Shown here piece by piece: positions 1 to 64,000 of a DNA stretch of 64,000 nt (position 1 is its first letter; every line of letters starts with the position of its first letter). Under the pieces are notes generated by a model. That model was not told the origin of the DNA. It ran no database searches and worked only from the letters and a program-made list of their open reading frames with translations. Source of the stretch: Methylobacter sp. BlB1 (GTDB taxonomy: Bacteria > Pseudomonadota > Gammaproteobacteria > Methylococcales > Methylomonadaceae); assembly GCF_015476545.1 (NCBI RefSeq), contig NZ_JADMKV010000007.1, positions 1 through 64,000 of the forward strand. The letters are read 5' to 3'. Made by a program: the position numbers and the translations under genes.

Positions 1-29
1 GCTTTGTCGAAGGGTGAGCGGAACAAGTC

Positions 30-74
30 GTTAAGCCATTCATGGTTCGACAAGCTCACCACGAACGGCTTAAC
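30..74. repeat. REP-like palindromic element
   Basis: An inverted repeat has arms at 30-42 and 62-74; GTTAAGCC pairs with GGCTTAAC. The interior carries the motif TTCGACAAGCTCACCACGAA. This kind of extragenic palindrome with a GACAAGCTCA core is common in proteobacterial intergenic DNA. It lies downstream of the minus-strand nfeD-qmcA pair. Copy number in the genome cannot be judged from the window. Confidence 0.55.
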
Positions 75-150
75 TTAGCGACGTTGGGCTTTAAATTAAA
101 GGCGACTACCCAAAATAGACGTAAGCAAAGTTGCCCTTATAACTCAACGG

Positions 151-594
151 CTATTCGACTTTTTCAACATCGAAGACAATACCGCGAATAGCCGTGATTC
201 TTACCTTGGTATTGATATCGCAGTCTTCGCCATGTACCTTCCAGATCGAATCATCGACTTTTATCTTGCCCTGCCCATTCACGATCGGCTCATACAGGCT
301 GAATACCCTGCCGATATACTGGGCGCCTCGCCTGTTCAACAAGGGCTGATCCGATACGATAGGATGCTTTTTTGCATAATACTGACCGGCAACGATGGCC
401 AATACCGACAATACCGAGAATACACCCAGCTGAATGTCCAGGCTGATGGACGGCATCAACAACAGCAGACAGCCCGTTATGAACCCGGCAGCCGCCATCC
501 ACAGAAAGAAAAAGCCGGGCGCCAGCACTTCGATGATTAGCAGTATCAGCGCCGCCACCCACCAATACCAAAAAACAATTTCCAGTTCCGCCAT
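151..594 (-). CDS. nfeD: NfeD family membrane protein
   Basis: This 147-residue protein has hydrophobic segments at about residues 7-30, 32-48 and 52-70, followed by a small soluble domain (about 85-147) of the NfeD OB-fold type. Such short NfeD proteins are membrane partners of stomatin-like SPFH proteins and are thought to help organise membrane microdomains. It lies 10 bases downstream of the SPFH gene qmcA on the same strand, the standard pairing, so the two are probably co-transcribed. The start is supported by GAGG seven bases upstream of the ATG, overlapping the end of qmcA. The family call is strong; the physiological role is not proven. Confidence 0.88.
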   Translation of the reverse strand: MAELEIVFWYWWVAALILLIIEVLAPGFFFLWMAAAGFITGCLLLLMPSISLDIQLGVFSVLSVLAIVAGQYYAKKHPIVSDQPLLNRRGAQYIGRVFSLYEPIVNGQGKIKVDDSIWKVHGEDCDINTKVRITAIRGIVFDVEKVE

Positions 595-604
595 GCTGCA
601 ACCT

Positions 605-1525
605 CTAAGCCGGAGGATTGGCTTTCGCCATCGCTTCTTTCGCCAGTTCCGAAATGCCGCCGATAGCGCCGATCACATTCGATGACTCCAGCGGCATAAA
701 AATCAGCTTGCTGTTGCCAGCCGCGGCGATATGTTGCAAAGATTCGATGTATTTTTGCGCGACGAAATAATTAACGGCCTGGATATCGCCCTGGCTGATC
801 GCTTCCGACACCATCAAGGTCGCTTTGGCTTCTGCTTGAGCCAGACGCTCCCGGGCCTCGGCTTCGCGGAATGCAGCTTCCTTGCGGCCCTCGGCTTCCA
901 GAATAGCGGCCTGCTTCTCGCCTTCGGCGCGCAGAATTTCAGACTGCCGCGCGCCTTCCGCCTCGAGAATGGATGCGCGTTTCAAGCGCTCGGCTTTCAT
1001 CTGCCGGCCCATCGCCTCAACCAGATCCTTGGGTGGCGCGATATCCTTGATTTCAATGCGCGTGACCTTGATGCCCCAAGGCGTCGTGGCATCGTCGACC
1101 ACGGTCAATAATCGCGCATTGATATCATCGCGGCGCGACAACAATTCATCCAGGTCCATTGATCCCATCACCGTACGGATATTGGTCATAACCAGATTCA
1201 AGATGGCCCAGTCCAGCTTACTAACTTCATAAGCGGCTTTCGCAGCATCCATGACCTGATAAAAAACCACGCCGTCGACCGTGACCATGGCGTTATCCTT
1301 GGTGATGACTTCCTGCGAAGGCACGTCCATGACCTGTTCCATCATAATCATTTTGTTACCGATGCGGTCTATGACCGGCATGATAATATTCAACCCCGGC
1401 GTCAGTGTATTGGTGTATCTGCCGAAGCGCTCGACCGTATATTCCATGCCCTGAGGCACGGATTTAACGCTCATGAACACCAGCACCACGGCAAAAACCA
1501 GTAACGCTAAGAAAAACCCACTCAT
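605..1525 (-). CDS. qmcA: SPFH/Band 7 (paraslipin) protein QmcA
   Basis: This 306-residue stomatin-like protein has an N-terminal membrane anchor (residues 4-20), then a Band 7 domain beginning with the characteristic [15 protein letters not shown] segment. A long Ala/Glu-rich coiled coil follows (about 180-250; repeated EAEGxRxxxILxAEGE units), with a hydrophobic C-terminal stretch. Length and domain order match E. coli QmcA. These proteins oligomerise into large membrane-associated assemblies and often partner with FtsH or NfeD. A G-rich Shine-Dalgarno sequence precedes the ATG. It is the first gene of a likely two-gene operon with nfeD. Confidence 0.92.
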
Positions 1526-1774
1526 ACACCCCCCTTATTTTTTATTTGCGAAAAAACTTGCCCGGCGCTCTGTTTGACATCTCTGTGCCATTTCATGAAC
1601 ACTTGCCGGCAAAGCCGGATACCGGGTTTTGAAATGCGGCCGTTCTGAATGAAGCCACAGTAAATTTTCGGAATCAAATCGATGAAACCTTTAAAATAAC
1701 CGGCTGTGGTGAAATAACCGCTTGATTAATAATAATGCAACTTCATCCAAATGTAAGTTAACGGGTAAACAGCA

Positions 1775-2047
1775 ATGATGATATACGCCGCTTTTAATAT
1801 CGGAATCCTGACGATACTCTTTTTCGTTATCGGCATGATTAAGCCGCAATGGCCTTTATTTTTTCTGAAGAAACCGGATCGTTTCTGGATTCTCGCAATC
1901 TCGACCGTTTTGTTCATGATAACCATGACGCTTTACGGGGAAGGCAACCGGCGGGCAAAACTGGAACAAGCCCCCAAACATTCCCTGTCTCAAGACGCCG
2001 CACCAGTTCCGGTGCCTGAATCGGCGCCAGCCAAACCGGCCGAATAA
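1775..2047 (+). CDS. small membrane protein of unknown function
   Basis: A 90-residue protein with two hydrophobic helices (about residues 3-21 and 39-56) flanking a short basic loop (KPQWPLFFLKKPDR), and a Pro/Ala-rich C-terminal tail. The loop and second helix suggest an inner-membrane hairpin with a soluble tail. No family was recognised. It stands alone between the qmcA operon and a convergent GlcG-like gene and is followed by a strong hairpin at 2073-2107, which argues that it is a real transcription unit. No clear Shine-Dalgarno sequence is visible before either of the two tandem ATG codons. Confidence 0.6.
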   Translation: MMIYAAFNIGILTILFFVIGMIKPQWPLFFLKKPDRFWILAISTVLFMITMTLYGEGNRRAKLEQAPKHSLSQDAAPVPVPESAPAKPAE

Positions 2048-2072
2048 AACTAAAATAAATTGGCCAATCTTT

Positions 2073-2107
2073 AAGAAGAACACAGGGTCTGGCTCTGTGT
2101 TCTTCTT
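2073..2107. terminator. bidirectional hairpin terminator
   Basis: A perfect 13-base inverted repeat (AAGAAGAACACAG at 2073-2085, complement at 2095-2107) has a 9-base loop. It sits between the plus-strand small membrane protein gene and the convergent GlcG-like gene. The A-rich left arm and T-rich right arm suit termination in both directions. Confidence 0.7.
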
Positions 2108-2150
2108 AGACAGACACATTCTTTATATGGCGCCGCAGTGCCTGAACAGC

Positions 2151-2576
2151 CTAAATGCCGGCGATAAATCCCGCCGCCTCTATCCCGGCAATTGCGCAAC
2201 GCTCGTCCTGATCGGACACATCGCCGCTGATGCCGACCGCGCCTATCAAGTTATTGCTCTCATCGCGGATCAGAACGCCGCCCGGAACCGGCATGATTCT
2301 GCCGTCGGTCATGCCGACCAAGGCACTCATAAAATCCGGCCGCTGTTCCGCCACGGCTTCCAGGCTGCGTGATGAAATACCCATGTTGACCGCGCCCCAG
2401 GCTTTGGCTGTGGCAATCTGCTGCCTGATCACGGTGGCGCCGTCTTCTCTCTGCATGGCTTTTAAATGACCGGCCTCATCCAGAACGACTACGGTCAGCG
2501 GCGCCAGCTTTAATTGCCGGGCTTTACGGGTGGCTCCTTGTATGATTTGGTTGGCTTTTTCCAGTGTCAGTTTCAT
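2151..2576 (-). CDS. GlcG/HbpS family haem-degrading/binding-like protein
   Basis: The 141-residue product starts MKLTLEKANQII and has the features of the GlcG/HbpS (Pfam GlcG) alpha/beta fold. These are the central PLTVVVLDEAGHLKAMQREDG segment, the later VPGGVLIRDE, and GAVGISGD near the C terminus. Family members bind haem or small ligands; the physiological role is often unknown. The ATG at 2576 is chosen over two upstream in-frame ATGs (2621 and 2591) because GAGAG lies a suitable distance before it and family members begin here. It is convergent with the small membrane gene and has no evident operon partner. Confidence 0.82.
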   Translation of the reverse strand: MKLTLEKANQIIQGATRKARQLKLAPLTVVVLDEAGHLKAMQREDGATVIRQQIATAKAWGAVNMGISSRSLEAVAEQRPDFMSALVGMTDGRIMPVPGGVLIRDESNNLIGAVGISGDVSDQDERCAIAGIEAAGFIAGI

Positions 2577-2767
2577 AGGCAAATCTCTCATTGAATACCT
2601 GTTGTTGTTATAGAAAAACACCTTGATGCCGGCTACGCTATCGGTAAACCGGATTAGCTGTAATATAACGCGATTATTCCGTCTCGGCCAATGATTGGAG
2701 TCAGTACCAAGGCAAGGTTGGTCATTATCAATATTATCAAAGACTTCAATTTGCGCGTTATCCTGGG

Positions 2768-3370
2768 CTACTTTAACAACGGCTGCAAATGCTCCCAGAC
2801 TTTATCCGCAATCATCGGTTGCGCCTTGGCATTGGGATGCAGGCCGTCCGGCTGCATCAATTCCTTCACCAGCGCGACATCCTCGAGAATAAAAGGCATA
2901 TACGGCACGCCCAGTTCCTTCGACAATTGCGGATAAACATCATAAAACATTTCGGTATAGCGCTTGCCGTAATTCGGCGGGATTCGCATGCTCAATAACA
3001 GGACTTTTGCGCCGGCTTTCCGGGCGCGCTGCGTGATTTCAGCCAGATTGTCTTTCATCAGCTTGGGCGGCAGGCCCCGCAAGCCGTCATTGGCGCCCAG
3101 CTCCACGAGCACAACATCGGGTTTATGCGCAGCCAGAATCTTGTCTATACGCGCCAGACCGCCGGCCGTCGTATCGCCGCTGATGCTGGCATTGACGACC
3201 TTGTAAGGGCTGTTCGCCTGAGCCAGCCTGTCCTGCAGCAAAGCCACCCAGCCTTGTTTGACTTCAATTCCGTAGCCGGCGCTGATACTATCTCCGAGTA
3301 CGACAATCGATTCGGCCAAGGCCGTCATGGGCATTAGCGAAACTATCAAGGCAAATAAAAACCTAATCAT
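2768..3370 (-). CDS. tesA: periplasmic GDSL arylesterase/lysophospholipase TesA
   Basis: This 200-residue SGNH/GDSL hydrolase has a cleavable signal peptide (residues 1-19, ending ALA|E). Block I is VVLGDSISAGYG with the nucleophile Ser at about residue 28. The block III GAND motif is in ELGANDGLRG, and the catalytic DGLHPN is near residue 174. It is a multifunctional esterase/thioesterase/lysophospholipase I of the periplasm. The divergent neighbour is ybbA, as in E. coli. Its start codon lies only one base from that of ybbA, so each promoter must lie within or beyond the opposite gene's first codons. Confidence 0.93.
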   Translation of the reverse strand: MIRFLFALIVSLMPMTALAESIVVLGDSISAGYGIEVKQGWVALLQDRLAQANSPYKVVNASISGDTTAGGLARIDKILAAHKPDVVLVELGANDGLRGLPPKLMKDNLAEITQRARKAGAKVLLLSMRIPPNYGKRYTEMFYDVYPQLSKELGVPYMPFILEDVALVKELMQPDGLHPNAKAQPMIADKVWEHLQPLLK

Positions 3371-3371
3371 T

Positions 3372-4061
3372 ATGCATCCTCAAGCTGATAAAACATCCAC
3401 GCATCTTATAGTAACGAAACAGCTCGGTAAATCGGTCCAGACTTCCGACGGCCCGTTACAGATCCTGTCCTCGATCGATTTAGCCATCAGCGCCGGCGAA
3501 AGCATCGCCATTATCGGCGAATCCGGCTCGGGCAAATCCACCTTGATCAGCCTGCTGGCCGGCCTGGACACGCCCAGCGAAGGCTCTATTACGCTGAACG
3601 GCAAAATCATCACGGTCATGAACGAAGACGGCAGGGCGGCCCTGCGCAACGAACTGATCGGCTTCGTCTTCCAGTCCTTTCAATTGCTGCCCGGCCTGAC
3701 GGCGCTCGAAAACGTCATGCTGCCGCTGGAGCTCAGCGGCGACAAGCACGCCAAAACCTCGGCCACGGCCCTGCTCGACAGGGTCGGCCTGTCGCACCGG
3801 CTGTCGCACACCCCCAAGCAATTGTCAGGCGGCGAACAGCAGCGCGTGGCCCTGGCCCGGGCGTTCGTCACGGAGCCGGCCATTCTGTTCGCCGACGAAC
3901 CGACCGGCAATCTGGACAGCAAAACCGGCGAGCACATCATTGATTTGCTGTTCGAGCTGAATCAGGAAAACCGGACCACGCTGATCCTGGTCACGCATGA
4001 CACGGCGCTGGCAGCACGCTGCCAGCGCACCATCAGGCTGGAAGCAGGACGTATCCTATGA
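3372..4061 (+). CDS. ybbA: ABC transporter ATP-binding protein YbbA (LolD-like)
   Basis: This 229-residue ATPase has Walker A GESGSGKST, a Q-loop in VFQSFQLLPG, the signature LSGGEQQR, Walker B AILFADEPTGNLD and an H-loop THD. It belongs to the MacB/LolD type that drives mechanotransmission rather than import. The ATG at 3372 is preferred over an upstream in-frame ATG at 3327 because the latter would extend deep into divergent tesA and E. coli YbbA begins near here. It overlaps ybbP by four bases (ATGA). The tesA/ybbA/ybbP arrangement matches E. coli, where the complex is linked to release or export of hydrophobic compounds. Confidence 0.93.
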   Translation: MHPQADKTSTHLIVTKQLGKSVQTSDGPLQILSSIDLAISAGESIAIIGESGSGKSTLISLLAGLDTPSEGSITLNGKIITVMNEDGRAALRNELIGFVFQSFQLLPGLTALENVMLPLELSGDKHAKTSATALLDRVGLSHRLSHTPKQLSGGEQQRVALARAFVTEPAILFADEPTGNLDSKTGEHIIDLLFELNQENRTTLILVTHDTALAARCQRTIRLEAGRIL

Positions 4062-6541
4062 ACCGTTTTACTTTGGCGTTGCGATTATTGTGGCGGGACA
4101 GCCGATCCGGCGAGCTGACCATACTGGTATTGGCCTTGATCATTGCGGTCACGAGTTCGACAGCCATCTCGCTGTTCGCCGACCGCCTGCAGCGCACGAT
4201 GACCGTCCAGGCGGCCGATTTTCTGGCGGCCGATCTGATCATCTCAAGCACGGCCCCGATTCCCGAGCCCTGGCTCGCCAAAGCCAACCAGCTCAAGCTG
4301 ACCCAGGCTCAGACAGTCGAATTTTCCAGCGTACTGATAGAAAACGACGAATTGCTGTTGGCCGGCGTCAAGTCCGTCAGCGCCTTATATCCATTGCGAG
4401 GCCATCTGAAAACCACGACTTCGGATTACTCGGCCGAAACGAGCGTCGATAAAGGCCCGGCCCCCGGCACGGCCTGGGTCGACAAACGCGTTCTGTCTGC
4501 GCTGAAGCTCAAGCTGGGCGATCCCTTGACCGTCGGCGAAAAAAAACTGACCGTCAGCCGCATCATTACCTATGAACCCGATAAGCGCGGCGATTTTTAC
4601 AGCTTCTCTCCGCGCGTCATGATCAACCAGCAGGACCTCGAAGCCTCCGGCGTTATACAGCCCGGCAGTCATGTGCATTATTTCTTTCAGTTCAGCGGCG
4701 ACAGCAAGTCCCTGGCCGCCTTCAACCGCTGGGTCAAACCGCAGCTGAATCCATCGCAACGGCTGATGGACATTCATGAAGACCGGCCGGAGCTGGGCTC
4801 GGCACTGGAGCGCGCCGAGCGTTATCTGGGCCTGTCGAGCATCGTCGTGATTCTGATCGCGGGCGTCGCCATCGCCATGGCGACGCGCCGCTATACGGAA
4901 CGGCACTTCAATACCACGGCCATACTGCGCTGCCTGGGCTGCAGGCAGCGCGAAATTCTCTGGCTGTACAGTTGCCAGTTCATCGTGCTGGGCATGCTGG
5001 CCAGCGCCACAGGTTGCCTGTTGGGCTGGTTTGCCCAGGAAGCGCTGTTCCATCTGTTAAGAAACCTGCTGCCCGCGCAGGTCGCCAGTCCCGGACTGCT
5101 GGCAATTTTCTTCGGCTTCATCACCGGCATGGTGATCTTGCTGGGCTTCGCACTGCCGCCCATCCTGCGCCTGAAACAAGTCTCAGCGCTCCGCGTTTTG
5201 CGCCGCGATCTTGAGCCTTTGCCGAGCAGCGCGTGGCTGATCTACGGTCTGGCCGTCGGCCTGATGTCGGTGCTGATCTGGCGTTATACCGACGATATCA
5301 AAATGACGGCGACGATTATCGGTGTCGGCTTGCTGGCGCTGCTGCTTCTGGGCCTGCTGGTTTATGGCTTGCTGATATTGTCGCGCCGATTGCTGCCGCA
5401 CATGAGTCTGATCTGGCGCTTCGGCCTGCAGGGCTTGTTCAGGAACAGCCGGGGCAGCGTCAGCCAGATACTGGCTTTCAGCATGACGCTGGTAGCCATG
5501 GTGCTCAGCTTCACCGTGCGCACCGATTTGCTCGACAACTGGCACAAGCAGCTGCCCGAGCATGCCCCCAATCACTTCGCGCTGAACATTTTTCCGGATC
5601 AGCAGCAGGCATTTCAGCAAACGCTCGAGCAGCAGCAAATCGCCGGCAGCCGGTTTTATCCTGTCGTCAGGGGGCGTCTGGTCGAAATCAACCAGACGCC
5701 GGTACAGCAAATCGTCAGCAAGGACACGCAGGGCGAAGGCGCCACGCACAGGGAATTAAGCCTGACCTGGTCAAAAGACTTGCCCGAGGACAATAAAATC
5801 ACGGCCGGCCGCTGGTGGCAGTCGGACCGGGCCGGACTGGTCTCCGTCGAGCAAAAACTGGCCAAGAGCCTGAAAATCAAAGTGGGCGACAAGTTGACCT
5901 TTACCGTCGGCAGCGAGCAGTTTGAAGCGACCGTATCCAGCCTGCGCGATCTGCAGTGGGACACGATGAAGCCCAACTTTTACATGATTTTCTCGCCCGG
6001 CACGCTGGAGAATTATCCGAGCACCTTCATCACCAGTTTTTATCTGCCCGAAAGCCGGAAAAACTTTTTAAACGATCTGATAAAAAAATTTCCCAGCACC
6101 ACCCTGCTGGAAGTCGATCTGATCCTGCAGCAGTTCAAAACCATCCTGACCCAATTGACGGCGGCGATCAATTACCTGCTGTATTTTGCCTTGCTGGCCG
6201 GTTTCACTGTATTGTTCGCAGCGGTTTATTCGACGCTGGACGATCGGATTTACGACGGCGCCTTAATGCGCACGCTGGGCGCAAACCGTACGTTTCTCAG
6301 GAAAACCCATCTGATCGAGTTTACCTTGCTGGGATTGATATCTGGCTTGCTGGCTGTGTTGATTTCGGAAATTATCCTCTATACTTTATATACGCAGGTC
6401 ATGCATATGGAATATACGCCCAATATCTACTTGTGGGCTGTCCTGCCGCTGATAGGCGCACTGTTCGTGGGCTTGGCCGGGTACTGGGGGGTGCGGGATG
6501 TGGTTAATAAATCGCCGCTGCTGGTTTTAAGAGAACTCTAA
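4058..6541 (+). CDS. ybbP: ABC transporter permease YbbP (FtsX/MacB family)
   Basis: This 827-residue permease has an N-terminal transmembrane helix (about 18-38) and a periplasmic domain of roughly 200 residues. A first FtsX block follows (about 255-375), then further helices around 390-445 and 470-490, a second periplasmic domain, and a C-terminal FtsX block (about 700-820). The duplicated FtsX architecture and length match E. coli YbbP, the partner of YbbA. The family couples ATP hydrolysis to periplasmic conformational change, not classical transport. Translation is coupled to ybbA by a 4-base overlap. Confidence 0.92.
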   Translation: MNRFTLALRLLWRDSRSGELTILVLALIIAVTSSTAISLFADRLQRTMTVQAADFLAADLIISSTAPIPEPWLAKANQLKLTQAQTVEFSSVLIENDELLLAGVKSVSALYPLRGHLKTTTSDYSAETSVDKGPAPGTAWVDKRVLSALKLKLGDPLTVGEKKLTVSRIITYEPDKRGDFYSFSPRVMINQQDLEASGVIQPGSHVHYFFQFSGDSKSLAAFNRWVKPQLNPSQRLMDIHEDRPELGSALERAERYLGLSSIVVILIAGVAIAMATRRYTERHFNTTAILRCLGCRQREILWLYSCQFIVLGMLASATGCLLGWFAQEALFHLLRNLLPAQVASPGLLAIFFGFITGMVILLGFALPPILRLKQVSALRVLRRDLEPLPSSAWLIYGLAVGLMSVLIWRYTDDIKMTATIIGVGLLALLLLGLLVYGLLILSRRLLPHMSLIWRFGLQGLFRNSRGSVSQILAFSMTLVAMVLSFTVRTDLLDNWHKQLPEHAPNHFALNIFPDQQQAFQQTLEQQQIAGSRFYPVVRGRLVEINQTPVQQIVSKDTQGEGATHRELSLTWSKDLPEDNKITAGRWWQSDRAGLVSVEQKLAKSLKIKVGDKLTFTVGSEQFEATVSSLRDLQWDTMKPNFYMIFSPGTLENYPSTFITSFYLPESRKNFLNDLIKKFPSTTLLEVDLILQQFKTILTQLTAAINYLLYFALLAGFTVLFAAVYSTLDDRIYDGALMRTLGANRTFLRKTHLIEFTLLGLISGLLAVLISEIILYTLYTQVMHMEYTPNIYLWAVLPLIGALFVGLAGYWGVRDVVNKSPLLVLREL

Positions 6542-6638
6542 TAATTATTGTTTAAATTACGCCGCCGCCATTCATGCGCTATTCAGAAAATATTATCTAA
6601 ACTTCAAGCGAACAATCACTCAATACTAAGGTACTACA

Positions 6639-7061
6639 ATGAAGAAATTAACAACCGTCGGCATCGTTTTCATGGCCAGTACGCTCATCACAGCTTGCGC
6701 CAATCAGGGGGGCGTAATGAACAGCTTTGGCGGTGGATGGACACCGACTGTCGATGCATACAATGATCCTAACGCTTACCGTCTCAATCAGGACATGGCT
6801 GAATGCGGACAAATCGCGGACCAAAGCTCCGGCGGCATGCTGAAAGAGGGCGCTAAAGGCGCCGCGGTAGGCGGTCTGCTCGGCGGCGCCAGCGGCGCGG
6901 CTTTAGGTGCGCTCACAGGCGATGCCGGCAAAGGCGCGGCCATAGGCGCGGCGGCAATGGCCCTCGGAGGCGGCGCCTACCAAGGCTATCAGGCAAGAGA
7001 TTCCTACAAAAGAGCTTACTCCAGCTGTCTGAGACAACGCGGCCACCGCGTAATCAACTGA
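6639..7061 (+). CDS. glycine-zipper lipoprotein
   Basis: A 140-residue lipoprotein: the signal peptide ends in the lipobox LITAC (Cys at residue 20), and mature Asn at +2 may favour outer-membrane sorting. The central region (about 70-118) is a glycine zipper, rich in GxxxGxxxG repeats such as GAAVGGLLGGASGAALG. Glycine-zipper segments associate with membranes, and relatives include Rick_17kDa-like antigens. The C terminus contains a Tyr/Arg-rich YKRAYSSCLRQRG segment. It is monocistronic, following the ybbAP operon after a 97-base gap. The exact role is unknown. Confidence 0.85.
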   Translation: MKKLTTVGIVFMASTLITACANQGGVMNSFGGGWTPTVDAYNDPNAYRLNQDMAECGQIADQSSGGMLKEGAKGAAVGGLLGGASGAALGALTGDAGKGAAIGAAAMALGGGAYQGYQARDSYKRAYSSCLRQRGHRVIN

Positions 7062-7088
7062 TCCGATTACACCTCTGATCAATCGGAT
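7061..7088. terminator. short hairpin between convergent genes
   Basis: An 8-base perfect inverted repeat (ATCCGATT at 7061-7068, AATCGGAT at 7081-7088) spans the end of the lipoprotein gene and the stop of convergent trmN. It may act as a shared terminator; there is no T-run, so this is tentative. Confidence 0.35.
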
Positions 7089-7828
7089 GCACAGGGATGT
7101 GTGTCGATTGCTTTTCCCTCTTTTAAAAACCGCAGCAAAAAAGTCGACAAGTAGCGTTCGCTGGCCTGCGTGTAAACGCCCGCAGATTCATAAACGATCA
7201 ACCTCTCCTTTACCAGCGCAGCAGCCGTACGGCTGAAAATCAGCGCCGCAACCCTGGCCTTGCTGTGTGCAAAGCCAGAGTAATCGTTCTGCCTGATCAG
7301 ATGGAAACCTGCCGCCGATGCGGCAGCGGCAAACTTCGGCACGGCATGAGCGGGCAGCAACAGATACAGCAGCCCCTGCGGCGACACCAAGCGATCGGCG
7401 ACTTCGATCAAGTCGGCATAGCCAAGCTGATCAGTATGCCTGGCGGTATGCCTGAGCGAATCTTCGGCCCCGAGGTGGTTTTCGAAAAACGGCGGATTGC
7501 TGATGACCAGATCGTAAGGCCGCCCGGCCTTGAAGGCAAAGCTCTGGATGTCCTGATGCACCGCCTCCAGGCGATCCGCCCATGGGCTCGCTCCGAAATT
7601 GAAGCGGCATTCCCGATAAGCCTCTTCAGTCAGTTCCACAGCCGTCACGTGCCCGGCGCCCAGCTGTGCCGCCATCAGTGCCAGCAATCCCGTGCCCGCG
7701 CCGATATCGAGCGCCCGCTCGCCGCCGTTAACGGGCGTCATGGCGCCAAACAGGATACTATCGGTGCAGACTTTCATGGCCGACTGTTTCTGTTGCACCG
7801 AAAACTGCTGGAAATTGAAAACCGACAT
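7079..7828 (-). CDS. trmN: tRNA1(Val) (adenine-37-N6)-methyltransferase TrmN6/YfiC
   Basis: A 249-residue class I SAM-dependent methyltransferase. The glycine-rich SAM loop is ALDIGAGTGLLALM (about 40-53) and the N6-adenine motif IV is DLVISNPPFF (about 108-117). The N terminus FQFSVQQ..MKVCTDSILFGA is typical of the YfiC/TrmN6 subgroup and separates it from PrmC/HemK. It modifies A37 of valine tRNA. It is convergent with the lipoprotein gene and stands alone. Confidence 0.9.
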   Translation of the reverse strand: MSVFNFQQFSVQQKQSAMKVCTDSILFGAMTPVNGGERALDIGAGTGLLALMAAQLGAGHVTAVELTEEAYRECRFNFGASPWADRLEAVHQDIQSFAFKAGRPYDLVISNPPFFENHLGAEDSLRHTARHTDQLGYADLIEVADRLVSPQGLLYLLLPAHAVPKFAAAASAAGFHLIRQNDYSGFAHSKARVAALIFSRTAAALVKERLIVYESAGVYTQASERYLSTFLLRFLKEGKAIDTHPCASD

Positions 7829-7881
7829 GATTAATTACTCATCGTCTTGAATAACTCATATTAAGAATGTCGCCGGAAAAA

Positions 7882-7963
7882 TTGTAGGGTACGCATCGCG
7901 TACCATTTTCAAATTTTTCTGATGAACCAGCTCACAAAATGGTACGCAGTGCGTACCCTACAA
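7882..7963. repeat. large palindromic repeat (MITE/REP-like)
   Basis: Two 28-base arms (7882-7909 and 7936-7963) are inverted with 26 of 28 positions paired. Each arm is itself a palindrome: GGTACGC and GCGTACC flank three bases. The element ends two bases before the stop codon of the large membrane-protein gene on the minus strand. Nested palindromes of this kind are typical of non-autonomous repetitive extragenic elements; the hairpin might also end transcription. Confidence 0.7.
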
Positions 7964-7965
7964 AG

Positions 7966-10900
7966 CTACTTCTTCTGCTCAGCCGCTGCTTCTTCCTGCT
8001 TGACCGGCTTTTTTCTCCAGAAACCGCCGCTTGAGTAGCATTTCCAGCCCCATTTAAGCCAATTCAGCAGCGCAAAGGCCAGCCATAACGACCAGGCCAG
8101 CATGAGCAGCCGGTACACGAATAACGGCACCGAAATCAGCGTTGCGGTCGGCAGGGTCGATGGGCTTCTGTCCTGATACCAGTTCAGGTTGAACGCCGAA
8201 GACTGATTGCCGGTAATCTGCATCTCGGGCGATCCGAGCAGGCCCTGTTGGACGGCATCGAACAACAGGCTCAGCGATATCAACGTCAACAGGCCGATGG
8301 TCACCTGCATTATATTGAAATAGTTGGCCTGCGCAATCGGCCTGTCTGAGCGCCAGCCCAGGATCATTAACCAAGCGACCACAATCACGGCCGACTCGAT
8401 CGGTATCTGGCTGAGCCCGATCAACAACAAAAACCAGTGCCAGCTCTTTAACGGCGTCAAACGGATTTTTCCCAGGCCCAGCGATACGATCACGATGACG
8501 GCCAGAACGCCCCAAAATAAAACGGCAGGCCCGAATTCGGGGCCCATCGTAAACAGTACCCAGCGGTCCTGGCCCAAGCCCATACTCAGGCTGGTGTTGA
8601 CGCTGCCCTGCCCCAGATCCACCTCAGGCGTAGTTATGACGGGTGCCATTTCAAGCGCCTGCTGCCAGTTCAGCAGGATATCCTGCCTGCCGGGATGAAT
8701 CGGCACGGTCAGCGTACGCCCCTTTTGCCGCAACGGCTGAATCACGCCGTCTACCATCACCGACTGCAGCACGGCGTTTTCGGGCAGGGTCAGCGTATGC
8801 TGCGCGCCTTGCGAACTGCGCAGGCTGATTTTCAGTTCGGCTTCCTGCAGGCGCTTGCTGGGCTTAATCATGAGCCGGCTGTCATCGATAGTCAGCGTTT
8901 GGCCTTCCACCGGCTGCGGCCGCGTGATTTTCAGCGTTACTTTCTCGCCAGGCCAGGGCCGCCATTCAGGCAGCCAGCGCCCTTCATGATTCTGATGGAT
9001 CATGGCAATGCCCGACGCTTCGATATGCCAGATGGGGCTGACATCGGCTGCCCAGATTTCCCGCCAGCGGTCTGTCGGCGCCGCTGTCAATTCGATCTGC
9101 CCGGTTTTTTTCAGGACCGATTGCCATTCCATAAAAGTCTGCTGCGGCGGCATATTGACTTCGACTTTGCTGTCCTTTACGCGCACGCCCGCCGTCGTGA
9201 CCGATTCGTCCGGCAGCAGCGGCACAGCGATGACCACGGCCGAATCGGCCGGTGAAATCCTGCTGATCTGCGTGATGACGCGCCAGTCCAGGCCCAGCTG
9301 CAAGGTGCGCTTGATGCTGACAAACGGCGGCAGGACGCCAGGCTCCAGGGCCGGCTTGCCGGCTTCCTGCGCCTGGCTGACGCGGCTGAATTGCAGCTGG
9401 CCGTCGACGCGGCCGTCTTCCTGCGTGCCGCTGACCTGCCAGCCAGCCGCTTCAATGGCGACGTGATGCGGCTTCAGCGGCAGCGGCAGCGTGAACCGGT
9501 TCAGCAGTGGCGCAGCGCTCAGCTCCACCTGGTGCTCGCCTTCGCTCAGGTTGATCCATAAACTGTTGCCGCTGCGGTAAAGTCCCTGGGCGGCTTTGCC
9601 GTCGACCGAGACCTGACTTGGAAACCATTGTTCGTATTCGGCAGGCAACGGCACAGCCACGGCTTGCCGGGCATGAATTTTTAACGTCAGCGTCAACGCC
9701 TTGTCCGTGATCGCCAGGTGCATCTGCGGAATCTGCGCGCAATCCGGCAGACAGTCGGGCGCTTCCAGTAGTCTGTTGCGCAATTCATCGAGCATGGCCT
9801 GATCGGGGAAATCGGCATGGGCCGGCTGTGGCGACAGCATCGGCAGCACTAGGAACCCCAGCAGTACCGGCATTGCGGCTTTCAGGTTGAATTTGAATTT
9901 TTCGGCGACGCCGAACATCAGCAAGGCCAGCACAGCGATCAGCCCTACGCGCAGAAAATTGAGCAGCATGGTCATGACCGGCGGCTGATACCACAAATGC
10001 AGTTCCTGCCCGCTGTCCACGGCGCCGTTCCAGGACAGCTGGATCTTGGTCCATTGCCATTGCGGCAGCCCCGGGCCGGTCTGGATTTTGGCGTTGGGAT
10101 CGATGCGCTCGAAGTTGACGGCTTCGTCCTTTTCAACCGCGGCGCCGGATGCAGCCTGTTCCGGCATCGATTTCCTCATGGCCTGTTCCTCCATGTTCAT
10201 GGTTTCCGGCGCCATCGCGGCCGTAGCCGGATACTCCGTCGGCAGGATGGTTTGCCAGGGCTGCTCCAGCTGCGGGTAAAGCCCCATGCGTATCTGGTCG
10301 ACCATGAACGGGATTGCGGCCAGGACCAAAAACAGGCAGGTAACAGCGCGATACCAGTTCATGAAGCTCAAAAACCTGCCCGGCGGCAACACTTTAATCA
10401 GCGCCGTCGCAGCCAGGATATTGAGCCAGACAAAATGGGGCGCGTCGGGCTCATGCCAGATAATCACCAAGGTCAGCAGAGCGAACAATCCCCAGGCCGG
10501 ATTCCACAGATGCCTGATCGCCAGCGCCGCGATCAGCACCAGAAACAAGTCCAGCAGCGTCCAGCGCGCAATCCAACTGTCCGGCACGTTGTCGACGCCG
10601 GAGGCCGCCAAAAGACGCCAGCCCGGCGGCAGGTTCAGCTCGGCATTGACGTTATGAAAATTCTGCTCCCAGCCGACCGCGCTGAGAGTGCCGATGCCGT
10701 CCGCTAGCCGGCTGTCGGCATCCAGCGTTATGCGGCCCTGCCTGACTTCCACGCCTTGCTTATCGGCATCGCGGGTGATGAGCTGGCTTTGGCCGTCCAG
10801 CATGACCTTGCCCAGCTGCGTCCTGGGCAAGGCATTAAGCCGCCAGCCCCGGGTCATGCGACCCGTGATCAGGTCATTGACCGTATAACCGGTTCCGTCA

Positions 10901-11973
10901 AAATCCAGCCACAATTTCCGCGTCAGGTTGAGCTGGTTCGGCTCGGGTTCCGGATCGCCCCGGCGTATCAGCTTGAAATGCATGGCCTGCCCCTGGCTGA
11001 TGCGGTAGGCAGGCAGACTTTTCCAGTCCTCGGGCAGATTGGTCTGGCTTGGGTCGAGCGCGCTTAAGTCTTCAATTTCAACCACGCGCAGTTGCGGAAC
11101 CGCATTGAACACCCAGACTTCCTCAGCCGGCCAGTCTTTGCGTACTGCAAACGGTATCGCGTCCAGTTCGCCCGCGCTTCTGGCCAGCAGCTCGATCTGC
11201 CAGCGGCCGGGACGCACCTGGACCAGCAGTTGCCCGTCCGGCTCCAGCCGGGCCGGCAGCGGACTTTGCAGTTGCAGCGGAATAAAGCCTTCCGGCAGAG
11301 GCAACGCCAGTTTGATTTCGCGTTGCGCGCCAGAGACTTCCAGATCCATGCGCGTTAAAACCTGTAGCGGCACATCATCGATGATTTTACGGAACACCTG
11401 CAGATCAAGGCTGTCCCGCTGGTCTTCGAGCTTTTTCCGGCCGCTGTCGCTGTCTTTCAGCCACAGCTGTCCGTCTTTAATGATGGGCGTCTGTATGGCG
11501 TTGCCGTTGATATGCAGGCTGATCAGTCCGGTATCCTCAGGAATGGTCAGATTGTCCGGCAGCTTGTCCCAGAGAAACTGACCTTTGATCTCGTAAACGC
11601 CGGCTTCGAGCAGAACCTTCGGCCTGCCGTCTTTGTCCATGACCAGCGCCGGTTTGTCGTTAGCCGTTACGTTAAGCGGCCAATAGTTATGGTCGCCCGG
11701 CAGGCTGAGCCAGCTTTCCTGATAGACTTTCCAGCTGATCGTGAACGCGCCTTTTTCAGGTGTGATATCGAGGCTTAGCTGAGTCGGCCAGCTGCAGCGT
11801 TTTTGCTCATAGCTGTTGTATAGGAAAGGACAGATGCGCTCCTGATCATGCTGCAGCACCCAGTTGACCCAGGGCTTGAGCGGCTCCGGCACCTGCTCCA
11901 GCGTCAAGGGTTTGGCCGGTACGGCCGGGGAAAGAAATAGCGTAATTAGTAACAGCCAGATGATACGACTCAT
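7966..11973 (-). CDS. large inner-membrane protein of unknown function
   Basis: A 1335-residue protein with a signal peptide (ending PAVPA near residue 20), a long beta-rich periplasmic region (about 30-475), and a block of hydrophobic helices (about 480-560). A second beta-rich region carries helices near 660-720, and four or five C-terminal helices (about 1175-1310) lead to a basic/Glu-rich tail KKPVKQEEAAAEQKK. Repeated beta-sandwich-like stretches alternate with membrane blocks. No catalytic motif was recognised. The ATG at 11973 is chosen over one at 11991 because GGGAGC precedes it. It lies downstream of mpl on the same strand, separated by a repeat element. An envelope assembly or sensing role is possible but speculative. 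Confidence 0.8.
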   Translation of the reverse strand: MSRIIWLLLITLFLSPAVPAKPLTLEQVPEPLKPWVNWVLQHDQERICPFLYNSYEQKRCSWPTQLSLDITPEKGAFTISWKVYQESWLSLPGDHNYWPLNVTANDKPALVMDKDGRPKVLLEAGVYEIKGQFLWDKLPDNLTIPEDTGLISLHINGNAIQTPIIKDGQLWLKDSDSGRKKLEDQRDSLDLQVFRKIIDDVPLQVLTRMDLEVSGAQREIKLALPLPEGFIPLQLQSPLPARLEPDGQLLVQVRPGRWQIELLARSAGELDAIPFAVRKDWPAEEVWVFNAVPQLRVVEIEDLSALDPSQTNLPEDWKSLPAYRISQGQAMHFKLIRRGDPEPEPNQLNLTRKLWLDFDGTGYTVNDLITGRMTRGWRLNALPRTQLGKVMLDGQSQLITRDADKQGVEVRQGRITLDADSRLADGIGTLSAVGWEQNFHNVNAELNLPPGWRLLAASGVDNVPDSWIARWTLLDLFLVLIAALAIRHLWNPAWGLFALLTLVIIWHEPDAPHFVWLNILAATALIKVLPPGRFLSFMNWYRAVTCLFLVLAAIPFMVDQIRMGLYPQLEQPWQTILPTEYPATAAMAPETMNMEEQAMRKSMPEQAASGAAVEKDEAVNFERIDPNAKIQTGPGLPQWQWTKIQLSWNGAVDSGQELHLWYQPPVMTMLLNFLRVGLIAVLALLMFGVAEKFKFNLKAAMPVLLGFLVLPMLSPQPAHADFPDQAMLDELRNRLLEAPDCLPDCAQIPQMHLAITDKALTLTLKIHARQAVAVPLPAEYEQWFPSQVSVDGKAAQGLYRSGNSLWINLSEGEHQVELSAAPLLNRFTLPLPLKPHHVAIEAAGWQVSGTQEDGRVDGQLQFSRVSQAQEAGKPALEPGVLPPFVSIKRTLQLGLDWRVITQISRISPADSAVVIAVPLLPDESVTTAGVRVKDSKVEVNMPPQQTFMEWQSVLKKTGQIELTAAPTDRWREIWAADVSPIWHIEASGIAMIHQNHEGRWLPEWRPWPGEKVTLKITRPQPVEGQTLTIDDSRLMIKPSKRLQEAELKISLRSSQGAQHTLTLPENAVLQSVMVDGVIQPLRQKGRTLTVPIHPGRQDILLNWQQALEMAPVITTPEVDLGQGSVNTSLSMGLGQDRWVLFTMGPEFGPAVLFWGVLAVIVIVSLGLGKIRLTPLKSWHWFLLLIGLSQIPIESAVIVVAWLMILGWRSDRPIAQANYFNIMQVTIGLLTLISLSLLFDAVQQGLLGSPEMQITGNQSSAFNLNWYQDRSPSTLPTATLISVPLFVYRLLMLAWSLWLAFALLNWLKWGWKCYSSGGFWRKKPVKQEEAAAEQKK

Positions 11974-12087
11974 GATGCGCTCCCGGGTCAATCCATGTTG
12001 TTTTTATTTACTGCGAAGCCTCCAAAAGCTTCGCGGCATTTATAGTTAAGGATTCGGCTAAAAATAACATCCCGTTTTTATGGTCCC

Positions 12088-12152
12088 GTGGGAGCGATGC
12101 CCACATCGCGACTAAAGACCGCCGCAAGTCGCGATGTGGGCATCGCTCCCAC
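12088..12152. repeat. perfect long inverted repeat
   Basis: Perfect 24-base arms (12088-12111 and 12129-12152) carry the motif GGGAGCGATGCCCACATCGCG around a 17-base loop. A diverged copy of the same motif lies at 15166-15188, so this is a dispersed repeat family. It lies between mpl and the large membrane-protein gene and would form a very stable hairpin in the transcript. Confidence 0.75.
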
Positions 12153-12177
12153 AGGCGCCGTTATTGATTGCCGAATC

Positions 12178-13530
12178 CTAACTCAATTCATGCTGCAGGC
12201 GCTGATAGATGCCGCCGAAGCTACCATTGCTCATCAGCACGAAATGGCCGCCATGGCGCGCTTCCAATTTAAGTTTAGCGATAATTTCATCCAGCGACTG
12301 GCAGATTTCGATATTGCCGGCGTATTTTTTCAGCGCGCTCAAATCCCAGCCTAGGCCCGGCGGCTGGTAGATCAAAGCCTGATCGGCGCCCCCCAAAGAT
12401 TGCGCCAGCGTTTGCGTGTGCACGCCCATGCGCATGGTATTGGACCTGGGCTCCACGATGGCAATGATGCGCTCGCCCCCGACCTGTTTGCGCAGGCCAT
12501 CCAGCGTCGTCGCTATCGCGGTAGGGTGATGGGCAAAGTCATCATAGATCGTGACATCGTTGATGCGGGCGATGACTTCCATGCGCCGCTTGACGTTCTG
12601 GAATTTCGCCAGCGCCGTTATGGCATCGGCGGGCAGGATGCCGACATGCTGGGCCGCCGCGATCGCGGACAGGGCGTTGTAGACATTGTGCCGGCCGGTC
12701 AGGGTCCAATCGACCGTGCCCTGCTCCTGGCCGTTCAGCAATACCTTGAACTGGCTGCCGTCGGCCTGGATCAACCGGGCATTCCACGGCGCATCGGCGT
12801 CGATCGAGGTATGGGTGACCGGCGTCCAGCAGCCCATGGCCAGGACATCGTTGATGTTGGCTTCGCTCTCGGGGCTGATGATCAGGCCCTCGCCCGGCAC
12901 CGTGCGCACCAGATGGTGAAACTGGCGCTTGATGGCGTCGAGATCGGGGAAGATATCGGCGTGGTCGTATTCCAGATTGTTCAGTATGGCCGTGCGCGGG
13001 CGGTAGTGGACGAACTTGGAGCGCTTGTCGAAAAAGGCGCTGTCATATTCATCGGCCTCAATGACAAAAAACGAAGATTCGCCGAGCCTGGCCGAAACAC
13101 CGAAATTCAGCGGAATGCCGCCGATCAGGAAACCGGGCTTGAAGCCCTGGTGCTCGAGTATCCAGCTCAGCATGCTGGTGGTCGTGGTCTTGCCGTGCGT
13201 GCCGGCTACGCCCAGCACCCATCTGTCCTGCAATACATGCTCCGACAGCCACTGCGGGCCCGATACGTATTTAAGCCCCCGGTTCAGTGCCGCTTCGACT
13301 TCCGGATTGCCGCGCGACAGGGCATTGCCGATGATAACCAGATCGGGCTTGCCATCGAGGTTTTCGGCGCGATAGCCTTCCATCAGTTGTATGCCCTGCT
13401 GTTCGAGCTGGGTGCTCATGGGCGGATACACGTTCTGGTCCGAACCGCTGACCTGATAGCCCAGCTGCCTTGCGATCAACGCGAGGCCGCCCATGAATGT
13501 GCCGCAAATGCCTAAGATGTGAATATGCAA
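12178..13530 (-). CDS. mpl: UDP-N-acetylmuramate:L-Ala-gamma-D-Glu-meso-DAP ligase (Mpl)
   Basis: This 450-residue Mur ligase recycles the murein tripeptide by joining it directly to UDP-MurNAc in the cytoplasm. The N terminus HIHILGICGTFMGGLALIAR is diagnostic for Mpl rather than MurC. The ATP loop is GTHGKTTTTSML, followed by EADEYDSAFFDKRSKF and the C-terminal YDDFAHHPTAI motif. Length is normal. A small secreted protein gene ends 15 bases upstream on the same strand, so the two may share a promoter. Confidence 0.95.
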   Translation of the reverse strand: MHIHILGICGTFMGGLALIARQLGYQVSGSDQNVYPPMSTQLEQQGIQLMEGYRAENLDGKPDLVIIGNALSRGNPEVEAALNRGLKYVSGPQWLSEHVLQDRWVLGVAGTHGKTTTTSMLSWILEHQGFKPGFLIGGIPLNFGVSARLGESSFFVIEADEYDSAFFDKRSKFVHYRPRTAILNNLEYDHADIFPDLDAIKRQFHHLVRTVPGEGLIISPESEANINDVLAMGCWTPVTHTSIDADAPWNARLIQADGSQFKVLLNGQEQGTVDWTLTGRHNVYNALSAIAAAQHVGILPADAITALAKFQNVKRRMEVIARINDVTIYDDFAHHPTAIATTLDGLRKQVGGERIIAIVEPRSNTMRMGVHTQTLAQSLGGADQALIYQPPGLGWDLSALKKYAGNIEICQSLDEIIAKLKLEARHGGHFVLMSNGSFGGIYQRLQHELS

Positions 13531-13545
13531 TGTCTTATCCTATAG

Positions 13546-13767
13546 CTAGTAATTATTGCTTCTGCTCCGGTTTACCGGCATCCCGATGGACAGGCTATCC
13601 TCTTGCAGAAGCTTGAAAATGATTTCGTGGGTAGTTTTCTGGCCGGCCATGACGTTTTGCTTATCGGCCGCAGACATCGCCGCCGCGGACAGTTCTTTGC
13701 TATCTTGCGCGTAAGCCATGCCGGACAATGCGAACGATAGAATAAAAAAGCCGGCTTTGCGTTTCAT
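13546..13767 (-). CDS. small secreted protein, unknown
   Basis: A 73-residue protein with a clear signal peptide (residues 1-20, [21 protein letters not shown]) and a short, mostly helical mature part. No family was recognised. It lies 15 bases upstream of mpl on the same strand and diverges from apaG. Presence of a signal peptide and tight spacing to mpl make it a plausible gene, although its short length leaves some doubt. Confidence 0.6.
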
Positions 13768-13839
13768 GCGGAACAGGTGCTTGCGTTTGGCGGTAAGTTA
13801 CGATCAAATAACCCCATTATCAATTTATATCATCTAATA

Positions 13840-14217
13840 ATGAGCGAAAAAAACAAAATATTAGTTGAAGCCAAGCCGCGTTTCGTGGAAGCGCAATCTT
13901 CTCCTGATGAGAACCGCTATGTTTTCGCCTACACGATCACCATTACCAATGCCGGCGAAGTCCCTGCCAGGCTGCTGACGCGCCACTGGCTGATTACCGA
14001 TGCCAACGGCAAGGTCCAGGAAGTCAGGGGCGACGGCGTGGTCGGCGAACAGCCTTACATCAGGCCCGGCGAAACCTACAGCTACACCAGCGGCGCCATG
14101 ATAGCGACGCCGGTCGGCACGATGCAGGGCAATTACACGATGCATTCCGATGACGGCAATGATTTCAATGCCTATATTCCTCGATTCACACTATCAATCC
14201 CCAGGACCCTGCATTAA
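13840..14217 (+). CDS. apaG: ApaG protein
   Basis: A 125-residue FnIII-like protein containing the ApaG hallmarks [53 protein letters not shown] and GTMQGNYTM. The gene is conserved next to apaH; ApaG binds nucleotides and divalent cations in some species and its cellular role is still debated. The ATG at 13840 is used because homologues begin shortly before the conserved core; an upstream in-frame ATG at 13777 would overlap the divergent promoter. It ends 4 bases before apaH. Confidence 0.94.
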
Positions 14218-14221
14218 TAAA

Positions 14222-15049
14222 ATGTCTATCTATGCCATCGGCGATATCCAGGGCTGCCATGATGAGCTATTGCGGCTGCTGGATACAATCAATTTCAACG
14301 AGAACACGGACCAGCTCTGGTTCGCCGGCGATCTGGTCAACCGCGGACCTAAGTCGCTGGAAACGCTGCGGTTTGTCAAAGCCCTGGGTGATGCCGCCGT
14401 GACCGTGCTTGGCAATCATGATCTGCATTTGCTGGCCGCGGCCTGCTTGCCGGAACAGGCCGGCAAGCACGACACGCTGGCGCCGGTTTTGAAGGCGCCG
14501 GACCGCGATGAATTGCTCGATTGGCTCAGGCACCGCCCGCTGTTTCATTACAACGACGATTTCTGCCTGCTGCATGCCGGCCTGCCGCCGCAATGGGACT
14601 TCAACAAGACCCGGAAAATGGCCTTATTTGCCGAGAGAGCGCTGAGAGGCCCCGATTATCAGCGGCTGCTGACGCACATGTACGGCAACAAGCCCGACAT
14701 CTGGTCGCCCACGCTGACCGGCATGGCCAAACTGCGGTTTATCCTCAATTGCTTCACGCGCATGCGTTATTGCGATGCTTACGGGCGGCTCGATCTCATC
14801 AATAGCGGGCCTTTGGGCTCCCAGCCTGAAAAACTGATGCCCTGGTTCCAGGTGCCCAAACGCAAAAACGCCAACCTGCGCATCATCTTCGGCCACTGGT
14901 CCACGTTGGGCTACTATGAAGGCAATAACTGCTATGCCATCGATACCGGCTGTCTTTGGGGCGGCCAGCTGACCGCCTTGAAGCTGGACGGGCAGGTGCA
15001 GCGTTTCAGCATTGACTGCCCCGGCGCCAGGAAGCCTGGCAAGGTTTAG
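14222..15049 (+). CDS. apaH: symmetrical diadenosine tetraphosphatase ApaH
   Basis: This 275-residue metallophosphatase hydrolyses Ap4A to two ADP. It has GDIQG (residues 7-11), GDLVNRGP, GNHD and the later GHW and DTGC motifs of the calcineurin-like fold. The ATG at 14222 gives the standard MSIYAIGDIQGC start; an upstream in-frame ATG at 14150 lies within apaG and is rejected. It is co-transcribed with apaG, as in E. coli. Confidence 0.95.
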   Translation: MSIYAIGDIQGCHDELLRLLDTINFNENTDQLWFAGDLVNRGPKSLETLRFVKALGDAAVTVLGNHDLHLLAAACLPEQAGKHDTLAPVLKAPDRDELLDWLRHRPLFHYNDDFCLLHAGLPPQWDFNKTRKMALFAERALRGPDYQRLLTHMYGNKPDIWSPTLTGMAKLRFILNCFTRMRYCDAYGRLDLINSGPLGSQPEKLMPWFQVPKRKNANLRIIFGHWSTLGYYEGNNCYAIDTGCLWGGQLTALKLDGQVQRFSIDCPGARKPGKV

Positions 15050-15094
15050 GATAGGGCGAGAAATCACTTCCCGAATTTTGACGAGCGACAAGGT

Positions 15095-15188
15095 GTGGGG
15101 GCGAATACCCGCAAGGGGCACAAGTGAATGCGCCCCTACATCGCGATTTAAAACCACCCCGCCAGCGCGACGTAGGATCGCTCCCGCC
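15095..15188. repeat. composite palindromic repeats
   Basis: GTGGGGGCG (15095-15103) pairs with CGCCCCTAC (15131-15139) with one G-T pairing. CTACATCGCG (15136-15145) nearly pairs with CGCGACGTAG (15166-15175). The segment 15166-15188 is an inverted, diverged copy of the GGGAGCGAT..TCGCG motif found at 12088-12152. It occupies most of the gap between the convergent apaH and multicopper oxidase genes. Confidence 0.55.
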
Positions 15189-15195
15189 TCGGCTT

Positions 15196-16920
15196 TCAGT
15201 GCACGTAAAAGTTCCGCATCATGCCCAGATCCTCATGTTCCAGATTGTGGCAGTGATAAAGATACAAGCCTTTGAAATCCTGAAACGGCTTGATGATTTC
15301 GACTTCTTCCCCGGGCATGACCAGCACCGTATCTTTCAAGCCGGAGTCGACAAACCCGTGTCTGACGGTCTCGTAGTCTTCCCTGTCGACATGCCCCTCT
15401 TTGCGCGACAGAACCTGGAATTGCTGGCCGTGCAGATGGATCGGATGCGCCATCGCCATCATCATACCTCCTATCATGCCGCCGCCCATCTCATCCCTCA
15501 TGCCCATGCCTCCACCTCTGCCGCCCATGCCGCCATGGTCCATACCTTCCATGTCATGACCGCTAGTCTGCGAAGCCATCTCATGCTCTTCATGAGGATG
15601 AAAGATCTTGATCTTCTTGATCGAACCCACTTTGACCTTCTCAATCTCCATGACTTCATCCAGTGAAAAAGGCCTGCCGTTCACCAGCGGCCTCATATGC
15701 CTCTCGGTAATCGCAATCGGCAGCGGGTTATCGGCGTTATCGACATCTTTTTCGGTCAGCCGCTGACGGCGCACTAATTGCACCGGCAGTTTGGGGGAAT
15801 CGCCGACTTTTTCGGTGACATGGAATATCGCAATCGGAAATTTCTCACCTTGCCCTAAGCCGCCCGACATCATGCCCATGCCGCCCATCATGCCCCTGCC
15901 GCCTTGACCGCCTCCGCGCATACGTTGCATGCGCTCAAACATGGGCGGCATAGTCCCGCTGAAAGGCAGGCTGTACATGGCGAGTTTCGAGCCGACCGGA
16001 CGGCCGCTGAAATCCAGCCATAAATCGATCCGGTCGCCCGGGGCGAGCATGACATAGGGTTTGGTTTCCGGCTTTTCCAGCAGACTGACATCGGTCCCGA
16101 TCGCCGTCAGCGGCGTACCGTCATCCCAGCCCAGCTTATAGATGCGCGATGCCGAACCATTCAGCGCCCGGAACCTGTAAGCGCGCGACTTGACGGCAAA
16201 CTCGGCATTGGGTTTGCCGTTGACCAGAATCGTATCGCCCAGAAAACCCATCATGCGGTCGTGCATGCCGCGCACGTACTGCAGCTGGCTGTTCCTATTG
16301 AATTGCTTGTCCTGGATGACCAGCGGCAGGTCATATTCGCCGGTCGGCAGGCTCAGCTTTTTTTCTTCCTCATCGGTCACTTTCAGCAAACCGGCGAGTC
16401 CGAAATAAACCTGCGAGCCTGTCAAATTATGCGCATGCGAATGATAAAAACTGGTGCCGGCGTTGTTCAGGACTTCATATTCATAGACAAAGCGTTCGCC
16501 AGGCTCGATCGAATACATCGGATGGCCGTCGCTTTTCTGCGGCACATGCAGGCCATGCCAGTGCATGATCGAATGCTCGAACAGATTATTGTCGAAGTAA
16601 ATTCTGACTTTCTGGCCTTTGGCAAAACTGAGAGTCGGTCCCAAATAGTTGTCTTCGAACGACTGCACCGTGTTTTCAGGGCCTTTCAATAATTTTGCGA
16701 AGTATTTCTGTACCTTGGTTTTAGAGCCGTTGTTCAGAATAGGCACGAACACTTCGCGCGCCGAGAATTCGATTTCCACATCGGGCTTAAAGCCCGGCGT
16801 CGGGCTGCTTCTTGCCGACTTGGGATTGGCCAGCAGCAGTTCGGGAAACATCGCGGCCGCTGCACCGAAAGCGGAATACTGTAAAAACTGACGTCTGCCG
16901 TAATTGATTGAGTGAGTCAT
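15196..16920 (-). CDS. Tat-exported multicopper oxidase (CopA/CueO type)
   Basis: A 574-residue three-cupredoxin oxidase. A Tat signal (GRRQFLQ, residues 8-14) leads to the type 2/3 copper ligands H120-W-H122 and H160-S-H162. The C-terminal ligands are H492-P-I-H495-L-H497 and H556-C557-H558, with H562 and M567 completing the type 1 site. Two Met/Gly-rich insertions (about 327-355 and 446-490, the second with His) resemble Cu(I)-recruiting segments of CueO. A role in periplasmic cuprous ion detoxification or metal oxidation is likely; the substrate is not provable from sequence. It lies 82 bases downstream of folA on the same strand, probably with its own promoter. Confidence 0.9.
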   Translation of the reverse strand: MTHSINYGRRQFLQYSAFGAAAAMFPELLLANPKSARSSPTPGFKPDVEIEFSAREVFVPILNNGSKTKVQKYFAKLLKGPENTVQSFEDNYLGPTLSFAKGQKVRIYFDNNLFEHSIMHWHGLHVPQKSDGHPMYSIEPGERFVYEYEVLNNAGTSFYHSHAHNLTGSQVYFGLAGLLKVTDEEEKKLSLPTGEYDLPLVIQDKQFNRNSQLQYVRGMHDRMMGFLGDTILVNGKPNAEFAVKSRAYRFRALNGSASRIYKLGWDDGTPLTAIGTDVSLLEKPETKPYVMLAPGDRIDLWLDFSGRPVGSKLAMYSLPFSGTMPPMFERMQRMRGGGQGGRGMMGGMGMMSGGLGQGEKFPIAIFHVTEKVGDSPKLPVQLVRRQRLTEKDVDNADNPLPIAITERHMRPLVNGRPFSLDEVMEIEKVKVGSIKKIKIFHPHEEHEMASQTSGHDMEGMDHGGMGGRGGGMGMRDEMGGGMIGGMMMAMAHPIHLHGQQFQVLSRKEGHVDREDYETVRHGFVDSGLKDTVLVMPGEEVEIIKPFQDFKGLYLYHCHNLEHEDLGMMRNFYVH

Positions 16921-17002
16921 TTTTACCCTTCCTTATGCCTGATAGTATTTGGTTAACAGACCAGCCTATGCCCTTTAATCCCGCCTCGCTATCAGCATTA
17001 AT

Positions 17003-17497
17003 TCAAGTTATTGATTTTTCGTATTTTATAAAACTGTAGCTGAATCCGGCATCGGGATCGTTGTCAATATCCTCGCGCGACACCTCAGTCCAATGCCGGG
17101 TATCGATTTCCGGGAAAAAAGCATCGCCTGAAAATTCTTTATTGATCAAAGTCACATAAAGCGCATCGGCCCTCGATAGCATCGCTTTATAAAGCTCCGA
17201 ACCGCCGATTACAAAAATCTCCTGGAACTTTTGACCGCAACTTTCTATCGCTGTTTCAATATCGTTGAAAATCAGGCAGCCTTCCTGCTTATAGGCCGGG
17301 TCCCTGCTGATGATCACGTTCGTGCGGCCGGGCAAAGGTCTGCCTATCGATTCATAAGTTTTCCTGCCCATCAAAATAGGCGAACCCATAGTGATTTGCC
17401 TGAAGCGTTTAAGATCGGCCGATAAGTGCCACGGCAGTTGATTATTGATGCCGATGACGCGGTTGCTCGCCATCGCGACGATAAGTGATATTTTCAT
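17003..17497 (-). CDS. folA: dihydrofolate reductase
   Basis: A 164-residue type 1 DHFR: ISLIVAMASNRVIG, the active-site NQLPWHLSADLKRF (substrate Asp/Glu position occupied by Asp in SADL), MGRKTYESIGRPLPGR for NADPH, and VIGGSELY. It reduces dihydrofolate, regenerating the cofactor consumed by thymidylate synthase encoded about 1.1 kb away. The ATG at 17497 is chosen over a TTG four codons upstream. It diverges from ansA across only 62 bases. Confidence 0.95.
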   Translation of the reverse strand: MKISLIVAMASNRVIGINNQLPWHLSADLKRFRQITMGSPILMGRKTYESIGRPLPGRTNVIISRDPAYKQEGCLIFNDIETAIESCGQKFQEIFVIGGSELYKAMLSRADALYVTLINKEFSGDAFFPEIDTRHWTEVSREDIDNDPDAGFSYSFIKYEKSIT

Positions 17498-17559
17498 TTG
17501 AATGCGCAAATCGCTTTGATATTCTTTAAGGTATTATTAATAAAACACTGCATCATACT

Positions 17560-18576
17560 ATGAAAAATATTCTGGTTGTATTCACAGGTGGAACCATCGG
17601 CTCCACGGCGGTCGGAGGCACCATCAACACCTCCGATGCGGCGCCGTACAAATTGATCCAGTTGTTTCAGAAGCACCACGCCAGCCGGGAACAGATCAGT
17701 TTCCACAGCGTCCAGCCCATGCAGATCCTGAGCGAGAACCTCGCGCCGGTGGTCTGGGAAAAGCTGATCGCCGTCATTGAGGCTGAAGATATTGACCGCT
17801 ACGACGGCGTCATCATCACGCACGGCACCGATACGCTGGCTTTCACCGCCTCGGCGCTCGGCTTGTATTTCAATGCGCTGGACATTCCGATTCTGCTCGT
17901 TTCCAGCGACAGCCCGCTGGATGATCCCCACGCCAACGGCCTGCCCAATTTCATCTGCGCCGTTGAGTATATTCTGCAAGGACGCGGAGCCGGCGTTTTT
18001 GTCCCTTACACCAACCGCAACCAGACCACGCAACTGCACCGGGGCACGCGCCTGGCGTCGTCGCTGCAACTGGGCGGCGATTTCATGAGCGTGCAGGGCA
18101 AGAGCCATTGCCGGTTCGTCACTGGCGCTTTTACCCGAAACGGCTTCATGGATACGGAAAAACTGCGCCAGCCTGTGGCGCTGAAAGCCGATTTCTCCAA
18201 GCGCGTGCTGCTGATCAGGCCGTATCCGGGGCTGGATTACCGCTATATCAATCTCGATGCGGTCGATGTGGTGCTGCACGACTTATACCATTCCGGCACG
18301 GCCTGTTCCTCGACGCAATGGGGTGATCAGTTTTCGCTGCTGGCCTTCATCAGACAATGCCGAGAGCGCGGCATCAAAGTCTATCTGGCCCCGGCGGTCA
18401 AATCCGACAACGCTTACGAAAGCACGCGCGAATTACTGCAGGAAGGCGCGGAAATGATCTGGAACATGTCGCTGGAGACGGCCTATGTGAAACTGCTGCT
18501 GGCCTACGGCAATTTCAGCGACGAGCGGCAGATCATGGACTTTATCGATCGGGATGTGGCCTGCGAGCATGTGTAG
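17560..18576 (+). CDS. ansA: type I L-asparaginase
   Basis: A 338-residue asparaginase without a signal peptide, hence the cytoplasmic type. The first catalytic Thr lies in FTGGTIGS (about residues 8-15) and the second in THGTDTLAFTA (about 87-97). The middle sequence SSDSPLDDPHANG and C-terminal PAVKSDNAYEST fit the AnsA fold. It hydrolyses asparagine to aspartate and ammonia. It is monocistronic, with a hairpin immediately after the stop codon. Relatives act on other amides, so substrate assignment is by family. Confidence 0.88.
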   Translation: MKNILVVFTGGTIGSTAVGGTINTSDAAPYKLIQLFQKHHASREQISFHSVQPMQILSENLAPVVWEKLIAVIEAEDIDRYDGVIITHGTDTLAFTASALGLYFNALDIPILLVSSDSPLDDPHANGLPNFICAVEYILQGRGAGVFVPYTNRNQTTQLHRGTRLASSLQLGGDFMSVQGKSHCRFVTGAFTRNGFMDTEKLRQPVALKADFSKRVLLIRPYPGLDYRYINLDAVDVVLHDLYHSGTACSSTQWGDQFSLLAFIRQCRERGIKVYLAPAVKSDNAYESTRELLQEGAEMIWNMSLETAYVKLLLAYGNFSDERQIMDFIDRDVACEHV

Positions 18577-18606
18577 GCCGGGTCGAAGCTTTGCTTTAAA
18601 CCCGGC
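18577..18606. terminator. hairpin between ansA and thyA
   Basis: GCCGGGT (18577-18583) pairs with ACCCGGC (18600-18606), with an inner AAGC/GCTT stem. It begins directly at the ansA stop codon and precedes the end of convergent thyA, consistent with a shared terminator. No strong T-run is present. Confidence 0.55.
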
Positions 18607-18641
18607 ATAAGCCACTGGAAATGCTGGGCTATCAACCCAGC

Positions 18642-19475
18642 TCACACGGAAATCGGCGCTCTAATGGCTTCGTGCGCCTGATAATCGGCAATCTCGAAAT
18701 CTTCATACTGATAATCAAATATCGATGCCGGCCTGCGCTTTATTTTCAACGTCGGCAGCGCATAAGGCTGACGCGTCAATTGCAGCTTAGCCTGCTCCTG
18801 ATGATTCAGGTAAAGGTGCACATCACCACCGGTCCAGATAAAATCACCGGCTGCCAAATCGCTCTGCTGAGCCAGCATATGCGTCAATAACGCATAACTG
18901 GCAATATTGAACGGCACTCCCAGGAACGTGTCGCAGCTGCGCTGGTAGAGCTGACAAGACAGCTTGCCGTCGGCCACATAGAACTGAAAAAACGCATGGC
19001 AGGGCGCCAGAGCCATCTTGCCCTGCGCAACATTCTGCTGCGGGCTGATGCGCTCATCGGGCAGTTCGGCCACATTCCAGGCCGAAACGATGATGCGCCG
19101 GCTGTTCGGCGTCTCTTTCAGTTGATCTACAACCTGCTGGATCTGGTCTATATGCCCGCCATCAGGAGTCGGCCACGAGCGCCATTGCCGCCCGTACACA
19201 GGCCCCAATTCGCCCTGCTCGTCGGCCCATTCATCCCAGATGCTGACTTTATGCTGATGCAGATAAGCCAGATTCGTATCGCCTCTCAGAAACCACAGCA
19301 ATTCATGGATAATCGATTTCAGATGGACTTTTTTAGTCGTGACCAACGGAAAGCCGTGATCCAGAGCAAAACGCATCTGATGGCCGAAAATCGACAATGT
19401 GCCGCTGCCCGTTCTGTCGCCTTTCAGGCTCCCTTCCTTCAGAATTTTATTGAGCAGATCAAGATACTGTTGCAT
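18642..19475 (-). CDS. thyA: thymidylate synthase ThyA
   Basis: A 277-residue enzyme making dTMP from dUMP and methylene-THF. It shows [18 protein letters not shown] near the N terminus, the catalytic Cys in [12 protein letters not shown], and [21 protein letters not shown]. The dUMP-binding and C-terminal VHLYLNH regions are also present. Its ATG at 19475 lies within the last codons of lgt (17-base overlap), and lgt-thyA is a known gene pair. An alternative ATG at 19493 is possible. Together with folA it makes the folate-dTMP cycle. Confidence 0.95.
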
Positions 19476-20253
19476 GGACTTTTCTATGGGCAAAATAAAA
19501 CATCAAGACGCCGATGATGATCATGGGCGTAGACAGGATCTGCCCCATCGTGACCCAGTCCAGGGCCAGATAGCCGATATGCGCATCAGGCATTCTGAAA
19601 AACTCGACAAAAAACCGGAAGCAGCCGTACAGCATGACGGCCAGTCCCGTCGCGGCCATGGTCGGCCGGGGCTTGCTGGTGTAAATCCACAGAATCGCGA
19701 ATAACACGACGCCTTCCAGAAAGGCTTCGTACAATTGCGAAGGGTGACGCGGCAGCGGCCCGCCGTTCGGGAACACCATGCCCCAGGGCACATCAGTGGT
19801 CCGGCCCCACAGTTCCGAGTTGATAAAGTTGCCGATACGGCCGGCGCCCAGGCCGATAGGGGCAAGCGGCGCGATGATGTCGGTCAGTTGCAACATTGTG
19901 CAGTGTTGTTTCCTGCCGAACAGCCACATCGCGATAAATACGCCCAGCATGCCGCCGTGGAACGACATGCCGCCCTGCCAAATCTTTAACAGAATCAGTG
20001 GGTTATTGAGAAATTCGCCGAAGTTGTAGAACAGAATATAGCCGATTCTGCCGCCCAGAATCACGCCCAGGGCGCCGTAGGTCACCAGGTCTTCTATCGC
20101 CTCGGGCCTGATCGGCGACCACGGCTTTTCGGCTCTTTTTTTGCCCAGCACCCAGACCGCGGCAAAGCCTAGCAGATACATCAGGCCGTACCAGTGAACT
20201 TTCAAAGGGCCGATGCTGATGGCGATCGGATCGATATTCGGATAAGTTAGCAT
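19459..20253 (-). CDS. lgt: prolipoprotein diacylglyceryl transferase
   Basis: A 264-residue inner-membrane enzyme with about seven transmembrane helices. It carries the Lgt signature [14 protein letters not shown] (about 142-155), the [12 protein letters not shown] start region, [11 protein letters not shown] and HPSQLYEA. It transfers diacylglycerol from phosphatidylglycerol to the lipobox Cys of prelipoproteins such as the one encoded at 6639. It overlaps thyA translationally. Its upstream side borders the accessory island. Confidence 0.96.
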
Positions 20254-20308
20254 GATTTATTAAATGTCGTAGTCAGTGATTAAAGGATATTGATTTTTAA
20301 GCATTTTT

Positions 20309-20635
20309 CTATTTTATTTGCCATAGATAATTTGAAAAATGACGCAAATAATGACAAATTTCAGAAATCGTGACAAAAAAATAATGGTCGATGTTGCGAT
20401 TGACCTGTCGCGGACCTTCCTGACGAACTATCCGGAATTTCCGGATAGTTCGTCCCGGCTCCAGTTCACCTTCCTCGTAAATATTTTGCAAGTGCTCATT
20501 AATGGTTCGCACATCCTTCTAAAACAGTTCAGCCATCAGCGCCTGTGTTAGCCATAGCGTGTCTTCCACGAACCGACATTCAACTCGGGTTTTACCGTCT
20601 TCAATTTCGTACAACAGAAATTCGCCAGAAATCAT
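20309..20635 (-). pseudogene. rhuM: broken RhuM-family gene
   Basis: Reading from the ATG at 20635, the product matches the RhuM N terminus (start MISGEFLLYEIEDGKTR, then LWLTQALMAELF). It then meets a TAG at 20519-20521 where homologues have Gln, and resumes in the same frame as KDVRTINEHLQNIYEEGE and onward to RQVNRNIDHY. After that it leaves the family sequence and stops at 20309, so roughly the C-terminal two thirds are missing. The ATG overlaps the stop of yhcG (ATGA), indicating it was once translated with that nuclease. RhuM proteins are frequent in restriction and toxin-like accessory loci. It is non-functional as a full protein. Confidence 0.8.
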
Positions 20636-21687
20636 TGGTTACTATCCAATTGGTCGCCGCCCAATCGTTGCCGAGAGCTACGGATAACATCATGCAGCTT
20701 TTGTTGCAGCACCGCTTTGGGCGGCAGTTCGGTCAGGTATTCGGCGACATGGATGCCGGCCTGATCCAATTCCAGCAATTCGATTTGTTCCTGTTTTTTA
20801 CCGCTACACAGGATAATACCTAACGGCGAGGCCTCGCCGGGTTCCTGCTCGTATTTTGCCAACCAGCGCAGGTAGAGCTCCATCTGGCCTTTGTCAGCAG
20901 CTTTGAATTCGCCCAATTTCAGGTCAATAGCCACCAACCGTTTCAAGCGGCGGTTGTAAAACAACAGGTCGATGTAAAAATCGTCATTGTCGATCTGCAA
21001 GCGCTTCTGGCGAGCTACAAAGGTAAAACCCGCGCCCAACTCCAGCAGGAAGTTTTCCAATTCGCGCAGGATGGCGTCTTCCAAGTCTTTTTCCAGGTAA
21101 CGGTCATTGAGTTGCAAAAAATCCAGCACATAGGGATCTTTAAATAACAGACAAGGCTCTAAGGCGTCCGATTTCGCCAGTTGTTCCAGTTCGGCAGCAA
21201 TGGTCTGTTCGGGGTTCTTTGATAAGGCGGTGCGCTCGAACAGCATGGAATCGATACGCTGTTGCAGCAGACGTGTACTCCAACCTGCGGTGCGGCACAT
21301 TTGCACATAGAAATCGCGTTTGAGCGGATCGTCAATCGCGATAAGTTGCCGAAAGTGGCTCCAGCTCAATTTTGCACACAGTGTCTGCAAAATATCGGCA
21401 TCAGGAAACACTTCGGCAAAGCGGATCATGTAAGCCAGATTGCGTTCGCTCCATCCTCGCCCGTATTCAAGGCTTAATTTGGACGATAACCCCGGCAAAA
21501 TCTGTTGGCCGTATTCTGCGCGTCCACCTTTTAGGATATCGGAACGGATGCGTTGACCTATGTGCCAATACAGCAAGCTTAATGCCGAGTTGACGGTAAC
21601 AGCGAGCCTGGAACGGCTTTCATCTATGAGTTGGCGAATATCTTGCAACAGCGCCTGAGATTCGATAACGGGCAATAGAGGTTTCAT
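20632..21687 (-). CDS. yhcG: YhcG-family PDDEXK nuclease (DUF1016)
   Basis: A 351-residue protein with the DUF1016 N-terminal domain (about 5-150, including SLLYWHIGQRI and YGRGWSERNLAYMIRFAE). The C-terminal YhcG nuclease domain has a candidate PD-(D/E)XK core: D240 in FYIDLLFY, then D255-L-K257 in AIDLKLGEF, with conserved MELYLRWL. The ATG at 21687 is chosen over one at 21750 because CGGAG lies eight bases upstream. Family members accompany restriction and toxin-type genes and act as nucleases or accessory DNA-binding proteins. It is intact while its operon partner rhuM is broken. Confidence 0.88.
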   Translation of the reverse strand: MKPLLPVIESQALLQDIRQLIDESRSRLAVTVNSALSLLYWHIGQRIRSDILKGGRAEYGQQILPGLSSKLSLEYGRGWSERNLAYMIRFAEVFPDADILQTLCAKLSWSHFRQLIAIDDPLKRDFYVQMCRTAGWSTRLLQQRIDSMLFERTALSKNPEQTIAAELEQLAKSDALEPCLLFKDPYVLDFLQLNDRYLEKDLEDAILRELENFLLELGAGFTFVARQKRLQIDNDDFYIDLLFYNRRLKRLVAIDLKLGEFKAADKGQMELYLRWLAKYEQEPGEASPLGIILCSGKKQEQIELLELDQAGIHVAEYLTELPPKAVLQQKLHDVIRSSRQRLGGDQLDSNQ

Positions 21688-21799
21688 TGTGTTGGCTCCG
21701 TGTCGAAGTACATCAATAAGGGCTGAATAAATTGATCGTTGGTAAAACACAGCTTATTAAATCAACGACACTGGTCCTATGCCCTATTGATTCTTAAAG

Positions 21800-24247
21800 T
21801 CATTTTCCGTAGTTTTTCTCAGCGGAAGAGATTGCTGCATTTAAATTCTCTTCAAGTGCATGGCGCATTTCTTTGAGGGGATTACCTAGCCAAATTGATT
21901 CTAATCCCCTCTTGCTAGCTTCACTCAAAATCGGCTCGTATTGAGACTCCATGAACTCATAAAAGGCTCTAGTTCTATTGACCCTCAATTTTATTTTTTC
22001 TACAACATTTCGCTCTTCAGTTATAGCTTGAGAAATATCTTTTAGCTTATCCCAAACTGTCTTATCCGATATAAACGTATCCATCATTATATTTTCAACA
22101 AACGTAAAATCCCCAAGCAAGTTACGAACAATATGCCCGCCAAGTCTACTTGGATAATAACTACTCGCAAGAGAGGCTTTTCCATGTGATGAGGTATGAA
22201 TAAATCTTAACTCACACAAATCTGACAATACATCTAATGTATCAGTCTCCGAATAACCAATAGAATTTAAACGATCTCTAATAGTTGGTGCGTCAAGAAA
22301 GTTGGAACCGTTTTCACTGTTCAATTTAACTAGAGCCGATAAAACAAAAAGTCTCAATAGCTCGCCATTTGACCTTCCAAGTCTGGAATCTAATGGATTT
22401 CCGATAACCGAATATTTTTCGCTATAGACGGATTGATTCCCAAGCAAAATTGAACGAAATGCCTCTTGTCTTGGCAAAGTGTAACGTCCATCTCTTTGAT
22501 ACGTATTTAATGCTTTAGCTGGATCAGTATACCCCCTTGCAAGGAACTCTCTTGTCATTCTCAATGCTAATCGAACATCATGATTAGAAAGAACATCAAT
22601 TCTTGAACCAACTTCAGTTCCTAAAACCGAACTTCGAACAATCTCAATAAATACCGATAAATCGCTAACCTTAAAATTGGCTCCGTTTAATGCCTTGAAT
22701 TCACCTGATATGTTTGATAAAAGTTTTCCCGCCATAAAAAATCTTCTTGATAAAACTGCTGGTATTTCAGGCGGTTCAATATGAAGTGGATCGAAGTCAA
22801 ACGCATTAAAAGTAGGCGAATTGCGATGATTTACATACGTAGATTCACGCATTGCCATTATTAGATTAAGATTCAGTCGGCTAGCTAACGCAATTGCGTC
22901 AGAGAATATATTCGACTGAACGCTTTCATCTTCAAACTGGTCAACATTATCTATTACTAAAAATATGGGGCTTTTTCTTGTTCCGTATGCAAGTAACTTA
23001 TCAACATATGGCTCTATATTTGTGTAATCAGCCATTATAAGTTCGGATATTTTCTTATCAAATTCGTCTTGATTTTTGGCGACAAGAAACATAGGCCCAG
23101 TCTTTAGGGACTCTATCTCATCTCTATATGCTGACCGTATCGACCTATTGTATTCTTTGAAAAAATCATCTTTTTTTAGATACTCAAATAAACATTTATA
23201 CAAAAAGCTTATCGGACTTTCATTTTTAGAGAAGTCTCGAAAATCAATATCTATCCAGTGAGGATATGCTTTATCATTTGATTTCTCAAAAAACTTCCCA
23301 GCTGTTACCTTCCTTGTGTATTGTAAAAAAGTAGTTTTTCCTGTACCTACTGTGCCTAAGATTAAAATTGCTAAAGGACGAGAAGAAGACAATGCTGAAT
23401 TAAGAGAGTCACTCAATGCAGCAGAATCTTTCTTTCTCATTGGTCTTTTTGGCTGAGTAGCAAATAGAGATTCACTTTTTTTCAGATGCATTTGAATTCT
23501 ATTGTCAAACTTAGTCCTATCTGGATTTTTTACATAACATTTTTCCAACAATTCAGTATCTGCTTCCACAATAGAATCAGAGAATGCAGTAAGAACCGCA
23601 TTCTCAATCAGTGGATAAATCGGATTAGGAAGTTTTGTAGAATTTCCCTTAAAAAAACAATTTAATCTACGTTCCTCAATTTGATCTATGTTTCTTCCGA
23701 GTAATTCAATAGCCAGATTGCCATCGATCACTCCATCTCTGGATAGTAAAGACTTAAAATGCCCAATTTCCTCACCTAATGCTCTCTCTAGAGAATCAAA
23801 GACAATAACATTTGATTCGGCAAACGATACTTGATCAGTCCTTACTGCTGGAAATATAAGCCAAATGGCCCCGTTGGTGACTACCGCAAACGGAATAGAC
23901 ATCTTACGACAGTAATCCCTCGCTTGAAGGATTGCTTGCCCTATATCATCTTTCATTATTTGCCCAGATAGTTTTAACTTCTTGCTTTGCGGAATAGAGC
24001 TAAAGCTTGCCCCAACTCTTTTTGCTTCAATTAGAAAAGATGTGTTGGCTGTTCTAATAATATAGTCAGCGTATGTTGTTGCACCATCTTCTGAAACGCG
24101 CTCTTCATAGGAAATATCATCATCAGTCCATCCAAGCACATCTTCCAATATTCGATCTATCAATTTTTTTCTAGTTTCTGCCTCATTTGCGTTGTGAAGA
24201 TGCAATCGAGCATGTCTAGCGATCAAACCTTTTTCAATATCGTTCAT
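21800..24247 (-). CDS. HsdR-like PD-(D/E)XK nuclease fused to P-loop ATPase, candidate defence protein
   Basis: An 815-residue protein. Residues 1-160 resemble the N-terminal nuclease domain of type I restriction HsdR: the core D61 in YADYIIR, E74-A-K76 in FLIEAKR, GQAILQARDY, and AVVTNGAIWLIF. After a linker comes a P-loop NTPase with Walker A GTVGTGKT (298-305) and Walker B IFLVIDNVDQ (428-437), then a helical C-terminal half (about 550-815). No helicase motifs, methylase or specificity subunit are present nearby. The gene is visibly more A+T-rich than its neighbours. Its architecture suggests an NTP-regulated nuclease of the kind used in abortive phage defence. The function is inferred and no known system name is assigned. 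Confidence 0.75.
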   Translation of the reverse strand: MNDIEKGLIARHARLHLHNANEAETRKKLIDRILEDVLGWTDDDISYEERVSEDGATTYADYIIRTANTSFLIEAKRVGASFSSIPQSKKLKLSGQIMKDDIGQAILQARDYCRKMSIPFAVVTNGAIWLIFPAVRTDQVSFAESNVIVFDSLERALGEEIGHFKSLLSRDGVIDGNLAIELLGRNIDQIEERRLNCFFKGNSTKLPNPIYPLIENAVLTAFSDSIVEADTELLEKCYVKNPDRTKFDNRIQMHLKKSESLFATQPKRPMRKKDSAALSDSLNSALSSSRPLAILILGTVGTGKTTFLQYTRKVTAGKFFEKSNDKAYPHWIDIDFRDFSKNESPISFLYKCLFEYLKKDDFFKEYNRSIRSAYRDEIESLKTGPMFLVAKNQDEFDKKISELIMADYTNIEPYVDKLLAYGTRKSPIFLVIDNVDQFEDESVQSNIFSDAIALASRLNLNLIMAMRESTYVNHRNSPTFNAFDFDPLHIEPPEIPAVLSRRFFMAGKLLSNISGEFKALNGANFKVSDLSVFIEIVRSSVLGTEVGSRIDVLSNHDVRLALRMTREFLARGYTDPAKALNTYQRDGRYTLPRQEAFRSILLGNQSVYSEKYSVIGNPLDSRLGRSNGELLRLFVLSALVKLNSENGSNFLDAPTIRDRLNSIGYSETDTLDVLSDLCELRFIHTSSHGKASLASSYYPSRLGGHIVRNLLGDFTFVENIMMDTFISDKTVWDKLKDISQAITEERNVVEKIKLRVNRTRAFYEFMESQYEPILSEASKRGLESIWLGNPLKEMRHALEENLNAAISSAEKNYGK

Positions 24248-24404
24248 ATTTAACTATTCATTAATTTCCGGCCAAATTAAAAAATTATTACCCACGTGGA
24301 GCGAGATAAATATCCCACTCGACGAGAAAACATGAAGTCCTGTGGCCGGAACATCGGTTACAGTAGACGCCAAAAAATGAGGCACGAATACCAGTCGTCA
24401 TAAC

Positions 24405-24485
24405 CTAACCAAATTCTATATTTTCGTAATAATCGATTGCCCTGTTGAATTCATCCTCCGCATCAGGATGAAACATGAAGTTCAT
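24405..24485 (-). pseudogene. truncated RelE/ParE-type toxin
   Basis: Translation from the ATG at 24485 gives 26 residues, MNFMFHPDAEDEFNRAIDYY and then ENIEFG, matching the start of RelE/ParE toxins, before a TAG at 24405-24407. Adding one T after the GGT codon would restore GLGYD, the next family motif, so a single-base deletion is likely. The sequence after that no longer looks toxin-like, so the rest is lost. The ATG overlaps the antitoxin stop (ATGA). Confidence 0.7.
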
Positions 24486-24706
24486 TGCTCAAATCGCTGC
24501 CATATTTTCTCGAATACCTTTTCTCCGGGTACGGCATCTACCGAGCCGGACCGCAATTCCGTTAACCGTTGCGTTGCCGTAACCACCCATTTTTTATCGA
24601 TTTTCGATTCCGGTTGGTTAAGACTACAAAGTAGTGAATCCACGACTAATACGCGTTCTTCTACCGGAAGTGAAACCGCTTCGTCGATTAGCTCTTGTGT
24701 ATTCAT
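24482..24706 (-). CDS. addiction module antitoxin (TIGR02574-like)
   Basis: A 74-residue protein, start MNTQELIDEAVSLPVEERVL, then VDSLLCSLN and a C-terminal WQRFEQ. It matches the short putative addiction-module component family that pairs with RelE/ParE toxins. The toxin gene that overlaps its stop codon is truncated, so this is an orphan antitoxin. It may still be expressed or could neutralise related toxins elsewhere. Confidence 0.75.
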   Translation of the reverse strand: MNTQELIDEAVSLPVEERVLVVDSLLCSLNQPESKIDKKWVVTATQRLTELRSGSVDAVPGEKVFEKIWQRFEQ

Positions 24707-24798
24707 TTCATCACCTATAGTTAGCGGTCTTAAATGCTAGATTTAATTCTAATTCAATTTACTTAGTAATTACTCAACATATGTTAAGTTCAAACAAT

Positions 24799-24852
24799 AG
24801 AACACGGATAAAAATCCGTCTACATCCGTCTTATCTATCCCATCCATGTTCT
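24799..24852. terminator. inverted repeat downstream of gyrB
   Basis: AGAACACGGAT (24799-24809) pairs with ATCCATGTTCT (24842-24852) at 10 of 11 positions, and the loop holds a direct repeat ATCCGTCT. It lies 44 bases past the gyrB stop on the minus strand. It could be the end of the gyrB transcript or an island boundary relic; evidence is weak. Confidence 0.35.
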
Positions 24853-24895
24853 ATGCCTATAACTACTGAGCAGTTATTTTAGAAAAATAATATAA

Positions 24896-27325
<2,430 letters not shown>

Positions 27326-27340
27326 CTAGTGTTGCCGTAA

Positions 27341-27356
27341 TGTTCCACGTGAAACA
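27341..27356. promoter_or_regulatory. parS site (ParB binding)
   Basis: TGTTCCACGTGAAACA matches the classical chromosomal parS consensus exactly. It occupies the recF-gyrB spacer and ends at the base before the recF stop codon. ParB loads at such sites near the origin and organises segregation. The parA/parB genes are not in the window. Confidence 0.88.
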
Positions 27357-28433
27357 TTACAAGGGTTTTATATATCCATGTTCCACGTGGAACATTTTAT
27401 ATTCTTTCAACCGGCTCAATTCGCCAAGGTCAGCCTGTTCGGTGGCTGTGATAAAAACCTGGCATTGCAATTCAGCCAGATAAGCCAGCAGTTTAGCCCG
27501 GTTAGCCCCATCCAGCTCGGCCGCAAAATCATCGATTAAAATGCAGCCGATATTGCCGCGCTCATTGGCCAGCAACTGAACCTGTGCAAGCTTTAAGCTC
27601 AGTACCAATAATTTCAACTGCCCACGTGAAACAAAATCTCTCGCCAGCCTGTCATTAACCATCAGCTGAAAATCGGCGCGATGGGGCCCGCTGTGGGTGA
27701 AGCCATAACGCAGATCTTTATCCCTATCCTCGGTTAAAACCTGCTGAAACGGCTTGGCGCAATCCCAGCCCGATAAAAGCGTGATGTCTATATGACCAAT
27801 GTCGAGAAATCGGTTGAGAATTTCAATAAAGACAGGCTTGAACTTCTGTAGGTACTGCTGGCGGCAGTCATTGACTATTGTACCGTAATAAACCACTTCT
27901 TTATCCCAAACATTGATTTGTTCGAGATGCTTCGTTTTTAGCAAGTGATTACGTTGAGACAACGCTTTTTTGAATTTGCGCCAGGCTGGTAAAAAATTAT
28001 TCTGATCATTGAAAACGCCCCAGTCGATAAATTCGCGTCTGACTTGCGGGCCGGCATCGAGCAGTTCATAACTCTTCGGGTGGATCAATTGCAGAGGCAG
28101 CGCGTAGGCTAAATCTGATTTCTTTGGCAAAGATTGATGATTGACCCGAATTTCAAAATCTTTTCCGTCCAGCCGAATGCCCAGGTGTCGATGACTGCCA
28201 TCCGGCTGTAAGGCTTGGGCGGAAACGATTAAATCCTGCTGATTCAAACTGATGACGGGTTTGATCGATACGGAACGAAAAGACCTGGCCCGGCCCAGAA
28301 TGAAGATAGCTTCTATCAGTGAGCTTTTGCCGCTGGCGTTTTCTCCAACAATAAAGTTGATTGCTGGAGAAGGCCTGATAGATTCCCGTCGGATATTTCT
28401 GACATGGTAAATATCCAGTTTCAGCAAGCTCAT
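27357..28433 (-). CDS. recF: DNA replication and repair protein RecF
   Basis: A 358-residue SMC-like ATPase that loads RecA at single-strand gaps. Walker A is GENASGKSS (about 30-38), the signature region is SRGQLKLLVLSLKLAQ, and Walker B is CILIDDFAAELD. The C terminus includes MFHVEHGYIKPL, where codons coincide with a parS palindrome. It lies 8 bases after dnaN in the conserved replication operon. Confidence 0.97.
   Translation of the reverse strand: MSLLKLDIYHVRNIRRESIRPSPAINFIVGENASGKSSLIEAIFILGRARSFRSVSIKPVISLNQQDLIVSAQALQPDGSHRHLGIRLDGKDFEIRVNHQSLPKKSDLAYALPLQLIHPKSYELLDAGPQVRREFIDWGVFNDQNNFLPAWRKFKKALSQRNHLLKTKHLEQINVWDKEVVYYGTIVNDCRQQYLQKFKPVFIEILNRFLDIGHIDITLLSGWDCAKPFQQVLTEDRDKDLRYGFTHSGPHRADFQLMVNDRLARDFVSRGQLKLLVLSLKLAQVQLLANERGNIGCILIDDFAAELDGANRAKLLAYLAELQCQVFITATEQADLGELSRLKEYKMFHVEHGYIKPL
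27379..27394. promoter_or_regulatory. second parS site inside the recF 3' end
   Basis: TGTTCCACGTGGAACA is a perfect 16-base palindrome and a known parS variant. It encodes the residues MFHVEH near the end of RecF. It lies 22 bases from the first site. A degenerate third copy, with an intact CCACGTGAAACA right part, lies at 27618-27633. Confidence 0.85.
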
Positions 28434-28441
28434 TCGTAATA

Positions 28442-29542
28442 TTACAGTCTCATCGGCATGACGATGAATTTGTACGACGTATCGTTGGGCTCATCGATGA
28501 AGCAGGTGCTGGCATTGCTGGCGATGGTCAGTACCGCCAATTCGGAGTCCAGATTTGAAACGGCGTCCAGTAAATATTGGGCATTGAAAGCGATCGACAA
28601 AGGTTCGCCCGTGTATTCAATAAAAAGCTCTTCCTCGGCTTCATCATGCTCGGGATTGTGTGTGCTGATTCTTAAACTGTCCGGCACAATGTCAAGCGTG
28701 ACGCCTTTGAATTTTTCATTCGACAGAATCGCAACGCGGGTCAAGGCTTCTTTTAATGACTGCTTCTGGATATGGATCTGGTTAAAAAACGACTGCTGGA
28801 AAACCTTGCTGAAATCGGGGTACTTTGAATCGACCAATTTGGCTGAAAATACCAGATTCTTGATAAAGATGCGGATATTGTTGCCGGAAAATTCGACTCT
28901 CAACTCGGCATCAGGATCATCGAGCAACCGGACTAGTTCCAGAACGCCTTTTCTGGGCAGAATAATCCGCGCTTCATAGCCGGTTGCCTGATCCAGTTGA
29001 TCTTCATAAATGGACAAACGATGGCCGTCGGAAGCGACCAGCTTCAATTTGCTGTTAGAAATATGCAGCAGCAGGCCGTTCAGGTAATAACGGACATCCT
29101 GATTAGCCATGCAGAAGGTCGTTTTCTCCAGCGCTCTTTTAAATTTGCCGGCATTAATAAAAAACTGGTGCTCAAACTCTGATTCAGCAAATTCTGGATA
29201 GTTGTCGGCCGGCAGACAGCTCAAGGAAAAGCGGCTGCGGTTAGACAGAATTTTGACTTTATCGTCTTCCTGCTCAAACTTGATCTCAGCACCGCTCGGC
29301 AATAACCGGCAGATATCCAGGAACTTTCTGGCCGGAACCGTGATGGCGCCGGATGTTGCCGTGCCGATCTCGATTTTGGCCACAATCTGAATTTCAAGAT
29401 CGGTACCGGTCAAGATCAGCCGATTATCTTCAATGACCAGCAAGACGTTCGAAAGAATCGGCATGGTTTGCCTTTTCTCGATGACGCTGACTATCTGCTG
29501 CAGGGGCGTTAAAAGTGCTTCTCTATTTATAATAAAGTTCAT
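28442..29542 (-). CDS. dnaN: DNA polymerase III beta subunit (sliding clamp)
   Basis: This 366-residue clamp has three repeated domains. The start MNFIINREALLTPLQQIVSVIEKRQ, the middle LPRKGVLELVRLL, and the C terminus YKFIVMPMRL are typical. It encircles DNA and tethers polymerase III and repair proteins. The 182-base dnaA-dnaN spacer carries DnaA boxes and probably its promoter. Confidence 0.98.
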   Translation of the reverse strand: MNFIINREALLTPLQQIVSVIEKRQTMPILSNVLLVIEDNRLILTGTDLEIQIVAKIEIGTATSGAITVPARKFLDICRLLPSGAEIKFEQEDDKVKILSNRSRFSLSCLPADNYPEFAESEFEHQFFINAGKFKRALEKTTFCMANQDVRYYLNGLLLHISNSKLKLVASDGHRLSIYEDQLDQATGYEARIILPRKGVLELVRLLDDPDAELRVEFSGNNIRIFIKNLVFSAKLVDSKYPDFSKVFQQSFFNQIHIQKQSLKEALTRVAILSNEKFKGVTLDIVPDSLRISTHNPEHDEAEEELFIEYTGEPLSIAFNAQYLLDAVSNLDSELAVLTIASNASTCFIDEPNDTSYKFIVMPMRL

Positions 29543-29724
29543 ATAAAGAATTTTCTTGTTGTTACTAGCCGGTATAACACTGTTGAAAACTCGTATTTTA
29601 CCTTAAAAATCAATGAGCTAGATTGTTAAAAACAATGTGGTTAAAGTTGTAACTGCATGTGTTCTGGCTGTAGCTAAATCGGGCCTGTTAATAACGGCTT
29701 TTTTTATCCACAACTTTTTCACGC
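29543..29724. promoter_or_regulatory. dnaA-dnaN spacer with DnaA boxes
   Basis: TTATCCACA at 29704-29712 is a perfect DnaA box, and TGTGGTTAA at 29636-29644 is a one-mismatch box in the opposite orientation. The 29581-29640 stretch is A+T-rich. It may regulate dnaN or act as a minor origin element as in bacteria whose origin lies between dnaA and dnaN. It has fewer boxes than the 39 kb region. Confidence 0.55.
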
Positions 29725-31041
29725 TTAATGCGATAAAGTTCTCAACAGGTTCGAATAGTCTTCAGCAACCTTGCTGTCGGCTTCCTTGAGTTCGCTGATG
29801 CGCTTGCAGGCATTCATGACGGTTGTATGGTCGCGGCCGCCGAACGCCTCGCCGATCTCGGGAAAACTGTGCGAGGTCAATTCCCGAGCCAGGCACATGG
29901 CCATTTGCCGCGGCCGGGTAATGGATTGCCGCCTGTTTTTGGACGACAGATCGGCTACGCGGATTTTGAAGTATTCGGCGACGGTCTTTTGGATATTGTC
30001 TATGTTGACCAGCTTGTCCTGCAGAGAGATCAGGTCATGCAGCGCCTCTTTGGTGAATTCGGTCGTAATCTCGCGGCCCGTGAATTGAGCATTGGCGATC
30101 ACACGCCTTAACGCGCCTTCCAGGTCACGTACATTGGACGGAATTCTTTTCGCGATAAAAAATGCGACTTCCTGGGGCAGATCCACATTCGCCAGATGGG
30201 CTTTCTTCATGAGGATAGCGGCGCGCGTTTCCATGTCCGGCGGTTCGATCGAAACAGGCAGTCCCCAGCCGAACCGCGATTTCAAGCGGTCTTCGAGTCC
30301 GATAATCTCTTTCGGATATTTATCGCAGGTCAGCACGACCTGATGTTTCTTTTCCAGCAAGGTATTGAAGGTGTGGAAAAACTCTTCCTGCGAGCGTTCC
30401 TTGCCGGCGAAGAATTGAATATCGTCGATCAGCAGCACGTCAACGCCGCGGTAATATTCTTTAAAGGTATTGATGGAATTCTGCTGCAGCGCCTTGACCA
30501 TGTCCTGCACGAATTTTTCCGAATGCAGATAAACAATCGTGGCCGACGGATTTTTTTGCAAAACGGCATTGCCGATCGCATGCATCATATGGGTCTTGCC
30601 CAACCCCGAACTGCCGTAAATCAGCAACGGGTTATAAGCCTTGCCGATGTTTTCGGAGACCTGGATCGATGCGGCCTTGGCCAACTGATTGGATTTGCCT
30701 TCGACAAAATTATCAAACGTAAACGCTTTATTAAGAAAGTTGGGGCTGGCTTTTTTAGTCTCGGCCGGTTTGGCAATCGTGGCGGCGGCAGGTGCGGCCG
30801 ATTTTTTGGAACCGATTTCAAGAATCAGGTTTAAGGCCCCGTTGGAAAACTCATGGATGGTTTCTTCAATTTTGGCAAAATGATGCTGCTTGACCCAATC
30901 CAGCACGAACCGGTTAGGCGCCAGCAGTTTGATGTGTCCGTCGCTTTCTATGGCCTGAAGCGGTCGTATCCATGTACTGAAATCGGAGCTGGAGATTTCA
31001 TTTTCAAGTTTAGAAAGGCAGTTATTCCAAATTGAGCTCAT
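29725..31041 (-). CDS. dnaA: chromosomal replication initiator DnaA
   Basis: A 438-residue initiator. Domain I is at the N terminus ([20 protein letters not shown]), with a linker (about 75-105). The AAA+ domain has Walker [10 protein letters not shown] and Walker [11 protein letters not shown], and the C-terminal signature [20 protein letters not shown] binds DnaA boxes. It is the first gene of the minus-strand dnaA-dnaN-recF-gyrB block and diverges from rpmH across 169 bases. Confidence 0.98.
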
Positions 31042-31126
31042 TGAAGTATATAAAGTATTGATTTTTAAATGTAAGGAATTTTTGCTTGGTCGCCACTATA
31101 CAGCAATAAAACAATGCACTACAGAA

Positions 31127-31155
31127 TTGACAGGCTAGAACCTTTATTTTATCAT
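31127..31155 (+). promoter_or_regulatory. sigma70-type promoter of rpmH
   Basis: TTGACA (31127-31132), a 17-base spacer and TATCAT (31150-31155) form a strong promoter 55 bases upstream of the rpmH start. It would drive the rpmH-rnpA-yidD-yidC genes. Confidence 0.7.
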
Positions 31156-31210
31156 CCACCGTCTTTTTTATCCGTTTTTGTTAACATTTATCTGATCAGG
31201 TCTTAAGCCA

Positions 31211-31345
31211 ATGAAAAGAACATACCAACCCAGTAAAATCAAACGCGCCAGAACGCACGGTTTCCGCGCAAGAATGGCTACACGCAATGGCCGTAAGGTT
31301 TTGAACGCACGCAGAGCAAAAGGTCGCGCCAGATTAACGGTGTAA
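31211..31345 (+). CDS. rpmH: 50S ribosomal protein L34
   Basis: A 44-residue very basic protein beginning [20 protein letters not shown] and ending KGRARLTV, which is L34. It is a structural protein of the large ribosomal subunit. It is the first gene of the conserved rpmH-rnpA-yidD-yidC-mnmE cluster and diverges from dnaA, as in many gammaproteobacteria. Confidence 0.97.
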
Positions 31346-31356
31346 TTGACCGGTGC

Positions 31357-31725
31357 GTGACTGAGAAAGTTTTCAGTTTTCCCCCACAGTTACGGTTAAA
31401 GAAACCGGCTGAATTTAAAAAGGTTTTTGCTAAGCCTGTTAAATCAAGCGACCAATATTTCACGCTGTTGGCCATCAGGAATGATCTCGATCATCCGAGG
31501 CTAGGCTTGGCAATTGCCAAAAAAAATATAAAAAAGGCAGTACAACGGAATTTGATTAAACGTATTGTCCGGGAAAGCTATCGGTTAAAGCAACAAAACC
31601 TAGGGAATATAGATATTGTTGTTTTGGCTCGCAGAGAAGCTGCAGATGCTCCGCCGGACTTGTTAAGAAAGTCCTTGGAAAGGCATTGGCTTAAGTTGGT
31701 AACCCGATGCGATTCATACTCATAA
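31357..31725 (+). CDS. rnpA: ribonuclease P protein component
   Basis: A 122-residue basic protein that assists the RNase P RNA in maturing tRNA 5' ends. It carries the family signature [12 protein letters not shown] near residues 65-76 and the N-terminal [12 protein letters not shown]. The start is GTG, 11 bases after rpmH. Its 3' end overlaps yidD by 19 bases. Confidence 0.95.
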
Positions 31726-31943
31726 CACTCATAAAGTTTTACAAGTACTTTATTAGCCCCTTGCTTGGCAATAATTGTCGCTTCTATCCCAGCTGTTCCG
31801 CCTATGCCCTGGAAGCGCTTCAGCTCCATGGCGCCATAACCGGCACCTATCTCACGCTCAGAAGATTATCAAAATGCCACCCTTTTCATGAAGGTGGCAT
31901 TGATCCCGTTCCAGAAAAAATTGGTAATAATAAAAATGGATAA
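31707..31943 (+). CDS. yidD: membrane protein insertion efficiency factor YidD
   Basis: A 78-residue protein with the Cys-containing core [20 protein letters not shown] and the C-terminal [13 protein letters not shown]. It is a peripheral inner-membrane factor that helps YidC-dependent insertion. The reading frame overlaps rnpA (19 bases) and yidC (8 bases), indicating translational coupling. Confidence 0.95.
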
Positions 31944-33630
31944 TATTAGATTTATATTGATCGTTGTTTTTGCAATGCTCATCTTTATGCTTTGGCAAGC
32001 CTGGCAAGTGGATTATGGTCCAAAACCCCCCGTCGCAGTAACAGATACGACAAACACTAAGGAAGATCTGCCTTCCGCAGCCGGCACCCCTGCCCCGGCA
32101 GAAACTACGCAGCAGGAAGTCTCGGCCGTACCGGCCGCAACTCTGCCTTCAGGCAAAATCATCAAAGTAAAAACCGACTTGCTGGCCTTGGAAATTGACA
32201 CTCAAGGCGGCACATTGCGCAATCTGGATCTGCTGGCTTATCCGGTAGAAAAAGAAAATACAGTGGTCATCCGCCTGCGCGACATGCTTGGCTTGTCGGC
32301 TTCCGAAAAAAACCTTGCGCCGACACGCTTATTTGACAGCAATCCGGACAAATTATTTGTGGCGCAAAGCGGTTTGATCGCCGATAGCGGTTCAGCAACC
32401 GCGGCTACGCACCATACCATTTTCAATAGTGAGAAAGACAGCTACGTGCTGGAGCCTGGGCAGGACACACTGACAGTACCATTGACCTGGACCGACAACA
32501 ATGGTCTGGTTGTGAGCAAATTATTCACGTTTAAACGCGGCAGTTACCAGATCGGTCTGGAACAGAAAGTACAGAATAACTCTGCACAACCCTGGACTGG
32601 CAGACAGTATAGCCAGTTGATGCGCAAGCCTTATCAGGATGAAAAGAGTAACACCTTTATCAGAACCTATTCAGGCGGCGTACTTTATACCGAGGAAGAA
32701 AAATATCAGAAAGTGGATTTTGATGATATGGCCGAGGAAAATCTGAACGTCAAGGCTAAAGGCGGCTGGACGGCCATGATTCAACACTATTTCGCTGCCG
32801 CTTGGATTCCTCCTGTCGACCAGGAAAACCATTTCTATACTAAAGACTTAAAAGATCAGCACTATGTCATTGGCGCCTATTCAGCCCCTGTCACGGTGGC
32901 CAGCAATGCCAATGCCCAGTTTGCTACGCAATTATTTGCCGGTCCTAAAATTCAGCCGATGATGGAAAACATCGCCAGCGGCCTGGAACTGACTGTTGAT
33001 TATGGCTGGTTGACCATTATCGGCAAACCTATTTATTGGTTGCTGAATCAAATATACAACGTGGCCGGCAACTGGGGATGGGCGATTATCGGCGTGACCT
33101 TGTGTATTAAGCTGCTATTCTTCCCACTGTCGCAGGCCAGCTACCGGTCAATGGCGAAAATGCGCAAAATCCAGCCGCGTCTTAAAGAAATGCAGGAGCG
33201 TTTCGCCGATGACAGGCCACGTTTCAATAAAGAAATGATGGATATGTACAAACGCGAGAAGGTCAACCCTTTAGGCGGCTGTCTGCCGATTCTGATCCAG
33301 ATCCCGGTTTTCATTTCCTTGTACTGGGTACTGGTTGAAACGGTTGAAATCCGTCAGGCGCCTTTCATGTTGTGGATACAGGATTTATCGGCCATGGACC
33401 CTTTCTATGTGCTGCCTGTGCTTATGGGCATTACCATGAAAATCCAGCAAGGTTTGAATCCGCCGCCGATCGACCCTATTCAGGCCAAGATCATGAAAAT
33501 GTTCCCTATCGTGTTCACCATTTTCTTCCTGTTCTTCCCGGCAGGTCTGGTTCTGTACTGGGTAGTCAATAATACCTTGTCTATCCTTCAACAATGGTAT
33601 ATTACTAAGCAGATCAATGAAGCAAAGTAA
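31936..33630 (+). CDS. yidC: membrane protein insertase YidC
   Basis: A 564-residue insertase of the gram-negative type. It has an N-terminal transmembrane helix (about 5-21), a large periplasmic P1 domain (about 60-335), and the conserved membrane core starting [20 protein letters not shown] and running on through [10 protein letters not shown] and [10 protein letters not shown]. The ATG at 31936 overlaps the end of yidD; an upstream in-frame ATG at 31888 would extend the overlap to 56 bases and is rejected. It works with SecYEG or alone. Confidence 0.97.
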
Positions 33631-33639
33631 CGTGTATTA

Positions 33640-34989
33640 GTGGACATCGAAAATTTTGATACCATTGCAGCGATTGCAACACCGCCAGGGAATGGCGGTG
33701 TCGGTATTATCCGCATCTCAGGCTCTGACGTTCCGGCCATAGCCAAACAACTTCTCACCAAACCGCTGCAGCCCAGGTTTGCGCTCTTTTCTTCTTTTCT
33801 CGGTGAAGACGGTTCGGCGATCGATTCCGGCATCGCACTCTATTTTCCTGCTCCCCACTCCTATACCGGTGAAGACGTGCTTGAACTTCAGGGGCACGGC
33901 GGCTCTGTGGTGCTGGATATGCTCTTGCGGCGCGTCTTATCGCTGGGCGTTCGATTAGCCAACCCCGGCGAATTTACCGAGCGCGCCTTCCTGAATAACA
34001 AACTCGATCTGGCGCAGGCTGAAGCTGTCGCCGATTTGATTGAGAGCAGCACCGAACAATCCGTGCGCTCCGCGCAGAAATCCATGCAGGGTGTTTTTTC
34101 GGAACAGATCAATGCGTTGGTTGACGAGCTGACAGAACTGCGAACCTATGTCGAGGCCGCTATCGACTTTGTCGATGAAGAAATCGATTTTCTAAGCGAT
34201 GGCGTCGTGGAAAACCGCATCGTTCATTTATTGGAGCGCATCGAACAGATTCAGGCCACCGCGCAGCAAGGCCGCCTGTTACGCGACGGCATGACAGTCG
34301 TGCTGGCTGGCAAACCCAATGCCGGCAAATCCAGCCTGCTCAATGCCCTGGCCGGGCACGATGCGGCCATTGTCACCGATATTGCCGGCACTACGCGCGA
34401 TGTCTTGAGAGAGCGCATACAACTCGATGGCATGCCCTTGCATGTAATCGATACGGCCGGTCTGAGAGAAAGCGAAAACGTTGTAGAAAAGGAAGGCATC
34501 CGCCGGGCCCAGGAGGAAATCAAGCAGGCCGACAGAATCTTGTTATTGCTGGACAGTCGCGAAAGCGAGGATGAACAGCAATTGCTGTCTTATTTGCCGG
34601 ACAATGTCAGCATCACCAAAATTTACAACAAAATAGATTTAATCGGCCGGGAGCCTGAAATATGGCAGACAGCGGCAAGCTGTGAAATTCACCTATCCGT
34701 TAAAACCGGCGCCGGCATGGAATTGCTCAGGCAACACCTGAAGCAATGCATGGGCTACCATGAACAAACCGACAATGTATTTATTGCCCGAAGACGCCAT
34801 ATCGAAGCTTTGAGAAAAGGCCATGAATTTGTTCTGAGTGCTTTGCACCAACTCCAGGACAGCCAGGCCGGCGAACTGGTCGCGGAAGATTTAAGACAGG
34901 CCCAGAACAGTCTGGCGGAAATTACCGGCAAATTTACGTCGGATGATTTATTAGGAAAGATATTTTCCAGTTTCTGTATCGGAAAATAA
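33640..34989 (+). CDS. mnmE: tRNA modification GTPase MnmE (TrmE)
   Basis: A 449-residue GTPase that, with MnmG, modifies U34 of certain tRNAs. The N-terminal formyl-THF binding domain begins DTIAAIATPPGNGGVGIIRI, the helical domain follows, and the G domain has GKPNAGKSSLLNAL and DTAGLRES. The catalytic C-terminal FCIGK is intact. It starts with GTG, 9 bases after yidC. mnmG is not adjacent. Confidence 0.97.
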   Translation: MDIENFDTIAAIATPPGNGGVGIIRISGSDVPAIAKQLLTKPLQPRFALFSSFLGEDGSAIDSGIALYFPAPHSYTGEDVLELQGHGGSVVLDMLLRRVLSLGVRLANPGEFTERAFLNNKLDLAQAEAVADLIESSTEQSVRSAQKSMQGVFSEQINALVDELTELRTYVEAAIDFVDEEIDFLSDGVVENRIVHLLERIEQIQATAQQGRLLRDGMTVVLAGKPNAGKSSLLNALAGHDAAIVTDIAGTTRDVLRERIQLDGMPLHVIDTAGLRESENVVEKEGIRRAQEEIKQADRILLLLDSRESEDEQQLLSYLPDNVSITKIYNKIDLIGREPEIWQTAASCEIHLSVKTGAGMELLRQHLKQCMGYHEQTDNVFIARRRHIEALRKGHEFVLSALHQLQDSQAGELVAEDLRQAQNSLAEITGKFTSDDLLGKIFSSFCIGK

Positions 34990-35037
34990 CCAGAAATTAT
35001 TGAGAAATTAAAAGGAAGAGCTTCGGGGAAAAGGAGC

Positions 35038-35075
35038 AGCTATACCAGAACGCCAAGAGCTTTTCTGGTATAGCT
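35038..35075. terminator. hairpin between mnmE and a convergent gene
   Basis: A perfect 13-base stem (AGCTATACCAGAA at 35038-35050, complement at 35063-35075) has a 12-base loop. It sits between mnmE and the convergent small secreted protein gene and likely ends both transcripts. Confidence 0.6.
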
Positions 35076-35083
35076 TGGTGTTA

Positions 35084-35470
35084 TTAAATCAATCCTTTCA
35101 GATCGTTGAAAGCTTTTTCAGCACTTTGCAATTCTTGCTCTGCTTCTTGTAAAGAGTTGCTTTTAGCATGGTTGCGAGCATTTTTCAGTATGTTGTTCGC
35201 TTTTGAACGTGCTCTGTCTACTTTATCATTAGCATTGATTTCTTTGCTTATATCTAATGCTGCTTTAATCAAGTCAGCAACAGCAGCGCCTTTTTCTCCG
35301 TTTTTGATAGCATCTTGTGCTGCTTTAATTTTATCCACAGTCATATTAATCGCTTCAGCAGGCGCGTACGCGATTCTGCCTTTTTCTGCTTCAGCCATTG
35401 CTGAAGTTGAAACAGCTCCCATTGATGCAGCGATCAATAAAGACAGTAAGACTTTTCTTAAGATTTTCAT
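35084..35470 (-). CDS. small secreted helical protein
   Basis: A 128-residue protein with a signal peptide ending SAMA|E near residue 26. The mature part is highly charged and helical, rich in Ala/Lys/Glu/Asn, with a possible coiled coil through residues 60-125 (AAVADLIKAALDISKEINAN and SLQEAEQELQSAEKAFNDLK). No cysteines are seen in the mature part. No family was recognised. It has its own upstream region of about 400 bases, so it is probably regulated separately. Confidence 0.75.
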   Translation of the reverse strand: MKILRKVLLSLLIAASMGAVSTSAMAEAEKGRIAYAPAEAINMTVDKIKAAQDAIKNGEKGAAVADLIKAALDISKEINANDKVDRARSKANNILKNARNHAKSNSLQEAEQELQSAEKAFNDLKGLI

Positions 35471-35867
35471 ATTGCACTAATTCCACAAGTTGTAGTTATT
35501 TCAAGTTATATTGGCAGTATAACTATCGATTTTCATGGTTAAGAGTTATCTACCGGCGGTAATTCTAACACATTTTGAAGATTTTCAATCGTTAAGGCGA
35601 TTGAAAAAGATTAGATTATGTAGGGAAATTTAGGGAGTTGCTCAATCATAGGGATAATTAAACCTGATCTGATAGGATATTAGCGGGGTTTAGCTATCAT
35701 TTCTTGAAAACCGACAAAGCTTCTTTCAACAACTGTTTTGAGGCTTGTATATGATTTTTACCAGCTCTAACGCGCCCATTTCAGACCCAAGAGGAGACTA
35801 CCAACAGTAGGCGCTCTAGGCGAAGTCACCCCCATAAGCTTGCATAAGTCCTGATGGTATAAATTTG
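35471..35867. other. intergenic region, promoter side of the secreted protein
   Basis: About 400 bases, A+T-rich, with no convincing gene. A hairpin, TTTTCAATCG (35582-35591) with CGATTGAAAA (35598-35607), is present. The first 100 bases upstream of the secreted-protein gene would contain its promoter. Nothing else is recognised. Confidence 0.5.
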
Positions 35868-36059
35868 CTACTCATCATCCCTTTTAATACCGAGGCAGAT
35901 TTCTCCGTTTTCGTCGACAGACATTAAAAATAAAATAGGCGCGCAACAAACCGGACAATCTTCATAATATTCCTGTGCGCCGGAAGACGCATCCACAAGC
36001 ATATCAATGGTTTCGCCGCAATAAGGGCAGATCACATCGACTTCTTTCAAGCCGTTCAT
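35868..36059 (-). CDS. CPXCG motif-containing cysteine-rich protein
   Basis: A 63-residue protein with CPYCGE near the N terminus and CPVCCAP in the middle, giving two Cys pairs for a zinc ribbon. This fits the CPXCG family of small bacterial proteins of unknown function. The ATG at 36059 has AAAGG seven bases upstream; an in-frame GTG at 36065 would overlap the SDR stop codon. It is coupled to the upstream SDR gene. Confidence 0.85.
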   Translation of the reverse strand: MNGLKEVDVICPYCGETIDMLVDASSGAQEYYEDCPVCCAPILFLMSVDENGEICLGIKRDDE

Positions 36060-36061
36060 GT

Positions 36062-36892
36062 TCACGCCTTTCGCAGCAGTCCGTCCATCCAGGACATAGG
36101 CAGTATACGTTTGAGAAAACCGAATAAATAAGTCGGGAAAGTCACGTAATAGCGCAGTTTAGGCCGCTTGGCTTCCAGCGCATGAATGACTTTTTCGGCG
36201 ACAGCTTCGGCGGGCAAAGTAAATGGCGCGGCAGGGCCCTCTTTCTGCAGGCGCTCTTCCATGTTTTTATAGATTTCTTTATGGACACTATGCGCTGAAT
36301 CGATATTTTTCTTATACAGCTCGAGCGCGTTTTTTCTGAAATTGCTTACAATCGGGCCGGGCTCTATCAGTGAAACATGAATATTGCTGCCGTGAAGCTC
36401 GAGCCGCAATGTGTCGGCTAGGCCTTCCAGCGCGAATTTGCTGGCATTGTAAGCGCCGCGGTAGGTCATCGCGACGAATCCCAACACCGAGCTGTTATAA
36501 ATAATGCGGCCATGGCCTTGCTGTCGCATGATTGGAATCAGCAGATTAGTCAGCTCATGGGTGCCGAAGAAATTGGTTTCAAACTGGAAACGCAGCACAT
36601 CGCGGCTTAGATCCTCAACAGCGCCGGGTTGGCCGAAAGCGCCATTATTGAATAGGGCGTCGATCCTTCCGTCCGTCAATGCCACAATTTGCCGGACCGC
36701 CTGACGGATACTGTCACTGTCAGCCAGATCCAGCTGCACGGCGGTAAATCCTTCCTGGCTTAATCTGGCGACATCTTCGGGCTTTCTTGCCGAAGCGATG
36801 ACGTTGTGGCCGCGCTTTCTTAATTCGACGGCCGTGACATAACCGATGCCGCTGGAGCAGCCCGTGATCAATATGGTTTTCGATGGATTCAT
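36062..36892 (-). CDS. short-chain dehydrogenase/reductase
   Basis: A 276-residue classical SDR. The nucleotide-binding TGCSSGIG lies at residues 10-17, NNGAFG replaces the usual NNAG, the catalytic Ser is in YNSSVLG, and YNASK holds the catalytic Tyr and Lys (about 150). The basic residue R in ASARK suggests NADP(H). The substrate is unknown. The gene is followed directly by the CPXCG gene and preceded after 7 bases by a DUF4124 gene, so the three may form an operon. Confidence 0.9.
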   Translation of the reverse strand: MNPSKTILITGCSSGIGYVTAVELRKRGHNVIASARKPEDVARLSQEGFTAVQLDLADSDSIRQAVRQIVALTDGRIDALFNNGAFGQPGAVEDLSRDVLRFQFETNFFGTHELTNLLIPIMRQQGHGRIIYNSSVLGFVAMTYRGAYNASKFALEGLADTLRLELHGSNIHVSLIEPGPIVSNFRKNALELYKKNIDSAHSVHKEIYKNMEERLQKEGPAAPFTLPAEAVAEKVIHALEAKRPKLRYYVTFPTYLFGFLKRILPMSWMDGLLRKA

Positions 36893-36899
36893 AGAACGA

Positions 36900-37475
36900 T
36901 TATTGGGTTAATTCCTGCTCGTTATAATAAAAGCTTTTGCCGCTGCTGCAGTTGATCAAGAAGACCAATGCATCCTGGGCGCTTCTTGCATTGAGTTCAG
37001 ACGCTTCGACGCGGCTGCACGCCCCGGTCGCCAGAGCCCGTTCTGCCGCCTGCCTTCTGAAGCGCTCTATATCCGGCAAACGGTTCTGGTGATTCTTAAC
37101 CACAACAGGTAATTGGTCAAACTGATACGGTGGAATTGCATAAGCTGAAAACTTCCCTGGATTATTCTTGATGAGAAACTGATTTTTGGCGCTTTCATCG
37201 GCAGCCGCCTGCTTTAACTGTGCCTGCCTTTGTTTTAGTCTCTCTTGTTCAAGCTTGTCTTGATCAATTTTTTTCTGCTGTTCCAGCTGTTGTTTTTGTT
37301 GCTCATCCAGATCGGTGGAGCCGCCGGTTTTAACATTCAGTTCGATATTCCGTTGCCCTGCTACACATGGCGTTGATTGATAAGCTGTTTTGCCATCAGT
37401 TCCCGTGCATTTGTAAACGCCGGCGGACGCATGGGCGGAAAAAAGAATTCCCATAAAAATCACTGCAAATCGCAT
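36900..37475 (-). CDS. DUF4124 domain secreted protein
   Basis: A 191-residue protein with a signal peptide (ending SAHASA|GVYKC) and an N-terminal DUF4124 motif GVYKCTGTDGKTAYQSTPC. A Gln/Lys-rich coiled-coil region follows (about 55-100), then a C-terminal domain with two Cys (TGACSRVEAS and INCSSGKSF). The ATG at 37475 is chosen because it begins a proper signal peptide and GGGGAG lies just upstream. It is located between the SDR gene and the peptide transporter on the same strand. Confidence 0.85.
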   Translation of the reverse strand: MRFAVIFMGILFSAHASAGVYKCTGTDGKTAYQSTPCVAGQRNIELNVKTGGSTDLDEQQKQQLEQQKKIDQDKLEQERLKQRQAQLKQAAADESAKNQFLIKNNPGKFSAYAIPPYQFDQLPVVVKNHQNRLPDIERFRRQAAERALATGACSRVEASELNARSAQDALVFLINCSSGKSFYYNEQELTQ

Positions 37476-37530
37476 CGCACTCCCCAGTATATTATGTATA
37501 AAAGTAAGATTGAAAAGATTATAGGTGATA

Positions 37531-38871
37531 TCAGGAACTTTGCTCATCCTGCCAATAGGATTGCTCAGTGTAGTAACGGCTCGAAAACACAAACAGCACA
37601 GCGTTAACCAACATTAAGCCGGTAAAAAACCAGAAATAATCCGCGCCGGCTAGTTTGCTGGAGCCGTCGGCATTCTGGATCAGAAAATTGACGGCGCTGG
37701 TCAGCAGATTGCCGGCAGCTACCGACAGAAAATAAAGCGCCATGACAAATGACTTCATGGTTTGGGGCGCCTGTGTATAAGAAAATTCCAGGCAGGTCAC
37801 GGAAACCATGACTTCGGCCGATGTCAGCAATAAATAAGCCAGCAACTGCCAGGTGATAGACGGAGACAAGCCGTTATCGATGTCGATTTGTATGAAGCCG
37901 GCAAGGGCGAAAGCCAACGCAGTCAGGAACAAGCCGATCGCCATTTTTCTTAATGCCGTCAATTCAACGAACCGGCTTAAAAACGGGTAGACGCCATACG
38001 AAAACAGCGGTGTCAACAACATGATCAATAAAGGATTGGCGGCCTGGATTTGTGATGGCAACAATTTAACTCCGAAAATCATTCGATCCATTTTTTGCGC
38101 CTGCAGTATCCACGATGAGCCGGTTTGATCGAATAAGGCCCAGAATATGGCAATAAAAGCATAAACGGACGCCAGTTTTTTCAAAGCCGTCAGACCGGCA
38201 GCGCTGAACATGTCTCTGACAAATGCCATGCCGGCCGGCGGCACATGCACATAGCGGTAGCGGCCCGCCCAGAACGTAAGCGTAGCCAGCAGCATTAAAA
38301 GACCGGGAACGGCAAAGGCCACCGAAGAGCCGTAATGATGCAGCAGCCACGGAATAATCAACATCGAAGTGAAAGCGCCCAAATTGATGGAGAAATAAAA
38401 CCAACTGAAGACCTTGCCGACCAAATGCCGGTTATTTACGCCAAACTGGTCGCCGACATTTGCGGAAACACAAGGTTTTATGCCGCCTGAGCCGATCGCA
38501 ATCAACCCCTGCCCGATCAATAAACCGAGACGCGTATCGTCAATCGCCAAAGAAAAATGGCCCAGACAATAAATCAGAGATAGATAAATGATCGTACGGT
38601 ATTTGCCCAGCAGGCCGTCGGCCAATAAAGCGCCGAACAACGGCATTAAATACACAGCCGAGGTAAACAAATGAAAATAACCCTGGGCTTCATTTTCAGA
38701 CATGACATCAGGCCGGCCCGAAGCGTCTACCAGATACTGTGTCATAAAAATCACCAGGATGGCCCGCATTCCATAATAACTGAAGCGTTCAGCCGCTTCA
38801 TTGCCGACGATATAAGGAATGCCGGTAGGCAGCGAATCAGATGGGTTTGGTTTGGTTTTATAGATTTCCAT
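37531..38871 (-). CDS. POT/PTR family proton-coupled oligopeptide transporter
   Basis: A 446-residue protein with about 12 hydrophobic helices. The N-terminal NEAAERFSYYGMRAIL contains the ExxERF proton-coupling motif, and GSGGIKPCVSANVGDQF is the PTR2 signature. The family imports di- and tripeptides by H+ symport. It is shorter than most E. coli relatives (about 490). The ATG at 38871 is preferred because AGGAG lies seven bases upstream. The gene faces the oriC candidate at its 5' end. Confidence 0.9.
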   Translation of the reverse strand: MEIYKTKPNPSDSLPTGIPYIVGNEAAERFSYYGMRAILVIFMTQYLVDASGRPDVMSENEAQGYFHLFTSAVYLMPLFGALLADGLLGKYRTIIYLSLIYCLGHFSLAIDDTRLGLLIGQGLIAIGSGGIKPCVSANVGDQFGVNNRHLVGKVFSWFYFSINLGAFTSMLIIPWLLHHYGSSVAFAVPGLLMLLATLTFWAGRYRYVHVPPAGMAFVRDMFSAAGLTALKKLASVYAFIAIFWALFDQTGSSWILQAQKMDRMIFGVKLLPSQIQAANPLLIMLLTPLFSYGVYPFLSRFVELTALRKMAIGLFLTALAFALAGFIQIDIDNGLSPSITWQLLAYLLLTSAEVMVSVTCLEFSYTQAPQTMKSFVMALYFLSVAAGNLLTSAVNFLIQNADGSSKLAGADYFWFFTGLMLVNAVLFVFSSRYYTEQSYWQDEQSS

Positions 38872-38929
38872 GATCATGCTCCTTTGCGTTTTCCGCCGAT
38901 AATCATAACAAAATAAAAAATTTAAAACC

Positions 38930-39240
38930 TATTGTTACTGTTAAGTGGAAAAATCCTGTTGATAAGTCTTAATTTTTATTTAATATCAATTTCTTATAAC
39001 AAGTAATATTTTGCGCCTAACGTTATCCACAAGTTGTGCGCAGATTGTGGATAACTTGCTTACTGAAATTGTTTGCACAGTAATCCACAGGTAACTCATA
39101 GTTATACCCAGAAGTTACTCTATGTTGTCAGGCAAAATATCCGTATAAAATAAGGAACTTTTTCACAAGCAGATTGTTTATAAGAAGATAACCTTCGGTT
39201 TCGGTTATTGATTTTTGGGTGAGGCTTAATGCCCTCCAAG
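38930..39240. other. candidate replication origin (oriC)
   Basis: This non-coding region contains two perfect DnaA boxes in inverted orientation (TTATCCACA at 39023-39031 and TGTGGATAA at 39046-39054). Near-matches lie at 38957-38965 (TGTTGATAA), 39081-39089 (TAATCCACA) and 39102-39110 (TTATACCCA). An A+T-rich stretch at 38966-39012 could be the unwinding element. Genes on both sides transcribe away from it. It lies about 8 kb from dnaA and 12 kb from the parS sites. This is inferred from motifs only. Confidence 0.7.
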
Positions 39241-39268
39241 CTATGGATCTAAAACATACAATTGGACT

Positions 39269-40261
39269 ATGTCAGAACAAAACAGCAATAGAAATACCAC
39301 GCAATCGTCGTTAATAAGGCTGAAAACCTATATTAATCAAGAAATTATCGGTCAGGATGTGCTTGTTGAAAGAATGCTGATCGGCTTGCTGGCCGATGGT
39401 CATATTCTGGTTGAGGGTGCGCCGGGCCTGGCTAAAACGAGAGCGATCAATATATTGAGCAAGGGCATTCAAGGCGACTTTCATCGCGTGCAGTTCACGC
39501 CGGACCTGTTGCCGGCCGACTTGACCGGTACTGAGATTTACCGCCCTCAACTAGGCAGCTTCGAATTTCAAAAAGGGCCTTTATTCCATAACCTGATTCT
39601 GGCCGATGAAATCAACCGCTCGCCGGCCAAAGTGCAGGCCGCTCTGCTGGAAGCCATGGCCGAGCGCCAGATAACGGTTGGTCAGGCAACCTATCCGTTG
39701 CCGCAGCTGTTTATGGTCATGGCGACGCAGAACCCTATCGAGCAGGAAGGCACTTATCCGTTGCCCGAAGCGCAACTGGACCGTTTTTTACTGCATGTGA
39801 AAATCGATTATCCGAAACCGGAACATGAAAAAAGCATCCTGCAACTGGCCCGAAACGAAGCCCGGCAGGGGGCGGCAAAAGACAGCGCCAAATTTGAGCC
39901 TATTGATCAAAAGACCTTGTTCGATGCCCGCAATGAAGTGCTGGATATCTACATGGCCGGCAGCCTTGAAGACTATCTGCTGCAAATCGTGCTGGCGACG
40001 CGCAATCCCGGCGCCTATGGCAGAGATCTGGCCGGCTGGCTGCAATACGGCGCGAGCCCCCGAGCCAGCATCGCGCTGGACCGTTGCGCCAGGGCCAAGG
40101 CCTGGCTGGCGCAACGCGATTTTGTCAGCCCCGAAGACATTCAGGATATGGCGTTCGATGTCCTGCGCCACCGCCTGATACTGTCTTACGAAGCCGAGGC
40201 TGAAGGCATCACAACCGATCATTTCATCAAAGAGCTTATTGCCAGAGTTGCCGTACCTTGA
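39269..40261 (+). CDS. MoxR family AAA+ ATPase
   Basis: A 330-residue MoxR ATPase with Walker A GAPGLAKT (about 50-57), Walker B LILADEINRSPAKVQ, and AERQITVGQATYPLPQLFMV followed by ATQNPIEQEGTYPLPEAQLDRF. MoxR ATPases act as chaperones for the partner von Willebrand A domain proteins. It is the first gene of a tight operon with DUF58, DUF4381, BatA, BatB/C and BatD genes. In the methanotroph context a role in assembly or envelope stress is possible but not shown. Confidence 0.95.
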   Translation: MSEQNSNRNTTQSSLIRLKTYINQEIIGQDVLVERMLIGLLADGHILVEGAPGLAKTRAINILSKGIQGDFHRVQFTPDLLPADLTGTEIYRPQLGSFEFQKGPLFHNLILADEINRSPAKVQAALLEAMAERQITVGQATYPLPQLFMVMATQNPIEQEGTYPLPEAQLDRFLLHVKIDYPKPEHEKSILQLARNEARQGAAKDSAKFEPIDQKTLFDARNEVLDIYMAGSLEDYLLQIVLATRNPGAYGRDLAGWLQYGASPRASIALDRCARAKAWLAQRDFVSPEDIQDMAFDVLRHRLILSYEAEAEGITTDHFIKELIARVAVP

Positions 40262-41187
40262 TGTTGTTCAGTAAACGGGCAGGCGATGCCCGACAGTCAT
40301 CCGACGAGCTGGTTTCCGTATCGCTCAAAACCCTGATCGATCTTGCCAAGCCTGCGGCCGGCTTGAGCCTGCAACATGCCTCGATACGCTCGGAGCAGAG
40401 CGGCGGCTATGTCTCGCGCTTTAAAGGCCGAGGCATGGAATTTGACGAAGCGAGGCTTTACCAGCCCGGCGACGATATCCGCAGCATCGACTGGCGCGTA
40501 ACGGCCCGTACCGGCAAGCCCCATACCAAGCTGTTTCGCGAGGAGCGTGAGCGGCCGATATTCATTTCCGTCGATAACCGGGCCGCCATGCATTTCGCGA
40601 CACGCGGCGTCTTCAAATCGGTAATGGCGGCCAAGCTGGCCGGCTTGCTGGCCTGGACGGCGCAGCATCACGGCGACCGGATCGGCGGCCAGACATTTTC
40701 CGATACGGCCTGCCGCGAATTGAAGCCGCAAAACGGCAAGCATGCGGTATTGCGGTTTCTGAACGCCTTGGTGCAGCCGGCAGACCAGTCGGCTGATGCC
40801 ATAACGCTGGAGCACGTACTGGCCCGCTTGACGCAGCATGCCCGCCCAGGCAGCCGCGTCTATATCATCAGCGACTTTCGCGGCATGAATGACAAATCTG
40901 AAACGCATCTATTGAAGCTATCACAGCATTGCGACGTAGTCCTGGTCATGGTCTTCGATCCTTTGGAAAGCGCACTGCCTGCAAAGGGACGCTACCGGTT
41001 CACCGATGACAGCCGCGATGTGATCGTAGACGCCGATTCCGGTGCGGCAGTGCAGTATCAGCAGCGCTTCGCTTTGCGTCAGCAGCGCCTGAACCAGTTG
41101 GCCCAAAGCAGAGGCTTGGCTTTCATGCAATGCAGTACCGGTGATGATCCCGTGCAACGTTTAAGATATTTGTTGGGACATCGATAA
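40261..41187 (+). CDS. DUF58 domain protein
   Basis: A 308-residue protein with the DUF58 motif GRGMEFDEARLYQPGDDIRSIDWRVTARTG (pieces around residues 58-87) and a partial von Willebrand-like fold after it (FISVDNRAAMHF; VYIISDFRGM). DUF58 proteins are regular partners of MoxR. The ATG at 40261 overlaps the MoxR stop by one base (TGATG); a TTG one codon earlier is also in frame. It precedes the DUF4381 gene with no gap. Confidence 0.93.
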   Translation: MLFSKRAGDARQSSDELVSVSLKTLIDLAKPAAGLSLQHASIRSEQSGGYVSRFKGRGMEFDEARLYQPGDDIRSIDWRVTARTGKPHTKLFREERERPIFISVDNRAAMHFATRGVFKSVMAAKLAGLLAWTAQHHGDRIGGQTFSDTACRELKPQNGKHAVLRFLNALVQPADQSADAITLEHVLARLTQHARPGSRVYIISDFRGMNDKSETHLLKLSQHCDVVLVMVFDPLESALPAKGRYRFTDDSRDVIVDADSGAAVQYQQRFALRQQRLNQLAQSRGLAFMQCSTGDDPVQRLRYLLGHR

Positions 41188-41658
41188 ATGGAACCCACGC
41201 AACTTCCGCTAAGAGATATACACATGCCGGAAGCCATTGGCTGGTGGCCGCCGGCTATGGGCTGGTGGCTCATTGCCATACTGGCGCCTTTGCTGATTGT
41301 TCTGCTGATCTGGCTATACAAGCGCCTGACCTGCAAGACTGCCGTCAAAACCGCGAAAAAAATACTGGCGCAAATCAAGCAGGACAAGACGCTTGATAAT
41401 CATGGAAAACTGGTCGCGCTTTCCGTGCTGGTCCGGCGCGTGGCGATCAGCGTAGCGCCCAGAGAACAAGCGGCCGGTTTAACGGGGCAGGCCTGGCTGG
41501 CTTATCTGGACAGCTCGGTCAAAGGTTCGCCTTTCAGCGAAGGAGTAGGCCGGCATCTGAGTGATGCGCCTTATCGCAAGCTACAGCTGGCCGATGCGGA
41601 CATTCCACAATTAATCAGTCTTTGCGAAGACTGGCTTAAAGCTCAAGCAAAAAAATGA
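41188..41658 (+). CDS. DUF4381 membrane protein
   Basis: A 156-residue protein with a conserved N-terminal LRDIHMPEAIGWWPPAMGWW, one transmembrane helix (about 25-47) and a helical cytoplasmic domain with RVAISVAPREQAAGLTGQAW. This matches DUF4381, always found with MoxR and vWA genes. It abuts the DUF58 stop and overlaps batA by four bases (ATGA). Confidence 0.92.
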   Translation: MEPTQLPLRDIHMPEAIGWWPPAMGWWLIAILAPLLIVLLIWLYKRLTCKTAVKTAKKILAQIKQDKTLDNHGKLVALSVLVRRVAISVAPREQAAGLTGQAWLAYLDSSVKGSPFSEGVGRHLSDAPYRKLQLADADIPQLISLCEDWLKAQAKK

Positions 41659-42635
41659 TTCATTTCGAATGGCCCTGGCTGCTCAGTCTTTTACCATTGC
41701 CTTTACTGATACGCTGGCTGTTGCCGGCCCATAAACCGGTCGAGCAGGCCGCACTGAAAGTTCCTTTTCTGGACGATTTTTCCGAAGGCGAAACGCGCAT
41801 GATTTCTCAGACCGGGCGTTGGCCGTTCCTCGCGGCAGTTGTCGCCTGGATTTTACTGATCGCGGCCTGCACACGGCCGCAATGGCTGGGTGAGCCGATC
41901 GAGCAGGCCGTCAGCGGCCGGGATCTGATGCTGGCCGTGGATTTATCGGGCAGTATGGAAGTGCAGGATTTCGTTATCAACAGGCAAGCCGTGGACCGGC
42001 TGACGGCGACCAAATGGGTGGCCGGCGATTTCATCAACCGGCGCGTCGGCGACCGTATTGGCTTGATCCTGTTCGGTACGCAGGCTTATCTGCAGACGCC
42101 TTTGACTTTCGACAGGAAAACGGTCATGACCTTGCTGGATGAGTCGGCGATCGGGCTGGCCGGCGATAACACCGCGATCGGCGATGCGATCGGGCTGGCC
42201 GTCAAGCGCCTCAAGAACCAGGAGGTCAACAGCCGGGTACTGATCCTGATGACGGACGGCGCGAACACCGCCGGCGAAGTATCGCCGTTGAAAGCGGCCG
42301 AGCTGGCTGCCGAAAACCAGTTAAAAATCTACACGATCGGTATCGGCGCCGATGAAATGCTCGTGCGCAGCTTCTTTGGCGCTCAGAAAGTCAACCCGTC
42401 CCAGGATCTCGATGAAAAAACCCTGACGGCCATCGCCGAGAAAACCGGCGGCGTTTATTTCCGGGCCAGAAACACCGACGAGCTCAACAAGATCTATCAA
42501 TTATTGGATCAGCTGGAGCCGGTGGAAAAAGACAAACAATACTTCAGGCCCAGGAGCGAACTGTATTATTGGCCGCTGGCCGGCGCGCTGCTGCTGGCGG
42601 CCGCGATTGCACTGTCCCGCGTGAGGTTGTCATGA
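41655..42635 (+). CDS. batA: vWA domain membrane protein BatA
   Basis: A 326-residue protein with two N-terminal transmembrane helices (about 6-23 and 57-72), a von Willebrand A domain with the MIDAS DLSGS at 96-100 and LMTDGANTAGE later, and a C-terminal helix (about 305-322). It is the aerotolerance-operon BatA type, with the metal-binding MIDAS intact. It overlaps the next gene by four bases. Confidence 0.92.
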   Translation: MIHFEWPWLLSLLPLPLLIRWLLPAHKPVEQAALKVPFLDDFSEGETRMISQTGRWPFLAAVVAWILLIAACTRPQWLGEPIEQAVSGRDLMLAVDLSGSMEVQDFVINRQAVDRLTATKWVAGDFINRRVGDRIGLILFGTQAYLQTPLTFDRKTVMTLLDESAIGLAGDNTAIGDAIGLAVKRLKNQEVNSRVLILMTDGANTAGEVSPLKAAELAAENQLKIYTIGIGADEMLVRSFFGAQKVNPSQDLDEKTLTAIAEKTGGVYFRARNTDELNKIYQLLDQLEPVEKDKQYFRPRSELYYWPLAGALLLAAAIALSRVRLS

Positions 42636-44437
42636 ATCTAGCCGAATTTCACTTCATTAGGCCTTACTGGCTGCTGGCTTTGATACCTTTTAGCGTACTG
42701 CTGGTTTTGATGCTCAGGAGCAAACTCAGGCAAGGCAACTGGTCAGCAGTGTGCGATACCGCTTTATTGCCCTATCTGCTGCAGGAAAAGGCGGTCGGGC
42801 AAAGCCGCTGGCCTTTGGCGGCAGGCGCCGTCGGCGCTTTGCTGGCGATCATCGCGCTGGCAGGCCCGACCTGGGAGCGTCAGCCGGCGCCGGTTTTTCG
42901 CAATGATTCCGCATTGGTCATCGCCTTGGATCTTTCCCTGTCCATGGACGCGGCCGATATCAAGCCGAGCCGCCTGACGCGCGCGCGCTATAAGATTGCC
43001 GATATCCTAAAGCAGAGAAAAGACGGCCAGACCGCGCTGCTGGTTTATGCCGGCGATGCGTTTACAGTCACGCCGCTGACCGATGATACCGACACCATAG
43101 CCAGCCAGCTCGAGGCGTTAAACACCAACATCATGCCCAGCCAAGGAAGCAATACGGCCATGGTTCTGGAAAAAGCGCTGGAACTGTTCAAACAGGCGGG
43201 TTTGCAGAAAGGCCAGTTATTGCTCGTGACCGACGGCGTCGCTGTCGATGAAACCCTGCCGGCGGTGAAATCGCTGAGCAGTTATCAGCTGTCGATATTG
43301 GGTGTCGGTACGGCCGAGGGAGCGCCGATCGCGCTGCCGGACGGCGGCTTTTTAAAAGACGAGCAGGGCGATATCGTGGTTACTAAACTGAATGCCGATG
43401 AATTGGCAAAACTGGCGCAGGCAGGACACGGCATCTTCCAATCGATAACTGCCGATGACAGCGACGTTGATACCTTGCTGGCGGCGCTGGACAAGCCCGT
43501 GCGGCAACAGGGCGCCGAGAAAAAGGAGGGTTCGCTGGATCAATGGCAGGATAGGGGCCCCTGGCTATTATTGCTGGTTCTGCCGCTGGCGGCGCTGACG
43601 TTCAGAAAAGGCCTGCTGTGCTGGGCCTTGTTGCTGCTAGTGCCGCTGCCGAAAAACAGTTATGCCCTGGATTGGCAGGATCTATGGCGCACAAAAGACC
43701 AGCAGGCGCAGCAGGCGTTTCAACAAGGCGATTATGAAAAGGCAGCGCAACTGTTTGAAAGCCCGGACTGGAAGGCGGCTGTGCACTACAAATCCGGAAA
43801 ATATAATGAAGCGCTGGCAAGCCTGAGCAATACCGGCACGGCCGACAGTTTTTACAATCAAGGCAATGCCCTAGCGAAGACAGGCCAGTTGGCTGAGGCT
43901 GTAAAAGCTTACGAACAGGCATTGAACATAAATCCCAACGATAAAGACGCTCAATATAACAAGGAAATCGTCGAGAAAGCCCTGAAAGAACAGAAGCAGG
44001 ATCAACAACAGCAACAAGACGATAAACAGCAGCAGTCCAAGGATGACTCGCAGCAGAAAAAGGACAGCGACCAATCGGATCAAGCCGGCGACCAGCAGAA
44101 ACAGGGCAATGAATCCGATCAGCAGCCGTCGGACAAACAGCAGCAGTCGAAAGATCAGCAACAACAGAACAAGCCCGAGCAAAAACAGCAGGACGCCGAA
44201 AAAAGCCAGCAGCCCGGCCAGCAGCAGAAGGACGATGCGCAGCAGCAAGCCGCTCAACAGTCAGAGCAATTGCCGGCTGAAGCCAAGGATGAAAGGGCTC
44301 AGGCCAATGAACAATGGCTCAATCGAATTCCTGATGATCCGGCAGGCCTTTTGAAGCGCAAATTTTTGTACCAATACAGCGAGCGGGAGCGGCAACCAGG
44401 CAGCAGACCCCGGTCGGGTTCAGGCGCTGTCTGGTAA
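42632..44437 (+). CDS. batB: vWA-TPR protein (BatB/BatC fusion type) with Gln-rich tail
   Basis: A 601-residue protein. It has two N-terminal helices (about 12-28 and 62-78), a vWA domain with MIDAS DLSLS (100-104) and VTDG (199-202), and a further membrane segment (about 310-340). TPR-like repeats (about 352-445) are followed by a low-complexity segment (about 452-548) made mostly of Gln, Asp, Lys and Ser, and a C-terminal WLNRIPDDPAGLLKRKF motif. The last is typical of the BatC-like part. The ATG at 42632 overlaps batA; an upstream in-frame ATG at 42569 is rejected. Confidence 0.9.
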   Translation: MNLAEFHFIRPYWLLALIPFSVLLVLMLRSKLRQGNWSAVCDTALLPYLLQEKAVGQSRWPLAAGAVGALLAIIALAGPTWERQPAPVFRNDSALVIALDLSLSMDAADIKPSRLTRARYKIADILKQRKDGQTALLVYAGDAFTVTPLTDDTDTIASQLEALNTNIMPSQGSNTAMVLEKALELFKQAGLQKGQLLLVTDGVAVDETLPAVKSLSSYQLSILGVGTAEGAPIALPDGGFLKDEQGDIVVTKLNADELAKLAQAGHGIFQSITADDSDVDTLLAALDKPVRQQGAEKKEGSLDQWQDRGPWLLLLVLPLAALTFRKGLLCWALLLLVPLPKNSYALDWQDLWRTKDQQAQQAFQQGDYEKAAQLFESPDWKAAVHYKSGKYNEALASLSNTGTADSFYNQGNALAKTGQLAEAVKAYEQALNINPNDKDAQYNKEIVEKALKEQKQDQQQQQDDKQQQSKDDSQQKKDSDQSDQAGDQQKQGNESDQQPSDKQQQSKDQQQQNKPEQKQQDAEKSQQPGQQQKDDAQQQAAQQSEQLPAEAKDERAQANEQWLNRIPDDPAGLLKRKFLYQYSERERQPGSRPRSGSGAVW

Positions 44438-44486
44438 ACAGCGTGACTGAGGCAATTCTTGTACCGTTACACCATTCAAATTCGTG

Positions 44487-46190
44487 ATGAACATGAGATT
44501 ACTGAAATTATTAACAGCTAGTCCTTACCGAACAGCTCTGATTTATCTGTTATTGCTACTGAATGCGCCGTGGTTGTCGGCGGCGGAAATCAATGCCTCG
44601 GTAGACCGCAGTTCGGTCAATCTCAACGAGTCCTTTCAGATCACGTTTACGGCCACCGATTCGCCGGACGATGACCCCGATTTCACGCCGCTCGAACAGG
44701 ATTTCGAGATATTGGGCCAGAGCCAGAGCACTCACTCGTCATGGGTTAACGGCAAATCCAGCAAAAACGTACAGTGGGTGTTGCAGGTCATGGCCAAACA
44801 CGCCGGCAACCTGACCGTGCCGGCCGTGCAGTTCGGCGATGATGTGAGTCAGCCAACAACCGTGCAGGTAACCGAAGGCGCATCCACTAAAGATGTGCCT
44901 GCCAACAGCGATTTGTTTCTGGAAGTTGAGGCGTCTCCTGAATCCCCTTATGTGCAATCCCAGGTCCTTTATACCATGCGTTTGTATCGCAGGGTCGAAA
45001 TTTCGCAGGCCAGCCTCAATGAGCCGGAACTGGCCGATGCCGTTATTGAAAAACTCGGCGACGACAGCAATTACAGCACGCAGGTCAATGGCGAGGATTA
45101 TTGGGTGACCGAACGCAAATATGCGATTTTTCCGCAGAAAAGCGGCCGCATGACCATCAAACCTTTGGAGTTGACGGCGCAGGTCGTGACAGCGACCCGC
45201 CCCAGCTTCGGCGGTTTCTTTAACTCGCGAATGACCAAAACCCAGCGCGTGGCCTCCCAATCGGTAACGCTGGATGTCAAACCGGCTGCATCGTCTTTTA
45301 CAGCACAGCACTGGCTGCCGGCCGAACAGCTGCAGCTGAACCAGGAGTGGTCGGGCGATTTCGAGCGCATGAAAGTCGGAGAGCCGCTGACGCGCACCTT
45401 GAAGCTCCTGGCAAAAGGCGCCATGGTCAGCCAATTGCCCGAGCTGAGCAGCACCAAAACGCAGGATCAGTTAAAAAGCTATCCAGATCAGCCGGTGCTT
45501 AAGGAACAGAAAAAAAGCGACGGCGTGCTTGCCTTCCGGGAAGAAAAAATAGCCCTGATTCCGTCAAAAGAGGGCAGTTATACACTGCCGGCCATCGAAG
45601 TGCCCTGGTTCAATACCAAGACTCAGCAGATGGAAGTCGCCAGAATTCCGGAAACGACGATTCATGCGGTTGCAGCGGCAGCCGCTCCGGTCCCGGCCAA
45701 GGCGCCGGTTGAAGCGGCACCAAAGCCTGAATCGATTGTGCCGGCGCCGGTCGGCCAGGCCCAGCAAAGCAATATATGGCTGGGGGTTTCAGGATTTCTG
45801 GCTGTGGGTTGGCTGGCGACGCTGGTTTATTTTCTTGCCCGGCGGCCTGCAGAAAAGCCCGTGCCGCAAGCGACCGCTACTGAAGTGAACTTGAATGACA
45901 GCATTAAAAAATTAAAGCAGGCCTGCAGCGATAACGATGCCGTGGCTGCCAAGGATGCTCTGTTGGATTGGGGGCGGCAAAAATTCGACGCCACGAATCT
46001 CGGTGCCGTCGCATCCTGTTGCGATGCGCGGTTAAGGGATGAAATCCTGCTGTTGAATCAGACGCTGTATGGCAAAGATGCGGGCCAGTGGCAGGGGAAA
46101 AGACTGTTTCAGGCGTTCAGCGAGAATAAAGCCCGGGAGAGAATTTCGCAAGCGGCGGATTCCGGCCTGGAACCGCTGTATCGCCTGTGA
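44487..46190 (+). CDS. batD: BatD family protein (aerotolerance operon)
   Basis: A 567-residue protein with a signal peptide (ending LSAAE near residue 33) and a large beta-rich extracytoplasmic region with the BatD pattern INASVDRSSVNLNESFQITF near the N terminus. A Pro/Ala linker (about 390-425) leads to one transmembrane helix (about 429-452) and a C-terminal helical domain. It closes the MoxR operon after a 49-base gap. A GTG one codon upstream is also possible. Its stop codon abuts that of convergent nudE. Confidence 0.88.
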   Translation: MNMRLLKLLTASPYRTALIYLLLLLNAPWLSAAEINASVDRSSVNLNESFQITFTATDSPDDDPDFTPLEQDFEILGQSQSTHSSWVNGKSSKNVQWVLQVMAKHAGNLTVPAVQFGDDVSQPTTVQVTEGASTKDVPANSDLFLEVEASPESPYVQSQVLYTMRLYRRVEISQASLNEPELADAVIEKLGDDSNYSTQVNGEDYWVTERKYAIFPQKSGRMTIKPLELTAQVVTATRPSFGGFFNSRMTKTQRVASQSVTLDVKPAASSFTAQHWLPAEQLQLNQEWSGDFERMKVGEPLTRTLKLLAKGAMVSQLPELSSTKTQDQLKSYPDQPVLKEQKKSDGVLAFREEKIALIPSKEGSYTLPAIEVPWFNTKTQQMEVARIPETTIHAVAAAAAPVPAKAPVEAAPKPESIVPAPVGQAQQSNIWLGVSGFLAVGWLATLVYFLARRPAEKPVPQATATEVNLNDSIKKLKQACSDNDAVAAKDALLDWGRQKFDATNLGAVASCCDARLRDEILLLNQTLYGKDAGQWQGKRLFQAFSENKARERISQAADSGLEPLYRL

Positions 46191-46739
46191 TTATTGGGCT
46201 TTGAAATATTCCAGCGCCATGAACAAGGCGGCAATCGAGCGGGCCTCCGTGCATTCGCCCGTGGCTAACAGGGCATTGATATCGCTCAATTTCCAGGGAA
46301 TGACTTCCAGTTCTTCGGGTTCGTCGCCGGGCAGTTTTTCGGCGTACAGGTCCTGGGCGATGATGATTTCGGTCATATGTTCCAGGTAAGACGGGGCGAC
46401 GGAAAAAGAGCTTAAATGGTGCAGGCTTCTGGCGCCGAAGCCGACTTCCTCTTTAAGTTCCCGGTTGGCGGCCTCAAGAAACGATTCGCCGGCATCGGTT
46501 TTGCCTTTCGGCAAGCCCAGTTCATAGCGGTCGACCCCGGCCAGGTATTCCCGGATTAATAAGACAGTGTCGGCATCAAGCATGGGCACGATAAGCACGG
46601 CGCCGCCGGATTTGCCCCGGGCCAGGCGTTCGTAATTGCGCTGAACGCCGTTGCTGAATTGAAGATCAAGGGATTCAATGCGGAATAAACGGCTTTTCGC
46701 GATTGTAGTCTTATTGAGGATGGTGGGTTTTTTAGCCAT
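46191..46739 (-). CDS. nudE: ADP compounds hydrolase NudE (Nudix)
   Basis: A 182-residue Nudix enzyme. The Nudix box runs GKTDAGESFLEAANRELKEE and VGF (Gx5Ex7REUxEExGU satisfied). NudE hydrolyses ADP-ribose, Ap3A and NADH to remove potentially toxic nucleotide sugars. The ATG at 46739 gives MAKKPTILNKTTIAKSRLF, close to E. coli NudE. It diverges from yrfG by 45 bases, the same neighbours as in E. coli. Confidence 0.93.
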   Translation of the reverse strand: MAKKPTILNKTTIAKSRLFRIESLDLQFSNGVQRNYERLARGKSGGAVLIVPMLDADTVLLIREYLAGVDRYELGLPKGKTDAGESFLEAANRELKEEVGFGARSLHHLSSFSVAPSYLEHMTEIIIAQDLYAEKLPGDEPEELEVIPWKLSDINALLATGECTEARSIAALFMALEYFKAQ

Positions 46740-46784
46740 TTTGCAATTTAACTGAAATATTTTTTGTAAATATAACGCACTCTC

Positions 46785-47441
46785 ATGATCGATTGGAACA
46801 AAATTGACACGGTATTGCTGGACATGGACGGTACGCTGCTGGATTTGAATTTCGATAATCATTTCTGGCAGGAATTCGTGCCGCTGAAATTTGCCGAGAA
46901 GCAGGGTATAGCGATTGCGGAAGCCAAGCAACTGCTGGCGCCGCGCTTCAAAAGCATGGAAGGCAAACTGGAGTGGTACTGCCTCGATTACTGGAGCGAG
47001 GCACTGGAACTCAATATCGCCGGATTGAAAGCCGAAATAGCGGGACTGATCGCGGTACTGCCGCATGTCGTCGAATTTCTGGAAAAAGTCCATCAGTCTC
47101 GGCACAAGGTGTTGCTGGTCACGAACGCGCACAAGGACAGCCTGGGCCTTAAAATGGAGAAAACCTGCCTGCACCGGTTTTTCGATGACATTATCAGTTC
47201 CCATACGCTGGGTTTTCCTAAGGAACATGCCGAATTCTGGCACCGGCTGCAGCGGCAGCAGCCGTTTGAAAAACACAACACGCTGCTGATCGATGACAGC
47301 CTGGCGGTTTTGAACGCCGCCAGGCAGTTCGGGATAGAACACCTGATTTCGGTCAGCAGGCCCGATACGCAGCGGCCCAAAAAGGAGATAACCGATTTTC
47401 CCGCTATAGAGGATTTTCGGGAGCTGATGGCCGGGCTTTAG
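46785..47441 (+). CDS. yrfG: GMP/IMP nucleotidase YrfG (HAD family)
   Basis: A 218-residue HAD phosphatase with motif I DTVLLDMDGTLLDL (nucleophile Asp near residue 13), motif II LVTNA, a Lys in FPKEH, and motif IV LLIDDS. It dephosphorylates purine nucleotides in the YrfG family. It ends inside the 3' end of convergent rhlB, giving a 38-base coding overlap. Confidence 0.92.
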   Translation: MIDWNKIDTVLLDMDGTLLDLNFDNHFWQEFVPLKFAEKQGIAIAEAKQLLAPRFKSMEGKLEWYCLDYWSEALELNIAGLKAEIAGLIAVLPHVVEFLEKVHQSRHKVLLVTNAHKDSLGLKMEKTCLHRFFDDIISSHTLGFPKEHAEFWHRLQRQQPFEKHNTLLIDDSLAVLNAARQFGIEHLISVSRPDTQRPKKEITDFPAIEDFRELMAGL

Positions 47442-48687
47442 GACGGCGCGGACGCGGCCGTTTTGGGGCGGGGCGCTTTTCCTGTGCCGGCGGCTTGCTT
47501 TTCCGCTCGGGTTTAACGACTTCGGCGGCTAGCAGATCGGCAGTAATCGGCTTGATCGGCACTTTCTGGCCGATATAAGCTTCGATATCGGGCATGGAAT
47601 AGGCGTATTCCTCGCAGATAAAGCTGACCGCTTCGCCGCTGGCGCCAAAGCGCGCGGTCCGGCCGATCCGGTGCACATAATCCTCGACATCCTGCGGCAG
47701 GTCGTAATTGAAAACATGCGAGACGTCGGGAATATGCAGGCCGCGGGCGGCGACATCGGTCGCAATCAGCAGCGTGATCCGGTTTTCCTGAAAGTCATTG
47801 AGCAGGCGCTGGCGTTTTTCCTGCGGCACATCGCCGCTCAGGGCCGCGGTCTTGTAGCCGTTGGCATTGAGGTAATCATCCAGTTGCTCGGCGCAACGTT
47901 TGGTATTGACGAAAATAATGCTGCGCTGCGGCTGGTATTTGTTCAAAATCCCCAGCAACAGCGGGATTTTTTGCTCATTGGACGGACAAAATGCGCTTTG
48001 CTGTATGGCCTTGGACGTGACTTCTTCGGTCTCTATGCGTATCAGGACCGGATTGTTCATGTGTTCGTAAGCCAGTTCGGTCACTTTATACGATAAAGTC
48101 GCCGAGAACAGCATGTTCAGACGCTTCTCGGGCGGCGGCATGCGCCGCAGCAGATAGCGTATGTCCTTGATAAAGCCCAGATCGAACATGCGGTCGGCCT
48201 CGTCCATGACGGAAACCTGCACATTGTCCAGCGTAAAGGCATTCTGTCTGTAAAAATCGATGATGCGGCCGGGCGTGCCGATAATGATATCGACATTCGA
48301 CTTCAGGCTGTCGAGCTGTTTCTGATAATCGGTGCCGCCATAGATGAGCCCGATTTTCAGGTTGAGGTGCTTGCTCAGCAGCCGCGCATCTTTATGAATC
48401 TGAATGGCCAGTTCGCGTGTCGGCGCCAGAATGATGGCTCTGGGATTTTTTATCTTTTCACTGGGATCATTGATCAGGCGCTGAAAAGTAGCTAGCAGAA
48501 ATGTGGCGGTTTTGCCGGTTCCGGTTTGCGCCTGACCTGCCACATCTTTATCTCGCAAGAGTAGAGGCAGAGCTTTATCCTGTATCGGCGTGCAGTGATC
48601 AAAGCCGGCCTCTTTCAGACCTTGCAGGATAGAGTCGGACAATTCCAGGTTGCTGAAGCGGGTATTTGTTAAATGTGTCTTATTCAT
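47404..48687 (-). CDS. rhlB: DEAD-box RNA helicase RhlB
   Basis: A 427-residue helicase, start MNKTHLTNTRFSNLELSD, with the Q-motif CTPIQDKALPL, AGQAQTGTGKT (I), PTRELAIQ (Ia), DEAD in SVMDEADRMFDLG, SAT, IATDVAARGLHIP (V) and HRIGRTARFG (VI). In E. coli, RhlB unwinds RNA for the degradosome. It has a basic Pro-rich tail (KPERKSKPPAQEKRPAPKRP). The ATG at 48687 is used because E. coli RhlB begins there. It diverges from trxA; the rhlB/trxA/rho layout matches E. coli. Confidence 0.94.
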   Translation of the reverse strand: MNKTHLTNTRFSNLELSDSILQGLKEAGFDHCTPIQDKALPLLLRDKDVAGQAQTGTGKTATFLLATFQRLINDPSEKIKNPRAIILAPTRELAIQIHKDARLLSKHLNLKIGLIYGGTDYQKQLDSLKSNVDIIIGTPGRIIDFYRQNAFTLDNVQVSVMDEADRMFDLGFIKDIRYLLRRMPPPEKRLNMLFSATLSYKVTELAYEHMNNPVLIRIETEEVTSKAIQQSAFCPSNEQKIPLLLGILNKYQPQRSIIFVNTKRCAEQLDDYLNANGYKTAALSGDVPQEKRQRLLNDFQENRITLLIATDVAARGLHIPDVSHVFNYDLPQDVEDYVHRIGRTARFGASGEAVSFICEEYAYSMPDIEAYIGQKVPIKPITADLLAAEVVKPERKSKPPAQEKRPAPKRPRPRRPKARPSAPENPL

Positions 48688-48729
48688 AGACCTATAGCAT
48701 AACGTAAAAAGCCTGTCAGCTGAAATTGA

Positions 48730-48759
48730 TTGACAAATTAACGCCATCCCTCCTATAGT
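48730..48759 (+). promoter_or_regulatory. sigma70-type promoter of trxA
   Basis: TTGACA (48730-48735), an 18-base spacer and TATAGT (48754-48759) lie about 30 bases before the trxA start, in the rhlB-trxA divergent gap. Confidence 0.6.
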
Positions 48760-48787
48760 CTTAGCTTTTAAATTTTGGAGAAATAGT

Positions 48788-49114
48788 GTGAGCGACTTAG
48801 TCCTTCATGTAAATGATGGTGATTTTAACGAAACTGTTATTAAAGCGGACGGTCCCGTGCTAGTTGATTATTGGGCTGAATGGTGCGGACCCTGCAAAAT
48901 GATTGCACCGGTTCTGGATGAAATTGCCAAAGATTACCAAGGTAAATTAAAAGTTGTTAAACTGAACATCGACGAGAACCAGAAAACGCCGGCAGACTAT
49001 GGCGTACGTGGCATTCCGACATTGATGCTGTTTAAGAACGGCGAAGTGGAAGCTACTAAAGTCGGTGCATTGACAAAATCACAACTTGCTGCCTTCATTG
49101 ATAGCAATATATAA
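48788..49114 (+). CDS. trxA: thioredoxin
   Basis: A 108-residue thioredoxin with the WCGPCK active site (about residues 32-37) and [12 protein letters not shown] (cis-Pro). It donates electrons for ribonucleotide reductase and disulfide reduction. The start is GTG. It is followed by a hairpin terminator and then rho, as in E. coli. Confidence 0.97.
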
Positions 49115-49124
49115 ATGAACCTTG

Positions 49125-49170
49125 ACCCGGACCCGTCACAAAAAACCTTGAACGGGTCCGGGTATTTTAG
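49125..49170 (+). terminator. intrinsic terminator after trxA
   Basis: ACCCGGACCCGT (49125-49136) pairs perfectly with ACGGGTCCGGGT (49152-49163), followed by ATTTTAG. It separates trxA from rho. Confidence 0.75.
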
Positions 49171-49290
49171 TTATACTTATCGGGTGCCGCGTCAGGCGCT
49201 CTCAAATATCGCCCGATAAACTACATCCCTAACATCTAATCCTATCTTGCTTAGTTACGGTCCATACCGTATACCCTTGAGTCATCTTTT

Positions 49291-50547
49291 ATGAATCTAA
49301 CCGAGTTAAAACTAAAACAAATCAGTGAAGTTATTGAAATAGCCGAGTCATTGGGCATCGAAAACGTTGCCAGAACCCGTAAACAGGACTTGATCTTTGC
49401 TATTCTGAAAAAACAGGCAAAAGGCGGCGAAGATATCTACGGCGATGGTGTTCTGGAAATTCTGCAGGATGGTTTTGGTTTTCTACGCACTCCGGGATGT
49501 TCTTATTTAGCGGGCCCCGACGATATTTATGTCTCGCCCAGTCAAATCAGACGATTTGCTTTAAAGACCGGCGATACCATCAGCGGCAAGATCAGGCCAC
49601 CTAAAGATAACGAGCGTTATTTTGCGATGCTCAAAGTCGAACAGATCAATTTTGAATCCCCCGAAAACACCAAAAACAAAATTCACTTCTCCAACCTGAC
49701 TCCTCTATTTGCCAATCAGCGTTTTGTTCTGGAAAAAGGCAACGGCACCAGTGAAGATTTAACCGGGCGCATCATTGATCTCATAGCACCTATCGGCAAA
49801 GGCCAACGCGGTTTGATCGTATCGCCGCCAAAAGCCGGTAAGACCATGATCCTGCAAAGCTTGGCGCAATCCATCGCAGAAAAGAATCCCGAGTGTTATT
49901 TAATCGTATTGTTGATCGACGAACGCCCTGAAGAGGTTACGGAAATGGAGCGCTGCGTGCGCGGTGAAGTCATTTCGAGCACCTTCGATGAACCGGCAAC
50001 CCGTCACGTACAGGTCGCGGAGATGGTGATCGAGAAGGCGCGTCGTCTGGTTGAGCATAAATACGATGTAGTCATCTTGTTAGACTCGATTACGCGCTTG
50101 GCCAGAGCCTATAACACGGTGGTTCCGTCTTCAGGCAAGATATTGACCGGCGGTGTCGATGCGAACGCATTGGAAAAGCCAAAACGCTTTTTCGGCGCGG
50201 CGCGCAATATCGAGGAAGGCGGCAGCTTGACGATTATCGCTACGGCGCTGGTCGATACCGGATCCCGAATGGACGAGGTGATCTATGAGGAGTTCAAAGG
50301 CACCGGCAACATGGAACTGCACCTGGATCGCAAGATTGCGGAAAAACGCATTTATCCGGCCATCAATATCAACCGTTCCGGCACGCGCCGGGAAGAATAT
50401 CTGGTCGACCCTGATTCATTGCAGAAAACCTGGATACTGCGCAAAATCCTGCAACCGATGGATGAAACGGCCGCTTCCGAATTCCTGATCGGCAAGCTGA
50501 AGGATTTCAAGACCAACGCTGAGTTTTTTGAATCGATGAAGCGCTGA
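49291..50547 (+). CDS. rho: transcription termination factor Rho
   Basis: A 418-residue hexameric RNA helicase. The N-terminal RNA-binding domain contains [23 protein letters not shown] in pieces; the ATPase has the P-loop [20 protein letters not shown] and [13 protein letters not shown], and the Q-loop region GGVDANAL is normal. Full length. About 127 bases of leader lie between the trxA terminator and the ATG, room for the autoregulation known for rho in other bacteria. Confidence 0.97.
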
Positions 50548-50567
50548 TTCGGCGAGAGCAGATAGAT

Positions 50568-50600
50568 CAAATGTGCAACATCATTTATGTTACACATTTG
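50568..50600. terminator. hairpin between rho and yggX
   Basis: CAAATGTGCAACAT (50568-50581) pairs with ATGTTACACATTTG (50587-50600) with one mismatch. It lies between convergent rho and yggX. Confidence 0.6.
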
Positions 50601-50610
50601 ACAGGCTTAA

Positions 50611-50883
50611 TCAGGACTTGGGCGGCACGTAGCCTTCAGGCATGTCGGTGTTGCCCTCAAACAGAAACTTCCTTCTTTCCTCTTCTAAAAAGGTTCTGGC
50701 TTTCGGATCGAAGCTGGCCAGCTTGTATTCATTGATCAGCATGGTCTGTTTGCTTAACCATTGCTGCCAGGCCTGTTTCGATATTTTTTCAAATATTTCC
50801 TGACCTTTAGGCCCTGGAAAGGGCGGTGCATCTAAACCTTCGGCTTCTATTCCCAATTTAACGCACTTAACCATTCTAGTCAT
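50611..50883 (-). CDS. yggX: Fe(II) trafficking protein YggX
   Basis: A 90-residue protein with [40 protein letters not shown] and the C-terminal EGYVPP, which are YggX hallmarks. It protects Fe-S enzymes and helps iron use under oxidative stress. The ATG at 50883 has GAGGA upstream. It overlaps the end of mutY by eight bases; pairing with MutY, an Fe-S enzyme, is conserved. Confidence 0.94.
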
Positions 50884-51931
50884 CGTTGTCCTCGATAGTG
50901 GATTGTTGCAATAGCAGCTTGATCGGCGCCGCTATCCCTAAATTGTAAGTTTGTCCGGCTTTATACCAGACAGTTTGACTGGCTTCCATCACAATATTAG
51001 TAGGGTTATCGGTTTCAATAATTAGCGTCGTAAAATCCAGATGGTAATGGGAAAAGGTGTGGCGCCGCGCGGCCATTGGTTTCTGGTTAATGATGGGCAT
51101 GTTTCTCTCTGAACACCAGTCGACAGCCGTCTCGATACTGTCGAATTCAGGCAGGCTCCACAAGCCGCCCCAGATGCCGGCCGGCGGCCTTTTTTCCAGC
51201 AGTATCCGGTTAAGGCTATCGCGCAGCAATAAAAATACCCGGTGTTTGACCGGCAGGGATTTAGCGGGCTTTGGCGCCGGGAAGGCGGCGATATTATCGG
51301 TGAGTCGGGCCAGGCAATTATCCTTGAGCGGACAGGCATGGCAGGCAGGCCTGCTGCGCGTACAAAGGGTGGCCCCCAGATCCATCATGGCCTGGGTGTA
51401 ATCGGCGACCCGGTCCTGGGGCGTATAATGGGCGCTGAGCAGCCACAGTTCCTTACTGACGCTGCTGTTGCCTGGCCAGCCGGGTACGGCTTTGAATCGT
51501 GCCAGTACCCTTTTTACGTTACCGTCCAGGATAGGATGGCTTTTCTTGAAAGCGATGCTCAGTATGGCGCCGGCTGTCGATAGCCCTATGCCCGGCAATG
51601 CGACAAGCTCATCCAGCGTGTCGGGAAAACGGCCTTTCTCGACAACCAGCTGCGCCGTTTTATGCAGATTGCGGGCGCGGGCGTAGTAGCCCAATCCCGA
51701 CCAGAGATGCAGCACGTCATCGACAGGCGCCTGCGCCAGACTTTCTATATCGGGGAATCTTTCGGTAAAGGCGTTGAAATAGCCGATAACGGTCGCAACC
51801 TGGGTCTGTTGCAGCATCGTTTCGGAAAGCCAGACGCGATAAGGCGTAATGTCTTTCTGCCAGGGCAGGTCTTTGCGTCCGTGCCGGTCAAACCAGTCGA
51901 GGATGTTTTGTTGGAAAACGGATGGGGTCAT
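50876..51931 (-). CDS. mutY: adenine DNA glycosylase MutY
   Basis: This 351-residue glycosylase removes A mispaired with 8-oxoG. It has the catalytic Glu in [10 protein letters not shown], the helix-hairpin-helix [13 protein letters not shown], the catalytic Asp in [11 protein letters not shown], and the Fe-S cluster Cys set [18 protein letters not shown] Nudix-like C-terminal domain recognises 8-oxoG ([17 protein letters not shown]). It begins one base after the asmA stop. Confidence 0.96.
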
Positions 51932-51932
51932 A

Positions 51933-54041
51933 TCAGAAAATGCGTTTTAACAGATCGCTGGCGCCGGGGCCTAATTTCTTGTCGAGTTTGTCCAGCAGCT
52001 TCTGCTTTTTCTCTTCGATTTTGGCCTTATTTTCTTCCGTCAATAAGGAGGAGGGGTCAACGGTGTAAGAGGGCTTGCTGAACGTGCCGCCAAAATTGAT
52101 GGCGACTGTCATTTTTTCGGCTTGCTGGCCATTGGCATCGGGCGATTTCAGCAGCGTAGCCTTGATTTTATAATCCAGCGCCTCAGTATTGAGATTGACG
52201 TTGCCCTTGCCATTGACGCGCAGTTTCGATGAATGGGCGACAAGATCATTGTTGCTGAGCATGCCGTTGTTGATGGTTGCTGTGCCGGTCATTTCCGAAA
52301 ACAGCGTCTGGTCATTCTTGTTGTCAGCCGGCAAAGGTGCGCCTTTGATCAAGGCTTTACTGTTGTCGATTATCTTCTGCAAATTAAAACCCAAGATGAC
52401 GCTGTCTTTGAACAGAAAGCTCAATTGACCATGAAGCGAGGATTTAATTTCATCCTTGTTATTGCCTTGCGCCTGCAGTTGGGCCGATGCATTGACGACG
52501 CCGCTCATTTTGGCTTCGCCTTTGTAGGCTTTTAACAGGGGCTCGACTTGAACGTGGCTGATTTTTTCATTGACTGCCAGCACGGGGAGCTTATTGCGGA
52601 CATCCAGGTTCAGATTGCCGGAATAATTGCCTTGATAAAACTGATTGACGCTCTGCTCTGTAGCTACAATGCCGTTTTTGGCGCTGAGTTTCAGATGGAT
52701 GTCCTGCATGTTCAGATTGTTGATTTTCATTTCATGCAATGCCAATTCGCCGTTGGCGTTCAGTTTCCGCAAGGTTTCGACAGGCAATAACGAAGCGGCC
52801 GCCGCCGTGGTGACTGCGGGGCTGGCTATGGGTTTTGATTTTTTATCGGCTTCTTTTTCTGGCGCCAGATAGCGGTCGACGTCGAGCGTATCGGCAGTCA
52901 GATTGAAAGCGATCGCCGGTTGACTGAAGTTATTGACTGAGGCCGAGCCGTTTATAGTCGTATCGTCCAGTTTAATGAGCAGATTTTGAAGGTTGGCCGA
53001 GTCATCGGTGGCCTGCAGGTTGAAATTCATGGCCAGGCGGGTCAGGGCATTGGCATCGCGCATGATTGGCGGTGTTATCGCCAGTTGTTTCATGACCAGC
53101 ATCGGATTAAATGGTTCGACAGCGACAGGTCCTTGGAAGGAAGGCTGGTCTTTGATCCGGCTGCCGGTGATATCGGCGGCGACTTTTAAATCGCCCGATT
53201 CAAGCCGTAATGTCGAAATTTTAAGGTCCTGCTTAGCCATGTTTAGCGACACATTGGCTGCCCTCAAAGCCGCCGTCAGGGATTTGCCAGGAACTTTTTC
53301 GCCAGCTGTTGTGCTTTGCAGGTTGACGCCAGTTAATCGGAAGTTATCGAGTTTTTCGTTAACGGTTAAATCAGTGGTCAGCTTGATCGATTCAGACAGT
53401 TTAGCCTGGGCATTTACCACAGTCAGAGCCAGATCTACAGCAAAAGATTCATCAAAAACAATCTTGTCCGTATTGAGATTGATGTCTTTTATTTCCAGGT
53501 GTTTTCCGCTTTTCTGGTTGTCCCAATCAATGAAGGCATTTTCTAGGGTAATGCCGCCGATGGACAATAAAGTCTGCGCTTCTTCCGCTGGTTGGGTTTC
53601 TTGTGTGCCGCTGCCAGGGGTGGCAGGTTCAGGTTTTGCACCGATCAGATCATGCCAGTTGTTGACGCCCTGTTTGTTCTTGGCCAGGTTGACGGTCAGC
53701 CCTTTTAAAACGATGCGGTCGACTTCGATTTCTTTTGATAACAGCGGCAGCAGTTTGACGTTGATATCGCTTTCCTGAATTTCGGCAAAGGGTTTGGCCT
53801 GAAAGCCTTCGGCATTACTCAGTGTCATTTTGCCCGTTGAGATGCCCAGCCACGGGAAAATCGACAGGTTTAAATCGCCTTCCAGCGTCAGTTCCCGGCC
53901 GATCTTGTTTTTGACGGCTGCTTGTATTTCGGGTTTGAAATCATTGGGATCGATAAAAATGAATAAGGCGCTGATGATGACAATGATCAGTAAAATCAGA
54001 GCCGCAAGTATCGAAAGGATGATTTTAAGCGATTTTCCCAC
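51933..54041 (-). CDS. AsmA family protein
   Basis: A 702-residue protein with an N-terminal transmembrane helix (about 6-29), the AsmA start pattern [28 protein letters not shown], and a long repetitive beta-rich body. The C-terminal conserved region includes [30 protein letters not shown] and a coiled-coil end ([20 protein letters not shown]). AsmA-like proteins form bridge-like lipid-transfer structures between membranes. It is the first gene of an asmA-mutY-yggX operon. Confidence 0.9.
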
Positions 54042-54179
54042 GATTCTCTCCTACTAAAAAAAGATATAATGATGATCTATTACAGAATATGATTGTCAGA
54101 TTGGGTGCGGCAATGGGCTAAATTTTAGCCGCATCAGGTATGGTCATATTAGTCATAATAACTAAATTGAGGTTGGAAG

Positions 54180-54470
54180 ATGTTACTATTAGCTAAATTA
54201 TCCGGAATCGCGATACTTATTTGGTTTTTTTTAACGGCAAGAGAGCATGGCGAGCAGCCTGTCAAATGGGCCGTCATAGGGGTGATGGGGTATTGGATTA
54301 CCTGGTGGGCCGTCAAATTATCCGTCGTTAACCTGCTGTCAGGGCTGGTTGCCAAAAGCGCGACAGGTACGTTCCTGCTGACGCAGATACCGGCCATCGT
54401 AGGCATTTTCGCTGCGTTTCTGATCAGAAAGAAACTATTGGCTGATGCGGCAGCGGCACAAAAAAATTAA
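54180..54470 (+). CDS. small three-helix membrane protein
   Basis: A 96-residue protein with helices at about residues 4-19, 28-52 and 63-82 and an Ala/Lys C terminus. No family was recognised. It diverges from asmA by 138 bases and is followed by a strong hairpin terminator. A GTTGGAAG sequence sits just upstream of the ATG. Confidence 0.75.
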   Translation: MLLLAKLSGIAILIWFFLTAREHGEQPVKWAVIGVMGYWITWWAVKLSVVNLLSGLVAKSATGTFLLTQIPAIVGIFAAFLIRKKLLADAAAAQKN

Positions 54471-54483
54471 CAGGCACAAAAAA

Positions 54484-54509
54484 GGCGCATTGTATCAATA
54501 CAATGCGCC
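54484..54509. terminator. bidirectional terminator
   Basis: A perfect 12-base stem GGCGCATTGTAT (54484-54495) with complement at 54498-54509 and a two-base loop. An A-run on the left acts as a T-run for the minus-strand peroxiredoxin transcript. Confidence 0.75.
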
Positions 54510-54532
54510 GTTATAAGACGAATTAACCGTTC

Positions 54533-55135
54533 TTACAGTTTTTCAGCATTTTTATCCAGATATTCCGCAACGCCGGTTGGGCTTGCATTCATGCCCGTGT
54601 CGCCTTTGTTCCAGCCTGCCGGACAAACTTCACCGTGCTCTTCATGGAATTGCAAGGCATCAACCATACGCAGCAGTTCGTCCATGTTACGGCCTAAAGG
54701 CAGATCGTTGACAACCTGATGGCGAACGACACCATTGCGATCGATCAGGAAAGTGCCACGGTAGGCAACAGCGCCGTTGGCTTCCACATCATAGTCTTTG
54801 ACGATGGCATGAGACAGGTCGGCTGCCATTGTGTAACGGACAGGGCCGATACCGCCTTTGTTGACCGGCGTATTGCGCCATGCGTTGTGAGTAAAATGAG
54901 AATCAATAGAGACGGCGATCACTTCTACATTGCGGCTTTTAAACTCATCGATGCGATGGTCTAAAGCGATCAGTTCACTTGGACAAACAAATGTAAAATC
55001 CAATGGGTAGAAAACCAAGACAGCATATTTGCCTTTAGTGGCCTCTGAAAAGCTGAATGCATCAACGATTTGACCGTCACCTAACACAGCGGGAACTGTA
55101 AAATCGGGTGCTTGTTTACCTACTAGTACGCTCAT
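54533..55135 (-). CDS. 2-Cys peroxiredoxin (AhpC/Prx1 type)
   Basis: A 200-residue peroxidase with the peroxidatic Cys51 in FVCPSEL and the resolving Cys171 in EVCPAGW, and a C-terminal extension ending EYLDKNAEKL. It reduces H2O2 and organic peroxides, with electrons from a thioredoxin- or AhpF-type partner. No reductase gene is adjacent. It is monocistronic with its own upstream region (55136-55406). Confidence 0.94.
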   Translation of the reverse strand: MSVLVGKQAPDFTVPAVLGDGQIVDAFSFSEATKGKYAVLVFYPLDFTFVCPSELIALDHRIDEFKSRNVEVIAVSIDSHFTHNAWRNTPVNKGGIGPVRYTMAADLSHAIVKDYDVEANGAVAYRGTFLIDRNGVVRHQVVNDLPLGRNMDELLRMVDALQFHEEHGEVCPAGWNKGDTGMNASPTGVAEYLDKNAEKL

Positions 55136-55406
55136 CGATTATCTCCAAAAAACAATGAAAAACATAAGGTTATTAACTCGTCTTGAACCACTGAAAAAGT
55201 GGGATGAAATCATTCTACACTAAGTTACTCGGGAATTGTCTATATTGTTATGATTTTTACTTGCTTTTATTTGAACTTTAGCGATAATTTGTAATCATCA
55301 GCTTACAAAAATATAAGAAAAGCTTGATATTTCAAAGAGACAAAAAATTGGCGGCCTAACTTGGCTGTTAAATTTAATTAATAATTCGTTTGACGAGTTT
55401 AAATCC

Positions 55407-55919
55407 ATGGCAAAACATAAACATATTACTGAGCCAGATGTGTTTGGTTTTCAGGTACGTATCGTAAGACGCGGCAAAGAGAGCAGCCGTTATTTTTCAC
55501 ATAAACTATGGGGGAATAAAGGTAAATCTCTAAAGGCCGCCATCACCTGGCGAGACCAAATGCTGGTGGTATTAAAGGGCAGCAAGACCCGCTTTCTTAA
55601 GCCGCCTAAAAATAAAACCACAACCGGTGTCACCGGCGTATCCAGAACCATCAAGTACGATCATAGAAAAGACAAAAGCTATTTGTGCTATACCGTCTTT
55701 TGGGTTAGCAACGGCAAGTCCAGAAACAAGACGTTTCAGGTCGGCAATATAGAAAAAGTAACGGCCGATGATGAGTTGCATGCCTTTCGGACAGCGCGGC
55801 TGTTTAGAAGCTGCTACGAATATGCCATCGATAACGATCTGACTTTTTATGACAGCAAATTCAATGGCTGGAAAAAAACACGTCTGTATGATGACGAGAA
55901 TCTGAATGCAGTTCTGTAA
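55407..55919 (+). CDS. protein with two AP2-like DNA-binding repeats
   Basis: A 170-residue basic protein. Residues 13-56 (FGFQVRIVRRG, SSRYFSHKLWG, AAITWRDQML) and 73-141 (TGVTGVSRTIKY, YTVFWVSNGKSRNKTFQVG, HAFRTARLFRS) both resemble the AP2 fold. That fold is a three-stranded sheet followed by a helix, with conserved aromatic and Arg/Lys positions. AP2-like domains occur in some bacterial proteins and in mobile-element proteins. No endonuclease or recombinase domain is seen. It stands alone between the peroxiredoxin and DAHP synthase genes. A transcription regulator is likely but unproven. Confidence 0.65.
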   Translation: MAKHKHITEPDVFGFQVRIVRRGKESSRYFSHKLWGNKGKSLKAAITWRDQMLVVLKGSKTRFLKPPKNKTTTGVTGVSRTIKYDHRKDKSYLCYTVFWVSNGKSRNKTFQVGNIEKVTADDELHAFRTARLFRSCYEYAIDNDLTFYDSKFNGWKKTRLYDDENLNAVL

Positions 55920-56375
55920 GTTATCTTGAGCGATTGGTTTGCGGTTAACGCGAGCGGCTGATTTTCAACCCGCTCGCGTGCCTTGAAGCTTTTGCAAATA
56001 AGCAATGTTAAGCCTGAGGCTTTCTGTTTGAAAGAAAATCTTGAGAGAAAATCTCGACCCTGTTTTTTAATTGGATAAGGCAAGTTGCAGCAACGGTGCA
56101 CTGTTTCTGTCGGAACTCCGTCTACCATCTTTCTAATTCCCATTCATTAACAGCATCAAGCGCTGATTCATTTTTGTCCATATTGTCTGATGTTATCTGA
56201 GCTGCTGACCGGCACTCGCTTGAAGAATATTATCTGTAACCGTGCTTTTCTTTGCAGCGGCGCTGATCCAGCGTATCTTTTATGTGATAGCAAAAACTAA
56301 CAAAAAGATGATAAAAACAGTTAAAATGAAAAGTTCAAAATTTGATCCAGTTATAAAGCCCTGGTTACCGCTCCC
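55920..56375. other. intergenic region with hairpin and DAHP synthase leader
   Basis: About 455 bases. A 10-base hairpin (ACGCGAGCGG at 55948-55957, complement at 55970-55979) follows the AP2-like gene and may end its transcript. The rest is a long leader for DAHP synthase with no convincing gene. A leader peptide or attenuator could not be demonstrated. Confidence 0.5.
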
Positions 56376-57446
56376 ATGCAAACGAAATACAATACTGACG
56401 ACTTGAGAATTTGTGCCACTAAAGAAGTCATTGCGCCTGTTCAAGTGCATGATGAAATGCCTATTACCGAAGCAGCGGCACAAACTACTCTGCGAGCAAG
56501 GGAAGATATTCACAAGATACTGGCCGGTCAGGATGACAGATTGCTGGTGGTGGTGGGTCCTTGCTCGATCCATGACACAGATGCCGCCAAGGAATATGCA
56601 CGACGGTTGAAAGCGGTCAAGGATGAATTAAAAGACGATCTGGTGATCGTCATGCGGGTTTATTTTGAAAAACCCCGCACGACCGTAGGCTGGAAAGGCC
56701 TGATCAACGATCCGGATCTTGATTCCAGCTTTAACATCAATAAAGGTTTGCGGGTTGCCAGGCAATTATTGCTCGATTTGAATAGCGCAGGCATCCCGGC
56801 GGCGACCGAGTACCTGGATTTGATTACGCCGCAATATGTCTCGGACCTGATTGCCTGGGGCGCCATCGGCGCACGAACCACTGAAAGCCAGGTGCACCGC
56901 GAGCTGGCTTCGGGCCTGTCCTGCCCGGTCGGGTTCAAGAACGCGACGGACGGCACGGTCAAGATCGCCATCGATGCGATAGGTGCGGCCATGAGCCCGC
57001 ATCATTTCCTGTCGCTGACCAAGGCCGGGCATTCGGCTATCTTTTCAACCACCGGCAATGAGGATGTGCATATCATTCTCAGAGGCGGCAATGATGGCCC
57101 CAATTACGATGCCGTCAGTGTCGAGAAAGTGGCGGACGCCTTGAAAAAAGCCAATCTCAGACCGAATATCATGATCGATTTCAGCCATGCCAACAGCTTG
57201 AGACAATGCCAGCGCCAACTCATCGTGGGCGAGGATGTGGCCGGACAGGTTGCGAACGGCGATCACCGGATCATGGGCGTTATGATCGAAAGCCATCTCA
57301 AGTCGGGCCGGCAGGATGTGGTTGAAGGGCAGCCGCTCGCGTATGGGCAAAGCATCACCGACGCTTGCCTGGGCTGGGAAGATACGGTGCAACTGCTGGA
57401 AGATCTTGCCTTTGCGGTGCAGAAACGCAGAACTATAGAGAATTAA
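56376..57446 (+). CDS. class I 3-deoxy-7-phosphoheptulonate synthase (DAHP synthase)
   Basis: A 356-residue enzyme for the first step of aromatic amino acid synthesis, from PEP and erythrose-4-phosphate. It has [42 protein letters not shown], and the metal-binding [13 protein letters not shown] and [10 protein letters not shown]. Length fits the AroF/AroG/AroH class, and the feedback specificity cannot be told from sequence. It is followed by thiSG after 14 bases, so the two are likely cotranscribed. Confidence 0.96.
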
Positions 57447-57460
57447 GCCGGAGTTTATAC

Positions 57461-58438
57461 ATGATTGTTTATGTAAATGGCGAAACCCGTGAAATTGCTG
57501 AAAACTCGCATGTAGCCGATGTAATCGCCGACATGGGGTTGACGGGTAAACGGATCGCCGTTGAATTGAATAAAGAAATTTTGCCGTTTGATCAACACGG
57601 CGCGCAGGTGTTGCAGGCTGACGACCGCCTGGAAATCGTCCATGCCATTGGCGGCGGCCAGGACGATTCATTTGTTATCGCAGGCAAGGCCTATCATTCA
57701 CGACTGCTGGTCGGCACCGGCAAGTACAAGGACCTTGAAGAAACCCGTCTGGCCATTGAAGCCAGTGGCGCGGAAATCGTTACGGTCGCCATTCGCCGCA
57801 CCAATATCGGCCAGAATCCCGGCGAGCCGAATTTGCTGGATGTTATCTCACCGGACAAATACACGATTTTACCTAATACAGCCGGTTGTTATACGGCCGA
57901 AGACGCGGTAAGAACCTGCCGCCTGGGCCGGGAATTGCTGGGTGGACACAAGCTGGTTAAGCTGGAAGTTCTGGCCGACCAGAAAACCCTGTTTCCCGAT
58001 GTGGCCGAAACCTATATTGCCGCTGAATTACTGGTTAAGGACGGCTTTGATGTCATGGTTTACACCAATGACGATCCGATTGCGGCCAAACGGCTCGAAG
58101 AAATCGGCTGCGTGGCGGTCATGCCGCTGGCGGCTCCGATCGGTTCGGGTTTGGGCATACGCAACCCTTACAATATTCTGACCATTGTCGAAAACGCCAA
58201 TGTGCCCATTCTGGTCGACGCCGGCGTCGGCACGGCCTCTGACGCGGCTATCGCCATGGAGCTGGGCTGCGACGGCGTCTTGATGAATACGGCCATTGCC
58301 GCGGCGAAAAATCCGGTACTGATGGCTTCGGCCATGAGGAAAGGCATCGAAGCCGGCCGTGAAGCTTTCCTGGCAGGCCGTATGCCCAGAAAGCGCTTTG
58401 CTTCCGCCTCATCACCGATAGACGGCTTGTTTTTCTGA
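57461..58438 (+). CDS. thiG: fused ThiS sulfur carrier-ThiG thiazole synthase
   Basis: A 325-residue fusion. Residues 1-66 are ThiS (start [20 protein letters not shown], ending AIGGG). Residues 67-325 are ThiG, with the Schiff-base Lys K167 in LVKLEV and [15 protein letters not shown]. ThiS normally needs a free C-terminal glycine for thiocarboxylation, whereas here ThiG follows the Gly-Gly-Gly directly. Either internal proteolysis or direct transfer is implied. Such bifunctional proteins are known in other proteobacteria. The ATG at 57461 is the clear start; ThiF and ThiO genes are not adjacent. Confidence 0.93.
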
Positions 58439-58490
58439 TTCGACGGGGTGGCAAAGTCCGCCCCGTGCAGTAATCCCGCATTATGCTTAT

Positions 58491-59183
58491 ATGATTTCTC
58501 CTGAACAAAATTTCCCGCAGCGCATTCGCAGCTTTATCCGCCGGCAAGGCCGCATCACGCCGGGCCAGCAGCTTGCGCTGGACAATTACTGGGCCGTTTA
58601 CGGGCTGGACCCGCGAGCCGATTATGACTTTGCCGAAGTTTTCGGACGCGATGCGCCTCTCTGTGTCGAGATTGGTTTTGGCAATGGCGAAAGTCTGGCC
58701 AAGATGGCCGCCGCCAATCCCGGGATCAACTACATTGGCATCGAGGTTCACCGGCCCGGTGTCGGGCATCTGATGATGCAGCTGGCAGAGCAGGGCATCA
58801 GCAACGTCAGGATCTATTGCCATGACGCCATAGAGGTTATAGAGCATAAGATGGCTGATCATAGTCTGGCCGGCGTGCACTTGTTTTTTCCCGATCCCTG
58901 GCCGAAAAAAAAGCACCATAAAAGACGCATTGTAAGGCCCAGCTTTGTCGATTTGCTGGTCAAGAAATTAAGGTCCGGCGGCTATTTTCATGCAGCGACG
59001 GATTGGCAGAATTATGCCGAGCATATGCTGGAAGTACTATCGGCGGAGAGCCGGCTGATAAACACTGCCGATAGCGGGATGGCGTATTGCGAGCGCCCCG
59101 ATTATCGGCCGTTGACCAAATTCGAGCAGCGCGGTCTGCGCTTGGGTCACGGAGTCTGGGATCTGATTTTTAAGCGCGCTTAA
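58491..59183 (+). CDS. trmB: tRNA (guanine-N7-)-methyltransferase TrmB
   Basis: A 230-residue SAM enzyme that methylates G46 of tRNA. It has the IRSFIRRQGRITPGQQ start, EIGFGNGESL SAM loop, IGIEVHRPGVGHL, and the diagnostic FFPDPWPKKKHHKRRIV and C-terminal TKFEQRG. It follows thiSG after 52 bases, on the same strand. Confidence 0.96.
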   Translation: MISPEQNFPQRIRSFIRRQGRITPGQQLALDNYWAVYGLDPRADYDFAEVFGRDAPLCVEIGFGNGESLAKMAAANPGINYIGIEVHRPGVGHLMMQLAEQGISNVRIYCHDAIEVIEHKMADHSLAGVHLFFPDPWPKKKHHKRRIVRPSFVDLLVKKLRSGGYFHAATDWQNYAEHMLEVLSAESRLINTADSGMAYCERPDYRPLTKFEQRGLRLGHGVWDLIFKRA

Positions 59184-59194
59184 AGTGCGATTTG

Positions 59195-59233
59195 CTTGAA
59201 CCCGCTGCCACTGGAAGTGGCAGCGGGTTCAAG
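59195..59233. terminator. strong bidirectional hairpin
   Basis: A perfect 18-base stem, CTTGAACCCGCTGCCACT (59195-59212) with its complement at 59216-59233 and a 3-base loop. It lies between convergent trmB and the dynamin-like gene. Confidence 0.8.
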
Positions 59234-59252
59234 ATTTAAGGGAATTCACTGA

Positions 59253-61196
59253 TCAGCTTCTGCTGAATGAGTGGGCATCCAGCTGCATGGCCCTGATAAT
59301 GGTAGCCAGTTCATCGCGTTGCCGTTTCAAGGGCGCCAGTTCTGCTTCAAGGCTTTCTATGCTTTCAACGATGTCGCCTTTGGACTCGTTAATTTTTCTG
59401 AGCATTTGCAGACGGCTTTCAATCTGCCTTTTATGATCTTTGATTTGATGCATCAATGGCGTCAAGACACTGTTGCTCCAGACCGACGCGTCGGTATGCG
59501 CCTGGCCCAGAATGTTTCTGGCCTTGGCAATGAGCGTGTTGTAAAGCTTATTGATGACAATGCTCTGTTCGGTCATGGTCGTTTTGGTGCTGGTGCGGAA
59601 CGCTTCGCCCTCTTCAAAGATTTGTTCCAGCTCAAACTGATATTGCTTGATGGAGAACAGCTGCGGCTCGATCTCCTGAAAGCCGTATTCATCCTTGAAT
59701 TTTTTATGGATGGCTTTCACTAGACGACGCGTTTCATTGGTAATGTCCACGGAATCCTGCAACAGATCACGCAATTCATCGAACAGTTTCCGGATGTTTT
59801 GCTTCATGCCGTAGGTTGTTAAGCTCTTGGACATGTCGTTCTTGGTTCTTTTAATGATGGCGTCGATTTTTTCTTTGCCGAACGAATCGACCAGCATCTT
59901 GGCCTGCACGCTGAAAACCCGGCGGCTGGCCTGAAAGTTCTCGATATTGGCCAGATAGACGTTTTGCCTGTCCCGCGTTTCGGCCATCAGCTTGGCCGTC
60001 ATATCCTGATTTTGAAAGTCAATTTTCTTGAATTCCTCAAGCTGGCTGACGGCGTTGTTATAGGCGGAGTTCGTCAGATTGGACGATTCGCTGATCAAAA
60101 AGCCCATGTCCCGGACAATCGTATCCATCAGGATGCTTTGCCGTTGCCTCAGGATATCGTTGGCAAGATAATTTTCCAATACGGTCAAACGGCTTTTCTC
60201 GAGCAATGCCTGATCATTCTTGACTTTAGCCAGCAGGGCTTGCTTGGCCGATACCGGGAAAATGGCCGCTTCATTTATTTTTAAAATAAATGCCGAGTTT
60301 TTTACTTGGGACTGAATGGATGCTTCATAGCCATTGTCGCCGGATAGATCATCCCACATGGCATCGATTTTATTCATGACCACGGCCAGGCCTTGTTTGC
60401 TGGAACCTCGCGTGTTGCTGCAAACATGGCTGCGCCACATTTCCATATCGCTTTTTGTGACGCCGGTATCGGCGGCCAGCACGAAAACAATGGCTTGCGC
60501 ACTGGGCAGCATGCTCAGGGTTAATTCGGGCTCTGTTCCCAAGGCATTCAGACCCGGCGTATCGAGAATCGCCAGCCCTTCTTTCAACAAGGGATGGGGA
60601 AAGCTGATCAAGGCATGGCGCCAGCAAGGTATTTCGACTTTTTCGGGGTTGATGATGCCTTGCTCCGCGGCTTCGCGCTCGTTCCATAGCCCCAGTTTGT
60701 CTGCAAGCTCGCGGTCCACCAGTTTAGTGGCGACCAGTTCTTTAAAGGCTTCCTGCATCTGGGTCGGCGAGTTGCAGTCCAGATCGATATGATGCCAGCG
60801 TTCGGGCTTCTTTTTAAATTCGGCCAGAGAAATGTCTTCAAGCCGGCTTTCAATATTCAACAAGCGAATATAACTGCCGCCTTTTTCATCGTAAAACAGT
60901 TCCGTTGGCGACATAGTGGTGCGGCCAGGCGAGGACGGCAATAATCTGAGCCCGGTCTCGGCAAAGAACAGCGAGTTGATCAATTCCGTTTTGCCGCGCG
61001 AAAATTCAGCAACAAAGGCCAGGGTAATACGGTCAGACTCCAGCCCCGTCAGGATATTCAAAATAATATCCGTGCTATGGGCATCGTTCATGCCATAGCG
61101 ATTGCGCCACTGATGGTACATTTCTATAGCCTGTATCAGTTTTGCACGCCATTGCGAATATTCGTGCATTTGCTCTTTAAATTCCAGATTACTCAT
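59253..61196 (-). CDS. dynamin-family GTPase
   Basis: A 647-residue GTPase. The P-loop region FVAEFSRGKTEL (about 61-72) has Ala in place of the first Gly of the GxxxxGK[ST] motif; DTPGL (212-216) and NKID (275-278) are standard. A long helical C-terminal part (about 380-640) with coiled coils fits the stalk/assembly region of bacterial dynamin-like proteins. Related proteins act in membrane remodelling or chromosome/nucleoid positioning. No membrane segment is seen. It lies between trmB and pyrE as a single gene. Confidence 0.85.
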   Translation of the reverse strand: MSNLEFKEQMHEYSQWRAKLIQAIEMYHQWRNRYGMNDAHSTDIILNILTGLESDRITLAFVAEFSRGKTELINSLFFAETGLRLLPSSPGRTTMSPTELFYDEKGGSYIRLLNIESRLEDISLAEFKKKPERWHHIDLDCNSPTQMQEAFKELVATKLVDRELADKLGLWNEREAAEQGIINPEKVEIPCWRHALISFPHPLLKEGLAILDTPGLNALGTEPELTLSMLPSAQAIVFVLAADTGVTKSDMEMWRSHVCSNTRGSSKQGLAVVMNKIDAMWDDLSGDNGYEASIQSQVKNSAFILKINEAAIFPVSAKQALLAKVKNDQALLEKSRLTVLENYLANDILRQRQSILMDTIVRDMGFLISESSNLTNSAYNNAVSQLEEFKKIDFQNQDMTAKLMAETRDRQNVYLANIENFQASRRVFSVQAKMLVDSFGKEKIDAIIKRTKNDMSKSLTTYGMKQNIRKLFDELRDLLQDSVDITNETRRLVKAIHKKFKDEYGFQEIEPQLFSIKQYQFELEQIFEEGEAFRTSTKTTMTEQSIVINKLYNTLIAKARNILGQAHTDASVWSNSVLTPLMHQIKDHKRQIESRLQMLRKINESKGDIVESIESLEAELAPLKRQRDELATIIRAMQLDAHSFSRS

Positions 61197-61331
61197 GGCA
61201 AGCCTTTTTGCTAACGCGATTCTTCTTGTTATTGAAACATCAGATTAAAAATTAGTTTTGACTAAGTGTAGTCGATATCTCGGGAACTGTTAGTCTTGGA
61301 TGTCTTTTTTCTTTGGCAAATGCTTCAGGAG

Positions 61332-61970
61332 TTAAATGCCGTAAAGCCGCTGATATTCTTTTATGGCATCGATCTGCTCGTAAGCGGCATTGTCAGTTAA
61401 ATATTCAATAATATGTTCCAGGGTGATGATCGATATAACAGGCATATTGAATTGCTCGCTGACTTCCTGGATAGCTGAAATCTCGTTTTGGCCTTTTTCC
61501 TGTCTGTCCAGCGCGATCAATACGCCGGCCGGTGTTGCCTGGGCCTGTCTGATAATGTCCACGGATTCCCTGACCGAAGTGCCGGCCGTAATGACATCGT
61601 CAAGAATGAGGACCCGACCTTGCAGCGGCGCGCCGACGAGCGTGCCGCCTTCGCCGTGATCTTTTGCTTCCTTGCGGTTGAAGGCGAAAGGGATATCGCC
61701 GCCGGTCAAGGCGGCATAGGCGATAGAGGCCGCGCTGACCAAAGGGATGCCTTTATAGGCGGGGCCGTAAAGAATATCCGGTTTAAGGCCGGATTGAAGC
61801 AAGGCCTGTGCGTAAAAATGGCCCAGCTTGCCCAGTTGGGCGCCGGTATTAAACAAGCCGGTATTGAAAAAATAAGGGCTGATGCGGCCTGATTTCAATT
61901 GGAATTCGCCGAATCTGAGCACGCCGCAGTCCAGCGCATAGGAAATAAAGTCTTTTTGATAATCAAGCAT
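61332..61970 (-). CDS. pyrE: orotate phosphoribosyltransferase
   Basis: A 212-residue enzyme of de novo pyrimidine synthesis, producing OMP from orotate and PRPP. It has KSGRISPYFFNTGLF, YGPAYKGIPLV, FNRKEAKDHGEGG (the flexible Lys loop) and the PRPP motif VLILDDVITAGTSVRES. Length is normal. It lies upstream of the dynamin-like gene on the same strand, spaced 135 bases. Confidence 0.96.
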   Translation of the reverse strand: MLDYQKDFISYALDCGVLRFGEFQLKSGRISPYFFNTGLFNTGAQLGKLGHFYAQALLQSGLKPDILYGPAYKGIPLVSAASIAYAALTGGDIPFAFNRKEAKDHGEGGTLVGAPLQGRVLILDDVITAGTSVRESVDIIRQAQATPAGVLIALDRQEKGQNEISAIQEVSEQFNMPVISIITLEHIIEYLTDNAAYEQIDAIKEYQRLYGI

Positions 61971-62192
61971 ATACTTTTACGGATTGAAGAGTTTGCGGTT
62001 TATTATTAAGCTCAGTTAAGGAACATATAATGTTGAGCCGTTACAGTGATTAAGTACGAAGTTAAACCATTAATTGTTTCCTGTTGCGGAACAGCGAGTG
62101 GTTTTATTATGGATTATAGAACAAAATTAATGTTGATTGCCTCAAACGGCCGTTAAAGAAAAGGCGATCGTGTCCGCGGTATAAACTGGACG

Positions 62193-62218
62193 CACCGGCT
62201 AAACGAGACGAGCCGGTG
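62193..62218 (-). terminator. hairpin after hemW
   Basis: CACCGGCT (62193-62200) pairs with AGCCGGTG (62211-62218) just past the hemW stop. No T-run follows, so the function is tentative. Confidence 0.4.
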
Positions 62219-62223
62219 GATTA

Positions 62224-63366
62224 TCACTGCGGCAGTGAACAGAACTTTTCCAAAACACTGTCCAGAAAATTCCAGCCTTTTTCCGAACAATAATAATGAC
62301 CGCCGCGGCTGGTAAGCAAATGCTGCTTCAGGCAGGCCGACAAGGCGGGCTCAAGCGTATCAATGGCAAGACCGGTCGTTGCTTCGTAGCCCGCGACAGA
62401 AAATCCTTGTTTAAGGCGCAAATGGTTCATGATGAATTCCAGAGGCAGATCCGCTCTGGCAATCGGGTCGGCGCCGCCGTTTTTATGGGTATCGCGCAGG
62501 TATTGCTCCGGGCTTTTCGGCTTGAACGTGCGCACGATCCTGTCCGGCAAAGCCAGCGATAGCTTGCCGTGGGCGCCAGCGCCTATGCCCAGATAATCGC
62601 CGAATTGCCAATAATTCAAATTATGCCGGCATTGAAAGCCCGGCCGACTGTAGGCAGAAATTTCATATTGCCGATAGCCATGATCGGCCAGGAGCGCTTG
62701 ACAGACTTGTTGCGTGCTGAAGATAACGTCATCATCGGGCAGTCTGGGCGGAAACTTATGAAAGTAAGTATTTGGTTCCAGTGTCAACTGGTAGAAGGAG
62801 ATATGCGTAGGATTCAGGCTTATGGCCGTTTCAATATCGGCTTTGCTGCTGTCGGTGCCGGCGTCCGGCAAGCCGAACATCAAATCCAGATTAAAGTTAT
62901 CGAATCCGGCCTGATGGGCGCATTCTGCCGCACGCATGGCTTCCTTACCCGAATGAACTCGCCCCAGTTTTTGCAGTAGCGTATCGTTAAAGCTCTGTAT
63001 GCCGATCGACAGGCGATTGATGCCCAGAGACCTGAATTCGGCGAATTTATTGATTTCAAACGTGCCGGGGTTGGCTTCCAGGGTGATTTCAAGGTTATCG
63101 GCCAACGCAACTTGCTGACTTATGCCCGCCAATAAGCGATGAAAAGACTCCGGCGAGAAAAGGCTCGGTGTGCCGCCGCCGATAAAAATGCTGCCGACAG
63201 GCCGGCTGATGCCGTATAACTGCAGATCCTGGGCCAGATCGCTCAACAGTGCATCGATATAGGCGGTTTCGGGCGTATCGGCTTTAACCGTATGTGAATT
63301 AAAATCGCAATAGGGGCATTTCTTGATGCACCAGGGAATGTGAATGTATAAGCTGAGCGGTGGCAA
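62224..63366 (-). CDS. hemW: radical SAM haem chaperone HemW
   Basis: A 380-residue radical SAM protein with the [4Fe-4S] motif C13-IKK-C17-PY-C20, FIGGGTPSLF and the later ISFYQLTLEPNTYFHK. It is like CPDH (HemN) but is the HemW type, which binds haem and delivers it to cytochromes. The start is a TTG at 63366 because an in-frame TAA lies 27 bases upstream and no ATG is available. It diverges from the response regulator. Confidence 0.92.
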   Translation of the reverse strand: MPPLSLYIHIPWCIKKCPYCDFNSHTVKADTPETAYIDALLSDLAQDLQLYGISRPVGSIFIGGGTPSLFSPESFHRLLAGISQQVALADNLEITLEANPGTFEINKFAEFRSLGINRLSIGIQSFNDTLLQKLGRVHSGKEAMRAAECAHQAGFDNFNLDLMFGLPDAGTDSSKADIETAISLNPTHISFYQLTLEPNTYFHKFPPRLPDDDVIFSTQQVCQALLADHGYRQYEISAYSRPGFQCRHNLNYWQFGDYLGIGAGAHGKLSLALPDRIVRTFKPKSPEQYLRDTHKNGGADPIARADLPLEFIMNHLRLKQGFSVAGYEATTGLAIDTLEPALSACLKQHLLTSRGGHYYCSEKGWNFLDSVLEKFCSLPQ

Positions 63367-63721
63367 GGCAATCGTTGAATTTGTTTAAAAAACAATTAGT
63401 TTAACATAATATGATTGCCGATGAGCGAGCCGGGATGTTATGACAGGAAAACTGGCTATTTATCCATCCGCGACGCCGAAATAATGCACGTTTCTATCAA
63501 AATACAGGGAACTTTTATGATTTTTGACGGACCTACATGCTTCATACTCGGCAGCATGTTATTAATCGGACAGGTTAATTTTTAAATGCTGGAGTGATTG
63601 TTGTGGTTGTGGGTCCAATTCTTGGATTTCCTACTAAACTTGTACGCTTTAGCCATAATCTCGGTGGATTTTCTGTTCGAGCATTATTGGCAGATGTTTA
63701 ACTACCTGAAACATAGAGTAT
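63367..63721. other. divergent intergenic region with possible small ORFs
   Basis: A 355-base gap between hemW and a response regulator. An open frame of 54 codons (63421-63585, MSEPGCYDRKTGYL start), with an internal ATG at 63517 preceded by AGGGA, is followed by a 35-codon frame from GTG at 63594 to 63701. Neither resembles a known protein. They may be leader peptides, degenerate pieces, or chance. Promoters for both neighbouring genes must also lie here. Confidence 0.3.
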
Positions 63722-64000
63722 ATGCGACTTTTATTGGTTGAAGACGACGAAATATTGGGCGATGGCCTGACAGCCGGTTTAAAAATGGAAGGCTATGCCG
63801 TTGATTGGCTGACCAACGGCAAACATGCCGATGAGGCTCTGAAAGTCAACACGTATGAACTGATCGTGCTGGACCTGAATTTGCCTGATATGGATGGCCT
63901 GGAGATTTTGCGGGCTTTGAGAAGCCGTAAAGACGAAACACCGGTGCTGGTTCTGACGGCTAAAGACACGATCCCTGACAGAATATTGGGCCTCGACAGC
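63722..64000 (+). CDS. OmpR-family response regulator (partial)
   Basis: The first 93 codons of a response regulator run off the right edge. The receiver domain begins MRLLLVEDDEILGDGLTAGL, with acidic VEDDE at 6-10. The phospho-acceptor Asp is in IVLDLNLPDMDG (about 51), and LTAKD holds the conserved Thr and Lys. The sequence fits the QseB/PmrA/TctD subgroup. The DNA-binding domain and likely partner kinase are beyond the window. Confidence 0.93.
   Translation, partial: MRLLLVEDDEILGDGLTAGLKMEGYAVDWLTNGKHADEALKVNTYELIVLDLNLPDMDGLEILRALRSRKDETPVLVLTAKDTIPDRILGLDS

Follow-up and report, generated by a model that had tools for sequence, protein, structure and literature searches.

What is the function of a stand-alone protein that joins a putative restriction-type nuclease to a P-loop ATPase and is encoded between core genes of Methylobacter sp. 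BlB1? The gene lies in the window, by which we mean the whole stretch of 64,000 nucleotides that was analysed; its features are collected in Table 1. The ORF for the protein, here termed P0001, is intact and reads from an ATG, and its length and coordinates were exactly those of the preliminary description, which had given no strand. The positions given there for the predicted catalytic residues (D61, E74 and K76), for Walker A (298-305, GTVGTGKT) and for Walker B (428-437, IFLVIDNVDQ) were likewise correct.

The gene is part of an insert flanked by dnaA-dnaN-recF-gyrB on one side and by lgt, thyA and the DHFR gene on the other. In two congeners (L096, near 4091, and L097, near 12651), only 2 nt separate the gyrB stop from the lgt start. 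At the same junction, L095 carries a different insert of 3.97 kb (4148-8121), which has short flanks in common with the window insert on both sides and is filled by the gene for an 863-aa protein (4748-7339) with a signal-like N-terminus and repeats, which we take to be reminiscent of SBBP-type proteins. What lies between gyrB and lgt varies within the genus, and no copy of P0001 was found in the congeners. As previously noted, the P0001 gene is A+T-rich: its G+C content is 0.364, compared with 0.547 for gyrB and 0.544 for lgt-thyA; that of the YhcG gene is 0.498. We conclude that the P0001 gene is foreign and was horizontally acquired, because its G+C content is 36% as against about 55% and because the insert is missing at the gyrB-lgt junction of L096 and L097. 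Clear boundary repeats were looked for at the insert ends, and none stood out. The earlier statement that the gene sits with other defence-type genes holds for the insert, which, besides degraded remnants, contains the YhcG/DUF1016 nuclease gene and the gene of an addiction-module antitoxin, but not for the flanks, which are core genes. As its genome has a gene of the pmoA/AMO family, the host is probably a methanotroph. Elsewhere in the window, a 1341-aa ORF (7966-11991, minus strand) matched nothing in Pfam at an E-value of 1e-4 or below.

Table 1. Coordinates of the insert, its genes and the parts of P0001 (window positions; residue numbers refer to the protein)
Feature	Position	Strand	Basis
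Insert between gyrB and lgt, 4.64 kb (4,642 bp)	20254..24895	.	Comparison with congeners
P0001, 815-aa fusion of HsdR_N-type PD-(D/E)XK nuclease and P-loop ATPase	21800..24247	-	ORF call, Pfam, PHROG, alignment
Predicted HsdR_N-like PD-(D/E)XK domain, residues 1-160; E22, D61, E74, K76, Q108, Y112	23768..24247	-	HSDR_N_2, 3h1t profile, domain model, invariance
P-loop ATPase core, residues 270-480; Walker A 298-305, Walker B 428-437 (DNxDQ)	22808..23440	-	KAP_NTPase, AAA_16, invariance, model
AAA+ lid, residues 481-615; invariant R502, sensor-2-like R559 (DVRLALR)	22403..22807	-	Alignment, Orc1/Cdc6 fold matches
Winged-helix-like domain, residues 628-708; invariant G703	22124..22366	-	Model and Orc1/Cdc6, CED-4, Apaf-1 matches
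Helical tail, residues 712-815	21803..22114	-	Model
YhcG/DUF1016 PDDEXK nuclease gene (PADLOC PDC-S02)	20632..21750	-	49 nt downstream of the P0001 gene, same direction
Addiction-module antitoxin (Unstab_antitox)	24482..24706	-	PF09720, 2e-12
26-codon frame overlapping the antitoxin end, resembling a truncated RelE/ParE-type toxin start	24405-24485	-	Appearance; no Pfam match
RhuM-like remnant with in-frame stop, beginning at the YhcG stop codon (tentative)	20378..20635	-	Sequence; PF13310, 0.096
Perfect 16-nt inverted repeat near the lgt-side insert end, perhaps a terminator	20422..20454	.	Sequence

In Pfam, HSDR_N_2 matched residues 22-133 of P0001 only weakly (4.6e-4, below the gathering cut-off). 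A profile made from the first 200 residues of 26 relatives, however, matched the solved HsdR structure 3h1t (2e-5), and the DY..EAK..QA.dYa motifs of the two were in register. The nuclease domain was modelled (pLDDT 89, pTM 0.86), and its best PDB fold was again 3h1t (E 3.4e-4); next came BpuSI, Cas4 and Holliday-junction resolvases, which are likewise PD-(D/E)XK enzymes. The assignment is firmer than the weak Pfam match, since both the relatives' profile and the modelled fold lead to 3h1t. We conclude that the N-terminus of P0001 is a predicted HsdR-type PD-(D/E)XK nuclease domain.

A comparison of the second part with STAND and AAA profiles had been proposed: KAP_NTPase exceeded its cut-off (3.4e-7 over 276-444; 30.3 bits, cut-off 20) and AAA_16 matched at 5e-6, whereas nSTAND5 (8e-5; 22.9 bits, cut-off 34) and NACHT (13.1 bits, cut-off 26.7) stayed below theirs. 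In agreement with the reported lack of restriction helicase motifs, no helicase domain was found in Pfam at E up to 10. In a model of the whole protein (pLDDT 84.9, pTM 0.73), for which the alignment was built without plasmid rows, a linker of low confidence (186-190 and 260-266) joins the nuclease domain to the P-loop core; the lid, which is helical, comes next, then a unit resembling a winged helix and, last, the helical tail. The insert within the P-loop domain, which is transmembrane in classic KAP proteins, is predicted to be helical here and looks soluble. R467 lies at the end of the strand that follows Walker B, R559 may act as a sensor-2-like arginine, and residues 631-708 are predicted to form helices and a two-strand wing. 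The tail of about 100 aa is helical in the model, and no repeat domain was among the Pfam matches. What had been described as a helical C-terminal half is thus better read as an AAA+ lid, an Orc1/Cdc6-like winged helix and a helical tail.

The best PDB fold for the whole model was 1fnn (3e-7), accompanied by many archaeal and eukaryotic Orc1/Cdc6 entries; Apaf-1, CED-4, RdrA of RADAR (8hr8) and TnsC followed below. The TM-scores of these matches were low (about 0.2 of the query), and we therefore limit the Orc-like reading to the ATPase, lid and winged-helix part. A PDB search with the single P0001 sequence gave no match, and one with the full alignment gave mostly generic P-loop matches (G-alpha, TsaE) and was set aside. 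Structure prediction, suggested earlier as a check, thus gave a nuclease fold closest to that of HsdR 3h1t and an ATPase, lid and winged helix closest to Orc1/Cdc6.

For conservation, we aligned 46 full-length relatives (44 distinct), with identities down to about 18%. E22, D61, E74, K76, Y112, the Walker A and B residues, R502 and R559 were invariant in all 46 rows; for the Walker A lysine and E22 this invariance was partly selected for, as both are contained in the patterns of the viral scan, whereas D61, E74, K76, Y112, Walker B, R502 and R559 lie outside these patterns. Position 108 was Q or E throughout. This invariance argues that the nuclease and ATPase signature is not due to chance and, together with the domain matches, bears out the fusion of both domains in one stand-alone protein as predicted. 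The homologues have not lost their active-site residues, an outcome that had been named as contrary to the original proposal. Moreover, dN/dS was 0.020-0.044 in three close pairs, which are under purifying selection.

Relatives were found in genomes (48-72% identity), on plasmids (21-51%), in E. coli genomes and on viral contigs. On the latter, the alignment scan found 32 loci; a scan with the single sequence gave no confirmed relative, and the annotated phage records gave no match. Full-length relatives were present in 4 of 397 genomes of the phylum and in 4 of 151 genomes of the order, and the clade of P0001 and that of L029 each occurred in 8 E. coli genomes (out of 5426), figures that are lower bounds, since only the query was recovered when the class was searched with few candidates scored in each genome. 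In the tree, which joins distant genera, the nearest kin of P0001 come from Pseudoalteromonas, Pseudomonas and Halomonas. The spread of the family is patchy, rare and mobile.

The carriers are diverse. Twelve loci have P2 neighbours, and the flanking genes gpA (origin-nicking) and gpQ (portal) were confirmed in three of them (L026, L042 and L052). According to PMC9122126, anti-phage systems cluster in the gpA-gpQ interval, a hotspot that is occupied by old and tin in P2 itself; partition genes and a toxin are found there too. In one E. coli locus in this hotspot (L108, 8751-10595), a second P-loop NTPase fold protein of about 614 aa is encoded directly after a family gene of the S1 clade described below. 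E. coli Rac prophages carry relatives, among them WP_045170235.1, as single genes that are inverted with respect to their neighbours, and a second lambdoid prophage type also has a lone relative. Further copies are on filamentous-phage-like contigs (with a Zot-like gene in L031 and L038 and a minor head protein in L045), for whose small genomes the family gene is a large cargo. Other carriers are a K. pneumoniae plasmid with phage-type genes (a phage-plasmid), conjugative plasmids and an integrating conjugative element. Broken copies (L023, and an IS1 insertion in E. coli H7) are as expected of dispensable cargo.

Within 6 kb of the relatives we found no conserved partner gene, only genes of the carrier elements in common. 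In the vicinity of a single plasmid relative, beyond an IS, lie hsdR and a gene for an N-6 methylase; the other plasmid and prophage relatives that were checked have neither. The neighbourhood survey of homologues, recommended beforehand, thus upheld the absence of methylase and specificity partners, and with no motor and no partners we rejected an orphan type I R subunit.

In two sister clades, an additional domain follows the helical-tail region. An S1 domain is found at the C-terminus of L041, L042 and L052 (NCBIfam; in L042 also above the Pfam cut-off) and a cold-shock domain (CSD) at that of L020 (above the Pfam cut-off), with two A1 members also matching CSD. Given these domains, the C-terminal region may sense nucleic acid. 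The S1 sister clade (L041-L053, especially L042 and L052) is unnamed, located in the P2 gpA-gpQ hotspot and commoner than the others, with 109 of the 5426 complete E. coli genomes (about 2%); WP_001678413.1 is one of its members.

The family is already recorded in databases under other labels. PHROG 14719, which has no assigned function, matched P0001 at 4e-145 (residues 13-804 against 19-806 of 833 positions), and full-length matches were obtained for each of the five members tested, even the most diverged. Relatives are annotated as 'P-loop NTPase fold protein' or as 'type I restriction enzyme HsdR N-terminal domain-containing protein'. In PADLOC-DB 2023 and NCBIfam 2026, no full-length or above-cut-off model names the family; the matches were weak and to partial domains only (DrmMI, mad8, PbeC and Sll1717), and we rejected identity with a defence system named there, another outcome that had been set against the proposal. 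Literature searches found nothing on an architecture of HsdR nuclease and Orc-like ATPase. The protein had been called undescribed, which is right with regard to names in PADLOC and NCBIfam but not with regard to its relatives, already grouped in PHROG 14719 and annotated.

We consider it fairly probable that P0001 is a single-gene, horizontally spread nuclease against phages or other mobile elements, switched by an ATPase of Orc1/Cdc6- and STAND-like type. This reading is based on the domains, the invariant catalytic and ATPase residues, mobility, the lack of partners, the relatives' location in known defence hotspots and purifying selection. The effector would be the HsdR-type PD-(D/E)XK DNase, and ATPase, lid and winged helix would form a switch that probably keeps it inactive. 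The winged helix and the C-terminal region would bind or sense nucleic acid, and an ATP-dependent rearrangement or oligomerization would then allow the nuclease to cut DNA. We infer DNase activity, nucleic-acid trigger, autoinhibition, oligomerization and the outcome for the cell from these features; analogy with STAND nucleases makes us lean slightly towards sacrifice of the infected cell rather than cleavage of the invading DNA alone. The earlier idea of defence gains support from the relatives in the published P2 antiviral hotspot (PMC9122126), although P0001 itself is located in a chromosomal insert rather than in a recognized defence island or prophage. Such a location is suggestive of defence but does not prove it, as partition genes and a toxin occupy the same hotspot.

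The strongest rival is direct restriction by an ATP-dependent, Type IV-like enzyme, which would use the winged helix and the C-terminal part to recognize DNA that enters the cell, perhaps in modified form, and would cut this DNA directly while the cell survives. An HsdR-type domain in a single protein with a DNA-binding-type fold and no cognate methylase is consistent with this, and one K. aerogenes copy is annotated as 'predicted type IV restriction endonuclease'. We nevertheless regard it as rather unlikely: neither a translocase or helicase motif nor a known modified-base reader domain was found, and the S1 domains of the sister clade point to RNA or single-stranded nucleic acid in addition.

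The Orc1/Cdc6-like fold could also point to an accessory factor for the replication, recombination or maintenance of mobile elements, such as an initiator or loader with a nuclease, and the gene is indeed often near phage replication genes, e.g. DUF977/ydaU-ydaV or gpA. However, few copies of each element type carry it, at accessory positions and, in Rac, in opposite orientation to the neighbours, while the replication genes proper are intact alongside. Its carriers, be they P2-like, lambdoid, filamentous or plasmid elements, replicate by unrelated systems and hold the gene as an accessory, which in our view makes such a role improbable. That P0001 forms a two-gene system with its YhcG/DUF1016 neighbour, which is encoded on the same strand at a distance of 49 nt in the same insert, is very improbable, as no YhcG-like gene is common to the relatives' neighbourhoods, whose clustering led us to reject an obligate pair, and the G+C contents differ (0.498 vs 0.364).

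A bolder reading would be a separate immune class, in which the place of a classical STAND receptor is taken by an Orc1/Cdc6-type ATPase; this would read nucleic-acid structures that arise in phage replication and license the fused HsdR nuclease, and exchangeable S1 or CSD domains would set what is sensed. We regard this as doubtful. If the defence reading is true, one compact gene unites a restriction-enzyme nuclease with a replication-initiator-like ATPase and does so without methylase, helicase or partner. It would then be a testable, so far unnamed arm of phage-phage competition, and a common one, because members of the family are found again and again in phages, satellites and plasmids that are unrelated to one another, and its S1 form in about 2% of complete E. 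coli genomes. The interchangeable C-terminal domains would offer a handle on how such switches sense infection.

Among known proteins, P0001 is simply a member of PHROG 14719, from which it shows no difference. A single gene termed 'HsdR-like', carried by PICIs, was reportedly described as a defence gene by Fillol-Salom and colleagues in 2022. It resembles P0001 in being a single mobile gene and in its HsdR-like label, and no PADLOC match corresponded to that system; if it belongs to the same family, P0001 would be a new member of an already described system. With the N-terminal domain of Type I HsdR (HSDR_N / HSDR_N_2; 3h1t), P0001 shares the predicted fold and the E..D..ExK..QxxxY residues, but HsdR has a helicase/translocase motor and HsdM/HsdS partners, whereas in P0001 the nuclease is fused to a different ATPase. 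The Orc1/Cdc6 initiators (1fnn, 2v1u and 2qby), the best PDB fold matches, have a P-loop core, a lid with a sensor-2-like arginine and a winged helix that P0001 may share; P0001 differs in its N-terminal nuclease, its extra C-terminal tail and its bacterial, mobile nature, and the global TM-score is low. Like the STAND defence NTPases (Avs and bacterial NLR-like proteins), P0001 combines an N-terminal effector, an NTPase and a winged helix in one protein, and the fold matches to Apaf-1 and CED-4 and the weak nSTAND matches point the same way; however, no C-terminal repeat sensor was seen in P0001, a short helical tail being predicted there (with S1 or CSD in sister clades), and it does not reach the nSTAND cut-offs. 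P0001 may work like STAND or RADAR-type ATPase defences while remaining below the curated STAND cut-offs. RdrA of RADAR (8hr8), to which the model also gave a fold match, is a defence ATPase of about the same size. It acts together with a separate deaminase, RdrB, whereas the P0001 family carries its own predicted nuclease in the same protein.
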